DNA of 50,405 nucleotides from contig JASBSN010000023.1 in NCBI GenBank assembly GCA_030148915.1, positions 1 to 50,405 of the forward strand, given 5' to 3'. The notes under the pieces were generated by a model. It had not been told where the DNA came from, did not search any database, and saw only the letters and a program-made list of their open reading frames with translations. The translations under genes were made by a program, and so were the position numbers. The stretch's first letter is position 1, and each line of letters begins with the position of its first letter. This stretch comes from Thiogranum sp. (GTDB lineage Bacteria > Pseudomonadota > Gammaproteobacteria > DSM-19610). This document shows, piece by piece, positions 1-50,405 of the stretch.

Positions 1-239
1 ACTTGATATTCCAATTTGAAGAACGCGGACAGACCGTTACCCAGATCTTCGGAACCTTTGATACCGAACGCTGAGGTGTTGGAATTCATGTTGATATCGT
101 CTTGGAAGCCGACGGCATCGGAATCGATGGCGTCCAACTCCAGGGTGACCTGACCGTAGAGTTTAACGTCTGCGTTAGCCAGGCCCATACCGCCCGCCAT
201 CGCCAGACCCATTGCAGAAGCAATCAGTTTTTTGTTCAT
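1..239 (-). CDS. Gram-negative porin, 5' part only (cut by window edge)
   Basis: The first 79 codons of an outer-membrane general diffusion porin. Residues 1-23 form a signal peptide (basic MNKK start, Ala/Gly/Met-rich core, ANA cleavage site) and the mature part opens with DVKLYGQVTLELDA, the typical first beta strand of OmpC/porin_4-type trimeric porins, followed by SAFGIKGSEDLGNGLSAFFKLEY, which matches the second and third strands. The ATG at 239 has a good GAGGAG ribosome site seven bases upstream and a candidate promoter at 300-328. The rest of the gene lies outside the window, so substrate preference cannot be judged. Family assignment is firm, exact subtype is not. Confidence 0.9.
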   Translation of the reverse strand, partial: MNKKLIASAMGLAMAGGMGLANADVKLYGQVTLELDAIDSDAVGFQDDINMNSNTSAFGIKGSEDLGNGLSAFFKLEYQ

Positions 240-299
240 GGAATTAACTCCTCATTACTCAATCAAAAGTACAGCACAGGATAGTCGTTACAAGACCGG

Positions 300-328
300 A
301 GCTTACGCACACGCCGATAGCACTGCAA
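300..328 (-). promoter_or_regulatory. Candidate sigma-70 promoter of the porin gene
   Basis: On the minus strand TTGCAG (323-328) is followed after 17 bases by TAAGCT (300-305). A start near 293 would give a leader of about 54 bases before the porin ATG. Inference from hexamer match and spacing only. Confidence 0.45.
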
Positions 329-563
329 CAATTTTTTTCAAAAAAACCACAAGACGTAGTTTCTGTAGCATTAACACAACATTATCGCCGTAAATCACGC
401 CAGAAAATCGTCAACAGCCCAATAACTAACCAGAAACTCCGACACCTTGCACTGACAGGACTTTGACGAGAGGTCAACCGAAAACCGCTGTCGAGAGACC
501 AAAAAAACAACACTTGCTGGTCTAAACATAGACGTCGATCGCGAGGAGATATTCCCGGGGATG
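329..563. other. Intergenic region between porin and tRNA-Gln terminator
   Basis: About 235 bases with no convincing gene. It is locally AT-rich near 329-360 (runs of T and A), which may assist the porin promoter. Short reading frames here have no ribosome site or recognisable product. No further structure was found. Confidence 0.4.
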
Positions 564-606
564 CCAATAAAACAAAACCCGCCGTTGGCGGGTTTTGTTT
601 TATTGG
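564..606 (-). terminator. Rho-independent terminator of rplM-rpsI-tRNA-Gln, overlapping the tRNA 3' end
   Basis: A perfect inverted repeat with two 20-base arms (564-583 and 587-606) and a GTT/AAC loop. The arm pairs GGCGGG with CCCGCC, followed by a T-rich stretch in both directions, so it can work on either strand. It ends the minus-strand operon rplM-rpsI-tRNA-Gln. The outer three base pairs use the encoded CCA tail of the tRNA (604-606). Confidence 0.85.
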
Positions 607-677
607 CTGGCGGACTAGGATTCGAACCTAGATTGGAGGAGTCAGAGTCCTCTGTCCTGCCGTTAGACGATCCGCCA
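604..677 (-). tRNA. tRNA-Gln (anticodon CTG)
   Basis: A 74-base tRNA with the 3' CCA encoded in the DNA. The acceptor stem pairs TGGCGGA (671-677 read on the minus strand) with TCCGCCA, the discriminator base is G, and the T arm holds GGTTCGAATCC. The anticodon stem GAGGA/TCCTC closes the loop CTCTGAC, whose middle three bases CTG read CAG glutamine codons. It lies 13 bases downstream of the rpsI stop with no promoter visible between, so it is probably co-transcribed with rplM-rpsI. Confidence 0.95.
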
Positions 678-690
678 AACTCAGTGCGCG

Positions 691-1080
691 TTAGCGCTTG
701 CTGAACTGCGGTGCGCGGCGGGCTTTGTGCAGACCGACTTTCTTGCGCTCCACTTCGCGGGCGTCGCGGGTGACGAAACCGGAGCGGCGCAGCGAGCTGC
801 GCAGCTCGCCGTCGTAGCGGATCACCGCGCGGGTGATGCCGTGGCGGATAGCGCCCGCCTGACCGGTGGTGCCGCCACCCTTGACGGTGCACCTGACGTC
901 GAACTGCTCGTCCAGGTTCACGGACTCGAGCGCCTGGCGCACAATCATGCGCGCTGTCTGGCGGCCGAAGTATTGATCCAGGGGGCGCTCGTTGACGGTG
1001 ATCTCACCCTTGCCCTTCTGCAAAAACACGCGCGCCGTAGAGGTTTTACGACGACCGGTGGCGTAATAGGTATCACTCAT
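691..1080 (-). CDS. rpsI: 30S ribosomal protein S9
   Basis: S9 of the small ribosomal subunit; its C-terminal tail reaches the P-site tRNA. The 129-residue product is full length for the family (130 in E. coli) and shows the N-terminal [16 protein letters not shown] motif, the central [14 protein letters not shown] segment and the universal C-terminal APQFSKR. It is the second gene of the rplM-rpsI operon, 15 bases after rplM, and is followed by tRNA-Gln before the terminator. The ATG at 1080 has a purine-rich site upstream. Confidence 0.98.
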
Positions 1081-1095
1081 AGATAGGGTCTCTGC

Positions 1096-1524
1096 TTAAA
1101 TGTCCAGCGTCTTGGGCTGCTGCGCGGCATGCTGGTGCTCGGGACCGGCATAGATTTTCAGCTTGCGGTACATGGCGCGGCCGAGCGGATTTTTCGGCAA
1201 CATGCCCTTGACGGCGAGCTCCAGCACCCGCCCGGGCGCTTTTTGTTGCAGCTTTTCAAAGCTGACGGATTTCAGGTTGCCGATATAGCCGGTGTGGTGG
1301 TGATACATCTTGTCACTGACCTTGCGGCCGGTGACGCGGATTCTGTCAGCATTGACGACGACGATGTAATCACCCGTGTCCACATGCGGCGTAAATTCCA
1401 CTTTGTGTTTACCACGCAGGCGCAGGGCGATTTCGCTGGCCAGCCTGCCCAGGGTTTTGTCCGCGGCGTCAACGACAAACCAGTCGCGCCGGACTTCATG
1501 TGCTTTGGCACTGAAGGTTTTCAT
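1096..1524 (-). CDS. rplM: 50S ribosomal protein L13
   Basis: L13 is an early-assembly protein of the large subunit. At 142 residues it equals the E. coli length and carries the family landmarks [16 protein letters not shown] near the N-terminus, [18 protein letters not shown] in the middle and [21 protein letters not shown] near the C-terminus. It is the first gene of the rplM-rpsI-tRNA-Gln operon, driven by a promoter at 1570-1598. In E. coli L13 represses its own operon at the mRNA; whether this short leader does the same cannot be told. Confidence 0.98.
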
Positions 1525-1569
1525 CTGGAATATGCTCCGATACTTCGGTCGTGCTACAAAAGAGCGGGA

Positions 1570-1598
1570 ATAGTACAGAAGGCCCCGGCCTGATTCAA
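1570..1598 (-). promoter_or_regulatory. Sigma-70 promoter of rplM-rpsI-tRNA-Gln
   Basis: Minus-strand TTGAAT (1593-1598), 17-base spacer, TACTAT (1570-1575). A start near 1563 leaves a leader of about 40 bases before the rplM ATG. It lies downstream of the terminator at 1614-1645, which means the upstream small transcript and rplM are separate units. Confidence 0.65.
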
Positions 1599-1613
1599 GC
1601 CGCTTCTTTAAAA

Positions 1614-1645
1614 CAAAAAAAAGCGCAACTGGAGGAGTTGCGCTT
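1614..1645 (-). terminator. Terminator hairpin of the candidate small RNA
   Basis: Perfect 10-base arms AAGCGCAACT (1621-1630) and AGTTGCGCTT (1636-1645) with a five-base loop that reads CCTCC on the minus strand, followed on that strand by a run of T. This is a classic factor-independent terminator in the minus direction. Confidence 0.8.
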
Positions 1646-1714
1646 AAAAACCACCAAAGGAGGATTGGAGGAGGCTGACCGGTTAGTTACGGTTGGGGGC
1701 TAACCGATCAGCTG
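1614..1714 (-). ncRNA. Candidate small RNA with C/U-rich (anti-Shine-Dalgarno-like) loops
   Basis: A self-contained transcription unit of about 100 bases: a consensus promoter (1721-1748), then a 13-base-pair hairpin (arms 1700-1712 and 1674-1686, with one G-U pair that only works on the minus strand) whose 13-base loop starts CCCCC, then a single-stranded CCTCCTCC...CCTCC stretch (1656-1673), then a terminator hairpin with loop CCTCC. No start codon with a ribosome site or reading frame is apparent. Repeated CCUCC in loops resembles C-rich-loop riboregulators known in other proteobacteria (for example sX13 of Xanthomonas), which pair with G-rich ribosome sites. Similarity is in design only; identity and targets are unknown. 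Confidence 0.6.
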
Positions 1715-1720
1715 ATTAGT

Positions 1721-1748
1721 ATTTTATAATATACTATCACTTTGTCAA
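1721..1748 (-). promoter_or_regulatory. Strong sigma-70 promoter of the candidate small RNA
   Basis: Minus-strand TTGACA (1743-1748, perfect -35), 16-base AT-rich spacer, TAAAAT (1721-1726). Transcription would begin near 1714, directly before the first hairpin arm at 1712. Confidence 0.75.
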
Positions 1749-1859
1749 GCCTCAGTATGACGGCTACTTCGAGGCCCCTGGCGGCGTCAAGATTCGCCAG
1801 TAACACCTTGTTTTAAATAACTTTAAAGGAATTACATGAGGATGTTGGCTGGATGCGGC
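1749..1859. other. Intergenic spacer between small RNA promoter and ferredoxin gene
   Basis: No gene. A weak hairpin (CTGGCG at 1778-1783 with CGCCAG at 1795-1800) lies downstream of the ferredoxin gene but lacks a T run, so it is only a possible terminator. Confidence 0.3.
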
Positions 1860-2168
1860 TCAGATTTTTAGGCGCTCGACCACCCGCCCGCGGATCAGGT
1901 GCTCGTGGAGGATCTCATCGATATCCTGCCGGTCAAGGTAGCTGTACCAGACCTCGTCCGGATAGACCACCAGGACCGGACCTTCGCTGCACCGGTCCAG
2001 GCAGCCGGCGGTATTAATGCGCACCTTGCCGGGACCGGCGATCCCCAGCTCCTTACTGCGCTGCTTGGCGTAATCGCGCATGGCGCGGGCGTCGAAGCGC
2101 TGACAACAGGCGGAACCGTCCGCGCGCTCATTGATGCAGAAAAAAACATGGTATTGATAGTAAGACAT
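1860..2168 (-). CDS. Thioredoxin-fold [2Fe-2S] ferredoxin
   Basis: A 102-residue cytoplasmic electron carrier of the thioredoxin-like (Shethna-type) [2Fe-2S] family. The four likely cluster ligands are C11 and C21 or C22 in the N-terminal segment FFCINERADGSACC and C56 and C60 in NTAGCLDRCSEGP; the following VLVVYPDEVWYSYL is the usual strand after the second cysteine pair. An AAGG ribosome site precedes the ATG at 2168. It is divergent from the GlcF-like gene across a 112-base region; a shared role in electron transfer is possible but is inference. The partner enzyme is unknown. Confidence 0.9.
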   Translation of the reverse strand: MSYYQYHVFFCINERADGSACCQRFDARAMRDYAKQRSKELGIAGPGKVRINTAGCLDRCSEGPVLVVYPDEVWYSYLDRQDIDEILHEHLIRGRVVERLKI

Positions 2169-2245
2169 GCCATTTACCTTAAGTCTCGCCGTCCGGGGGA
2201 CAGGAATTCACCACAACTCACGCCGCCGCTGGGTACGATTAGCGC

Positions 2246-2274
2246 TTGTCAGCCATCGCCTCATTGTGTATCTG
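2246..2274 (+). promoter_or_regulatory. Candidate promoter of the GlcF-like gene, implying a leaderless mRNA
   Basis: TTGTCA (2246-2251), 17-base spacer, TATCTG (2269-2274). The -10 hexamer ends six bases before the ATG at 2281, so transcription would begin at or within a base of the start codon. No ribosome-binding site is present before the ATG. Confidence 0.45.
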
Positions 2275-2280
2275 TAACAT

Positions 2281-3480
2281 ATGAATGACCTCTCCGCCAC
2301 GGAGCGCTGCGTCAAATGCGGTCTGTGCCTGCCGCACTGCCCCACCTTTGCCCTCACCGCTAACGAAGCCGATTCACCGCGTGGGCGCATCAGTCTGATG
2401 CAGATGCTCGAGCAACCGGCCAGCGACTGGTCGCCTGGCCTGTTCCAGCATCTCGACCGCTGCCTGATGTGCCATGCCTGCGAAGCCATGTGCCCGTCGC
2501 AAGTGCCGTTCGGGCATCTCATGGACAGCGCCCGCCAGCGGCTTGAAGCACACCGTCAGCGCAGCTGGCGACAACGCCTGGCCTTCGCGGCGGGGATGGG
2601 CCTGCTCACCTCGGGCGGCGGGCGCAAACTGGCCGCCGCGGGTCTGTACAGCCTTCAGCGGCTGAGGCTCGAACGTGTTCCCGGCCTGCCGGCTAGCTTG
2701 CGCCGCTGGTTGCAACTGGTTCCGCGGCCGACGCCAGACACCCCACGCCCCGCCACGCCGGCAATTGCGGCCAGCCGTGGGCCGGTGAATCTGTTCACTG
2801 GCTGCACCGGCGATCTGCTCGACAAGGCTACCCGGCAAGCGGTCATCGACTTGCTGGGGCGCCTGGGCTACAGCGTCACTATGGCGGCACGCCAAGGTTG
2901 CTGCGGCGCCCTGCACCAACATGCCGGGCAGCCGGGCAAAGCCCGCCAACTGGCGCGCGCCAACGGCCAGGCCTTCGCAGACAGCCCTGGACCGATACTG
3001 GCGTTTGCCAGCGGGTGCTGCGCTCATCTGCAAAACTACGCGCAACTGTACCCGGAAACACAAGCGTTCACCGAGCGCGTGCACGACGTGACCAGCTTTT
3101 TGGCCGCCCAAGGCCCCGCCGGCCTGAACTTCAGACCACGGCCGGAAAAGGTTGCCCTGCAAATGCCCTGCACGCAGCGCAATCAGCTCGGCGCGGAGCC
3201 CGTCAGCGAGCTTCTGAGCTGGATTCCGCAACTGCAGGTCACCCCGATCAATCCCGAGGGCGGCTGCTGCGGCGCAGCCGGCAGCTACATGCTGACCCAG
3301 CCACAGATGTCCGATCGCCTGCGCGAGGCGATGGTGGAGAAAATTGTCGCCACCGGCGCGCGCGTCCTGCTGACGACCAACATCGGCTGCTCGCTGCAGT
3401 TGGGCGCCGGACTGCGGCAAAAAGGGGTGGAGATGGCGCTGATGCACCCGGTGACGCTGCTGGCGGCCCAACTGGCCTGA
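2281..3480 (+). CDS. glcF: GlcF-like iron-sulfur subunit (glycolate oxidase family, heterodisulfide-reductase-type CCG protein)
   Basis: A 399-residue iron-sulfur protein like the GlcF subunit of glycolate oxidase, which passes electrons from the flavin subunits to the quinone pool. Two ferredoxin-type [4Fe-4S] motifs are clear: C10-x2-C13-x2-C16-x3-C20-P and C61-x2-C64-x2-C67-x3-C71-P. Two cysteine-rich CCG domains follow (LFTGCTGDLLDKATRQAV with QGCCGALHQHAG, and GGCCGAAGSYMLTQP). The flavin subunits GlcD and GlcE are not next to it, so it either works with partners encoded elsewhere or serves another 2-hydroxyacid dehydrogenase. It ends three bases from the convergent lipoprotein gene. The gene symbol follows family resemblance only. 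Confidence 0.8.
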   Translation: MNDLSATERCVKCGLCLPHCPTFALTANEADSPRGRISLMQMLEQPASDWSPGLFQHLDRCLMCHACEAMCPSQVPFGHLMDSARQRLEAHRQRSWRQRLAFAAGMGLLTSGGGRKLAAAGLYSLQRLRLERVPGLPASLRRWLQLVPRPTPDTPRPATPAIAASRGPVNLFTGCTGDLLDKATRQAVIDLLGRLGYSVTMAARQGCCGALHQHAGQPGKARQLARANGQAFADSPGPILAFASGCCAHLQNYAQLYPETQAFTERVHDVTSFLAAQGPAGLNFRPRPEKVALQMPCTQRNQLGAEPVSELLSWIPQLQVTPINPEGGCCGAAGSYMLTQPQMSDRLREAMVEKIVATGARVLLTTNIGCSLQLGAGLRQKGVEMALMHPVTLLAAQLA

Positions 3481-3483
3481 GCG

Positions 3484-3939
3484 TTACTTGTGCAGGACGA
3501 AGGGTAACTGCGCCTGATAACGGCGCTTGGCCGTGGTGACCTCCAGCGCGGCAAGCCAGTCGCTGCGCCCGGACACACAGACCGGCAGAATCACCTTACC
3601 CGTCCAGCGGCCCGCCGGGTCACCTTGCAAACGGTAGCGGTTCTGCCCCATATCCATGCTCGGCATCGAAAAGGTCAACATCACGGTCTGTACCGGCTCT
3701 TCGCCGTGGATGAGCACACTGACAGAAAAAGGCTGCAGGGCGCGCGCGGGAGCGTCGAAACTGACCTGCAGGGAAAGCTTTTCACCGCTAAGCGCGCATT
3801 GCTGCAGCGGGTCGCACCCGGCCGGCACGCTAAGAACACTCACCGGCGGGGCGGTTGTAGCGGCATCGTCGCAACCGGCGGCGAGCAGCAGCCCGACCAT
3901 CGGCGCCCAGTAAAGCAAACGACGGGATTGTGTCCCCAC
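3484..3939 (-). CDS. Small lipoprotein of unknown function
   Basis: A 151-residue predicted lipoprotein. With the GTG at 3939 as start, residues 1-22 make a type II signal peptide (RR in the n-region, hydrophobic LLYWAPMVGLLL) and the lipobox LAAGC ends at C23. A GGGAAGG ribosome site precedes this GTG; the internal ATG at 3900 would leave too short a signal. The mature part looks like a beta-sandwich with a QTVMLTFSMPSMDMG segment, a W-x-G-K-VILPVC strand and SGRSDWLAALEV; a Met-rich MxMG region and this length recall FixH/YtkA-like domains, but that is a weak resemblance. It lies 16 bases downstream of argJ and is probably its co-transcribed partner. Confidence 0.75.
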   Translation of the reverse strand: MGTQSRRLLYWAPMVGLLLAAGCDDAATTAPPVSVLSVPAGCDPLQQCALSGEKLSLQVSFDAPARALQPFSVSVLIHGEEPVQTVMLTFSMPSMDMGQNRYRLQGDPAGRWTGKVILPVCVSGRSDWLAALEVTTAKRRYQAQLPFVLHK

Positions 3940-3955
3940 GCCTTCCCCGCCGGCC

Positions 3956-5173
3956 TCAGCTACGGTATTCGGCGTTGATGCGCACGTATTCATGCGACAA
4001 ATCACTGGTCCATACGCGTTCGCTGGCGCCCCCCCGACCCAGGCGGATGCCGATGCGGATCTCTTCCTGATCCATGACCCGCTGACCGTCGGCTTCGCAG
4101 TACTGCGCGGCAACCCCGCCGTGGCGGACGATACAGACATCGTCCAGGTAGATATCCACCTGGTCGACCGCAAGATCGGCCAAACCGGCCCGGCCCACCG
4201 CGGCCAGAATGCGCCCCCAGTTGGGGTCGCTGGCGAACAGCGCCGTCTTGACCAGGGGCGACTGGGCGACGGTGTAGGCCACCTGCAGGCATTCTTCGCC
4301 GCTACCGCCCCCGGACACCTCGACGGTAACAAACTTGGTGGCGCCTTCGGCGTCGCGCACAATCAGTTCGGCCAGGCGCTCGCAGATCTGCGCCACGACT
4401 TCAGAAAAAGCCGCATAGTCGGGGTGAGAGGCGTTGAGCTCGGTGCTGCCGCTGGCGCCGGTGGCCACCAGCACGCAGGCATCGTTGGTTGAGGTGTCGC
4501 CGTCGATGGTGATGCGATTGAAAGACCGTTCGACCGCCGCCTGCAAACACTCGCGCAGGCTGTCGGCGGCGACCCTGGCGTCGGTGCCGATGTAGGCCAG
4601 CATGGTCGCCATGTCGGGGCGGATCATGCCCGCGCCTTTGGCAATACCGGTCAGCGTGACCGTACGGCCGTCAATCTGCAGCTGCCGGGAGACCCCCTTG
4701 GCGACCGTATCGGTGGTCTTGATGGCCTCGGCCGCCGCCGCCCAGGCGGCCGTGTCGAGGCCCGTGAGCGCCGCCGGCAGCGCTGCCTGCAAGCGCTCCA
4801 CCGGTAGACGCTGACCGATCACGCCGGTGGAAAAAGGCAACACCTGATCTGGCTCGCAGGCGGCCAGTTGCGCCACCGCCTGACAGCTCTGGCGGGCATC
4901 CGCCAGGCCCTGTTCACCGGTCCCGGCATTGGCGTTGCCGCTGTTGATCAGCAGATAACGCGGTGCGCTCTGTTGCAGATGCCGGCGCGCGACGATCACC
5001 GGGGCGGCACAAAATGCATTGCGGGTGAACACCGCGGCTACCCGACTGCCCTCGGCCAGCTCCACCAATACCAGATCGTTACGCCCCGGGTAGCGGATAC
5101 CGGCCGCCACTGCCGCCAAACGCATGCCGGGTACGGAGCGCAGTTCGGGGAGATGAGAATAACCGACAGGCAT
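3956..5173 (-). CDS. argJ: Bifunctional glutamate N-acetyltransferase / ornithine acetyltransferase
   Basis: ArgJ recycles the acetyl group in arginine synthesis, moving it from N-acetylornithine to glutamate and, in bifunctional forms, also from acetyl-CoA. The 405-residue precursor cleaves itself at A189-T190 in the motif KGAGMIRPDMATMLAYIG; T190 becomes the N-terminal nucleophile of the beta chain. Other family marks are NSGNANAGTG (77-86), STGVIG (115-120) and TIDGDTSTND. The C-terminus ends with EYRS, close to the usual Y-R-x at the active site. It lies downstream of secA (83-base gap holding a large hairpin) and before the lipoprotein gene. Confidence 0.97.
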   Translation of the reverse strand: MPVGYSHLPELRSVPGMRLAAVAAGIRYPGRNDLVLVELAEGSRVAAVFTRNAFCAAPVIVARRHLQQSAPRYLLINSGNANAGTGEQGLADARQSCQAVAQLAACEPDQVLPFSTGVIGQRLPVERLQAALPAALTGLDTAAWAAAAEAIKTTDTVAKGVSRQLQIDGRTVTLTGIAKGAGMIRPDMATMLAYIGTDARVAADSLRECLQAAVERSFNRITIDGDTSTNDACVLVATGASGSTELNASHPDYAAFSEVVAQICERLAELIVRDAEGATKFVTVEVSGGGSGEECLQVAYTVAQSPLVKTALFASDPNWGRILAAVGRAGLADLAVDQVDIYLDDVCIVRHGGVAAQYCEADGQRVMDQEEIRIGIRLGRGGASERVWTSDLSHEYVRINAEYRS

Positions 5174-5204
5174 CGCTGGAGTGCAACCGTACCTATAGAG
5201 ATGC

Positions 5205-5251
5205 GCCAGGCCCGCGCGGCGCTTCGCTTAGCGCGCCGCGAACGCCCTGGC
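5205..5251 (-). repeat. GC-rich hairpin between secA and argJ
   Basis: Nested inverted repeat: outer arms GCCAGG (5205-5210) and CCTGGC (5246-5251), inner arms CGCGGCGC (5215-5222) and GCGCCGCG (5233-5240). It begins five bases after the secA stop. There is no T run, so it may be an mRNA 3' end stabiliser or a weak terminator. Confidence 0.5.
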
Positions 5252-5256
5252 GCCGC

Positions 5257-7974
5257 TCAGCTGAGCTTGCCGTGGCAATGTTTGAATTTCCTGCCGGAGC
5301 CACAGGGACAAGGTTCGTTACGCCCGACCTTACGGCCGTCGCGCACAAACGGCTGCACCGGTTCGTCGGGCGGGGGTTGCGCGCCTGGCGCCTCCTCGTC
5401 CACGGTCTGCATGGCGCTGGCCTCGTCGTGGCGAAACTGCATGTCGGCGCTGCTGCGGCGCTGCTCATCCACCGCTTCGACGTCCGATTCAGTGCGCACC
5501 TGCACTTTGCACAGAATACCGACGACATCGAGCTTGATCCGGTCCAGCAGCGCGGTGAACATTTCAAACGCTTCACGCTTGTATTCCTGCTTGGGGTTCT
5601 TCTGCGCATAGCCGCGCAGATGAATACCCTGGCGCAGGTAGTCCATCGCCGCCAGATGCTCCTTCCAGTTCTGATCGAGCACCTGCAGCATCACCGACTT
5701 TTCGAAATGGCGCATGGTCTCGGCGCCGGTCATCTGTTCTTTGTCGCCGTAGGCTTTTACCAGTTCGACGAGAATCTTCTCGCGCAGCGTTTCCTCGTGC
5801 AGGCTGTCGTCGCTGTCGAGCCACGACTGAATATCGAAGCTTTGCGCGAACTCGGTCTCGATGGCGGTTTCCAGCCCGGAGATATCCCACTGCTCATCGA
5901 GGCTGCCGGGCGGAATGTAAGTTGTGATCAGGTCGTTGACCACGTCTTCGCGCACCGCGCTGATGGTCTCGGAGACATCATCGCTGGCCATCAGCTCGTT
6001 GCGTTGTTCGTAAATCACCTTGCGCTGGTCGTTGGCGACATCGTCAAACTCCAACAGGTTTTTGCGCACGTTGAAGTTGTGCGCTTCCACCTTACGCTGG
6101 GCGTTGGCGATCGCTTTACTGACCCAGGGGTGCTCGATCGCCTCGCCTTCCTGCATGCCCAATTTCTGCATCAGACCGGAAACCCGCTCAGAGGCGAAAA
6201 TACGCATCAGATTATCCTGCAAAGACAGGTAGAAACGCGTCGAGCCCGGATCGCCCTGACGGCCGGAACGACCGCGCAACTGATTGTCGACGCGCCGCGA
6301 CTCATGCCGCTCGGTGCCGACGATGTGCAGCCCGCCGGCATCCAGCACTTGTTGGTGACGCTGCGCCCACTCCTTGCGGATACGCGCCACGGTGTGTTCG
6401 TCGGCGTCCGGCAACGCCGCCAGTTCGGCATCCAGGCTGCCACCCAGAACGATATCGGTACCGCGACCGGCCATATTGGTGGCGATGGTGACCACCCCGG
6501 GCCGCCCTGCCTGGGCGACGATGTGCGCTTCGCGCTCGTGCTGCTTGGCGTTGAGCACTTCGTGGGTGATTTTGTTCTCTTGCAGCAGTTTGGCCAGATA
6601 CTCCGAGGTCTCTATCGAAGTGGTGCCCACCAATACCGGTTGCCCACGCTCCTGGCAGTCGCGGATGTCTTCCACCACGGCGTCAAATTTCTCTTTGACA
6701 CTGAGAAACACCAGATCACCGCGATCGTCGCGAATCATGGGCTTGTTCGTGGGGATGACCACTACCTCCAGCCCGTAGATCTGATCCAACTCGGCCGCCT
6801 CGGTATCGGCGGTGCCGGTCATGCCGGAGAGCTTGTCATAGAGACGAAAATAATTCTGGAAGGTGATGGACGCCAGCGTCTGGTTTTCGTTCTGGATCTT
6901 CACGCCTTCTTTGGCCTCGACAGCCTGATGCAGGCCTTCCGACCAGCGCCGGCCCGGCATGGTGCGACCGGTGAACTCATCAACAATCACCACTTGATTG
7001 TCGGTAACAATGTAATCGACGTCTCTGCTGTAGAGCGCCAGCGCGCGCAAGGCCGCATTGAGGTGGTGCATCAAAGTCAGGTTGGCGGCATCATAAAGGC
7101 TCTGGCCTTCGCTGAGCAGGCCGGCCTGCTCCAGCAGCTCCTCGACGCGCTGATGGCCGCTTTCGGTCAGATGGATCTGCTTTTGCTTCTCATCGACGCT
7201 GTAATCACCGGGCCCGTCTTCCTCTTCCTGACGCGCCAGCTTCGGCACCAGGTCTTTCATGACCAGATACAGTTCGGAATTGTCATCGGTCGGCCCGGAA
7301 ATAATCAACGGCGTGCGCGCCTCGTCGATGAGGATCGAGTCGACTTCGTCGACGACCGCGGCGTTCAGCTCGCGCTGTACTCGGTCCTCGATACGAAACG
7401 CCATGTTGTCGCGCAGATAGTCGAAGCCGAACTCGTTGTTGGTACCGTAGGTGATGTCCGCATCGTAGGCGGCTTTTTTCTCGGCGTGATTCATGCCCAC
7501 CACCGCCACGCCGGTGGACATACCGAGAAAGCCGTAGAGCTTGCCCATCCACTCGGCGTCGCGTCGCGCCAGGTAATCGTTCACCGTCACCACGTGCACG
7601 CCCTTACCGGACAACGCGTTCAGGTATGAGAATAAAGTAGCCACCAGTGTCTTGCCTTCACCGGTACGCATCTCCGCGATTTTGCCCTGGTGCAACACCA
7701 TGCCGCCGATCAGCTGCACGTCGAAGTGACGCATGCCGAGCACCCGTTGCGAGGCCTCGCGCACCACCGCGAACGCTTCGGGCAGCAACTGATCGAGCGT
7801 TTCGCCGTCGCGGTAACGCTGGCGAAATACATCGGTGCGCGCTTTGAGCTGCTCGTCGCTGAGCGATTGCAGCTCAGCTTCCAGCTGATTGATGGTGTTA
7901 ACCGTTTTGAAGAGGCGCTTGACGATCCGCTCGTTGCGGCTGCCAAATACCTTGCGAAGCAGCGAAGAAACCAT
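5257..7974 (-). CDS. secA: Preprotein translocase ATPase SecA
   Basis: SecA is the motor that drives unfolded preproteins through SecYEG. The 905-residue product is full length (901 in E. coli). The Walker A motif MRTGEGKT lies at 102-109, the DEAD-type [14 protein letters not shown] follows, and the second helicase domain shows [10 protein letters not shown] and [14 protein letters not shown]. The C-terminal metal-binding tail ends in C889-x-C891-x8-C900-H901, which binds zinc and SecB, so a SecB-type chaperone is likely encoded elsewhere. The gene follows an M23 peptidase gene rather than secM; no SecM-like arrest peptide was seen upstream. Confidence 0.99.
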
Positions 7975-8127
7975 GGCTTGTCGTGACAGTCTGTTATTTA
8001 AGTGGTGTTTCAGGAAGACGGCATAATACCTTATATGCGTCTGCGGAACAGATCTTTACACGCCGGAGGCGGCCACGGGCCCGGCGCGAGGCGCCCCGGG
8101 GGCAACAAAAGGTTAATAAATCGTGAA

Positions 8128-9072
8128 CTAGCCGCCGGCCGGCGGACGGGCGGCCTGGACATAGCGCGCCGGATCGATTTGGCGACCGTTTTTCAGCACT
8201 TCGTAGTGGACGTGCGGACCGGTGGAACGGCCGGTAGAGCCCATCAGGGCAACCGTTTCGCCCTGTTTGACCCGCTGCCCGACCTTGACGAGGATTTTTT
8301 CGCAGTGCCCGTAACGGGTGGAGATGCCGCTGCCGTGGTTGATTTCCACCAACTGGCCGTAACCGTAACGCTTGCCCGCCCAGGTCACCACGCCGGCGGC
8401 CGTGGCGAGGATGTCATTACCCATCTGACCGGCAAAATCGAGACCCTTGTGCATTTCCCGGCGACCGTTGAACGGATCGGTGCGCTTGCCATAGTAAGAG
8501 GACAGCCAGCCCTTGCGGATCGGCCGCCCGGAAGGCGACATGGCGTGTTTCAGCTGTCGCTGGCTGATGACCTGCTCCAGGACCTCCAGTTGGCGTGACC
8601 GATCGTCGATCTGCAGCGCCAGATCATCCAGGGCGCGCATGAAAGCCACGCCGCTCATCGGCTCTTCGGCCAGCGGCTCGTCCGGGCCGCCGCGCGCCGG
8701 CACCTGGTCGAAGTCAAATTCTGATTTGTCCAGATTGGCCTGTTCGGCCAGGCGTTGACCCAGCGCTTCGACGCGCAGCATCTGCGCCTGCATCTGGCCC
8801 AGACGTACCGCCAGCGCATTGAGCTGGTCCTGGGCAGCGTCGCGCGCCTGCACCACTTCCTGTTTCTGTTCCTTGAACGCGCTCTGCCAGAGGCCGCCGG
8901 GCGCGGTGGGCGCCGCGGCAACCGCAGTGGCATTGGCCCACAGATAACCCAGTTGACCGGCCCCAAACAGCAGGCCGCCGAGCACGATAAGCGCCGGCAG
9001 CCAGAACGCTGGGCTGTGCAACTGGATACTGCCTGACTTTCCGTAGGTTGTGGTGTAGAGTAAAAATTTCAT
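8128..9072 (-). CDS. M23-family peptidoglycan peptidase (membrane-anchored, LytM domain)
   Basis: A 314-residue envelope protein with a C-terminal LytM (peptidase M23) domain. An N-terminal membrane anchor (about residues 20-42, FWLPALIVLGGLLFGAGQLG) is followed by a coiled-coil region rich in Gln, Glu and Ala (about 60-110). The catalytic domain has the zinc ligands of HKGLDFAG (first His and Asp), the YGHC turn and the HVHYE motif, so it is probably an active endopeptidase that cuts stem-peptide crosslinks. The ATG at 9072 has an AAGGGA site; a longer GTG start at 9114 is possible but would overlap dciA. It sits directly upstream of secA, an arrangement common in gammaproteobacteria lacking SecM. 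Confidence 0.92.
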   Translation of the reverse strand: MKFLLYTTTYGKSGSIQLHSPAFWLPALIVLGGLLFGAGQLGYLWANATAVAAAPTAPGGLWQSAFKEQKQEVVQARDAAQDQLNALAVRLGQMQAQMLRVEALGQRLAEQANLDKSEFDFDQVPARGGPDEPLAEEPMSGVAFMRALDDLALQIDDRSRQLEVLEQVISQRQLKHAMSPSGRPIRKGWLSSYYGKRTDPFNGRREMHKGLDFAGQMGNDILATAAGVVTWAGKRYGYGQLVEINHGSGISTRYGHCEKILVKVGQRVKQGETVALMGSTGRSTGPHVHYEVLKNGRQIDPARYVQAARPPAGG

Positions 9073-9105
9073 TGCTTGTGCTTCCCTTAACTCGGCTGAC
9101 TTCGC

Positions 9106-9546
9106 GTGCGTCACAAGACCATTTATTCTTGCTCACAAATACTCGAACAGGCCGGCCTGCCGGTCCTCGAACGGGCCCGCAAGCTGTCGCGGCTGGAAAA
9201 GGCGGTCCGGCAGTTGCTTCCAGCCGAACTCGCTGCGCATTGTAAGGTGCTTAACCTGAAAAACGAAATTCTGGTTCTGGCCACCCCTTCGCCGGCCTGG
9301 TCCGGTCGACTGCGCTTTGCCAGCGCCGATCTGATGCAACAACTGCAGCGTCGCTATGCCCTGGAGATCCGCCAGGTGGAGCTCAAAGTGCAGCCCGAAG
9401 CTGTTGAAAGTGAAGCAGTTATACCCTCGCCGCCGACCCTGTCTCTGCGCAGCGCGACGCTGCTGGCGCAAACCGCCACCAGCGTCAGCCACCCCCCGCT
9501 GCAGGAGGCCCTGCTACGGTTAGCGGCAAAAACCCGGGAAATCTGA
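9106..9546 (+). CDS. dciA: DUF721 protein DciA, replicative helicase loader
   Basis: DciA-type (DUF721) proteins load or operate the replicative helicase DnaB in bacteria that lack DnaC. The 146-residue product has the compact KH-like DUF721 domain at about 15-110 (RLEKAVRQLLPAELAAHCKV, NEILVLATPSPAWSGRLRF, LMQQLQRRY). A disordered Pro/Ser/Leu-rich tail follows. The GTG at 9106 is the only possible start, because an in-frame stop lies three codons upstream and no later ATG precedes the domain; no clear ribosome site is seen. It lies between the convergent lpxC and the divergent M23 gene, the usual lpxC-dciA-M23-secA neighbourhood. Confidence 0.85.
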   Translation: MRHKTIYSCSQILEQAGLPVLERARKLSRLEKAVRQLLPAELAAHCKVLNLKNEILVLATPSPAWSGRLRFASADLMQQLQRRYALEIRQVELKVQPEAVESEAVIPSPPTLSLRSATLLAQTATSVSHPPLQEALLRLAAKTREI

Positions 9547-9558
9547 ATAGATTCAATC

Positions 9559-10473
9559 TCACGCGGAGAGCGTGGCGGCCGGCTGCAACCACCCGGGCAC
9601 GCTGAGCGGATCGTCGAAAGCGATGATTTCCCAGGCGTCCCGGCGGGCTACCAGTTCGCGTAACAGCAAGTTGTTCAGGGCGTGGCCCGACTTGTGGCCG
9701 GAGAAGGCGCCGATCAGGCTGTGGCCGAGCAGATACAGGTCACCCACCGCATCCAGCACCTTATGTTTGACGAACTCGTCTTCATAGCGCAGTCCGTCCT
9801 CATTGACCACGCGATAATCATCCAGCACCACGGCATTATCCAGACTGCCCCCCAGCGCCAGGCGGTCTTCGCGCAGCTTTTCAATATCCCGCATGAAACC
9901 GAAGGTACGCGCCCGACTGACTTCGCGCACGAACGAGCTACGGGCGAAATCGATTTCGGCGTGACTGCAGCGATCCTTGAACAGCGGGTGCTGGAAGTCG
10001 ATGGTAAAACCGACCCTGAACCCCTGATGGGGCGTGAAGCGCGCCCACTTGTCACCGTCGCGGACCTCGACTGTCTGGCGCACACGCACAAACCGCTTGG
10101 CGGCCGGCTGCTCGGCCGTTCCGGCGGACTGGATCAAAAAGACGAACGGACCGGCGCTGCCATCCATGATCGGTACCTCGCTGGCGCTTAGCTCGACCAC
10201 GGCGTTGTCGATGCCGAGCCCGGAGAAGGCCGACAACAAATGCTCGACCGTGGAAATACGTACCGCACCGCTCCCCAGAGCGGTCGACAGACGGGTGTCG
10301 GTGACATGTTCCAGTCTGGCCGGAATCTCCACCGGCGGGTGCAGATCGACGCGCCTGAAGATGATCCCGGTGTCCGGCGGCGCCGGACGCAGGGTCAGAC
10401 AGACCTGTTCCCCCGTGTGCAGCCCAACCCCTTTCGCACGGATGACGTTACCTAAAGTTTTTTGGTGAATCAT
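9559..10473 (-). CDS. lpxC: UDP-3-O-acyl-N-acetylglucosamine deacetylase
   Basis: LpxC performs the committed step of lipid A synthesis, removing acetate from UDP-3-O-acyl-GlcNAc with a zinc ion. The 304-residue form starting at the ATG at 10473 ([21 protein letters not shown]) matches the family length (305 in E. coli); a longer frame from 10524 has no support. The zinc ligands H78 (in STVEHLLSA), H237 and D241 (in [10 protein letters not shown]) are present, as is the catalytic H264 in [10 protein letters not shown]. It is the last gene of the dcw run, 233 bases after ftsZ and convergent with dciA. LpxC is normally controlled by FtsH proteolysis. Confidence 0.98.
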
Positions 10474-10538
10474 TGAATTATAGGCGCCTCTGTGCGCCTG
10501 CCCCGCCACTTGTACCGGTTGCATTATGGCTTTTATGT

Positions 10539-10571
10539 ACAGGCGCTTCCCCCCAACCCCTGAGCGCCTGT
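10539..10571 (-). repeat. Hairpin in the ftsZ-lpxC intergenic region
   Basis: Perfect 9-base arms ACAGGCGCT (10539-10547) and AGCGCCTGT (10563-10571) with a 15-base loop that is G-rich on the minus strand. A second small palindrome (CTGGC...GCCAG) lies near 10609-10624. No T run follows, so readthrough from ftsZ into lpxC is possible; the hairpin may shape lpxC mRNA levels. Confidence 0.4.
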
Positions 10572-10706
10572 CATCCCGGGCCCGATACCCTATCCACTGC
10601 AGGCCAGCTGGCGATTATGCCAGCGCCTGCAAGCCGACGCCAACGCCGGCGTGCCTGATCCGGCCGGCAAAGTGCCAGCCTCAGACGCGCCCGGAGCGGC
10701 TCGCGC

Positions 10707-11864
10707 TCAGTCCGCCTGGCGGCGCAGGAATGCCGGAATATCCAGGTAATCCATATCGTCAGAAACCGCCGGCGGCGGCAGCGGGTCCCCGGCGGCACGA
10801 TTGCGGATGACTGCCGGTCGCTCCAGCTCGGCATAATTCACTTCACCGGTTTTTTTGCGCTGCACCAGCTGCAAGGGCTCCGAAGTCGGTTCTTCCACTT
10901 CGCGAGCGCCTCGTCCCAGCCCGGTGGCGACCACCGTAACCCGCAGCTCATCGTGCATGTCCGGATCGATCACCGTTCCCACCACCACTGTGGCATCGCG
11001 CGAAGCGAATTCTTTCACCGTATTGCCGACTTCCTCAAATTCGCCGATCGACAGATCGAGCCCGGCGGTGACGTTGACCAGGATACCGTGCGCGCCCATC
11101 AGATCGATGTCTTCCAGCAGCGGGCTGTGCACCGCAGCTTCAGCGGCTTCGCGGGCGCGATCCTGGCCCGAGGCGACGCCGGTCCCCATCATCGCCATAC
11201 CCATTTCCGACATCACTGTGCGCACGTCGGCAAAGTCAACGTTGATCAGGCCCGGACGGGTGATCAGTTCGGCGATACCCTGCACGGCCCCCTGCAATAC
11301 ATTGTTGGCGGCCTTGAAGGCACTCAACAGGCTGACGTCCTTACCCAGAACGGACAGCAGCTTCTCGTTGGGAATCGTGATCAATGAGTCGACATACTGA
11401 CCGAGTTCCTGCAACCCGCGCTCGGCCACCGCACTGCGTTTGCCGCCCTCGAAGGGAAACGGTTTGGTTACCACCGCGACGGTGAGAATACCCAGTTCCT
11501 TGGCCACTTGCGCCACCACCGGTGCGGCGCCGGTGCCGGTGCCCCCGCCCATGCCCGCGGTGATAAACAGCATGTCGGCGCCGGCGATCACCTCGTGGAT
11601 GCGCTCGCGATCTTCCATCGCCGCCTGACGGCCGATATCAGGATTGGCGCCGGCGCCCAGGCCCTTGGTGATGCTGCCGCCCAGCTGCAACGTAGTACGC
11701 GAATTCATGCTGGTGAGCGCCTGGGCGTCGGTGTTGGCACAAATAAACTCCACGCCTTCGATGTCGGCGTCGACCATATGCTGCACCGCGTTGCCCCCGC
11801 CGCCGCCGACGCCCAGCACCTTGATGATCGCGTTCTGACTGTACGAATCCATTAGTTCAAACAT
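10707..11864 (-). CDS. ftsZ: Cell division protein FtsZ
   Basis: FtsZ is the tubulin-like GTPase that forms the division ring. The 385-residue product shows the nucleotide-binding [10 protein letters not shown] (18-27) and the signature GGGTGTG (106-112) followed by AAPVVA. The C-terminal peptide [12 protein letters not shown] is the conserved site that binds FtsA and ZipA. The ATG at 11864 sits eight bases after a GAGAGGAG ribosome site, better placed than the GTG two codons earlier. It follows ftsA by 24 bases in the dcw cluster. Confidence 0.99.
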
Positions 11865-11888
11865 AACCACTTCTCCTCTCGTGTTAAC

Positions 11889-13124
11889 TCAGAAATTTCC
11901 CTGAAACCAGCTCTTCATCCGTTCCCAGACCCCGCGCGCGCCACGCCCGAAGTCCGCATCAAAGGCCCGCTGGACGCGGTTCTGACTACCGAACAGCAAC
12001 AGGCCCACGCCGGTTGCATAGATCGGATTGCGCACCACTTCCACCAGACCCATCACACTTTGCGGCGCGCCGAGGCGCACCGGCATGTGAAAGATTTCCT
12101 CGGCCAGATCCACCAGCCCCTCGATTTTCGAACTGCCACCGGTGAGCACAATGCCCGCGGCAATCAGCTCTTCGAAGCCACTGCGGCGTAACTCCGCCTG
12201 CACCAGCGTCAACAGTTCCTCGTAGCGCGGCTCGATCACTTCGGCCAGCGTCTGGCGCGCCAGGCGCCGCGGTGGTCGGTCGCCAACACTCGGCACTTCG
12301 ATACTTTCGTCGCGCGCGGCCAGCTGAGTCAGCGCGCAGGCGTATTTGATTTTGATTTCCTCGGCGTACTGGGTGGGCGTGCGCAGCGCCACGGCGATGT
12401 CGTTGGTCACCTGATCGCCAGCAATGGGGATGACCGCGGTGTGGCGGATCGAGCCCTCGGTAAAGACCGCGATGTCGGTCGTCCCGCCGCCGATATCCAC
12501 CAGACAGACACCCAGGTCCTTTTCGTCTTCGGTAAGCACCGAGTAACTCGAGGCCAACTGTTCGAGAATAATGTCGTCGACTTCCAACCCGCAGCGGCGC
12601 ACGCATTTGACAATGTTCTGCGCGGCGCTGACCGCACCGGTGACCATGTGCACTTTGGCTTCCAGACGCACACCGCACATGCCCACCGGCTCGCGGATAC
12701 CGTCCTGATCGTCGATCACGAACTCCTGCGGCAGAATGTGCAGAATTTTCTGATCGGCGGGTATGGCCACGGCGCGCGCCGCGTCGATGACGCGCTCGAC
12801 GTCGCCGGGGGTCACTTCCTTGTCGCGTATGGCGACAATGCCATGGGAGTTGAGACTGCGGATATGACTGCCGGCGATACCGGCGTAGACCGAGTGAATC
12901 TGGCAGCCGGCCATCAACTCGGCCTCCTCCACGGCGCGCTGAATGGAGTGCACCGTGGACTCAATATTCACCACCACGCCTTTTTTCAGGCCCTTGGAAG
13001 GGTGCGAGCCGATACCGATAATTTCTATGCCGCCGTCGGGCGCGATTTCGCCGACAATCGCCACTACTTTGGAAGTGCCGATATCCAGGCCCACAATCAT
13101 GTTCTTTTCAGTTTTCTTTGCCAT
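11889..13124 (-). CDS. ftsA: Cell division protein FtsA
   Basis: FtsA is the actin-like ATPase that tethers FtsZ to the membrane. Actin-fold motifs are visible: the phosphate-1 loop VGLDIGTSKV at 12-21, the phosphate-2 loop CLVDIGGGTTDIAVF near 205 and the adenosine loop GIVLTGGSSKIEGL near 330. The C-terminus (VWERMKSWFQGNF) is an amphipathic helix for membrane binding. The 411-residue length is normal. It lies 15 bases after ftsQ and 24 before ftsZ; these are the first non-overlapping junctions at this end of the cluster. Confidence 0.99.
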   Translation of the reverse strand: MAKKTEKNMIVGLDIGTSKVVAIVGEIAPDGGIEIIGIGSHPSKGLKKGVVVNIESTVHSIQRAVEEAELMAGCQIHSVYAGIAGSHIRSLNSHGIVAIRDKEVTPGDVERVIDAARAVAIPADQKILHILPQEFVIDDQDGIREPVGMCGVRLEAKVHMVTGAVSAAQNIVKCVRRCGLEVDDIILEQLASSYSVLTEDEKDLGVCLVDIGGGTTDIAVFTEGSIRHTAVIPIAGDQVTNDIAVALRTPTQYAEEIKIKYACALTQLAARDESIEVPSVGDRPPRRLARQTLAEVIEPRYEELLTLVQAELRRSGFEELIAAGIVLTGGSSKIEGLVDLAEEIFHMPVRLGAPQSVMGLVEVVRNPIYATGVGLLLFGSQNRVQRAFDADFGRGARGVWERMKSWFQGNF

Positions 13125-13139
13125 GAGTCTTCTGCCGGA

Positions 13140-13910
13140 TCACCCGCTGTGTTTGGTCGCTGTGTCGGTCGCCTGCCAGCGAGCCGCAAAGCCGTTGCTG
13201 TAGCGCAAGTCAACGGCGGTCAAGCGCCCGTCGCCACTTGCCAGAATGGCCGGATAGACCTGTACGAAGCGCGCCATCCTGGCGAGCGGGTCGCGTCGCC
13301 CGATTTCCAATGTCAAACCGTTGTTCAACTGCAAGCGCCAGGCGCGGCGCGGCGTCAAACTGAGTTCGCTGACTTGTAGCTGCAGCGGCTGTAACAGCGC
13401 CTGCAGGCGGGCGTGCATTTTCAGCACGCGCTGTTGGTTGTCCTTCGGGCCGTTGAGCTGTGGCAGGCCGTTGAGCACCACGGCCGGTTGCGGAATGAAC
13501 ACCTCGGCGCGCGCATTGATAAACCCCCCGGTCCCCCAGCGGGCCACCGGCTGCTGCTCGCGCACCCGGATATCCAACTCGTCGGGCCAGATACGGCGCA
13601 CAGAAACCTGGTCGACCCAAGGCAGCGCCTGTAAGCGGGCCTGCAACTTGCTGACGTCGACGACAAAAAAACCGGCCGCCGCGGGCGCGGCCACCACGGC
13701 GCGCAACTGGTCGTTCTGCAGGTGCTGGAAATCACCCTCGATTTGCACCCGCCGCACCGGCCACTGCTGCGGGTCGTGCATCCACTCCAGCATGAGGGTC
13801 AGCCCCAGCGCGCTGCCGAGAACCGTCGCCAGCGCCAGCAACGGTCTGACCCAGCCGAACGTGGGCTTGAAGACCTGTTTGCGCCGTGCCTGCCCTTTCT
13901 TCTTACTCAT
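13140..13910 (-). CDS. ftsQ: Cell division protein FtsQ
   Basis: FtsQ is a bitopic divisome protein that links early and late components. With the ATG at 13910 it has 256 residues: a Lys/Arg-rich cytoplasmic segment (MSKKKGQARRKQVFKP), one membrane helix (about 22-42, LLALATVLGSALGLTLMLEW), then the POTRA domain beginning RRVQIEGDFQHL and the FtsQ domain with PWVDQVSVRRIWPDELDIRV. The start overlaps the ddl stop as ATGA; an upstream in-frame ATG at 13952 lies inside ddl and is less likely. Confidence 0.95.
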   Translation of the reverse strand: MSKKKGQARRKQVFKPTFGWVRPLLALATVLGSALGLTLMLEWMHDPQQWPVRRVQIEGDFQHLQNDQLRAVVAAPAAAGFFVVDVSKLQARLQALPWVDQVSVRRIWPDELDIRVREQQPVARWGTGGFINARAEVFIPQPAVVLNGLPQLNGPKDNQQRVLKMHARLQALLQPLQLQVSELSLTPRRAWRLQLNNGLTLEIGRRDPLARMARFVQVYPAILASGDGRLTAVDLRYSNGFAARWQATDTATKHSG

Positions 13911-14854
13911 GCGCTCTGCCGTCCCGAGGTACTGGTTTCCAGCACTCGCCACACCAACTCGGGCATATCCCAGCCGTGCACCCGGGCGGCCATCGGCACC
14001 AGGCTGTGATCGGTCATACCGGGTATGGTGTTCACTTCGATCAACCAGGGCTGCGCCGCATCATCGAGCATTAAATCCACCCGCCCCCAACCGCTGGCGC
14101 CGAGCGCGTTGAAGGCACTCAGCGCCAACTGCTGAAGATCCGCTTCCTGCCCCGAGGGCAGCGCGCTAGGGCAGTGATAGCGGGTGCTGTCGGCCTGATA
14201 CTTGGCCTCGTAGTCATAGAAAGTGCGCGGCGTTTCCAGGCGAATCAGCGGTAGTGCGGTAGCCGCTACAATCCCCACCGTGAACTCCGCTCCGGCGATC
14301 CAGCGCTCGGCCAACACATCGTGGTCATAGCGATCGGCGGCCTCCCAGGCGGCGCGCAAATCCGCCTCGCGTTCCACCCGTGTCATACCGATACTGGAGC
14401 CCTCGTGAACCGGTTTCAGCATCATCGGGAAACCGACTTCGGCAATCGCGCGGGGCAAATCCTCCGGCCGTCTGAGCAGGCAGAAAGGTGGCGTCGGCAG
14501 GCCGATACCCTGCCACAACTGTTTGCTGCGCAATTTATCCATGGCCAGCGCCGAGCCCAGCACGCCGCTACCGGTATAGGGAAGGTCGAGGTAATCGAGC
14601 AGGCCCTGCACCACCCCGTCCTCGCCACCGCGCCCGTGCAACGCATTGAACACGCGTGTGAACTGCCCGCCGGTCAACCGGGCGAGAAAATCCGTCGCGG
14701 CGCTGTCCAGCGCATGGGCGTCAATCTCCCGCGCCTGCAAGGCGCAGAGCACCGCCGCACCGCTTTGCAGCGAAATCTCTCGTTCCGCGGAACGCCCACC
14801 GAGCAGGACGGCAACTTTGCCGAATGCCGCGGGCGTGTCGACACGCCGTATCAT
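13907..14854 (-). CDS. ddl: D-alanine--D-alanine ligase
   Basis: Ddl joins two D-alanines with ATP for the end of the peptidoglycan stem peptide. The 315-residue ATP-grasp enzyme shows VAVLLGGRSAEREISLQSG at about 14-32, the HGRGGEDGVVQGLLD substrate loop near 75, KPVHEGSSIGM near 148, and the metal/ATP site WGRVDLMLDD...WLIEVNTIPGMTDHSLVP near 265-290. It overlaps murB by four bases (ATGA) upstream and ftsQ downstream. The dcw position corresponds to ddlB of E. coli. Confidence 0.98.
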   Translation of the reverse strand: MIRRVDTPAAFGKVAVLLGGRSAEREISLQSGAAVLCALQAREIDAHALDSAATDFLARLTGGQFTRVFNALHGRGGEDGVVQGLLDYLDLPYTGSGVLGSALAMDKLRSKQLWQGIGLPTPPFCLLRRPEDLPRAIAEVGFPMMLKPVHEGSSIGMTRVEREADLRAAWEAADRYDHDVLAERWIAGAEFTVGIVAATALPLIRLETPRTFYDYEAKYQADSTRYHCPSALPSGQEADLQQLALSAFNALGASGWGRVDLMLDDAAQPWLIEVNTIPGMTDHSLVPMAARVHGWDMPELVWRVLETSTSGRQSA

Positions 14855-15750
14855 GCGTATTCTCCGACAATGCGCACTTCCGCTTGCAGCCGCACGCCGT
14901 GCTGCTGCTCGACGCGCTGCTGAACGTAGCGGATCAACGCTTCGATATCGGCCGCCCGGGCAGCGCCGAGGTTGACGATGAAATTAGCGTGTTTTTCCGA
15001 CACCTGCGCCTGGCCGATCTGCTCGCCCTTGAGGCCGCAGGTCTCGATCAGACGCGCGGCGAAATCATCCGGCGGGTTGCGGAACACGGAACCACAACTG
15101 GGCTGCTGCGTCGGCTGGCTCGCCGAGCGACGTTCCAGCAGACTACGCACCCGCGCCTGGGCCGCCACGCTGTCGCCCGGCTGTAAAGCCAGATCGGCGC
15201 GGACAAACCATTCATTGTCAGGTCCCCTGACTTCGCGATAGCCGATCTGGAACGCTTCGCGCGGGCGTACGCGCAGTTCGCCGAGACGATCGATGGTCTG
15301 CACCGCTTCTACCAGCGGCCAGGTCTCACCCTCGAAGGCGCCCGCGTTCATCGACAGCGCGCCCCCCAGCGTGCCCGGGATTCCGGCCAGGAACTCGGCA
15401 CCGGTGAGACCGAGGCGTACGCCAAACCGCGCCACTTTTGCGCAGCTCACGCCGGCACCGGCGCGAATCCCGCGCGGGCCCAGCGGTTCGAGCGTATCGA
15501 GCCCGCCAAAGGGCAGGATCACCGTGCCACGTATGCCGCCGTCGCGAACCAGCAGGTTGCTGCCCAGACCGACCCATAGCAACGATTCGTTTTCCGCCAG
15601 ACCGGCGAGAAAAACTTGCAGATCGTCCAGATCGGCGGGGCGGTAACACCGATCGGCGCGGCCGCCGGCGCGCCAGCTGGTGTGCTTCGCCATGGGCTCG
15701 TCGAGGGTCAGCTCGCCGCGCAAAGCGCTGTGGAATTCCGCCGCCATCAT
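14851..15750 (-). CDS. murB: UDP-N-acetylenolpyruvoylglucosamine reductase
   Basis: MurB reduces UDP-GlcNAc-enolpyruvate to UDP-MurNAc using FAD and NADPH. The 299-residue type II enzyme begins [12 protein letters not shown] and has the FAD-binding HTSWRAGGRADRC, GLGSNLLVRDGGIRGTVI, AGIPGTLGGALSMNAGAFEG, and the catalytic SCGSVFRNPP with its serine. The frame stays open to 15975 but the extra N-terminal residues do not look like MurB; the ATG pair at 15745-15750 has an AGGTG ribosome site. The stop codon of a small upstream ORF overlaps this start. Confidence 0.97.
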   Translation of the reverse strand: MMAAEFHSALRGELTLDEPMAKHTSWRAGGRADRCYRPADLDDLQVFLAGLAENESLLWVGLGSNLLVRDGGIRGTVILPFGGLDTLEPLGPRGIRAGAGVSCAKVARFGVRLGLTGAEFLAGIPGTLGGALSMNAGAFEGETWPLVEAVQTIDRLGELRVRPREAFQIGYREVRGPDNEWFVRADLALQPGDSVAAQARVRSLLERRSASQPTQQPSCGSVFRNPPDDFAARLIETCGLKGEQIGQAQVSEKHANFIVNLGAARAADIEALIRYVQQRVEQQHGVRLQAEVRIVGEYA

Positions 15751-15917
15751 GATTTGCACCTGGATGGCGAGCGACCGAGCGCCGCTCGTGGGTCGGCGTT
15801 CGGCCGACGACCTGCCTGCCCCGGAGGCGGCTGTTCGCGCAACGGCCGGGTTATCCACCAGCGGCTCTGCAGGGGTTCGCCGCAACCCATATGGATGCGA
15901 TACCTGGCAGCGCTCAT
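15747..15917 (-). CDS. Candidate 56-residue small protein between murC and murB
   Basis: An open frame of 56 codons that exactly fills the murC-murB gap. Its ATG overlaps the murC stop as ATGA and has one of the best ribosome sites of the region (AGGAGGTG, five to six bases before the ATG); its TGA overlaps the murB ATG pair. The product ([20 protein letters not shown] at the start) is basic and rich in Arg and Pro, with no membrane helix and no family I recognise. The last third uses less favoured codons. It may be a real small protein, or a translated spacer whose job is to couple murB translation to murC. Confidence 0.45.
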
Positions 15918-17362
15918 GCCCCACCTCCTGCGCATAACTGATCGAATTCACCCGGCAGCTTGGCGGCAACCGCACCGATGGAACCCGCGCCCAGCGTCAG
16001 CACCAGATCGCCGGCCTGCAGCAGGCCGCCCAATACCTCGCCGAGGTTTTCCACTTCCTCGACGAACACCGGCTCGACCCGGCCACGCCCGCGCACGGCA
16101 CGACACAGCGCCCGGCCGTCGGCGCCGGCAATCGGCTCCTCACCGGCGGCATAGACCTCGGTAATCAACAACAGATCCGTATTTACCAGCACCTGAGCGA
16201 AATCTTCGAATAGATCATGGGTGCGGCTGTAACGATGCGGCTGGAACACCGTTACCAGGCGCCGCTCGGGCCAACCATTGCTCACCGCGGCCAGGGTGGC
16301 GGCGATTTCACGCGGATGATGGCCGTAGTCATCGACAAACAGCACGCCGCCGGCATCGCGCGGGACGTCGCCATTGATCTGGAAGCGTCGTCCGATGCCG
16401 GCGAATATCTCCAGCGCCCGCTGAATGCTGGGGTCGTCGACTTCGAGCTCCCGGGCGATGGCAATGGCGGCCAGCGCATTGAGCACATTGTGATTACCGG
16501 GCATATTCAGTACCACCGGCAACAACGGATAACCCTGCTGGCGCACCTCGAAGAGCATACGCCGTTGGTCCTGGCGGATATTCAGTGCCCGCACATCCGC
16601 CTCTTCGGCCTCAATGCCGTAAGTACGCACCTGGCGGGTGATCTCGGGCAGCACGTCGCGCACCTGGGGGTCATCCAGGCACATCACGGCGAGACCGTAA
16701 AATGGCAGGTGATGGAGAAATTCAATAAAGGTCCGGCGCAGTTGCTGGAAATCGCCACCGTAGGTGGATAAGTGGTCGGCGTCGATGTTGGTGACCACCG
16801 CCAGCATCGGCTGCAAATAGAGAAACGAGGCGTCGCTCTCGTCGGCCTCGGCCACCAGATAGCGACCGCTGCCGAGACGCGCGTGGCTGTTGGCGCTGTT
16901 GAGCCGTCCGCCGATAACGAAGGTGGGATCCAGGCCGGCCTCGGCCAGCAGGCTGGCGATGAGGCTGGTGGCGGTGGTTTTGCCGTGGGTCCCGGCCACC
17001 GCGATGCCATAGCGAAAACGCATGATTTCGGCCAGCATCTCGGCGCGTGGCACAACCGGTATGCGGTGCGCGCGCGCCGCCACCACTTCCGGGTTGTCCT
17101 CGTGCACCGCGCTCGACACCACGACCACATCGACCCCCTCGACGTTGGCGCTGCGATGACCGATAAACAGCTGCGCCCCCTGTGCGGCGAGACGCCGTGT
17201 AATCACACTTTCACGCAGATCGGACCCACTGACCGCGTAGCCCAGATTCAGCAGTACCTCGGCGATACCGCTCATACCGGCGCCGCCGACACCGACAAAA
17301 TGCGTGCGTCGGATGCGACCCATAGTCTCGGTGCGAGCGGGGGGCGTCGGAGTCACGTTCAT
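15914..17362 (-). CDS. murC: UDP-N-acetylmuramate--L-alanine ligase
   Basis: MurC adds L-alanine to UDP-MurNAc, the first amino-acid step of the stem peptide. The product of 482 residues has the N-terminal UDP-binding [18 protein letters not shown], the ATP P-loop [13 protein letters not shown], the [10 protein letters not shown] motif, and [16 protein letters not shown] in the C-terminal domain. The ATG at 17362 overlaps the murG stop by one base; a GTG one codon earlier is also possible. The end of the gene carries the ribosome site for the next small ORF. Confidence 0.98.
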
Positions 17363-18441
17363 CACGCCGCCTCACTCCAGCCGCTGGCCGCCAGGCAAGC
17401 CTCGGCCACGGTTCGGGCTGCTCGCGGCAGCGCCCTGGCGCGGGCGTTGCGCGCCATCTGCATCAATCGTTCCGGCTGGTGCAGCAAAGCCAGTTCGCGC
17501 TGCAAGCGCGGGATATCCATCTGCGCCTGCGGCAACAAGACGGCGGCGTCAGCGTCGACCAGATAGCGGGCGTTGCCGGTCTGATGATCGTCGACCGCGT
17601 GCGGGTAAGGCACCAGAATCGACGCGACGCCCACGGCGGCCAGTTCAGCGACCGTCAGGGCGCCGGCCCGACACAAGACCAGATCGGCCCACTGGTACGC
17701 CTCGGCCATGTCTTCGATAAACGCCTCCAGACGGGCTTCGACACCGGCCGCATGATAGGCCTGACGCGCCGCGTCAATCAGCTTCAGGCCGGTCTGGTGG
17801 CGCACTTGCGGGCGTTGCTCCTCGGCCATCCCGCCCAACGCCAACGGCACCAGCTGGTTCAGCGCGGCCGCGCCGAGGCTGCCGCCAACCACCAGCAGGC
17901 GGGCCCGGCGGGCGCTACAGTCGGGGGCGACAAAAGCCAGAGCGGCGATACTCTCGCGCACCGGGTTGCCGGTATGCCGGGCGCCCTTCAGACTGCCGGG
18001 GAAAGCTTCCAGCACCTCGCTTGCCAGCGGCGCCAGCAGCCGGTTGGTCAAGCCGGCAACGGAATTCTGCTCGTGGATAATCAGCGGGCGACGTAACAGC
18101 CAGGAGACCAAACCGCCCGGACCGGTGACAAAGCCACCCATGCCCAATACCGCCACGGGGCGCACGCGCCACATCACCACCGCGGCTTGCGCCACCGCCC
18201 AGAGCAACATCAGCGGCGCGGCAAGTTTGCGCCACAACCCCTTGCCACGCAGGCCCTTGACGCTGATCCAATGCACCGCAATGCCGGTCGGCGGCACCAC
18301 GCGCGCCTCGAGACCGGCGTGGGTGCCCAGCCAGTGCACCGGCCGGCCCAGGGCCCGCAGCTGCTCGGCCACTGCCAAGGCGGGGAAGACATGGCCGCCG
18401 GTGCCGCCGGCCATAATCAGGAACGGCCGCCTGTCGTTCAT
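17362..18441 (-). CDS. murG: UDP-GlcNAc:lipid I N-acetylglucosaminyltransferase
   Basis: MurG is the peripheral membrane GT28 glycosyltransferase that converts lipid I to lipid II. The 359-residue product begins [20 protein letters not shown], containing the first G-loop; the second glycine loop [13 protein letters not shown] lies near 185, and the donor-binding [20 protein letters not shown] near 265. The chosen ATG at 18441 overlaps the ftsW stop (ATGA); longer in-frame starts lie within ftsW. A usual member of the ftsW-murG-murC run. Confidence 0.98.
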
Positions 18442-19646
18442 GTCGACCTCCTGCGCCGTCGCGCGGCCGCCGCGCCCGAGGCGGGCAGGCTGTTGACCGT
18501 ACAGCGGCTTTCGTAATCGATGCGCAACAACAGGGCGATGGCCATACAAGTAATCAACAGGCTGCTGCCGCCGTAACTCATCAACGGCAAGGTCAAGCCT
18601 TTGGTCGGCAGCAGCCCGGTGTTGACGGCGATATTGATCAGCGCCTGCATGCCCAGCCAGGTACCGATACCATAGGCCAGATAGGCGGCAAATGGGTTAC
18701 CGCTGCGCGCCGCGCGCCCGGCGATCAGCCAGGCACGACTCACCACCAGGGCGTACAGACCGAGCAGCACCAGGATGCCGAACAGACCGAGCTCTTCGGC
18801 CAGCACCGCAAACACAAAGTCGGTATGCGCTTCCGGCAGATAGAATAGTTTCTGAATACTGGCACCCAGACCGACGCCGAACCATTCTCCGCGGCCGATA
18901 GCGATCAGCGACTGGGTCAACTGAAAATCGGTATTAAAAGGATCGTTCCAGGGATCGACAAACGCCGTCAGTCGCTGCAACCGATACGGCGAGGTTACTG
19001 CCAGGGTGGCAAACGCGGCGCCGGCCGCACCGATCAGCGCGGCGAACTTCCACAGGCTGACGCCGGCAATAAACAGCATCACCAGCACCGTCGAGACCAG
19101 CACCACGGTAGCGCCGAAGTCGGGTTCGACTAACAGCAAAACGGCTACCAGCAAGAGCAGCGCCAGAGGCTTCAGAAAACCAGCCCCGGTCTCGCGCACT
19201 TCCTCGCCGTGGCGCACCAGATACCCCGCCATGTAAATCAACGCCAACAGCTTGGCCGGCTCCGACACCTGCAGGCGGAATACGCCCATATTGATCCAGC
19301 GGGTGCTGCCGTTGACCTCCACGCCAATGCCCGGCAACAGCACCGCCAGCAAGAGCACAACGGCCAGCAGAATACAGGCCAGGCTGCCGCGCTCCCAGAT
19401 CGCCAGGCGCACCCGCAAAACCGCCAGACCCAGCACTAAGCCGATACTCAGATACACCGTCTGGCGTACGACGAAGTAAAACGTGCTGACGCCGAGCCGT
19501 TCGGCCACCGGCATCGAGGCGGAGGTCACCATCACCAGACCGAGAGAAAACAACGCCGTGACCGCGCTGATCAATACCAGATCCAGCGCCGGTAAACGCT
19601 CGCCGCGGCGCGCCGGCATATCGGGAAGCAGGGCGGCCAGATTCAT
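18438..19646 (-). CDS. ftsW: SEDS peptidoglycan glycosyltransferase FtsW
   Basis: FtsW is the septal SEDS-family glycosyltransferase that polymerises lipid II together with FtsI. The 402-residue product has about ten membrane helices, the characteristic ALLLLVAVLLLVEPDFGATVV segment containing the catalytic-loop PDFG, YLPEAHTDFVFAVLAEELG, and the C-terminal GLLPTKGLTLPLMSYGGSS. The ATG at 19646 overlaps the murD stop (ATGA). A longer start at 19679 lies inside murD and is less likely. Confidence 0.98.
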   Translation of the reverse strand: MNLAALLPDMPARRGERLPALDLVLISAVTALFSLGLVMVTSASMPVAERLGVSTFYFVVRQTVYLSIGLVLGLAVLRVRLAIWERGSLACILLAVVLLLAVLLPGIGVEVNGSTRWINMGVFRLQVSEPAKLLALIYMAGYLVRHGEEVRETGAGFLKPLALLLLVAVLLLVEPDFGATVVLVSTVLVMLFIAGVSLWKFAALIGAAGAAFATLAVTSPYRLQRLTAFVDPWNDPFNTDFQLTQSLIAIGRGEWFGVGLGASIQKLFYLPEAHTDFVFAVLAEELGLFGILVLLGLYALVVSRAWLIAGRAARSGNPFAAYLAYGIGTWLGMQALINIAVNTGLLPTKGLTLPLMSYGGSSLLITCMAIALLLRIDYESRCTVNSLPASGAAAARRRRRST

Positions 19647-20980
19647 GCGTCCAGCTCCCGCACGGCCTGCATAAAGCACTCACCACGCTGCCGGTAATGT
19701 TCGAACATATCGAAGCTGGCGCAGGCCGGCGACAACAGCACCAGATCGCCGCCGTGCGCCAGATGTGCCGCCGTTGCCACCGCCTCACCCATCGACGCCG
19801 CACGGTGCACCGGGATGCTGTCGCCCACCGCCCGGGCCATTTCCTCGGCAGCCTCGCCGATCAATATCAGCGCGCGCAAGCGTCCATCGAGGCCGAGCGC
19901 AAGCTCATTAAAATCGGCGCCCTTGCCCTGACCGCCGGCGATCAGCACCAGGGGCGCATCGAAACCGCGCACCGCCGCCAGGGTGGCGCCGACGTTGGTG
20001 GCTTTGGAATCGTTGTACCAGGAGACGCCGCGGATCTCGGCCACCCACTGCATGCGGTGCGGCAGGCCCTGAAAATTGCGCAGCACCTGCAGCATGGCCT
20101 GCTGCTCCAGCCCCGCGGCACTCCCCAAGGCCAAAGCGGCAAGCGCGTTGGAGAGATTGTGGCGTCCGGCGATACGTAAGTGCGACACCGGCATCCAGCG
20201 CTCCCCACCGCGCACAATCCAGGGGCCGGCGCCGCTGTCGAGAATGCCGAACTGATTCTGCGGCGGCGCCTGCAGGCCAAAGCTAAGCTGCGGCGCATTG
20301 GCCAGCGCGGCCGCGGCGCTGTCGTCTCGATTCACCACTTGCACGGTGGCCCCGGCGTATATGCGCTGTTTGGCGCCGCTATAGTCCGCCAGGTTCGCGT
20401 GACGATCCAGATGATCCGGGCTGATGTTCAATACCACCGCGGCGTGGGCGTGCAGAGCGGTCACCGTCTCGAGCTGGAAGCTGGATAACTCCAGCACATA
20501 CAGATCCGGTTCGACGGCGCCGATCAGATCCAGCGCCGGGGTGCCCAGATTGCCGCCTACCTGCACCTGTTTACCACTCTGGCGCGCCATTTCACCGACC
20601 AACGTGGTGACGGTGCTCTTGCCGTTGGAACCGGTAATGGCGATCACCGGCGCCTGCGCGGTGCGCGCGAACAGCTCGATGTCGCCGATGACCTCCACGC
20701 CGCGCTGCCGGGCGGCGGCCACCAGCGGCTCCTGCAGCGCCACTCCCGGACTGAGCACAATGCGTTCGGCGCGGCCGAAAATACCCGCGTCGTAACCGCC
20801 CAAAAACAACGCAACGTCCGGCAGCTCGGTGCGAATATCGGCCACCGCGGGCGGCTGCTCGCGGCTGTCGGTCACGGCGACCTCCACGCCCCGTGCGGCG
20901 AGAAAACGCGCACAGGAAAGCCCGGTCGCACCGAGACCTACAATCAGCGTACGGGGTTCGCGCTGTGTTTCTGTCGCCAT
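19643..20980 (-). CDS. murD: UDP-N-acetylmuramoyl-L-alanine--D-glutamate ligase
   Basis: MurD adds D-glutamate to UDP-MurNAc-L-alanine. The 445-residue enzyme has an N-terminal Rossmann loop TLIVGLGATGLSCARFL, the ATP P-loop ITGSNGKSTVTTL near 115, NISPDHLDRHANLADY, and YNDSKATNVGATLAAV near 315. The ATG at 20980 is taken; an in-frame ATG at 21001 would add seven residues and neither has a strong ribosome site. It follows the small ORF at 21021-21095 and overlaps ftsW. Confidence 0.98.
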   Translation of the reverse strand: MATETQREPRTLIVGLGATGLSCARFLAARGVEVAVTDSREQPPAVADIRTELPDVALFLGGYDAGIFGRAERIVLSPGVALQEPLVAAARQRGVEVIGDIELFARTAQAPVIAITGSNGKSTVTTLVGEMARQSGKQVQVGGNLGTPALDLIGAVEPDLYVLELSSFQLETVTALHAHAAVVLNISPDHLDRHANLADYSGAKQRIYAGATVQVVNRDDSAAAALANAPQLSFGLQAPPQNQFGILDSGAGPWIVRGGERWMPVSHLRIAGRHNLSNALAALALGSAAGLEQQAMLQVLRNFQGLPHRMQWVAEIRGVSWYNDSKATNVGATLAAVRGFDAPLVLIAGGQGKGADFNELALGLDGRLRALILIGEAAEEMARAVGDSIPVHRAASMGEAVATAAHLAHGGDLVLLSPACASFDMFEHYRQRGECFMQAVRELDA

Positions 20981-21020
20981 GAATTCTGTTACCGCCAGCA
21001 TCGCCTATAGTCTGTACGCG

Positions 21021-21095
21021 TCAGATCAGCATCAGTACCACGGCGATGACCACGAACGTCACGCCGACTATCGCTATTTGACTCTTTTCATCCAT
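21021..21095 (-). CDS. Candidate 24-residue single-span membrane microprotein between mraY and murD
   Basis: A 24-codon frame (MDEKSQIAIVGVTFVV followed by IAVVLMLI) in the only gap between mraY and murD. The ATG lies 13 bases after the mraY stop with a GAGG ribosome site eight bases upstream. The product has a charged N-terminus (D2, E3, K4) and then about 19 uninterrupted hydrophobic residues, exactly one membrane helix, with the stop right after it. Such a composition is unlikely in random GC-rich DNA. I recognise no family; a small partner of MraY, FtsW or the divisome is a guess from position only. Confidence 0.6.
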   Translation of the reverse strand: MDEKSQIAIVGVTFVVIAVVLMLI

Positions 21096-21108
21096 TGCGC
21101 CTACCTCG

Positions 21109-22191
21109 CTAACGAATTTTCAGCGTTGCCAGACCGGACAACACCAGGATCACGGTTATGATCCAGAAACGCACAATCACCCGCGGCTCCGGCCAGCCTT
21201 TGAGTTCAAAGTGATGGTGCAACGGCGCCATGCGGAAAATCCTCCGCCCCGTCAGTTTGAACGACGCCACCTGCAAGATGACCGAGACGGTTTCCATTAC
21301 GAACACCCCGGCCATCAGAAAAAACACCAACTCCTGGCGCGTCAGCACCGCGACAATACCCAATGCCGCGCCGAGCGCGAGCGCGCCGACATCGCCCATA
21401 AAAACCTGTGCCGGATACGCGTTAAACCACAGGAATCCCAGACCGGCGCCGACCATAGCGCCGCAGAACACGGCAAGTTCGCCGGCATCGCGGATAAAGG
21501 GAATACTCAGATAACCGGAAATATTAAAATTACCTGTCGCGTAGGCGAACACGGCCAACGCGCCGGCCACCAACACCGTGGGCAGAATCGCCAGTCCGTC
21601 CAATCCGTCGGTAAGGTTCACGGCGTTACTCGAACCCACCACGACGAAATACACCACCAGTACATACCAGCCCCCCAGTGGCACCGCGATATCCTTGAAA
21701 AACGGCACAATCAATTCGGTCTCCGCCGGCGACTGCGCGGTATAAAACAAGTACGCGCCGGCCAGCAGCGCGGCCAACGACTGCCATCCATATTTGACGC
21801 GCGCCGAGAGGCCCCGGCTGTTGCCATAGACAATCTTACGGTAGTCGTCGATCCAGCCGATGACACCGAATCCGGTGGTCACCAGCAGCACCACCCATAC
21901 ATAACGATTACCCAGATCGGCCCACAGCAAGGTCGACACCGCGATGGCGACCAGAATCAAGGCCCCGCCCATGGTCGGCGTGCCGGCCTTGGACAGATGT
22001 GAGGCCGGACCGTCGTTACGCACCTGCTGGCCGATCTGGCGAAAACTGAGGTGGCGGATCATCACCGGGCCGACCACGAAAGAGATCATCAGCGCCGTCA
22101 GCACCCCGAAAATGCTCCGCAGCGTGAGGTACTGAAAGACGTTGAAGCCGCTGTAGTAGCGGGACAGATATTCGAACAGCGCCAATAACAT
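21109..22191 (-). CDS. mraY: Phospho-N-acetylmuramoyl-pentapeptide transferase
   Basis: MraY moves phospho-MurNAc-pentapeptide from UDP to undecaprenyl phosphate, making lipid I at the inner membrane. The 360-residue, ten-helix protein equals the E. coli length. It shows [10 protein letters not shown] near 70, the DGLDGLA catalytic aspartates in [16 protein letters not shown] near 195, [19 protein letters not shown] near 265 and the [15 protein letters not shown] motif near 325. The ATG overlaps the murF stop by one base (TGATG). Confidence 0.99.
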
Positions 22192-23555
22192 CAGCCAGCC
22201 CCCCGCGATGAATCATCGGCACCGGTCAGCGCATCCACTACGCGCTCCATATGCATACTGCGCGACCCTTTGACGAGCACGCTGACCTCAGGGTGCAGAG
22301 CGGCGCGCAGCGCAACGAGCAGTTCGTCGAGGTTGGTGTAAGCGCTGGCGCCTTCGCCAAAGGTCTCCGCCGCCAGGCCGGCCAGTGCGCCCAGCGTGAA
22401 CAGCCGCTCAATACCGGCACGACGTGCCGCGGCGCCCGTGTCGCTGTGCAGTTGCCGGTCGCTGTCGCCGAGCTCGCCCATATCCCCCAGCACCAGCCAG
22501 CGCTCGCCCGGTGCGCCCGACAACAGTGCCAACCCGGCCTCCAGCGAGGCCGGGTTGGCGTTATAGGTATCGTTGATAATGCGCGCGCCACCGCTAGCGC
22601 GCAGCGCCTGCCAGCGCCCCTGTACCGGCTGTACCGCGGCCAATCCGGCGGCGATATCAGCAAGCCCGACGCCGAGCGCCAAGGCCGCCGCGGTGGCGGC
22701 CAGTGCGTTCATGACGTTGTGGCGCCCCGGCAAAGCGAGGCGGGTTGTTACCTTGCCGTAGGGCGTCTGCAGGTGTATCTCGCTGGCATCGATATCCCCC
22801 TGCCAGTCGGCGCTCACCTCCGCGCTGAGCTGCAAACCAAAGCTCAGCACCTTGCGCGGCGCCGCCAGCGTGCGCCACAGCGCCGCATAGGGGTCATCGG
22901 CATTCAGCACACAGATCACTTCGGGCCCGGCGCTGTCGAACAACTCACCTTTGGCCCTGGCGACCCCCTCCAGACTGCCGAATCCTTCCAGGTGCGCCGG
23001 CCCGGCATTATTGATCACCGCCACCTGCGGTTTAACCAGACTGGTCAGGTAGGCGATTTCACCGGGGTGATTGGCGCCCAGTTCGAGTACCGCGTAATCG
23101 TGCTCCGGCCCGAGGCGAAACAGGGTGTGCGGCACGCCGATGTCGTTGTTGAAATTACCCTCGGTGACCAGCGTCTGCCCGCAGCGCTGCAAAATAGCGG
23201 CGAGCATTTCCTTAACGCTGGTTTTGCCGTTGCTACCGGTCACCGCCACCAAGGGCAGATCGAAGCGGCTGCGCCAATGGGACGCCAGGCCACCCAGCGC
23301 CAGGCGTGTGTCCTCCACTTCCAGTCGCGGCAAGTCGGCGGTCACTGACTGGCTGACGGCCACTGCCGCCGCACCCTGGCGGCGCGCCTGGTCGAGATAG
23401 CGATGGCCGTCGAAGCGCGGGCCGCGCAAGGCGACAAACAGATTACCGGCGACCAGCGTCCGCGTGTCGGTACTGATACCGGTGAACTGCACATCCTCAC
23501 CGAGTTGCCGCCCGTTGAGCACCTGCGCCGCGGCGGACAATTGCATTGTCATCAT
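22191..23555 (-). CDS. murF: UDP-N-acetylmuramoyl-tripeptide--D-alanyl-D-alanine ligase
   Basis: MurF attaches D-Ala-D-Ala to the UDP-MurNAc-tripeptide. The 454-residue product has the P-loop [14 protein letters not shown] near 110, [13 protein letters not shown], the [13 protein letters not shown] motif, and [16 protein letters not shown] near 330. The start overlaps the murE stop as ATGA; another ATG lies directly after. Substrate comes from MurE and Ddl, both in this cluster. Confidence 0.98.
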
Positions 23556-25078
23556 CCGGCCCTCCTCCGCAGCGCTTGGCGGACCCGCTCACGATCGCTG
23601 AACGGCAGCCGTTGGGTACCGATCTGCTGATAATCCTCATGCCCTTTGCCGGCCACCAGCACCAGGTCGTCGGCGCTGGCGGCGGCGATCACCTCGTCAA
23701 TAGCCTGACCGCGATCGACAATGCGCTGCGCCCGCAGCGGCTCTGAGAATCCGGCCGCTATCTGCTCGACAATGGCCTGCGCCGACTCGCCGCGCGGATT
23801 GTCGCTGGTCAACACCGCGCGATCGGCCCAGCGTTCGGCTACAGCGCCCATTTGCGGACGTTTGCCTGAGTCGCGCTCACCGCCGGCGCCGAACAGACAG
23901 ATCAGCTCGCCCTTGCAGTGCGGGCGCAGCGCCTGCAACACGGTTTGCAGCGCGTAGGGCGTGTGTGCGTAATCGACCACCACCGCCGGCTGACCCGCGG
24001 CCGTGAACAGTTCCATGCGCCCGGGCACGGTGGTGACCGTCTGCAGGCGTTGCACGGCGAGCTCCAGTGACAAACCGGTGGCCAGTAGGGCGCCCAGCGC
24101 CGCCATCAGGTTGTCGGCGTTGAAAGCGCCCAACACCGCAGCGCTCAACACTGCGCGGCCCTGGCTCGTATTCAGTTGCAGAACGAGGCCGTGCGCTGTG
24201 GCGCGCATCGATTCCAGGGTGATCCAATCGGCGCCAAAGCGCGCGCAATCGTCTTCGGTGTGACCGTAGGCAACTACCCGCACAGACGCCTTCGCCTCGC
24301 CCGCCAGCTCGCGCCCGAACCTGTCGCCGACATTGACTACCGCCGCTTGCAGTCCGGCGCTGGTAAACAGACGCCGCTTAGCCTCGGCGTAAGCCTCGAT
24401 ACTGCCGTGATAGTCCAGATGATCGCGGCTGAGTTGCGTCAGTACAGCGATGCTGAACTGCGTGCCTTCGGTGCGCCGCTGGTGCAGCGCGTGCGAGGAA
24501 ACCTCCATGGCGACCTGGCGCACACCGGCATCACGCAGTTCGGCGAGTTCCGCTTGCAGGCGCAAGGCGTCTGGCGTGGTGTGCGTTGGCGGCCGCAGAC
24601 GGCCATACACGCCGTAGCCGAGGGTGCCCAGCAAACCACAGGCCTGCTGTGCATCGCTCAATGCCTGGGCGATAAAATGCGCCACCGAGGTCTTGCCGTC
24701 GGTGCCGGTGACGCCGACAAGCTGCATATCAGCGGAGGGGTGGGCGTAAAAACGATCGGCGATGCGGCCTACTTTGTTGCCGAGGCCGTCCACCGCCAGC
24801 GCCACGACCGGCAGCCCGTCGGCCCGGGCCTGCAAGGCGATATCGGCGACCGGCTCCCAAAGCACCGCGACGGCGCCGCGGCGCAACGCCTCGTCGACAT
24901 GCACCAGCCCATGGACTTGCAGACCGCGACAGGCCAGGAACAGATCGCCGGGGCGCACCCGCCGACTGTCGGTGGCCAGACCGGTAACCCTAAGCGCCGG
25001 TATGGCCGTAGCCGGCACCAGTGCGTGCAGCAACACGGCCAGTGTTATCCCCTCGCGCGGCGATTGCACGGCCATCAT
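23552..25078 (-). CDS. murE: UDP-MurNAc-tripeptide synthetase, meso-diaminopimelate-adding
   Basis: MurE adds the third residue of the stem peptide. The 508-residue product shows the P-loop VTGTDGKTSVAHFIAQAL near 120 (Asp at the position that is Asn in E. coli), the DHLDYHGSIEAYAEAK motif carrying the carbamylated lysine, and the DNPRGE motif (in LTSDNPRGESAQ) that selects meso-diaminopimelate. GTDGKT forms are known in the family, so the change need not affect activity. The start overlaps the ftsI stop (ATGA). Confidence 0.98.
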   Translation of the reverse strand: MMAVQSPREGITLAVLLHALVPATAIPALRVTGLATDSRRVRPGDLFLACRGLQVHGLVHVDEALRRGAVAVLWEPVADIALQARADGLPVVALAVDGLGNKVGRIADRFYAHPSADMQLVGVTGTDGKTSVAHFIAQALSDAQQACGLLGTLGYGVYGRLRPPTHTTPDALRLQAELAELRDAGVRQVAMEVSSHALHQRRTEGTQFSIAVLTQLSRDHLDYHGSIEAYAEAKRRLFTSAGLQAAVVNVGDRFGRELAGEAKASVRVVAYGHTEDDCARFGADWITLESMRATAHGLVLQLNTSQGRAVLSAAVLGAFNADNLMAALGALLATGLSLELAVQRLQTVTTVPGRMELFTAAGQPAVVVDYAHTPYALQTVLQALRPHCKGELICLFGAGGERDSGKRPQMGAVAERWADRAVLTSDNPRGESAQAIVEQIAAGFSEPLRAQRIVDRGQAIDEVIAAASADDLVLVAGKGHEDYQQIGTQRLPFSDRERVRQALRRRAG

Positions 25079-26784
25079 GCCGGACCCTCCGTCGCCGGCA
25101 AGCGCGTCTGCAACAAGGAGACATCGTCGGGAGATATGTTCAGCAGCCGCAGGGCGCCGGCCATGACGCGCGAGAATACCGGCCCGGCCACCTGCCCGCC
25201 AAAGTGCTCATCGCGGGATGGCTCGTTAATCACCACCACGGTCACCAGACGCGGATCGCTCGCCGGCGCCAGCCCGGCGAACAACGCCACATAGCGATCT
25301 TTGGCATAACCGCCACCTTGCGATTTGTGCACGGTACCGGTCTTACCGGCAACCCGGTAACCGCTGACGGCCGCCAGCGGCGCAGTGCCGCCGGGTTTAA
25401 CCACCTCCTCCAACATGGTGCGCACGCTGCGCGCCACCGCCGGGCTGAAAACGGTCTGTTTTTCGAGCCGATCGTTGGTGCGTCGCAACAGGGTTACGGG
25501 TACGCGGTAACCGTCATTGGCCAATACGCTGTAGGCTTGCGCCAGTTGCATACAGGTCACTGACAGACCGTAACCATAGGCGACGCTGGCGCGCTCAACA
25601 TCGCGCCAGCGGTGCCAGTCGGCCAGATAGCCATCGGCCTCGCCGGGGAAGCCGCTGCCGGTGGACATGCCGAATCCGGCCTGCGCATAACCCCGCCAGA
25701 CGTCTCGCGGGTTGAGCGCCAGGGCGATCTTGCTGGCCGCCACATTGCTCGATTTACGCAGCACCCCGGTCAGATCGAGAACACCGTAGTCGTGCATGTC
25801 GTGAATGGTATAAGTGCCGACTTGCAGCAGACCGGGCGAGGTATCGATTTGCGTACCGGGCAGATAGCCGCCGCTTTGCAGGGCCGCGGCAATCACGAAC
25901 GGCTTCATTGTCGAACCCGGCTCGAAGACATCGGTGATCGCGCGGTTGCGCAGATTTGCGGCGTTCAGATGCCGACGGTTGTTGGGGTTGAAGGCCGGCT
26001 GATTGGCCAGCGCCAACACTTCGCCGCTGCGGTTGTCCAGCACAACAATCGAGCCGGAGCGCGCGTGATGCTGTTTCACAGCAGCCTTCAGCTCGCGGTA
26101 GGCGAGGTATTGAATGCGCCGGTCGATACTCAGCGTCAAGGCCTTACCGGGATGCGCGGAACGGATGTTTTCCACGTTCTCGACAATATGGCGTCGACCG
26201 TCCTTGACCACTCTTTTGGCGCCGGGCTTACCGCTCAGCCACTTATCGTAAGCCAGCTCCAGGCCTTCCTGGCCGTGATCGTCGATATTGGTGAACCCGA
26301 TCAAGTGGGCGGCGACTTCGCCGGCCGGGTAGTAGCGGCGGTACTCCTGCTGCAGGTAGATACCCGGAATATCCAGATCGATCACCCGCTGCGCCCTGTC
26401 GGGCGCGAGGTGACGGCGCAGGTAAACAAACTCGCGGCTCTGACGCTGACCCAGCAGCCGCTGCAAGTGCTCGGCCTGCATGTTCAACAACCCCGCCACG
26501 CGTCGCAGATCGCTGGGACTGGCGACCAGTTCGCGCGGATTGGCCCACACCGATTGCACCGGTGTACTGATCGCCAGGGGCTCGCCGTTGCGATCGGTGA
26601 TCATGCCCCGGTGGGCTGCCACCTGGACCACGCGCAGATGGCGGGCATCGGCCTGTCCCTGGAGGAATTTACCGTCCAGCAGCTGCAGCTGTGCGCTACG
26701 CCCGGCCAGCAACACAAACCCGGAGAGCATCAGGCCCAGCAACAACCGGCGGCGGCCACGACTGATCGGTGGTGTTGCACTCAT
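25075..26784 (-). CDS. ftsI: Septal peptidoglycan transpeptidase FtsI (PBP3)
   Basis: FtsI is the class B penicillin-binding protein that crosslinks septal peptidoglycan with FtsW. The 569-residue protein has a single membrane anchor at about 13-33 (LLLGLMLSGFVLLAGRSAQ), a dimerisation/pedestal domain starting HRGMITDRNGEPLA (58-71), and the three penicillin-binding motifs: S291-T-M-K294, S345-S-N347 and a KTGT box in the C-terminal domain (GYRVAGKTGTVHK). The ATG overlaps the ftsL stop. Confidence 0.98.
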   Translation of the reverse strand: MSATPPISRGRRRLLLGLMLSGFVLLAGRSAQLQLLDGKFLQGQADARHLRVVQVAAHRGMITDRNGEPLAISTPVQSVWANPRELVASPSDLRRVAGLLNMQAEHLQRLLGQRQSREFVYLRRHLAPDRAQRVIDLDIPGIYLQQEYRRYYPAGEVAAHLIGFTNIDDHGQEGLELAYDKWLSGKPGAKRVVKDGRRHIVENVENIRSAHPGKALTLSIDRRIQYLAYRELKAAVKQHHARSGSIVVLDNRSGEVLALANQPAFNPNNRRHLNAANLRNRAITDVFEPGSTMKPFVIAAALQSGGYLPGTQIDTSPGLLQVGTYTIHDMHDYGVLDLTGVLRKSSNVAASKIALALNPRDVWRGYAQAGFGMSTGSGFPGEADGYLADWHRWRDVERASVAYGYGLSVTCMQLAQAYSVLANDGYRVPVTLLRRTNDRLEKQTVFSPAVARSVRTMLEEVVKPGGTAPLAAVSGYRVAGKTGTVHKSQGGGYAKDRYVALFAGLAPASDPRLVTVVVINEPSRDEHFGGQVAGPVFSRVMAGALRLLNISPDDVSLLQTRLPATEGPA

Positions 26785-27044
26785 GGACGTAGGATGGTTA
26801 CCTGTTGCGGGGCCGGCATATGCATATGCAGACGTTCACGGGCCGCGCCTTCGATTTTGCCGTGCGTGGTATAGGTGCTTTGTTCAAGTTGTAACTGCCC
26901 CCATTCGACATTCATGGCGTCGCGCTCTTCTTGCAGCGTCTGCAACTCGACGAACAGCTTGCGACTCTGGTGTTTGGCGTAAGCCGCCGATACCGCGCTG
27001 GCCACCACCGCCAGCACCAAAAGCGGTAACACCACACCCTTCAC
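26781..27044 (-). CDS. ftsL: Cell division protein FtsL
   Basis: FtsL is a small bitopic divisome protein that forms a complex with FtsB and FtsQ. The 87-residue product starts at a GTG that overlaps the rsmH stop (GTGA). It has one membrane helix (about 4-22, [20 protein letters not shown]) and a leucine-zipper-like coiled coil ([20 protein letters not shown]) followed by a helix ending near [10 protein letters not shown]. FtsL is poorly conserved, so the call rests on size, topology and position between rsmH and ftsI, which is diagnostic. Confidence 0.95.
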
Positions 27045-27970
27045 GCGGCGCGCTCCGCAACCCGCAGCACCGCACTGCGCGCGCGCGGATTGGTACGCAC
27101 CTCAGCCTCATCCGCGCGCAGCGCTTTGCCCACTGCGCGGAGCGGCGGCGCATAGGCTTGTGGCAACACAGGGAGGTCAGGCGGCAACTGCGGGCCACGT
27201 TGTTGGTCGCGGATGAAGCGCTTGACGATGCGATCCTCCAACGAATGGAAGCTGATAACCGCCAGACGCGCACCGGGCGCCAACACCTCGACCGCCTGCG
27301 GCAGAACCGCCTGCAGATCCTGCAGCTCGCGGTTGATGAAAATACGCATGGCCTGGAAACTGCGCGTCGCCGGATGTCTTTTCGTCGCGCGCCCGGGCAC
27401 CGCGGCGGCGATCAGTTGGGCCAGCTGCAAAGTGCTGCGCAGCGGCGCCGTTTCGCGCTGCGCGACCAGCGCGCGGGCGATGCGTCGCGAGTGGCGCTCT
27501 TCACCGTAACGCCACAACACGTCGGCGATCTCCTCGGCGCTGGCCTCGGCCAGCCAATCGCTGGCCGAGGGACCGGCCTGCGGATTCATACGCATATCCA
27601 GCGGTCCGTCATGCTGAAAGCTGAATCCTCGCCCGGCATCATCCAGCTGCGGCGAGGAGACGCCCAAATCCAGCACAATCCCACTCACTTTCCCTTGCCA
27701 GCCCAGTTCCGTCACCACTGATTCAAGATCCCCGAAACTCGCGCATCGCATTATCAGGCGCGGCTCGCCGCCAAATTGGCTGGCCGCAAACGCCACTGCC
27801 GCAGGGTCTTTGTCGAAAGCCAGCAATCTGCCTTCGGCCCCCAATCGCGCCAGTATCGCCGCAGCATGACCGCCCCGCCCGAACGTCCCATCCACGTACA
27901 ACCCGTCTTGCTTGATCTGCAATACGTCCAGCACCTCATCGAGCAGCACCGGACGATGTATATCGCTCAT
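27041..27970 (-). CDS. rsmH: 16S rRNA (cytosine-1402-N4)-methyltransferase
   Basis: RsmH (MraW) methylates N4 of C1402 in the decoding centre of 16S rRNA. The 309-residue product shows [13 protein letters not shown] at the N-terminus, the SAM-binding [14 protein letters not shown] at about 26-39, [31 protein letters not shown] near 100-119, and [13 protein letters not shown] near 250. The start overlaps the mraZ stop by one base. Confidence 0.99.
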
Positions 27971-28419
27971 CAGAGCGTTAATGACTCAAGCGGACTGGGC
28001 TTGTCGCCAGCCGCGTCGTCCTCCATCCAGGAGCTGCCGATGTGCTCCCAGGCTTCCTCGTTCCAGATTTCAAATTTCTTGCCCACGCCGACCAGCGCGG
28101 CGTTTTTATCCAATCCGGCAAATTCGCGCAGTCGCGGCGCAATCAGGATGCGGCCGCTGCCGTCCATTTCCACCTCGGTGGCATAGCCCACCAGCATGCG
28201 CTGCACGTTGCGCGTGCGCCGGTCGTGGTTGGGAGTGCGGATCAACTGCAGCTCGAGGTCTTCCCACTCCGGCTGCGGGTAGAGCAGCAAACAACCGTCG
28301 GAATGGACGGTCAGCACCAGCTGACCGGCGTAACGCTCGGATATAAGTGCCCGATAGCGGGTCGGCAAGGCCAACCGCCCTTTCGCATCCAGCTTGACCG
28401 AGCTACCACCCCGAAACAC
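27970..28419 (-). CDS. mraZ: Transcriptional regulator MraZ
   Basis: MraZ is a ring-forming DNA-binding protein with two SpoVT/AbrB-like domains that controls the dcw operon by binding repeats in its own promoter region. The 149-residue product has [15 protein letters not shown] at 9-23 and the second repeat [20 protein letters not shown] near 83-102, each a beta-alpha-beta half with the DxxGR motif. The start is a GTG at 28419 with an AGAGGG ribosome site. Four MraZ boxes lie immediately upstream, so autorepression is expected. Confidence 0.97.
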
Positions 28420-28436
28420 TAGGCCGCCCTCTTTCC

Positions 28437-28472
28437 CCAGTTATTACCACTTAGCGCCACTTCCTGCCACTT
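28437..28472 (-). promoter_or_regulatory. MraZ operator: four direct repeats with 10-bp period
   Basis: On the minus strand AAGTGG occurs at 28467-28472, 28457-28462 and 28447-28452, and the related AACTGG (then GG) at 28437-28442. The exact 10-base spacing matches the tandem box arrangement bound by MraZ rings in E. coli and other bacteria. The boxes lie at and just after the predicted transcription start. Confidence 0.85.
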
Positions 28473-28478
28473 CTTGAC

Positions 28479-28508
28479 ACTATAGGGAGGACCGAACTGC
28501 CCTGTCAA
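28479..28508 (-). promoter_or_regulatory. Sigma-70 promoter of the dcw operon
   Basis: Minus-strand TTGACA (28503-28508), 18-base spacer, TATAGT (28479-28484). Transcription would begin near 28472, at the first MraZ box, which fits repression by occlusion. Confidence 0.75.
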
Positions 28509-28821
28509 GGCGACCGGAGGAAAATTCCTGTTGTTCTGACAATCACTTACGGTGTGCAAAGTGTCGTCAATTGCAGCCATACCAGCGGCGCATAAACTGT
28601 TTAAATTGCAAATCAGGGAGTTGGTGTAATTACCTAGACGGATGGTTAAGATTTGAGGTCGCCGCCAATCTTTTCATTAAATTTTTTTATTTAAAAATTA
28701 AAATTACTATAGGTTAAATGCACCGACCCAGTGCAGAAAAAGCGATCTGGGTGCGTGGAGGGGACGGTGAATCGAGCATGGGGCAATTCAGGAGTTGCTG
28801 AGGCAGGACATTTCCCTCGCG
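28509..28821. other. Non-coding region upstream of the dcw promoter, with an AT-rich tract
   Basis: About 310 bases without a supported gene. From 28668 to 28722 it is strikingly AT-rich (runs of A and T of seven bases and more) within a GC-rich neighbourhood. A hairpin with arms ACCCAG and CTGGGT lies near 28728-28756. A 27-codon frame from the ATG at 28719 has no convincing ribosome site. The RNase P RNA gene, found near mraZ in some relatives, is not recognisable here. Confidence 0.4.
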
Positions 28822-28902
28822 AACTCCGGCCGGGTACTCCCTCGATGGCTTAGGGTGCCGCGAACGGCGCATGCACCATCGAGGGAGTACCCGGCCGGAG
28901 TT
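28822..28902. repeat. Long-hairpin element A: conserved 27-base core inside a perfect 27-bp stem
   Basis: The arms 28822-28848 and 28876-28902 are perfect reverse complements over 27 bases. The central 27 bases (28849-28875) begin CTTAGGG and end GCGCATGCA and contain a small inner hairpin GTGCCG-CGAA-CGGCGC with one T-G pair. The same core, with three changes, occurs in element B inside an unrelated stem. Core and flanking GG/CC resemble REP-type palindromes (GGCTTAGG... and ...GCATGCACC), but the long, element-specific stems are not explained by that. Confidence 0.75.
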
Positions 28903-28983
28903 GGGCCCGACTCGGAACCGCGGTAGCCCGAACCGGAACCAGCAAAAGTTTCAGTCTTAATACAGCAGCGGCGCGGGGTGCAG

Positions 28984-29068
28984 GCGGCTCTGGACCGGTC
29001 GTCCGTTTTTGGCTTAGGGCGCCGCGGGCGGCGCATGCACCAAAAACCGACGACCGGTCCAGAACCGC
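28984..29068. repeat. Long-hairpin element B: same core in a different 29-bp stem
   Basis: Arms 28984-29012 and 29040-29068 pair over 29 positions with two mismatches. The core 29013-29039 matches element A at 24 of 27 positions, and its inner hairpin GCGCCG-CGGG-CGGCGC is fully paired. The stem sequence (TCTGGACCGGTCGTC then a run of T) shares nothing with that of element A apart from the TGG/CCA next to the core. It lies 20 bases beyond the ssb stop codon, so it may also act as an ssb 3' structure. Confidence 0.75.
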
Positions 29069-29088
29069 TTTATGCGAAATGGCGTCTC

Positions 29089-29541
29089 TTAGAATGGAAT
29101 ATCGTCGTCGAAATCGTCCGCCGCGGCGGCCGGTGCCGGTGCCGCCTGCGGGGAGGAACGCTCGCCGGCGAAATCGGCACTGCCGCCACCGCCACCGCCG
29201 CCGCCACGGCCGCCCAGCATCTGCATTTCGTTGGCGATAATCTCCGTGGTGTAACGGTCGTTGCCGGTCTTGTCCTGCCACTTGCGGGTCTGCAATTTGC
29301 CTTCAACGTAGACCTGCGAGCCCTTGCGCAGGTACTCACCGGCGATTTCGGCCAGGCGCCGGTAAAAGACGATGTTATGCCACTCGGTCTTGTCTTTCTG
29401 TTCGCCGCTTTGCTTGTCCTTCCAGGACTCGCTGGTCGCGAGAGTGACGTTGCAGACCGCACCGCCGTTGGCCATGTAGCGCACTTCCGGATCCTTGCCC
29501 AGATTGCCAATGAGAATTACTTTGTTGATGCCTCGTGCCAT
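29089..29541 (-). CDS. ssb: Single-stranded DNA-binding protein
   Basis: SSB coats single-stranded DNA in replication, repair and recombination. The 150-residue product has an N-terminal OB fold starting [20 protein letters not shown] with [28 protein letters not shown] typical of the family, a flexible Gly-rich linker (nine glycines in [11 protein letters not shown]) and the acidic C-terminal tip DDDIPF that recruits partner proteins. The ATG at 29541 has a GAGGAG site. It is transcribed away from the YajR-like gene; uvrA and ssb are near each other as in many gammaproteobacteria, but not directly divergent. Confidence 0.99.
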
Positions 29542-29701
29542 GTTGCTCTCCTCGCGCCGGGCCCCTTCCTTGGGCCCCGCTAGTGCAGTGATTGTCGAGT
29601 GACGGGAGGGCTATCATAACGGCTGATCCGGCACCTGCCCAGTGCGGAACCGACCGGCCCGGCGGCACCCGGAACCAACACCGGCGTAAGCCGTTGATTT
29701 G

Positions 29702-31093
29702 TTATTTCGTGGCGGGCACGGCAAAGGTCTGTAAAGCGGCTTCGTCCAGAGTCTGCTGATCAATTTTCAGGTAAGCCACCTCATCTTCGGCAATCACCAC
29801 CGCTTCGGCCACCCCGCGCACGGCGGTGATCTGCGCCGCCAGCCGGTGTGCGCCGGCCGGATCCTGGGGCCCGATGCGCAGCACCCGCGTACCGAGATAG
29901 CGCGGACTTTTCATGCTGGCGGCCAGCGCCAGCCAGGCCAGCGCGACCAGCGCGCAGAACAGGAACACCGCGCCCAGCCCGAAGCGCCCGTGTAACCAAC
30001 CGCCCGCGGCACCGCCAATGAAGGCACCGAAGAACTGGGAACTGGAATAGACCCCCATGGCGGTGCCTTTGCGGTCGGCCGGCGCCACTTTGGCGATCAG
30101 CGACGGCAGAATCGCTTCGAGCAGATTAAAAGCCGTGTAGAAAACAAACAACAGCAGGGCAATGGAAATGACGCTGGCATGCAGCCACGCCAATCCCGCC
30201 TCGGCCAGCATCAGAAAGACGATGGCACCGACAAATACCTGCTTCATACGCCGGTGTTTTTCCGCCTGCAGAATAAACGGAATCGCCATCGGCAGCGACA
30301 ACACCAGTACCGGCAGATATAACTTCCAGTGCTGGTCGGCGGCTAGCCCGGCCTGGTCGCGCAGGGCCAGCGGCAGCACCACGAAGGTGGCGGTGAGCAT
30401 TAAGTGCAGGCAGAAAATCCCGCTGTCCAGGCGCAGCAGTTGCGCATCACGCAGCACCGAGACAAACTGCTCCGGCACAGCCTCGGCGTCGCGGTGCAGA
30501 CGACTGATCGCCGGCGTCGGCACAATCAAAATCACGGTGGCCACACCGGCCAGCGCCAGCACCGCGGTGAGCCAAAAGATGCCCGGTACGCCGATCCAGG
30601 TATTGAGCACCGGCCCCAGCACCATGGCCAGGGCGAAAGACGCGCCGATGCTCATGCCAATCATGGCCATGGCTTTGACCCGGTGCTCTTCGCGAATCAG
30701 ATCGGCGGTCAACGCCATCACCGCAGCGGCGATGGCACCGGCGCCCTGCAGCATCCGGCCGAGGATGACCATCGCTATGCTGTCGGCGCCCGCGGCCACC
30801 ACGCTGCCAGCGGCAAACACCAGCAGGCCGAATATAATGACCGGCTTGCGGCCGATGCGATCGGACACCAGCCCAAAGGGAATCTGCAGCAGCGCCTGGG
30901 TCATCCCATAAATGCCGATGGCCAGGCCGGCCAGCGCCGGCGTGGCGCCCTGCAGATCCTCGGCGTACAACGCGAACACCGGGAGGATCATGAATAACCC
31001 CAGCATGCGCAAGGCATAAATGCCTGCCATCGAGGCGGCTGAACGCACCTCTTTGCGGCTCATACCTGCAGCGGCATCAAGGTCTTCATTCAA
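29702..31093 (-). CDS. YajR-like MFS transporter with C-terminal ferredoxin-like domain
   Basis: A 463-residue major facilitator protein. Twelve membrane helices are expected from about residue 20 to 400, with the motif A loop GLVSDRIGRKPVI after helix 2 and MLQGAGAIAAAVMALTADLI in helix 4. A soluble C-terminal domain of about 65 residues (from RVLRIGPQDPAGAHRLAAQI) resembles the YAM domain of E. coli YajR, whose substrate is unknown. The gene commonly sits between uvrA and ssb in gammaproteobacteria, as here. A proton-driven efflux role is inferred from the family. Confidence 0.88.
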   Translation of the reverse strand: MNEDLDAAAGMSRKEVRSAASMAGIYALRMLGLFMILPVFALYAEDLQGATPALAGLAIGIYGMTQALLQIPFGLVSDRIGRKPVIIFGLLVFAAGSVVAAGADSIAMVILGRMLQGAGAIAAAVMALTADLIREEHRVKAMAMIGMSIGASFALAMVLGPVLNTWIGVPGIFWLTAVLALAGVATVILIVPTPAISRLHRDAEAVPEQFVSVLRDAQLLRLDSGIFCLHLMLTATFVVLPLALRDQAGLAADQHWKLYLPVLVLSLPMAIPFILQAEKHRRMKQVFVGAIVFLMLAEAGLAWLHASVISIALLLFVFYTAFNLLEAILPSLIAKVAPADRKGTAMGVYSSSQFFGAFIGGAAGGWLHGRFGLGAVFLFCALVALAWLALAASMKSPRYLGTRVLRIGPQDPAGAHRLAAQITAVRGVAEAVVIAEDEVAYLKIDQQTLDEAALQTFAVPATK

Positions 31094-31108
31094 ACCGGGG
31101 GATTCCTT

Positions 31109-31137
31109 TTGGTCAGGGTTGCGAAACGCAGTATAGT
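31109..31137 (+). promoter_or_regulatory. Candidate sigma-70 promoter of uvrA
   Basis: TTGGTC (31109-31114), 17-base spacer, TATAGT (31132-31137), leaving a leader of about 23 bases that holds the AGGA ribosome site. No LexA box (CTG-N10-CAG) is present in the 73-base divergent region, so SOS induction is not supported here. Confidence 0.55.
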
Positions 31138-31166
31138 AGCAGGTTCGATGTTAAGCAGGAATCAAG

Positions 31167-34016
<2,850 letters not shown>

Positions 34017-34116
34017 GATGGGGGTTTTCGCTAGGCCCAGTTGCCGCGATCGCGCCTGACGCCCCGCCAGTCGGACAGGTGATGGCCCGGATGTCAAATT
34101 GCGTTATTATGTTGGC

Positions 34117-34719
34117 ATGCAACTTACCCGGCGTTTTCTCAGCACCGCACTCGCCAACCTGCTGGTAGTCGCGGCCACGGCCGCGCCGGGCAGCGACGCC
34201 AAAGTGCAGACGTTTACCGACAGCAACAGCGGGCTGCTCTCCTGGAAAGCCACCCACCCCGGTTTCAGCCTGCAGTTTATCCAATTGTTGCCCGACTATG
34301 TGCGCGCCGTCTACAGCGCCCGCGGCCTGCCCAAAGAGGCCGTCGAACTGATGGCGAGCTACTGCATTTTCGGCACTATTATCAAAAATGAATCCGACGC
34401 ACCGCTGAGTTACCGGGTAAGCGATTGGCGCTACATCACCGGCGACGATCAGGCCCATCCGGTCAAAACCAAGACGCAGTGGTTAAAGGAATGGCAGGGC
34501 ATGGGCGTGGCATTTCGCTGGTCGCTGCTGCCCGATGATCAGACTTTCGCGCCCGGCGACTGGAGCCAGGGCTTCACCACCCTGCGCCTGGCGCCGGATA
34601 CGCCGGTTAAATTACGCTACCGATGGACCCAGCAAGGCAAAACCTATGAAGACACGCTCAATCTGCGCTGCGCCCCTGCGCAGGCACCGCCACGCCCGCA
34701 AGCGCCGCCCACACCTTGA
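34117..34719 (+). CDS. Exported protein of unknown function
   Basis: A 200-residue protein with a signal peptide at about 1-23 (MQLTRRFLSTALANLLVVAATAAPG). The mature part has the segments LPDYVRAVYSARGLPKEAVEL and SYCIFGTIIKNES followed by beta-strand-rich sequence with WRYITGDD and a C-terminal RYRWTQQGKTYEDTLNLRC, ending in a Pro-rich tail. Two cysteines remain after processing and could form a disulfide. I do not recognise the family. A TATTAT hexamer ends six bases before the ATG and no ribosome site is visible; a TTG start at 34099 is the alternative. The TlpA-like gene overlaps its 3' end, so the two may act together. Confidence 0.75.
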   Translation: MQLTRRFLSTALANLLVVAATAAPGSDAKVQTFTDSNSGLLSWKATHPGFSLQFIQLLPDYVRAVYSARGLPKEAVELMASYCIFGTIIKNESDAPLSYRVSDWRYITGDDQAHPVKTKTQWLKEWQGMGVAFRWSLLPDDQTFAPGDWSQGFTTLRLAPDTPVKLRYRWTQQGKTYEDTLNLRCAPAQAPPRPQAPPTP

Positions 34720-35257
34720 TTGGCCGGCCTGGGCCTTCTCTTTGCTAGGCCTGTTGTCACCGGCCATTGGGCTGGCGGCGGGCCTGCCCGCCCCCGCACT
34801 CAGCCACGAACTGACTCGACTGACAACGCCCGTGACGGCGCCGGATTTCACCCTCCCGGACATGGATGATGTGCAGCACACACTGGCCGCTTATCGCGGC
34901 CGGGTGGTGATGCTGAATTTCTGGGCTACCTGGTGCCCCCCCTGCCGGCGGGAGATCCCCTCGATGGAGTCGATCTACCAGGATCTGCGCAAAGACGGCT
35001 TTGTCGTATTGGCGGTTAATGAATTCGAAGATGTGGACCGTGTTTTCGCTTTCACCGGCCAGCTGAATGTGTTCCCCAGCTTTCCAATTCTTTTTGACAG
35101 CGACAGCAAAGTTTCCGAAAAATACGGCGTCAAGGGTCTGCCCACGACCTTGTTGATCAACAAGCGGGGCGAGGTGGTCTATCGTGCCGTTGGCGGTCGG
35201 GACTTTGACCATGCCCAAGTGCGCGACATCGTGCGCGGTCTGCTGACCGACGATTGA
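34646..35257 (+). CDS. TlpA/ResA-like periplasmic thioredoxin
   Basis: A 203-residue envelope thiol-disulfide oxidoreductase. The chosen ATG at 34646 has an AAGG site eight bases upstream and gives an Arg/His-rich N-terminus of about 28 residues followed by a hydrophobic segment (WAFSLLGLLSPAIGLAAG) that serves as signal peptide or membrane anchor. The thioredoxin domain begins APDFTLPDMDD and holds the active site WATWC97-P-P-C100 and the cis-proline loop GLPTTLLI. Proteins of this class reduce disulfides, often for cytochrome c maturation. It overlaps the unknown exported gene by 74 bases in another frame. A longer frame back to 34535 is open but unlikely. Confidence 0.85.
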   Translation: MKTRSICAAPLRRHRHARKRRPHLDWPAWAFSLLGLLSPAIGLAAGLPAPALSHELTRLTTPVTAPDFTLPDMDDVQHTLAAYRGRVVMLNFWATWCPPCRREIPSMESIYQDLRKDGFVVLAVNEFEDVDRVFAFTGQLNVFPSFPILFDSDSKVSEKYGVKGLPTTLLINKRGEVVYRAVGGRDFDHAQVRDIVRGLLTDD

Positions 35258-35259
35258 GC

Positions 35260-35276
35260 GCCCGCCGCTGGCGGGC
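35260..35276 (+). terminator. Possible terminator hairpin after the TlpA-like gene
   Basis: Perfect 7-base arms GCCCGCC (35260-35266) and GGCGGGC (35270-35276) just after the stop codon. No T run follows; it also sits downstream of the convergent small gene at 35285 and could serve both. Confidence 0.45.
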
Positions 35277-35284
35277 AGCGCGTG

Positions 35285-35533
35285 TTAGGCGGAAGTTCTC
35301 CGCGCCACCAGGCTGAGGCCGACCAGTCCGCCCCCCAGCACCCAGAAGATATTGGCGCCGCCGAAATTGATCATCTGGCCGATTTGAACCAGTGCCGAAT
35401 TAATCGCCGCCAAGCCACCGATGCCGAATTTAGCATGGGCTGCGCCGGTTTCGGCGGCGGCCGTTGCCGCATAAGCGCCCGCGGAGGCCATGCCCAGACA
35501 GACACCGGATATTACAGTTACGAAATTTTTCAC
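35285..35533 (-). CDS. Small exported protein with a C-terminal sorting-signal-like tail
   Basis: An 82-residue protein starting at the GTG at 35533, with an AGGA ribosome site six bases upstream. Residues 1-22 form a signal peptide (MKNFVTVISGVCLGMASAGAYA). The mature part is only about 60 residues, Ala/Gly-rich, and ends with a hydrophobic helix (62-77, IFWVLGGGLVGLSLVA) and then RR and three residues. This tripartite ending (helix with G-G-L-x-G-L then basic residues) resembles PEP-CTERM-type tails, but the Pro-Glu-Pro motif before the helix is missing. Function unknown; alternatives are a small inner-membrane protein or a phage-coat-like fibre subunit. Confidence 0.7.
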   Translation of the reverse strand: MKNFVTVISGVCLGMASAGAYAATAAAETGAAHAKFGIGGLAAINSALVQIGQMINFGGANIFWVLGGGLVGLSLVARRTSA

Positions 35534-35590
35534 TACGTTTCCTTTCCTGATTCGGTGACACACGCTAATGTGTCTGCAAAATCCACACCA

Positions 35591-35616
35591 ATTAACAAAC
35601 CTTACCATTAACAAAC
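35591..35616. repeat. Two direct repeats ATTAACAAAC with 16-base period
   Basis: ATTAACAAAC occurs at 35591-35600 and 35607-35616, upstream of the small exported gene. A hairpin GACACA-TTAGCG-TGTGTC lies between them and the gene, near 35560-35577. The repeats could be an operator; this is inference. Confidence 0.4.
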
Positions 35617-35703
35617 AGATAACTTACGGGTGTTTGCATGGGTGGTGGATATGACCCAATATGGGGGCTCCCTGCACAGTCGCGGGGCGAGTATACCCAT
35701 TTT

Positions 35704-36438
35704 TTAGGATAAAGCTATAAGACGAAATTCCTGTCCTACATCCAGGGCGCACACCTGGCGGACACTGGCACCGGCCATCGCAATCTCCACCAGACCGTTG
35801 GCGTTGGCATACCAGAAAGGTGTCTGCGGTGGCGCTTCGGCAAAAGTCCGGGAGTATCTGCAGGTCGTGCCCAGGATTTCGAGCCCCGCGCTCAACGGCA
35901 CCCGATCGGCGCGCAGCCCGGTGATGGCGTTTCCGTAACCATCGATATACACGACGCGCTGCAAATCGTCCGGCCAGTCGGCTCGCTCCAGCGCGGTGCC
36001 TTCGACGGGCGCCCACTCCGGACGCTCGCCGTTGGCGAGTCTGGCGCAGATCGGCGCAAACAGATCACGGCCGTGGAAGCTGCTTGATAGGGTGGACGGG
36101 CGCCACGTCACGGTATAGGCCGAAACGTTGCGGGAGTGGCGCACGATCAGCGACAGCAGACCGTTATCAGGAGCGACGTACCAACGCCCATCGGCCTGTA
36201 ACGCCACCACGCCCCGCCCGGTCCCCACACCCGGATCGACCACACACAGACAGACCGTACCGACGGGCAAACAGCGGCTGTAGGCTGGCAGCAAATAGGC
36301 CGCGGCGCGGACGTTAAACGCCGGTAAGTCGGGAAACACATCCACCACCGGGATACCCGGCGCCTGATGATGCAGCACCGCCCGCACCTGCCCCAGATAG
36401 GGACCGTGCGGGCCGAAATCGGTAAATGTAGCGATCAT
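35704..36438 (-). CDS. SAM hydrolase / hydroxide adenosyltransferase (DUF62 family)
   Basis: A 244-residue enzyme of the DUF62 family, related to fluorinases and chlorinases, whose typical members split S-adenosylmethionine with hydroxide into adenosine and methionine. Family motifs are TFTDFGPHGPYLGQVRAVL at the N-terminus, VVDPGVGTGRG near 65, APDNGLLSL near 90, SSFHGRDLFAPICARLA near 120 and the C-terminal YIDGYGNAITGL. The Asp-His-Arg residues used by hydroxide adenosyltransferases (FHGRD with the D of VVDPG) are present, so hydrolysis rather than halogenation is expected. The start has no ribosome site; a TATACT hexamer ends six bases upstream of the ATG. Confidence 0.9.
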   Translation of the reverse strand: MIATFTDFGPHGPYLGQVRAVLHHQAPGIPVVDVFPDLPAFNVRAAAYLLPAYSRCLPVGTVCLCVVDPGVGTGRGVVALQADGRWYVAPDNGLLSLIVRHSRNVSAYTVTWRPSTLSSSFHGRDLFAPICARLANGERPEWAPVEGTALERADWPDDLQRVVYIDGYGNAITGLRADRVPLSAGLEILGTTCRYSRTFAEAPPQTPFWYANANGLVEIAMAGASVRQVCALDVGQEFRLIALS

Positions 36439-36494
36439 CCCGAGAGTATAAGGGGAGGCGGCGAATGCCGCCGCCCACTAATGGGCTTCAAAAG

Positions 36495-36525
36495 CGCAAA
36501 AGCCGGGCGCAGCCCGGCTTTTGCG
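36495..36525 (-). terminator. Strong terminator after rplQ (end of the ribosomal protein super-operon)
   Basis: Perfect 14-base arms CGCAAAAGCCGGGC (36495-36508) and GCCCGGCTTTTGCG (36512-36525) with a three-base loop, followed on the minus strand by CTTTTG. It lies 20 bases past the rplQ stop. A second small hairpin (GGCGGC-GAAT-GCCGCC) follows near 36456-36472. Confidence 0.85.
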
Positions 36526-36545
36526 TAGCCCGTCCGGTGCCGGCG

Positions 36546-36938
36546 TTACTCGCCGACCGCCTCAAACGCTTCGGCGTCTTCCGGCCGGTCAACCAGCTCC
36601 ACCAACGCCATTGGCGCTTGATCGCCGGTGCGGAAACCCATCTTCAGAATACGCAGATAACCGCCGGGGCGATCTTTATAGCGAGGGCCCAGTTCGTTGA
36701 ACAGTTTCGTCACCACCTCGCGGTCACGCAGGCGATCGAAGGCGAGACGGCGATTGGCGACGCTGTCACTCTTGGCCATAGTAATCAGCGGCTCGGCGAC
36801 GCGGCGCAGCTCCTTGGCTTTCGGCAATGTCGTCTTAATGACTTCGTGGTCCAGCAGCGAGGTGGCCATGTTACGGAACATGGCCTTGCGGTGGCTGCTG
36901 TTGCGATTCAGTTTTCGTCCACTTTGGCGGTGACGCAT
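36546..36938 (-). CDS. rplQ: 50S ribosomal protein L17
   Basis: L17 lies at the exit side of the large subunit. The 130-residue product opens [20 protein letters not shown], the family signature, and has [19 protein letters not shown] and [20 protein letters not shown]. It is the last gene of the alpha operon, 26 bases after rpoA and followed by a strong terminator. A short acidic C-terminal tail extends past the conserved domain. Confidence 0.98.
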
Positions 36939-36964
36939 GGTTTTCTACCTAGATTGAATTCGAC

Positions 36965-37966
36965 TCAGGCGGATTGCTTTTCGCTGTCCTTAAGACCGGC
37001 CGGGGGCCAGTTTTCCAGCCGCATGCCCAGAGACAGTCCCCGGGATGCCAGCACATCCTTGATTTCAGTCAACGACTTCTTACCCAGATTCGGGGTCTTC
37101 AACAGCTCTACTTCGGTGCGCTGAATTAAATCGCCGATGAAATAAATACTTTCGGCTTTCAGGCAGTTGGCAGAACGCACCGTCAACTCCAGATCATCCA
37201 CCGGGCGTAACAGAATGGGGTCGATATCGGCCTCATGGGTTTCCTGCTGCACCTCTTCCTTGCCCTGCAGGTCGACGAATACCGACAGCTGATCCTGCAA
37301 AATCGTGGCGGCGTGGCGGATGGCCTCTTCCGGATCAAGGGTACCGTTGGTCTCGATCTCGATAACCAGCTTGTCCAGATTGGTACGCTGCTCAACGCGC
37401 GCCGCTTCGACAGTATAAGAGACACGGTTTACCGGCGTATAACTGGCATCCAGCTGCAACGCGCCTATCGGACTGCCCTCATCGTCGCGCTCGGCGCGTA
37501 CGGTCGCGGGCTCGTAACCGCGACCCATTTGCAGTCTCAGAGTCATGTTCAGCTCGCCGCTCTGGGTCAGGTTGGCGATAACGTACTCAGGATTGACGAT
37601 TTCCACGTCATGATCCAAATTGATGTCGCCGGCCTTGACCGCACCGGGGCCCTTCTTACTCAATTTGAGGCTGGCTTCCTCGCGGTTGTGCATCTTCAGC
37701 GCAACACCCTTCAGGTTGAGCAGGATTTCCATGACGTCTTCCTGCACACCTTCAATAGCCGAATACTCGTGCAGCACGCCTTCGATTTCCACCCCGGTGA
37801 TGGCGCAACCGGGCATGGACGACAACAGGATACGGCGCAGGGCATTGCCCAGTGTATGGCCGAAACCACGTTCCAGCGGCTCCAGAACGACCCTGGCGGT
37901 ATACTCGTTGACGCTTTGAACGTCGACAATACGCGGTTTCAGAAATTCTGTGACCTTGCCCGGCAT
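36965..37966 (-). CDS. rpoA: DNA-directed RNA polymerase alpha subunit
   Basis: RpoA dimerises to nucleate RNA polymerase and contacts UP elements and activators. The 333-residue protein has the N-terminal assembly domain ([19 protein letters not shown] near 35-53) and the C-terminal domain with [39 protein letters not shown], the helix-hairpin-helix region that binds DNA. It is a little longer than E. coli RpoA (329). Position between rpsD and rplQ is the usual one. Confidence 0.99.
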
Positions 37967-37990
37967 GTATAGCCCTCTTAAGCGGATATC

Positions 37991-38617
37991 TTACTTGGAG
38001 TACAATTCGACGACGAGATGCTCGTTGATCTCGGCGGGAAGATCCGAACGTTCCGGACGGGCCTTGAACACGCCTTCCATTTTTTTCGCATCAACATCGA
38101 TCCAATCGACAAAACCACGCTGTTCGGCCAGCTCCAGCGCCGACTGCACGCGCGTCTGAGTGCGTGATTTCTCAGCCACGGCGAGATTGTCATTCGGTTG
38201 TACCTGATAGGACGGAATGGTCACGCGCTGCCCGTTTACGGTGATCGCCTTGTGGCGCACCAGCTGGCGGGCCTCGGAACGCGAGGCGGCGAAGCCCATG
38301 CGATAGACCACGTTATCGAGGCGGCCCTCCAGCAGCTGCAACAGATTCTCGCCCGTCGAACCCTTACCCTGCGCGGCGCTGGCGTAATAGTTACGGAACT
38401 GGCGCTCCAGCACGCCGTAAATACGACGCATTTTCTGTTTTTCACGCAGCTGGGCGGCATAATCCGACAGGCGCCCGCGGCGCTGACCGTGCTGCCCCGG
38501 GGGGAAGGCGCGATTTTCCACTGAACACTTGCTGGTGTAACACTTCTCGCCCTTAAGAAACAACTTGGTGCCTTCACGACGGCACTGGCGACACTTGGGT
38601 CCTACGTATTTGGCCAT
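37991..38617 (-). CDS. rpsD: 30S ribosomal protein S4, zinc-binding (C+) form
   Basis: S4 starts assembly of the small subunit and, in E. coli, represses its own operon. The 208-residue product has the S4 RNA-binding domain ([31 protein letters not shown]). The N-terminus carries four cysteines C9-x2-C12-x13-C26-x4-C31 that match the zinc-binding form known from Thermus and many Gram-positive bacteria, while E. coli S4 lacks them. The C-terminus is normal. It lies between rpsK and rpoA. Confidence 0.98.
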
Positions 38618-38632
38618 GGTATCTCCTGCGTC

Positions 38633-39025
38633 CTACACGCGCCGCTTTTTCGGCGGACGGCAACCGTTATGTGGAATGGGGGTCACATCAGTAATATTGG
38701 TTATGCGAAAACCGGCATTATTCAGCGCACGGACCGCCGATTCGCGCCCCGGCCCCGGCCCCTTGACTTCAACTTCGAGGTTCTTCAAGCCGTATTCCTT
38801 GACCGCTTCGCCGGCGCGTTCGGCTGCCACCTGGGCGGCGAACGGCGTGCTTTTACGCGAACCACGAAAACCGGAACCACCGGACGTCGCCCAAGCCAGA
38901 GCATTGCCCTGCCGATCGGTGATCGTCACTATAGTGTTGTTGAACGACGCGTGAACGTGAGCGATTCCGTCGACCACATTCTTTTTGACCTTCTTACGCG
39001 GGCGCGCTGGACTAGGCTTAGCCAT
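38633..39025 (-). CDS. rpsK: 30S ribosomal protein S11
   Basis: S11 lies on the platform of the small subunit near the E-site. The 130-residue product contains [46 protein letters not shown], and [20 protein letters not shown], and ends in [18 protein letters not shown], all family hallmarks. It is the second gene of the alpha operon, 26 bases after rpsM. Confidence 0.99.
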
Positions 39026-39051
39026 ATATAATAATACCTGTAAACAGCAAC

Positions 39052-39408
39052 TTACTTACGAATCGGACGCCGCGGACCTTTACGGGTACGGGCGTTGGTG
39101 CGGGTGCGCTGGCCGCGCAGCGGTAAGCCGCGACGGTGCCGGATACCCCGGTAGCAACCCAGGTCCATGAGGCGCTTGATATTCATCGACAGCGTACGCC
39201 GCAGATCACCTTCGACGGTGTATTTGGTCACTTCGCCACGGATCGCCTCGACCTCGGACTCGGACAAATCCTTGATCTTGGTCTGCGGTTTGATGCCGGT
39301 AGCATCGCAGATCTTGTGCGCCGTGGTCCGGCCGATACCATAAATGGCGGTCAGCGCTATCACTGCGTGCTTTTGTGGCGGAACGTTAATCCCGGCTATA
39401 CGAGCCAT
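39052..39408 (-). CDS. rpsM: 30S ribosomal protein S13
   Basis: S13 in the head of the small subunit bridges to the large subunit and touches P-site tRNA. The 118-residue protein equals the E. coli length: [19 protein letters not shown] at the start, [11 protein letters not shown], and the C-terminal [22 protein letters not shown]. It is the first gene of the alpha operon with a consensus promoter just upstream (39460-39488) and a GAGGAG ribosome site. Confidence 0.99.
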
Positions 39409-39459
39409 GAACCTTATCTCCTCGACGAGACATCCGGGCGGGAGTCGCGAAAACCCGCA

Positions 39460-39488
39460 AGTGTACCGGAAATTGTCTCAGTTCTCAA
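39460..39488 (-). promoter_or_regulatory. Sigma-70 promoter of the alpha operon
   Basis: Minus-strand TTGAGA (39483-39488), 17-base spacer, TACACT (39460-39465), in the 114-base gap between rpmJ and rpsM. Start near 39453 gives a leader of about 45 bases. The gap is unusually large for this super-operon. Confidence 0.65.
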
Positions 39489-39522
39489 TCTATTAAAATC
39501 ACTAATCCGCGCGACCGCGCAC

Positions 39523-39636
39523 TTAGCCCTGGCGCTGCTTGTGGCGGCCATCCTTGCAGATAACGCGCACCACGCCCTTGCGGCGGACCACTTTGCAATT
39601 GCGACAAATACGTTTGACGGAAGCACGAACTTTCAT
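39523..39636 (-). CDS. rpmJ: 50S ribosomal protein L36
   Basis: L36 is the smallest large-subunit protein. The 37-residue product ([20 protein letters not shown] then [17 protein letters not shown]) has the zinc ligands C11, C14, C27 and H32, so it is the C+ (zinc-binding) form. It lies 24 bases after secY and is the last gene of the spc operon. It is too short for most ORF callers but unmistakable. Confidence 0.98.
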
Positions 39637-39660
39637 GGTTTCACCTATTTATAAACTCAA

Positions 39661-41019
39661 CTACCGCAAGACGCCGGCGCGGCCGTGACCTTTCAGGTTG
39701 GCTTTCTTCATCAACCCTTCGTACTGATGGGACATCATCAGGGCCTGAACCTGCGCCATGAAGTCCATCACCACGACGACGATAATCAGCAGGGAGGTGC
39801 CGCCGAAATAAAACGGCACGTTCCAGTACAAAATCAGGAACTCCGGCAACAGGCAGACCGCCGTGATGTAAATCGCTCCGGCCAGCGTAAGGCGCGTCAT
39901 GACGCCGTCGATATATCTTGCCGTCTGGTCACCCGGACGTATTCCCGGAATGAAGGCGCCGGACTTTTTCAAATTGTCCGCGGTTTCCTTGGAATTAAAC
40001 ACAATGGCGGTGTAGAAAAAGCAGAAGAATATAATCGCCATCGCATAAAAAATAATATACAGGGGCTGACCCGGTGACAGCGTGGAGGAAATATCCTTCA
40101 ACCAACCCATGCCTTCCATACTGCCGAACCATTGGCCGGCCGTCGCCGGGAACAGAATAATACTGGAGGCGAATATCGGCGGAATGACGCCGGCCATATT
40201 CAGCTTCAGCGGCAGATGTGTACTCTGCGCGGCATACAGCTTGCGCCCCTGCTGACGCTTGGCATAGTTCACCGTAATACGCCGCTGACCGCGTTCGACA
40301 AAGACCACGAAGGCGGTAACCGCCATCGCTAATGCAAACAGGAACAACAGCGTCAAGGTATTCATTTCGCCGGTACGAACCAGCTCCAACGAGCCGCCGA
40401 TGGCCCGTGGCAGGCCGGCGACAATGCCGGCAAAGATGATGATCGAAATACCGTTACCGATACCGCGCTCGGTTACCTGCTCGCCCAGCCACATCAGGAA
40501 TAACGTACCGGTCACCAGGCAAGCCACGGCGGAAATCACAAACGGCAAGCCCTGCAATATCACCAGGGGCTGCCCGCCGACCACCTGCCCCTGCAGCGCA
40601 GTGGAGATACCGATCGCCTGAAACGTCGCCAGCACCACCGTGGCATAGCGCGTGTATTGGGTGATCTTGTGCCTGCCGGCCTCGCCTTCTTTCTTCAACT
40701 GTTCCAGCGCCGGCACTGTGTACGACAACAGCTGCATAATGATCGACGCCGATATGTACGGCATGATGCCCAGCGCGAACAACGATAAGCGACTCAGCGC
40801 ACCTCCGGAGAACATGTTGAACATGTCGAGGATCGTGCCTTTTTGTTGCTCGACCAGGACTTCCAGCACGTGAGGATCGATACCCGGCAGCGGAATGAAA
40901 GAACCGATACGGAAAACCAGAATAGCGCCCAGCACAAAGAAGATGCGCTGGCGTAATTCCGTCAGTTTTCCCAGGTCACCGATTCCCCCGGTGAGCCCTG
41001 CCGCGCCTGCTCCAGCCAT
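39661..41019 (-). CDS. secY: Preprotein translocase subunit SecY
   Basis: SecY forms the protein-conducting channel and works with the SecA motor encoded earlier in this window. The 452-residue protein has ten membrane helices; landmarks are [17 protein letters not shown] near 36, the plug-region [22 protein letters not shown] near 72, GMQ-type cytoplasmic loops including [20 protein letters not shown], and [15 protein letters not shown] near 355. It follows rplO by 19 bases in the spc operon. Confidence 0.99.
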
Positions 41020-41038
41020 CTGTGCTACTTATCCACCC

Positions 41039-41473
41039 TTATACTTCGATCTTGCCGCCGGCCGCCTCAATGGCAGCACGCGCACCTTTGCTGACACCGA
41101 CACCCCGCAGTGTTACAGCGGTGGTGAGGTCGCCGGACGCAATGACCTTGACATACTGCGTATTCTGCTTGACGACACCAGCCGCCTTCAAAGCGGCGAG
41201 ATCCACGTTGCCGCCTTCGACCAGAGCCAGTTCGTGCAGGCGCACTTCCTCGGTCACGCGTGATTTGCGTGAAGTGAAGCCGACTTTGGGCAAACGACGC
41301 TGCAACGGCATCTGGCCGCCCTCGAAGCCGATTTTATGAAAACCGCCGGCGCGCGATTTCTGTCCTTTATGGCCACGACCACCGGTCTTGCCAAGGCCCG
41401 AACCAATACCCCGTCCGACGCGCTTGGCGGCGCTGCGCGCTCCGGCTGCGGGCTTTAATGTATTCAGACGCAT
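41039..41473 (-). CDS. rplO: 50S ribosomal protein L15
   Basis: L15 is a late-assembly protein of the large subunit. The 144-residue product equals the E. coli length and opens [20 protein letters not shown], followed by the Gly/Lys-rich [20 protein letters not shown] that threads through rRNA, and ends with a compact domain. It is three bases after rpmD. Confidence 0.99.
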
Positions 41474-41476
41474 GCG

Positions 41477-41662
41477 TTAAGCCTCCTCGACCTGCAGCAT
41501 ATAGCTGACTTTGTTGATCATGCCGCGGTTTTCCGGGGTATCGATTACCTCAACCGTGTGCCGGATACGGCGCAGACCCAGGCCGCGCACGCAGGCCCGG
41601 TGGGCAGCGAGCCGACCGCTGATGCTTTTCAGCAGTGTCAGTTTGAGTTTTTTGTCCGCCAT
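41477..41662 (-). CDS. rpmD: 50S ribosomal protein L30
   Basis: L30 is a small large-subunit protein. The 61-residue product has the ferredoxin-like fold sequence [40 protein letters not shown] and [13 protein letters not shown]. Spacing of three bases to both rpsE and rplO shows tight coupling in the spc operon. Confidence 0.98.
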
Positions 41663-41665
41663 GGC

Positions 41666-42172
41666 TTACCCCGCGATCTCTTCTACCGTCTTGCCGCGCT
41701 TGGCTGCCACCATTTCCGGCGAGGTCATCTCCGCCAGGCCTTTCATGGTAGCGCGCACGACGTTAATAGGATTGTTGGTGCCGATACACTTGGCCAGCAC
41801 GTCGCGCACTCCGACAACTTCGAACACCGCGCGCATCGCGCCGCCGGCGATAATGCCGGTGCCTTCCGAGGCAGGCTGCATATGCACCTTGGCGGCGCCG
41901 AAAGTCGCCGTGATGGGGTGTTGCAGCGTGCCATCCTTGAGGGCCACGCGCTGCATGTTCTTGCGCGCATTTTCCATCGCCTTTTGGATCGCCACCGGTA
42001 CTTCGCGGGCCTTGCCCCGGCCGAATCCGACCCGGCCCTCGCCATCGCCGACCACTGTGAGCGCGGCGAAACCGAACTGCCGGCCACCCTTGACCACCTT
42101 GGCCACACGATTGATACCGATCAGTTTTTCCTGCAGACCGTCAGAATTGGTTTGTGAATCGACACTTGCCAT
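41666..42172 (-). CDS. rpsE: 30S ribosomal protein S5
   Basis: S5 lies at the mRNA entry and helps decoding accuracy. The 168-residue product has the N-terminal double-stranded-RNA-binding-like domain ([23 protein letters not shown]), the loop [18 protein letters not shown], and the C-terminal domain with [23 protein letters not shown]. Length matches the family (167 in E. coli). Confidence 0.99.
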
Positions 42173-42186
42173 AGCGCAACCTTTAC

Positions 42187-42540
42187 CTAGAATTCGAGAC
42201 CGCTTTCACGCGCGGCATCCGCCAACGCCTTCACGCGACCGTGATATTTAAAGCCCGAGCGATCGAACGCAACCGCACTGACACCAGCGGCCTTGGCGCG
42301 TTCGGCGACGGCCTTGCCAATCGCCGCCGCGGCCTCGGTATTACCGGTACATTTCATCTCTTTGCGTAAGTCACCGTCGAGAGTCGAGGCGCTGGCGATG
42401 ACCTTGTCACCACCAACATCGATAATCTGTGCGTAGATATGACGCGGCGTACGATGGATGCACAGCCGGGCCCGGCCCAGTTCGCGGATCTTGGCCCGCG
42501 CCTTTCTGGCGCGGCGCTGTCTTGATGCCTTTTTGTCCAT
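42187..42540 (-). CDS. rplR: 50S ribosomal protein L18
   Basis: L18 binds 5S rRNA with L5. The 117-residue product has the Arg/Lys-rich N-terminus [16 protein letters not shown], the [16 protein letters not shown] strand, and the C-terminal [27 protein letters not shown] ending. It lies 14 bases before rpsE in transcription order. Confidence 0.99.
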
Positions 42541-42599
42541 GTCGTTACCTTAGTGTTCAGCTTAAACAGGGCGCCGGCAGTCAGGCCCGGCCCCTTGGA

Positions 42600-43133
42600 T
42601 CATTTCTTCTTCGCTTCTTTGCGCACAATAATTTCATCAGCGTACTTGACGCCCTTACCTTTGTACGGTTCCGGCGGACGGTAGGCGCGGATTTCCGCCG
42701 CCACCTGCCCGACCTTCTGCTTATCCGCGCCTCTGACGACAACTTCGGTCTGGCTGGGCGTTTCGACACTCACGCCTTCCGGCACGGGGTAGTCGACCGG
42801 GTGTGAGAAGCCGAGCGTCAGATTCAATTTCTGCCCCTGGGCCTGGGCGCGGTAACCGACGCCGACCAGTTGCAGCTTCTTTTCAAAACCCTCGCTGACG
42901 CCCTGAATCATGTTGTTGACTAGCGCGCGCGTCGTACCGGTTAAAGCCATCGAGGTTTTGGAACCGTCGCGTGGCGTAAAGCTGAGGATCTGGTCATCCT
43001 GCGTAAGCTTCACCGCACTGTGCATCTTGTGCTCGAGCGAACCCTTGCCACCTTTTACGGTAACGGCCTGGCCGTCGACGGTGAGCTGGACTCCGGAGGG
43101 GAGCTCGATCGGCTGTTTAGCGATTCTGGACAT
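42600..43133 (-). CDS. rplF: 50S ribosomal protein L6
   Basis: L6 lies near the factor-binding site of the large subunit. The 177-residue protein (same as E. coli) begins [17 protein letters not shown], contains two homologous domains and ends with the signature [16 protein letters not shown] followed by a Lys-rich tail. A 59-base gap separates it from rplR, the largest inside the spc operon. Confidence 0.99.
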
Positions 43134-43147
43134 GGTCTTTACTCAAT

Positions 43148-43540
43148 TTACGCTACGTAGCACAACACTTCGCCACCTTCCCCGGCAGCGCGTGCGGCGC
43201 GATCACTCATAACACCCTTGGACGTGGAAACAATCGCCACACCCAGGCCACCCTGCACTTTGGGCAACTCGTCGTTACCCTTGTAAATACGCAGGCCGGG
43301 ACGGCTGATGCGCTTCAGGCTTTCAATAACCGGTCGACCCTCGTAGTACTTCAGTTCGACGCTCATAACCGGCTTGCCGGCCTCTTCCTGCGAGGCAAAA
43401 TCGGCGATGTAGCCCTCTTCTTTCAGTACTTTGGCGATGGACGTCTTCAACCTCGAAGATGGCATCGACACCGAAACCTTGCCGGCGCGCTGGCCATTGC
43501 GAATGCGGGTCAGCATATCGGCGATAGGATCAGTCATCAT
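43148..43540 (-). CDS. rpsH: 30S ribosomal protein S8
   Basis: S8 organises the central domain of 16S rRNA and in E. coli represses the spc operon by binding the rplE start region. The 130-residue product (as in E. coli) shows [14 protein letters not shown] at the N-terminus, [16 protein letters not shown], and the C-terminal [20 protein letters not shown] with GGEVLCYVA ending. Confidence 0.99.
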
Positions 43541-43569
43541 AGTCTGCGTACCTCTTAATCCTTAGTCGG

Positions 43570-43875
43570 TTACCAGCTGGCCTTGACCAGACCCGGCACG
43601 TCACCGGCCATGGCATGTTCGCGCAGCTTGTTGCGAGCCAGACCGAATTTACGGTAGTACCCGTGCGGGCGCCCCGTCACACGGCAGCGATTGCGCTGGC
43701 GGCAGGGGCTGGCGTTGCGCGGCAATGCCTGTAACTTGAGCTGCGCTTCATAGCGGTCTTCGTCCGACTGGTTGATATCGGCGATAGTCGCTTTCAGCGC
43801 CGCGCGTTTGGCGGCGTATTTCTTGACCATCTTGGCGCGCTTGATCTCGCGCTGCAGCATGGATTGTTTTGCCAT
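43570..43875 (-). CDS. rpsN: 30S ribosomal protein S14, zinc-free (C-) form
   Basis: S14 is in the head of the small subunit. The 101-residue long form is that of E. coli and lacks the CxxC pairs of the short zinc form; it has [20 protein letters not shown] and the invariant [19 protein letters not shown], ending GLVKASW. It follows rplE by 12 bases. Confidence 0.99.
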
Positions 43876-43887
43876 CTCTCCGGTCCC

Positions 43888-44427
43888 TCAGTTCTTGAAC
43901 GGGAAGTTGAACGCAGCCAGCAAGGCGCGCCCTTCTTCATCGGTTGTTGCCGTGGTGGTGATACTGATATCCAGGCCACGCAGAGCATCGATTTTGTCGT
44001 AATCGATCTCGGGAAAAATAATCTGCTCACGCACGCCCATGTTGTAGTTGCCGCGTCCGTCAAAACCCTTGGGGTTCATACCGCGGAAATCGCGCACACG
44101 CGGAATAGCGATATTCACCAGGCGATCGAGAAACTCAAACATCCGCTCACGACGCAGCGTCACCTTGCAACCGATAGGCCAGCCTTCGCGAACTTTGAAC
44201 CCGGCGACCGACTTGCGGGCCAGACAAACCACCGCCTTTTGGCCGGCGATTTTTTCCATATCGCTGACGGCGTTATCCATCACCTTACGGTCACCGAGGG
44301 CCTCACCAACACCCATATTCAGGGTGATTTTGCTGACGCGCGGCACTTGCATCACGTTGTCGTAGCCAAACTGCTCAAACAGCTTTTTGGCAATTTCGTC
44401 GCGATACTGATCTTGTAATCTGGTCAT
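43888..44427 (-). CDS. rplE: 50S ribosomal protein L5
   Basis: L5 binds 5S rRNA and touches P-site tRNA. The 179-residue product equals the E. coli length, with [20 protein letters not shown] near 20-40, [23 protein letters not shown] near 65-85, and [20 protein letters not shown] in the second half. The start follows rplX by 15 bases. Confidence 0.99.
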
Positions 44428-44442
44428 TTCAGCGGCTCACTC

Positions 44443-44763
44443 TTACGCATCCACGACTTCGTCGTTGGATTTGAACACACGAACTTTGCGACCGTCTTTC
44501 AACGTCTTGAATCCGACTCGGTCGCCCTTCTTGCTTTGCGGGTTGTAAAGCATCACGTTGGATACATGGATCGGCATTTCTTTTTCCACGATGCCACCGG
44601 GCACCCCCGCCTGAGGGTTCGGCTTGGTGTGCTTTTTGACGACATTGACGTTTTCGACCACCAGCTTGTCAAGCTCGGGCAGCACTCGCAGTACGGTGCC
44701 GCGCTTGCCGCTGTCCTTACCCGCTTTGATCAACACGTCGTCGCCTTTTCGAATCTTGTACAT
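44443..44763 (-). CDS. rplX: 50S ribosomal protein L24
   Basis: L24 starts large-subunit assembly. The 106-residue product begins [20 protein letters not shown], the KOW motif, and continues with [20 protein letters not shown] and the strand [13 protein letters not shown]. Spacing to rplN is 15 bases. Confidence 0.99.
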
Positions 44764-44778
44764 TGTCCCGACTCCTGC

Positions 44779-45147
44779 CTAGAGCACTTCCGGCGCCAGA
44801 GAAATAATTTTCATAAAACGTTCACCACGCAACTCGCGGGTCACCGGGCCAAAAATACGCGTACCGATCGGCTCCAGCTTGGCGTTGAGTAACACGGCGG
44901 CGTTGCCGTCAAAACGAATCAGCGAACCGTCGGGGCGGCGCACACCCTTGGCGGTGCGCACCACCACGGCATTATAGACTTCGCCCTTTTTTACTTTGCC
45001 GCGGGGAATAGCCTCTTTAACGCTTACCTTGATGATATCGCCGATATTGGCGTAACGGCGGTGTGAACCGCCGAGCACCTTGATGCACTGCAGGCGACGT
45101 GCACCGCTGTTGTCAGCTACATCTAAATTGGATTGCATCTGGATCAT
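44779..45147 (-). CDS. rplN: 50S ribosomal protein L14
   Basis: L14 is at the subunit interface and binds the silencing factor RsfS in known systems. The 122-residue product has [60 protein letters not shown] and the C-terminal [12 protein letters not shown]. It opens the spc operon; the 36-base gap after rpsQ has no evident promoter or terminator. Confidence 0.99.
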
Positions 45148-45183
45148 GACTTTATTTCCCGCTCACGCAAAACTTCGCTTCAA

Positions 45184-45447
45184 TCAGCCTGCAGGCCGTT
45201 CCACAACTTCCACCAGCGCCCAGGTCTTGGTCTTTGACACCGGCCGCGTCTGTTTGATGGTGACGGTGTCACCCTGTTGACATTCATTTTTTTCGTCATG
45301 AATGTGCACCTTGGTGGAACGCCGGATATACTTGCCGTAAAGCGGATGGCGCACCTGGCGCTCAACCATGACGACCGCGCTCTTATCCATTTTGTCGCTG
45401 ACGACACGACCGGTCAGGGTACGGACCGTTTTGGACTGTTCAGTCAT
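45184..45447 (-). CDS. rpsQ: 30S ribosomal protein S17
   Basis: S17 is an OB-fold small-subunit protein that helps organise the 5' domain of 16S rRNA. The 87-residue product shows [40 protein letters not shown] and the C-terminal VEVVERPAG. Its start overlaps the rpmC stop by four bases. Confidence 0.99.
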
Positions 45448-45647
45448 GCGGTTTCACCTGCATTCGCTTTTTCACTCAGTAATGTCTTGATACGCGCAAT
45501 ACTGCGACGCACCTTCTTCACCTGGTCAGGACGGCTCAGTTGGCCGCCACCCTTTTGCATGCGCAGATTAAACTGTTCGCGCAGCAGGTTATCCAGCTCC
45601 GATTTCAGCTCGTCGGCTGATTTCTGACGCAACTCGTTGGCGTTCAT
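45444..45647 (-). CDS. rpmC: 50S ribosomal protein L29
   Basis: L29 lies at the peptide exit and contacts trigger factor and SRP. The 67-residue two-helix product has [20 protein letters not shown] and [20 protein letters not shown] then [15 protein letters not shown]. The start overlaps the rplP end by one base. Confidence 0.99.
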
Positions 45648-46060
45648 TACATCACCGTCCGGCTGACGAAGGTGGTACGTACCGACAATTTGGCGGCGGC
45701 CAGCTTAAAGGCCTCACGCGCCAGTTCTTCGGGTACACCCTCGATCTCATAGATGACACGACCGGGCTGTATTTTCGCTACCCAGTATTCGACGTTGCCC
45801 TTGCCTTTGCCCTGGCGTACTTCGATCGGTTTCTTGGTGATCGGCACGTCGGGAAATACCCGTATCCACAACTTGCCGCCACGCTTGACCTTACGCGAGA
45901 TGGTGCGTCGCGCGGCCTCAATCTGGCGCGCGGTGAGCTGACCACGCGAAGTGGACTTCAGCGCAAACTCACCGAAACTCACCTTGTTGCCGCTGGTAGC
46001 CAGGCCTCGATTGCGGCCTTTTTGCTGCTTGCGGAATTTTGTTCTCTTTGGCTGTAACAT
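45647..46060 (-). CDS. rplP: 50S ribosomal protein L16
   Basis: L16 is needed for A-site tRNA binding. The 137-residue product begins [20 protein letters not shown], the family signature, and has [38 protein letters not shown] and the loop with [19 protein letters not shown]. The arginine hydroxylated in E. coli corresponds to the R of EVRQGKGKG. Confidence 0.99.
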
Positions 46061-46074
46061 GCTTCGCGTCTCCC

Positions 46075-46758
46075 TTAATTGGCGGCGGCGGCCTTCTTGC
46101 CGGCCTCGGGCTCGACGTTCTGCTCGTCGCGGTCCAGGATTTCACCCTTGAACACCCAGACCTTGACCCCGATCACCCCGTAGGTGGTATGGGCCTCAGT
46201 AAACCCGTAATCAATATCAGCGCGCAGCGTGTGCAACGGCACACGACCCTCGCGATACCACTCGGTGCGGGCGATTTCCGCGCCGTTTAGGCGCCCCGCC
46301 ACCATAATCTTGATGCCCTGCGCGCCCAGACGCATGGCATTGCCGACCGCGCGCTTCATGGCGCGACGGAACATGATGCGCCGCTCCAACTGCTGCGCCA
46401 CACTTTCGGCAACCAGCTGCGCTTCGATTTCCGGTTTGCGCACTTCTTCGATGTTGATATGCACCGGGACACCCATTTCGCGGGCCACGGCAGCGCGCAG
46501 TTTCTCGATATCCTCGCCCTTCTTGCCGATCACGATACCGGGACGCGCGGTATGAATAGTAATGGCGGCGTTGCTCGCCGGACGCTGGATCTGAATGCGG
46601 CTGACAGAGGCATGCTTGAGCTTCTGCTTGATGAAATCACGCATTTTCAGGTCCTGGTTGAGCAGATTCGCGTAGTTGTCCGAATCCGCGTACCAGGTGG
46701 ATGTCCAGTCCTTGACGATGCCAAGACGGATACCTATCGGATGTACTTTCTGGCCCAT
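46075..46758 (-). CDS. rpsC: 30S ribosomal protein S3
   Basis: S3 lines the mRNA entry channel and has helicase activity with S4 and S5. The 227-residue product from the ATG at 46758 begins [18 protein letters not shown], the usual start; the upstream in-frame extension to 46896 is out of the rplV frame and is not part of it. The KH domain is marked by [17 protein letters not shown], and the second domain by [17 protein letters not shown] and [20 protein letters not shown]. Confidence 0.99.
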
Positions 46759-46786
46759 GCCGTACTCTCTTTGTCGCTTTCTGGGA

Positions 46787-47119
46787 CTACTGTTCTGCGA
46801 CAGTAATCTGTATATGACTTGTGCGCTTGAGGATCTGGTTGGCGCGGCCCTTGGCGCGCGCATTCCAGCGCTTGAGGGTGGGGCCCTCGTTGACACAAAT
46901 CTCGGAAATTTTCAGCTCGTCGACATCGGCGCCTTCGTTGTGCTCGGCGTTGGCAATTGCCGATTCGAGCACTTTGCGAACGATGCGGGCGGCTTTTTTC
47001 TGGCTGAAACTCAGCACTTCCAGGGCGCGCTCAACGGGCAGACCACGTACCTGGTCGGCGACCAGCCGGCACTTCTGCGCGGAAATGCGCGCTTGACTCA
47101 ATTTGGCTCTGGTTTGCAT
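46787..47119 (-). CDS. rplV: 50S ribosomal protein L22
   Basis: L22 lines the narrow part of the peptide exit tunnel, where macrolide-resistance changes occur. The 110-residue product (as in E. coli) has [40 protein letters not shown], and the C-terminal loop [18 protein letters not shown] with [11 protein letters not shown]. It follows rpsS by 12 bases. Confidence 0.99.
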
Positions 47120-47131
47120 TCGTCGATACCC

Positions 47132-47404
47132 TTACTTGGATTTCCTGTCCGCCGCATGCCCTTTAAAGGTACGCGTCACGGCGAACTCGCCCAATTTATG
47201 CCCGACCATGTTTTCGTTGATCAGAATCGGCACATGCTGACGACCATTGTGAATGGCAATCGTCAGACCCACCATATCGGGCAGCACCATGGAGCGGCGC
47301 GACCAGGTCTTGATAGGCTTGCGGCTGTTACTGCTCACAGCCTGTTCAACCTTCTTTACCAGATGAAGGTCGACAAAAGGACCTTTTTTTACTGAACGTG
47401 GCAC
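47132..47404 (-). CDS. rpsS: 30S ribosomal protein S19
   Basis: S19 lies in the head of the small subunit near S13. The 90-residue product begins [20 protein letters not shown] and has [40 protein letters not shown] and [18 protein letters not shown], all typical. It follows rplB by 19 bases. Confidence 0.99.
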
Positions 47405-47423
47405 GGTCTCTAACCTCTACTCT

Positions 47424-48251
47424 TTACTTCTTGCTGCGACGACGCACAATCATATTGTCTGTGCGTTTGTTTTTGCGAGTTTTGTAACCCTTGGTCGGCG
47501 TGCCCCAAGGCGACACCGGATGGCGCCCGCCCGAGGTACGACCTTCGCCACCCCCATGGGGGTGATCGACCGGGTTCATAGCGACACCGCGCACCGTCGG
47601 GCGCACACCGCGCCAGCGTGTCGCGCCAGCCTTACCCGCCGAGCGCAGGTTATGCTCTGAATTACCCACCTCGCCGAGAGTCGCGCGACAATCAACCGGT
47701 ATTTTGCGCATCTCCCCGGAGCGCAGGCGGATCGTGGCGTGATCACCTTCACGCGCCACCATCTGCGCACTGGCCCCGGCGCTGCGCGCGATCTGACCGC
47801 CCTTACCGGGCTTCATTTCAATGTTGTGTACCACGCTGCCCATGGGGATATTACGCAACGGCATGGAGCTGCCGGGCTTGATGGGCGCTTCACTGCCGCT
47901 GTGGATCTCGGCTCCCGCGTAGACACCCCGAGGCGCCAGTATGTAGCGTCTTTCGCCATCCGCATACAGCACCAACGCGATATGCGCGCTGCGGTTCGGA
48001 TCGTATTCCAGCCGCTCGACACGACCCGGGACGCCGTCCTTGTCGCGTTTGAAATCAATAACGCGGTAGTGCTGGCGGTGACCGCCGCCACGATGGCGCG
48101 TGGTGATACGGCCGTTATTATTGCGTCCGCCGCTCTTGCTCTTTTTTTCCAGCAACGGCGCATAGGGCGCGCCCTTGTGCAACTCAGGCTCGGTAACCTT
48201 GACAACAAATCGACGTCCGGGAGAAGTCGGTTTTGACTTGACGATAGCCAT
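47424..48251 (-). CDS. rplB: 50S ribosomal protein L2
   Basis: L2 is one of the most conserved ribosomal proteins, close to the peptidyl-transferase centre. The 275-residue product has [20 protein letters not shown] near 40, the SH3-like domain with [20 protein letters not shown], and the essential [20 protein letters not shown] near 227-246 that includes the conserved histidine. Its start touches the rplW stop. Confidence 0.99.
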
Positions 48252-48547
48252 TACTCTGCGCCCATAAAATCTATATCGGAATTTTCAGCCAGGGTAACGT
48301 ATGCCTTTTTCCAATCGGAACGGCGACCCAGCGACTGACCGAAACGTTTCACTTTACCTTTGACGTTGGACACCTGTACGGCGGTGACCTGAACATCAAA
48401 CATTTTTTCCACCGCTTTGCGGATTTCAAACTTGCTGGCGTCCGGCAGCACCTTGAAAACAATCTGCTTAGCCATGTCGGCAACCCGGGTGCTCTTTTCA
48501 GAGACCACCGGACCGATCAGGATTCTGCTCATGCGCTCGTTGTTCAT
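48251..48547 (-). CDS. rplW: 50S ribosomal protein L23
   Basis: L23 is the docking site for trigger factor and SRP at the tunnel exit. The 98-residue product has [40 protein letters not shown] and [20 protein letters not shown], ending with the D-x-KKAYVTL strand. It overlaps rplD by four bases. Confidence 0.99.
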
Positions 48548-49146
48548 GCCAGCTTCTCCTCGAACTGCCGTAGCGCCGCCGCCGTCATCAGCACCTTGTC
48601 GTAACCGACCAGGCTTACCGGATCGGTGATGGTGGTATCGACAACATCCACGCTGTGCAGATTGCGCGCCGCCAGAAACAGATTTTCATCCGGCGTGTCG
48701 TGCACGATCAGTACGTGCCCCAAGCCCAACTCGCCCAGCTTGCCGGTCAATTGGCGGGTTTTCGCCGCATCAACGGCAAAACCTTCCACTACCACCAGAC
48801 GATCCTGGCGCACCAGCTCCGACAAAATGGAACGAACCGCGGCGCGATAGGCTTTTTTATTGACCTTCTGCGAGTAATCACGCGTCGTGGCCGCAAAGGT
48901 TTTACCGCCGCCCCGCCACAGCGGGCTGCGGATTGTACCAGCTCGCGCGCGTCCTGTCCCCTTCTGCCGCCAAGGCTTGGAACCGCCGCCGCGCACCGCC
49001 GCCCGATTCTTCTGGGCGTGGGTGCCGGCGCGGGCCGCCGCCATATAAGCCACGACTACCTGGTGGACCAGGGTTTCGTTAAAATCCTGACCGAAAACGG
49101 CATCCGACACGTCCATGCTCGATCCGCCATGCATCGTAATATTCAT
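48544..49146 (-). CDS. rplD: 50S ribosomal protein L4
   Basis: L4 lines the exit tunnel and, in E. coli, represses the S10 operon at transcription and translation. The 200-residue product has [20 protein letters not shown] with [20 protein letters not shown], the extended loop that lies in the tunnel, and FEEKLA at the end. Here tuf is directly upstream of rpsJ, so any S10-type leader would have to lie in the 53-base gap, which looks too short for the E. coli leader. Confidence 0.99.
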
Positions 49147-49158
49147 GTCCGCTGCCCC

Positions 49159-49797
49159 TTATGCCTTGACTGCCGGCGTGACAATGACCCGGCCGCCGCG
49201 CGCGCCCGGCACCGCGCCCTTGATCAGCAGCAGGTTGCGATCGGCGTCGACGCGCACGACTTCCAGATTCTGCGTGGTGCGGCGCACATTACCCATGTGG
49301 CCGGCCATCCGTTTACCCTTGAACACCCGCCCCGGGGTCTGACATTGACCGATAGAACCCGGCGCGCGGTGCGACAGCGAGTTACCGTGAGTGGCATCCT
49401 GGGTCCGGAAGTTGTGACGCTTGACCCCGCCGGCGAATCCTTTACCGATGGTGGTCCCGGCGACATCGACTTTCTGACCGGCGGCGAAGAGCTCCACACC
49501 GATCTTGTTACCCACGCTGATATCGTCACCCTCACCGTCAGCCAGACGGAATTCCCACAAGCCGCTACCGGCCTCGGTTTCGGCCTTGGCGAAATGCCCG
49601 GCCATGGCCTTGTTTACACGGGTGGCGCGGCGGCTGCCGGCGGTTACCTGAAATGCCCGGTAACCGTCGACTTCCTGGCTGCGCACCTGGGTGACCCGGT
49701 TGGGGTCGACTTCAACCACAGTCACGGGCACCGACTCACCGTCTTCGGTGAAGATGCGTGTCATGCCTGCTTTTTTTCCAATTATTCCGATCGCCAT
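49159..49797 (-). CDS. rplC: 50S ribosomal protein L3
   Basis: L3 starts large-subunit assembly and reaches the peptidyl-transferase centre. The 212-residue product shows [20 protein letters not shown] at the N-terminus, [20 protein letters not shown] and [20 protein letters not shown], in which the Gln of GQCQTPG corresponds to the residue methylated by PrmB in E. coli. It follows rpsJ by 33 bases. Confidence 0.99.
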
Positions 49798-49830
49798 TTT
49801 CGTTTCCCCGGCAAAGCTGCGCCTTCGGCC

Positions 49831-50142
49831 TCAATTCAACTTGATCTGCACGTCAACGCCGGCCGCAAGGTCCAGCTTCATGAGTGCATCAACGGTTTTG
49901 TCAGTGGGATCCACTATGTCCATAAGCCGCTTGTGGGTACGGATTTCATACTGGTCGCGAGCGTCTTTATTGACGTGCGGAGAAATCAGTATAGTGAAGC
50001 GCTCTTTTTTGGTCGGCAGCGGAATGGGGCCACGGACCTGCGCACCGGTGCGGCGGGCGGTCTCGACAATTTCGCGGGCGGACTGATCGATCAGACGATG
50101 ATCGAACGCCTTCAAGCGGATGCGAATTCTTTGATTTGCCAT
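49831..50142 (-). CDS. rpsJ: 30S ribosomal protein S10 (NusE)
   Basis: S10 is a small-subunit protein and, as NusE, part of antitermination complexes with NusB. The 103-residue product (as in E. coli) has [20 protein letters not shown], the loop [20 protein letters not shown] and [20 protein letters not shown]. It is the first gene of the S10 operon, 53 bases after tuf. Confidence 0.99.
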
Positions 50143-50159
50143 ATCAACCTCTAAAGAAC

Positions 50160-50183
50160 GGGGACGGCATGCGATCCGTCCCC
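50160..50183 (-). terminator. Hairpin between tuf and rpsJ
   Basis: Perfect 8-base arms GGGGACGG (50160-50167) and CCGTCCCC (50176-50183), loop CATGCGAT, lying 12 bases past the tuf stop; on the minus strand it is followed by GTTCTTTAG, only a weak T run. It may act as a partial terminator or attenuator between the str and S10 operons. Confidence 0.6.
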
Positions 50184-50195
50184 ATTATTTCATGA

Positions 50196-50405
50196 TTACT
50201 CGATAATTTTTGCGACCACGCCGGCGCCGACGGTACGACCGCCCTCGCGGATGGCAAAGCGCAAGCCCTCTTCCATCGCAATCGGCGCGATCAGGCTCAC
50301 CACCATCTTCACGTTGTCTCCCGGCATCACCATCTCCACGCCCTCCGGCAGATCCACCGCCCCGGTCACGTCCGTGGTGCGAAAGTAAAACTGCGGCCGG
50401 TAGTT
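50196..50405 (-). CDS. tuf: Elongation factor Tu, C-terminal part (cut by window edge)
   Basis: The last 69 residues of EF-Tu, which carries aminoacyl-tRNA to the ribosome. The visible part is domain 3: [19 protein letters not shown] at the start, [20 protein letters not shown] in the middle, and the C-terminal [20 protein letters not shown] with IIE and stop. The rest, including the GTPase domain, lies beyond the window. Its position before rpsJ fits an uninterrupted str-S10 arrangement. Confidence 0.98.

Follow-up and report, generated by a model that had tools for sequence, protein, structure and literature searches.

How can a DNA hairpin lose the sequence of its stem and keep its pairing? 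The question is raised by two long hairpins, A and B, that lie side by side in the 50,405-nucleotide stretch of Thiogranum DNA analyzed here (the window). The original prediction described A as having a perfect 27-bp stem and B as having a 29-bp stem with two mismatches, and an inverted-repeat search of the window bore this out exactly. In A (28822-28902), 27/27 bp of the left arm (28822..28848) and right arm (28876..28902) pair around a 27-nt core (28849..28875). In B (28984-29068), 27/29 bp of the two arms (28984..29012 and 29040..29068) are paired, with the 27-nt core (29013..29039) between them; all six features were called on the plus strand. A and B occupy the top two ranks among the inverted repeats of the whole window, in which the shuffle expectation for the 27-base core is 0. 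The B hairpin begins 20 nt past the stop codon of an ssb-like gene (29089..29541, minus strand), whose 3' end points toward the hairpins. On the A side lies a mraZ-like gene (27970..28419, minus strand) that heads a cell-wall/division cluster. Elsewhere in the window, positions 563-607 form a perfect 21-bp inverted repeat with a 3-nt loop (GCCAATAAAACAAAACCCGCC), which is terminator-like and unrelated to the core.

A search of the draft genome (3.22 Mb in 135 contigs) with a core pattern allowing up to 3 mismatches found the core at 63 places, compared with 0 for the reversed control. Some matches at contig ends represent one element split between contigs, which brings the count of distinct copies closer to 60; copies having shorter inner hairpins are picked up with a looser pattern. 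When copies were printed with their flanks, 24 to 30 of the 30 positions next to the core were paired in nearly all complete copies, and 11 of the 14 long hairpins in 450 kb bear the core. The expectation that the core is constant, and that pairing rather than stem sequence is kept, thus holds across the repeat family, nearly every intact copy having its own element-specific inverted arms. The claim that stems share only TGG/CCA is correct for A versus B but not as a genome-wide picture, in which A stems resemble A stems and B stems resemble B stems. The stems form two subfamilies, each with a recognizable consensus: CGAGGTTCAGCCGGGTAG.CCCTCGATGG among A copies and GCGGGTTTC.ACCGGT....GGTTTTTGG among B copies. 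Small asymmetric changes beside the core, including GTTAGGG, six T for five, and a shortened stem, are present in several B and A copies (L041, L046, and L034). Several draft contigs of this genome (G000) end within hairpins (for example, L024/L039, L034/L042, L010/L036, L005, and L006). The family probably breaks the draft assembly, and contig pairs could probably be joined through the hairpins. An assembly artifact was considered as the source of the family and rejected: each copy is unique, and most are internal to their contigs even if several contigs end in hairpins.

The hairpins of the window are not two separate elements. Eighteen close pairs in the genome each combine an A with a B hairpin, their cores lying 130 to 197 bp apart, and sequence is conserved across the middle segment and for about 45 nt outside each stem, so that the unit measures roughly 330 bp. 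The window contains one such two-hairpin unit: its middle segment (28903..28983, no strand assigned) joins the hairpins, its outer A end (28770..28821, with an approximate outer limit) has GGGCAATTCAGG, comparable to GGTTAATTCGG in the family, and its outer B end (CTTTA..., 29069..29088, no strand assigned) is shorter than in full copies. The family consensus of the stems, together with conservation extending some 45 nt beyond them, speaks against the earlier proposal that the core inserts into the loops of preexisting palindromes. In keeping with this, the core-free orthologous sites of relatives showed no uninterrupted palindrome, and this held for the window locus in congeners as well as for seven further sites.

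The orientation of the core differs among units: 11 are -A+B, 4 are +A+B (the window included), 2 are -A-B, and one (L007) is +A-B, apparently a case of half units lying side by side. Flank motifs hold one orientation while that of the core varies, indicating that the core itself has been inverted. Such inversion inside the stem was found in seven units, namely, the 4 +A+B units, the 2 -A-B units, and a single B copy (L052), whose flank score is -22 against +27. In the window, the B core has the canonical orientation and the A core is inverted relative to the usual orientation in units; this assignment comes from unit topology, as flank scoring by itself is ambiguous for A. Copies without inverted arms, at odds with the original prediction, amount to a handful: one decayed copy (L057) and A/B chimeras (L025, L133, L136, and L138, from this genome and from the congener G001). 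In a further copy, L131, an A arm faces an unrelated right side. The chimeras may be what is left after deletions between the cores of parallel A/B pairs.

With gene orientations taken from a purpose-made, simple hexamer gene caller, 20 of 32 element sites are between convergent genes, 10 between tandem genes, and 2 between divergent genes. In a 400-kb background, convergent orientation accounts for 54/386 adjacent pairs and 12/123 gaps of at least 100 bp. At element sites, the stop codons of the orthologous gene pairs in relatives often abut or overlap, with no hairpin present; at seven sites other than the window, the gap is 124 to 459 bp in this genome, and at several of these sites it is -5 to 45 bp for most relatives. 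At the L023 locus, the empty sites of two congeners read ATGAG-CTAA-CCCGG (G014) and ATGAG-TTAG-CCCGG (G004), with stop codons that overlap by 4 bp. The filled site reads ATGTG-CTAG-[insert]-CTAA-CCCGG, with YTAR on both sides of the insert. This locus also holds other inserted repeats and gives the only clear target duplication, one good case and not proof; at the other sites, any duplication has decayed. Among stop codons facing elements, 33/61 are YTAR, versus 100/392 in the comparison set (p=1.5e-5). These sequence comparisons are consistent with a YTAR target and a 4-bp duplication. In the window, TTAG on the plus strand (CTAA on the minus strand) at 29089..29092 is both the ssb stop codon and, partly by comparison with other sites, a candidate YTAR target at the B end; no YTAR is visible at the outer A end of this unit (28770..28821).

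No convincing terminal inverted repeats (TIRs) were found in the unit, whose ends are too diverged for a clear TIR, and no autonomous transposon partner for it was found in the genome. The single DDE_Tnp_1 gene of the genome was considered as a partner; no ends common to it and the unit could be established, and no firm link between the two emerged. Nor was a function for the host found. Other repeats cluster at the gene ends that carry elements (L150:2987-3035, L009, L131, and L132). At L150:2987-3035, CGCATTTCTCACCGCCGTTC arms form a perfect hairpin; sequence of the GTCATTCCGGCGTAGGCCGGAATC type is also among the repeats copied at element loci.

Related elements with the CTTAGGG...CATGCACC frame were detected in 3 of 16 congeners: the pattern matches G001 five times, in one case (L139) without paired arms, and G004 and G014 have one related element each. 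Only single matches were found outside the genus in a class-wide scan of 369 genomes. A core-pattern scan of GTDB returned five single matches in other lineages, which were taken as chance. As far as these scans reach, the family is confined to one genus. At the window locus of the congeners, the unit is absent; in G004 and G001, ssb is followed instead by a hairpin that is GC rich and terminator-like.

We compared the arms among copies. The arms differ at about 30% of positions between copies, and 97% of pairs are still Watson-Crick. For B, non-Watson-Crick cells number 25/841, with a pairwise arm difference of 8.7/29 positions. Across 20 B copies, 98.1% of cells are paired versus 83.3% in shuffles, and there are 95 two-sided changes versus 21 in shuffles, a count reached by 0/500 shuffles and above all slid controls; no single-side G-U states were present on the scored strand in these copies. 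The ratio of transitions to transversions is 120:149 for paired changes (A, 56:56; B, 64:93), 181:234 for unpaired flanks (A, 96:133; B, 85:101), and 70:16 for the core (A, 30:13; B, 40:3), so that the transition share of the paired changes is like that of the unpaired flanks and unlike that of the core. Orthologous B hairpins of G004 and G014, within an alignment of 85% identity, differ at inner pairs 9, 12, 19, and 24 and are Watson-Crick in both genomes; two of these four changed pairs are two-sided transversions. These four compensated pairs indicate that compensation occurs in place.

We consider it probable that the family is one mobile, noncoding repeat of about 330 bp whose stems drift yet stay paired through replication template switching. 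The whole unit (A hairpin, middle segment, B hairpin, and conserved outer ends) would be inserted by a lost or distant transposase, the apparent targets being YTAR/CTAG tetranucleotides, with duplication of 4 bp, and inserts would be tolerated chiefly at the ends of convergent genes. The arms would then gather point mutations. Since each hairpin is a strong quasi-palindrome, template switching during replication could copy one arm onto the other and turn a mutation into a paired change in one event, so that the stem sequence drifts and pairing is kept. A switch that spans the loop would invert the 27-nt core. In published work, template switching between inverted repeats is recognized by arm homogenization plus spacer inversion (PMC8604942, PMC8794818); the former study describes the two together, and the latter describes loop inversion. 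Both are seen in this family, and this match to published footprints favors template switching, which we infer to be the cause of the stem pairing. A route through G-U intermediates should favor transitions, and a copying route should not; the missing transition excess fits the copying route and, though indirectly, two-sided changes that would arise in a single event. Of the inverted-copy mechanism that had been suggested for this locus, the part that concerns the arms stands as the best explanation.

Template switching alone does not explain why the core and inner stem are far more conserved than the outer stem and flanks. Core positions depart from the modal base in 5 to 8% of cases versus 19 to 42% for the outer stem and flanks, and the B inner stem TTTTTGG is invariant except for one cell. 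Probably the core or inner stem is under constraint, or else the amplification is fairly young.

Core conservation would also be expected if selection acted on a transcribed structure, with the hairpins serving as bidirectional 3'-end or mRNA-stability elements and the stems being kept by compensatory mutations. We regard this as unlikely, although several observations agree with it. Convergent sites are far commoner than among background pairs (20/32 versus 54/386), the B hairpin follows the ssb stop codon by 20 nt, in a position occupied in some congeners by a GC-rich, terminator-like hairpin, and B mismatches on the oriented strand are of the A-C type in 11 cases and the G-T type in 2. This 11:2 ratio leans toward G-U in the downstream RNA, that of the gene adjoining the B end, and may reflect RNA-level selection or strand-biased mutation; no such bias is seen among A mismatches. 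Against a transcribed structure, paired changes show no excess of transitions over unpaired flanks, cores are inverted in seven units, unpaired A/B chimeras persist, relatives often have abutting or overlapping stop codons at the same place with no hairpin, and a T-tract after the stems is absent. A mixture of template switching and RNA-level selection is possible.

The remaining explanations are less favored. It is improbable that a dedicated enzyme recognizes the core and opens or recopies the hairpins, rewriting one arm from the other and flipping the core, such that the family is actively reperfected and not passively corrected by stray template switches. Still more doubtful is a REP-type element whose core is read as a recognition hairpin by a RAYT tyrosine transposase. 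The core does resemble a tagged mini-hairpin ([T/G]TAG-GG-stem-loop-ATGC), GTAG is present in a minority of copies, and dimers and the convergent-gene location are as in REPs (PMC3733652). However, most copies have TTAG as the tag, a REP is far smaller than the conserved unit, the genome's own RAYT, its only full-length Y1 transposase, has GGGGTCAG repeats and not the core on its flanks, and the element-bearing congeners G004 and G014 have no Y1 transposase at all, so the RAYT/REP origin proposed earlier finds no backing. The single RAYT-like gene (L060:1107-1960, G000:C100) is bordered by TATTCGGGGTCAGAGTAAAAA-type repeats that match the GGGGWSAS motif of TIR-associated tyrosine transposases (PMC3733652). 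Recombination between inverted arms, with inversion of the loop and gene conversion between copies sharing the core, would fit the loop inversions and the conserved core; it is very unlikely, in that inversion alone moves no new mutation to the other arm and arms of 28 bp are short for homologous recombination. We give almost no credence to a stem built anew at each insertion by copying of flanking DNA, the other part of the inverted-copy suggestion, which would suit copy-specific stems but is contradicted by the retained A or B consensus and by the G004/G014 orthologs, whose hairpins change in place by compensated substitutions.

The unit has partial counterparts among known repeats. As a short, noncoding, multicopy insertion, it is like a MITE, and its architecture resembles REP dimers and the R0/R2 repeats of Pseudomonas fluorescens. 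R0, R1, and R2 have inverted repeats of 24 to 43 bp around a core, number hundreds of copies, are biased to tail-to-tail gene pairs, and were proposed to be MITEs; their inverted repeats are family constant, and R0 and R2 match IS ends (PMC2718517). The family described here instead has copy-specific stems, a constant core, two hairpins per unit, and no IS partner that we could find. Like GTAG/CGTC REP dimers and BIMEs, it is intergenic, often dimeric with heterodimers of different stems, and often between convergent genes, and it has complementary stem changes between subfamilies (PMC3733652). REPs are 20 to 40 bp with 6- to 13-bp stems, and the GTAG type is RAYT linked (PMC3733652), whereas the hairpins here are 81 to 85 bp with outer stems of 27 to 29 bp around a REP-like core, and the inner hairpin alone is of REP size. 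In place of an unpaired GTAG/CGTC tag, nearly all copies have CTTAGGG and a minority have CGTAGGG; no linked RAYT gene was found in this genome or in G004 and G014. Quasi-palindrome correction shares the arm homogenization and the spacer inversion, and its two-sided changes in one event are predicted here as well, but the published cases, in rRNA, microRNA, and yeast genes, involve stems that are short or spacers of a few bases (PMC8794818, PMC8604942), in contrast to the dozens of stems of 27 to 29 bp, each pair of arms enclosing a 27-nt spacer, in a single bacterial genome. Intrinsic terminators are likewise GC-rich hairpins past stop codons; here, the stem is far longer, the core is conserved, and the sequences after the stems hold no T run beyond CTTTA. 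Rfam 15 gave only chance hairpin matches, all below the gathering score, and no description of this build was found in the open-access literature. The family is thus apparently an undescribed intergenic palindromic repeat of the MITE/REP-dimer type.

The insertions apparently lie where convergent genes have stop codons that overlap by 4 bp, and both genes retain their stop codons. For the hairpins themselves, the family appears to be an unusually clear, natural, and replicated record of arms evolving in concert, probably by template switching. A stem with strong covariation is commonly taken to prove that an RNA is functional. The present family suggests instead that mutation alone can make covariation, even two-sided transversions, when each inverted arm serves as a template for the other. 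Such mutational covariation could be measured in the family's own genome, where about 60 hairpins run in parallel and the inverted and chimeric copies serve as controls.
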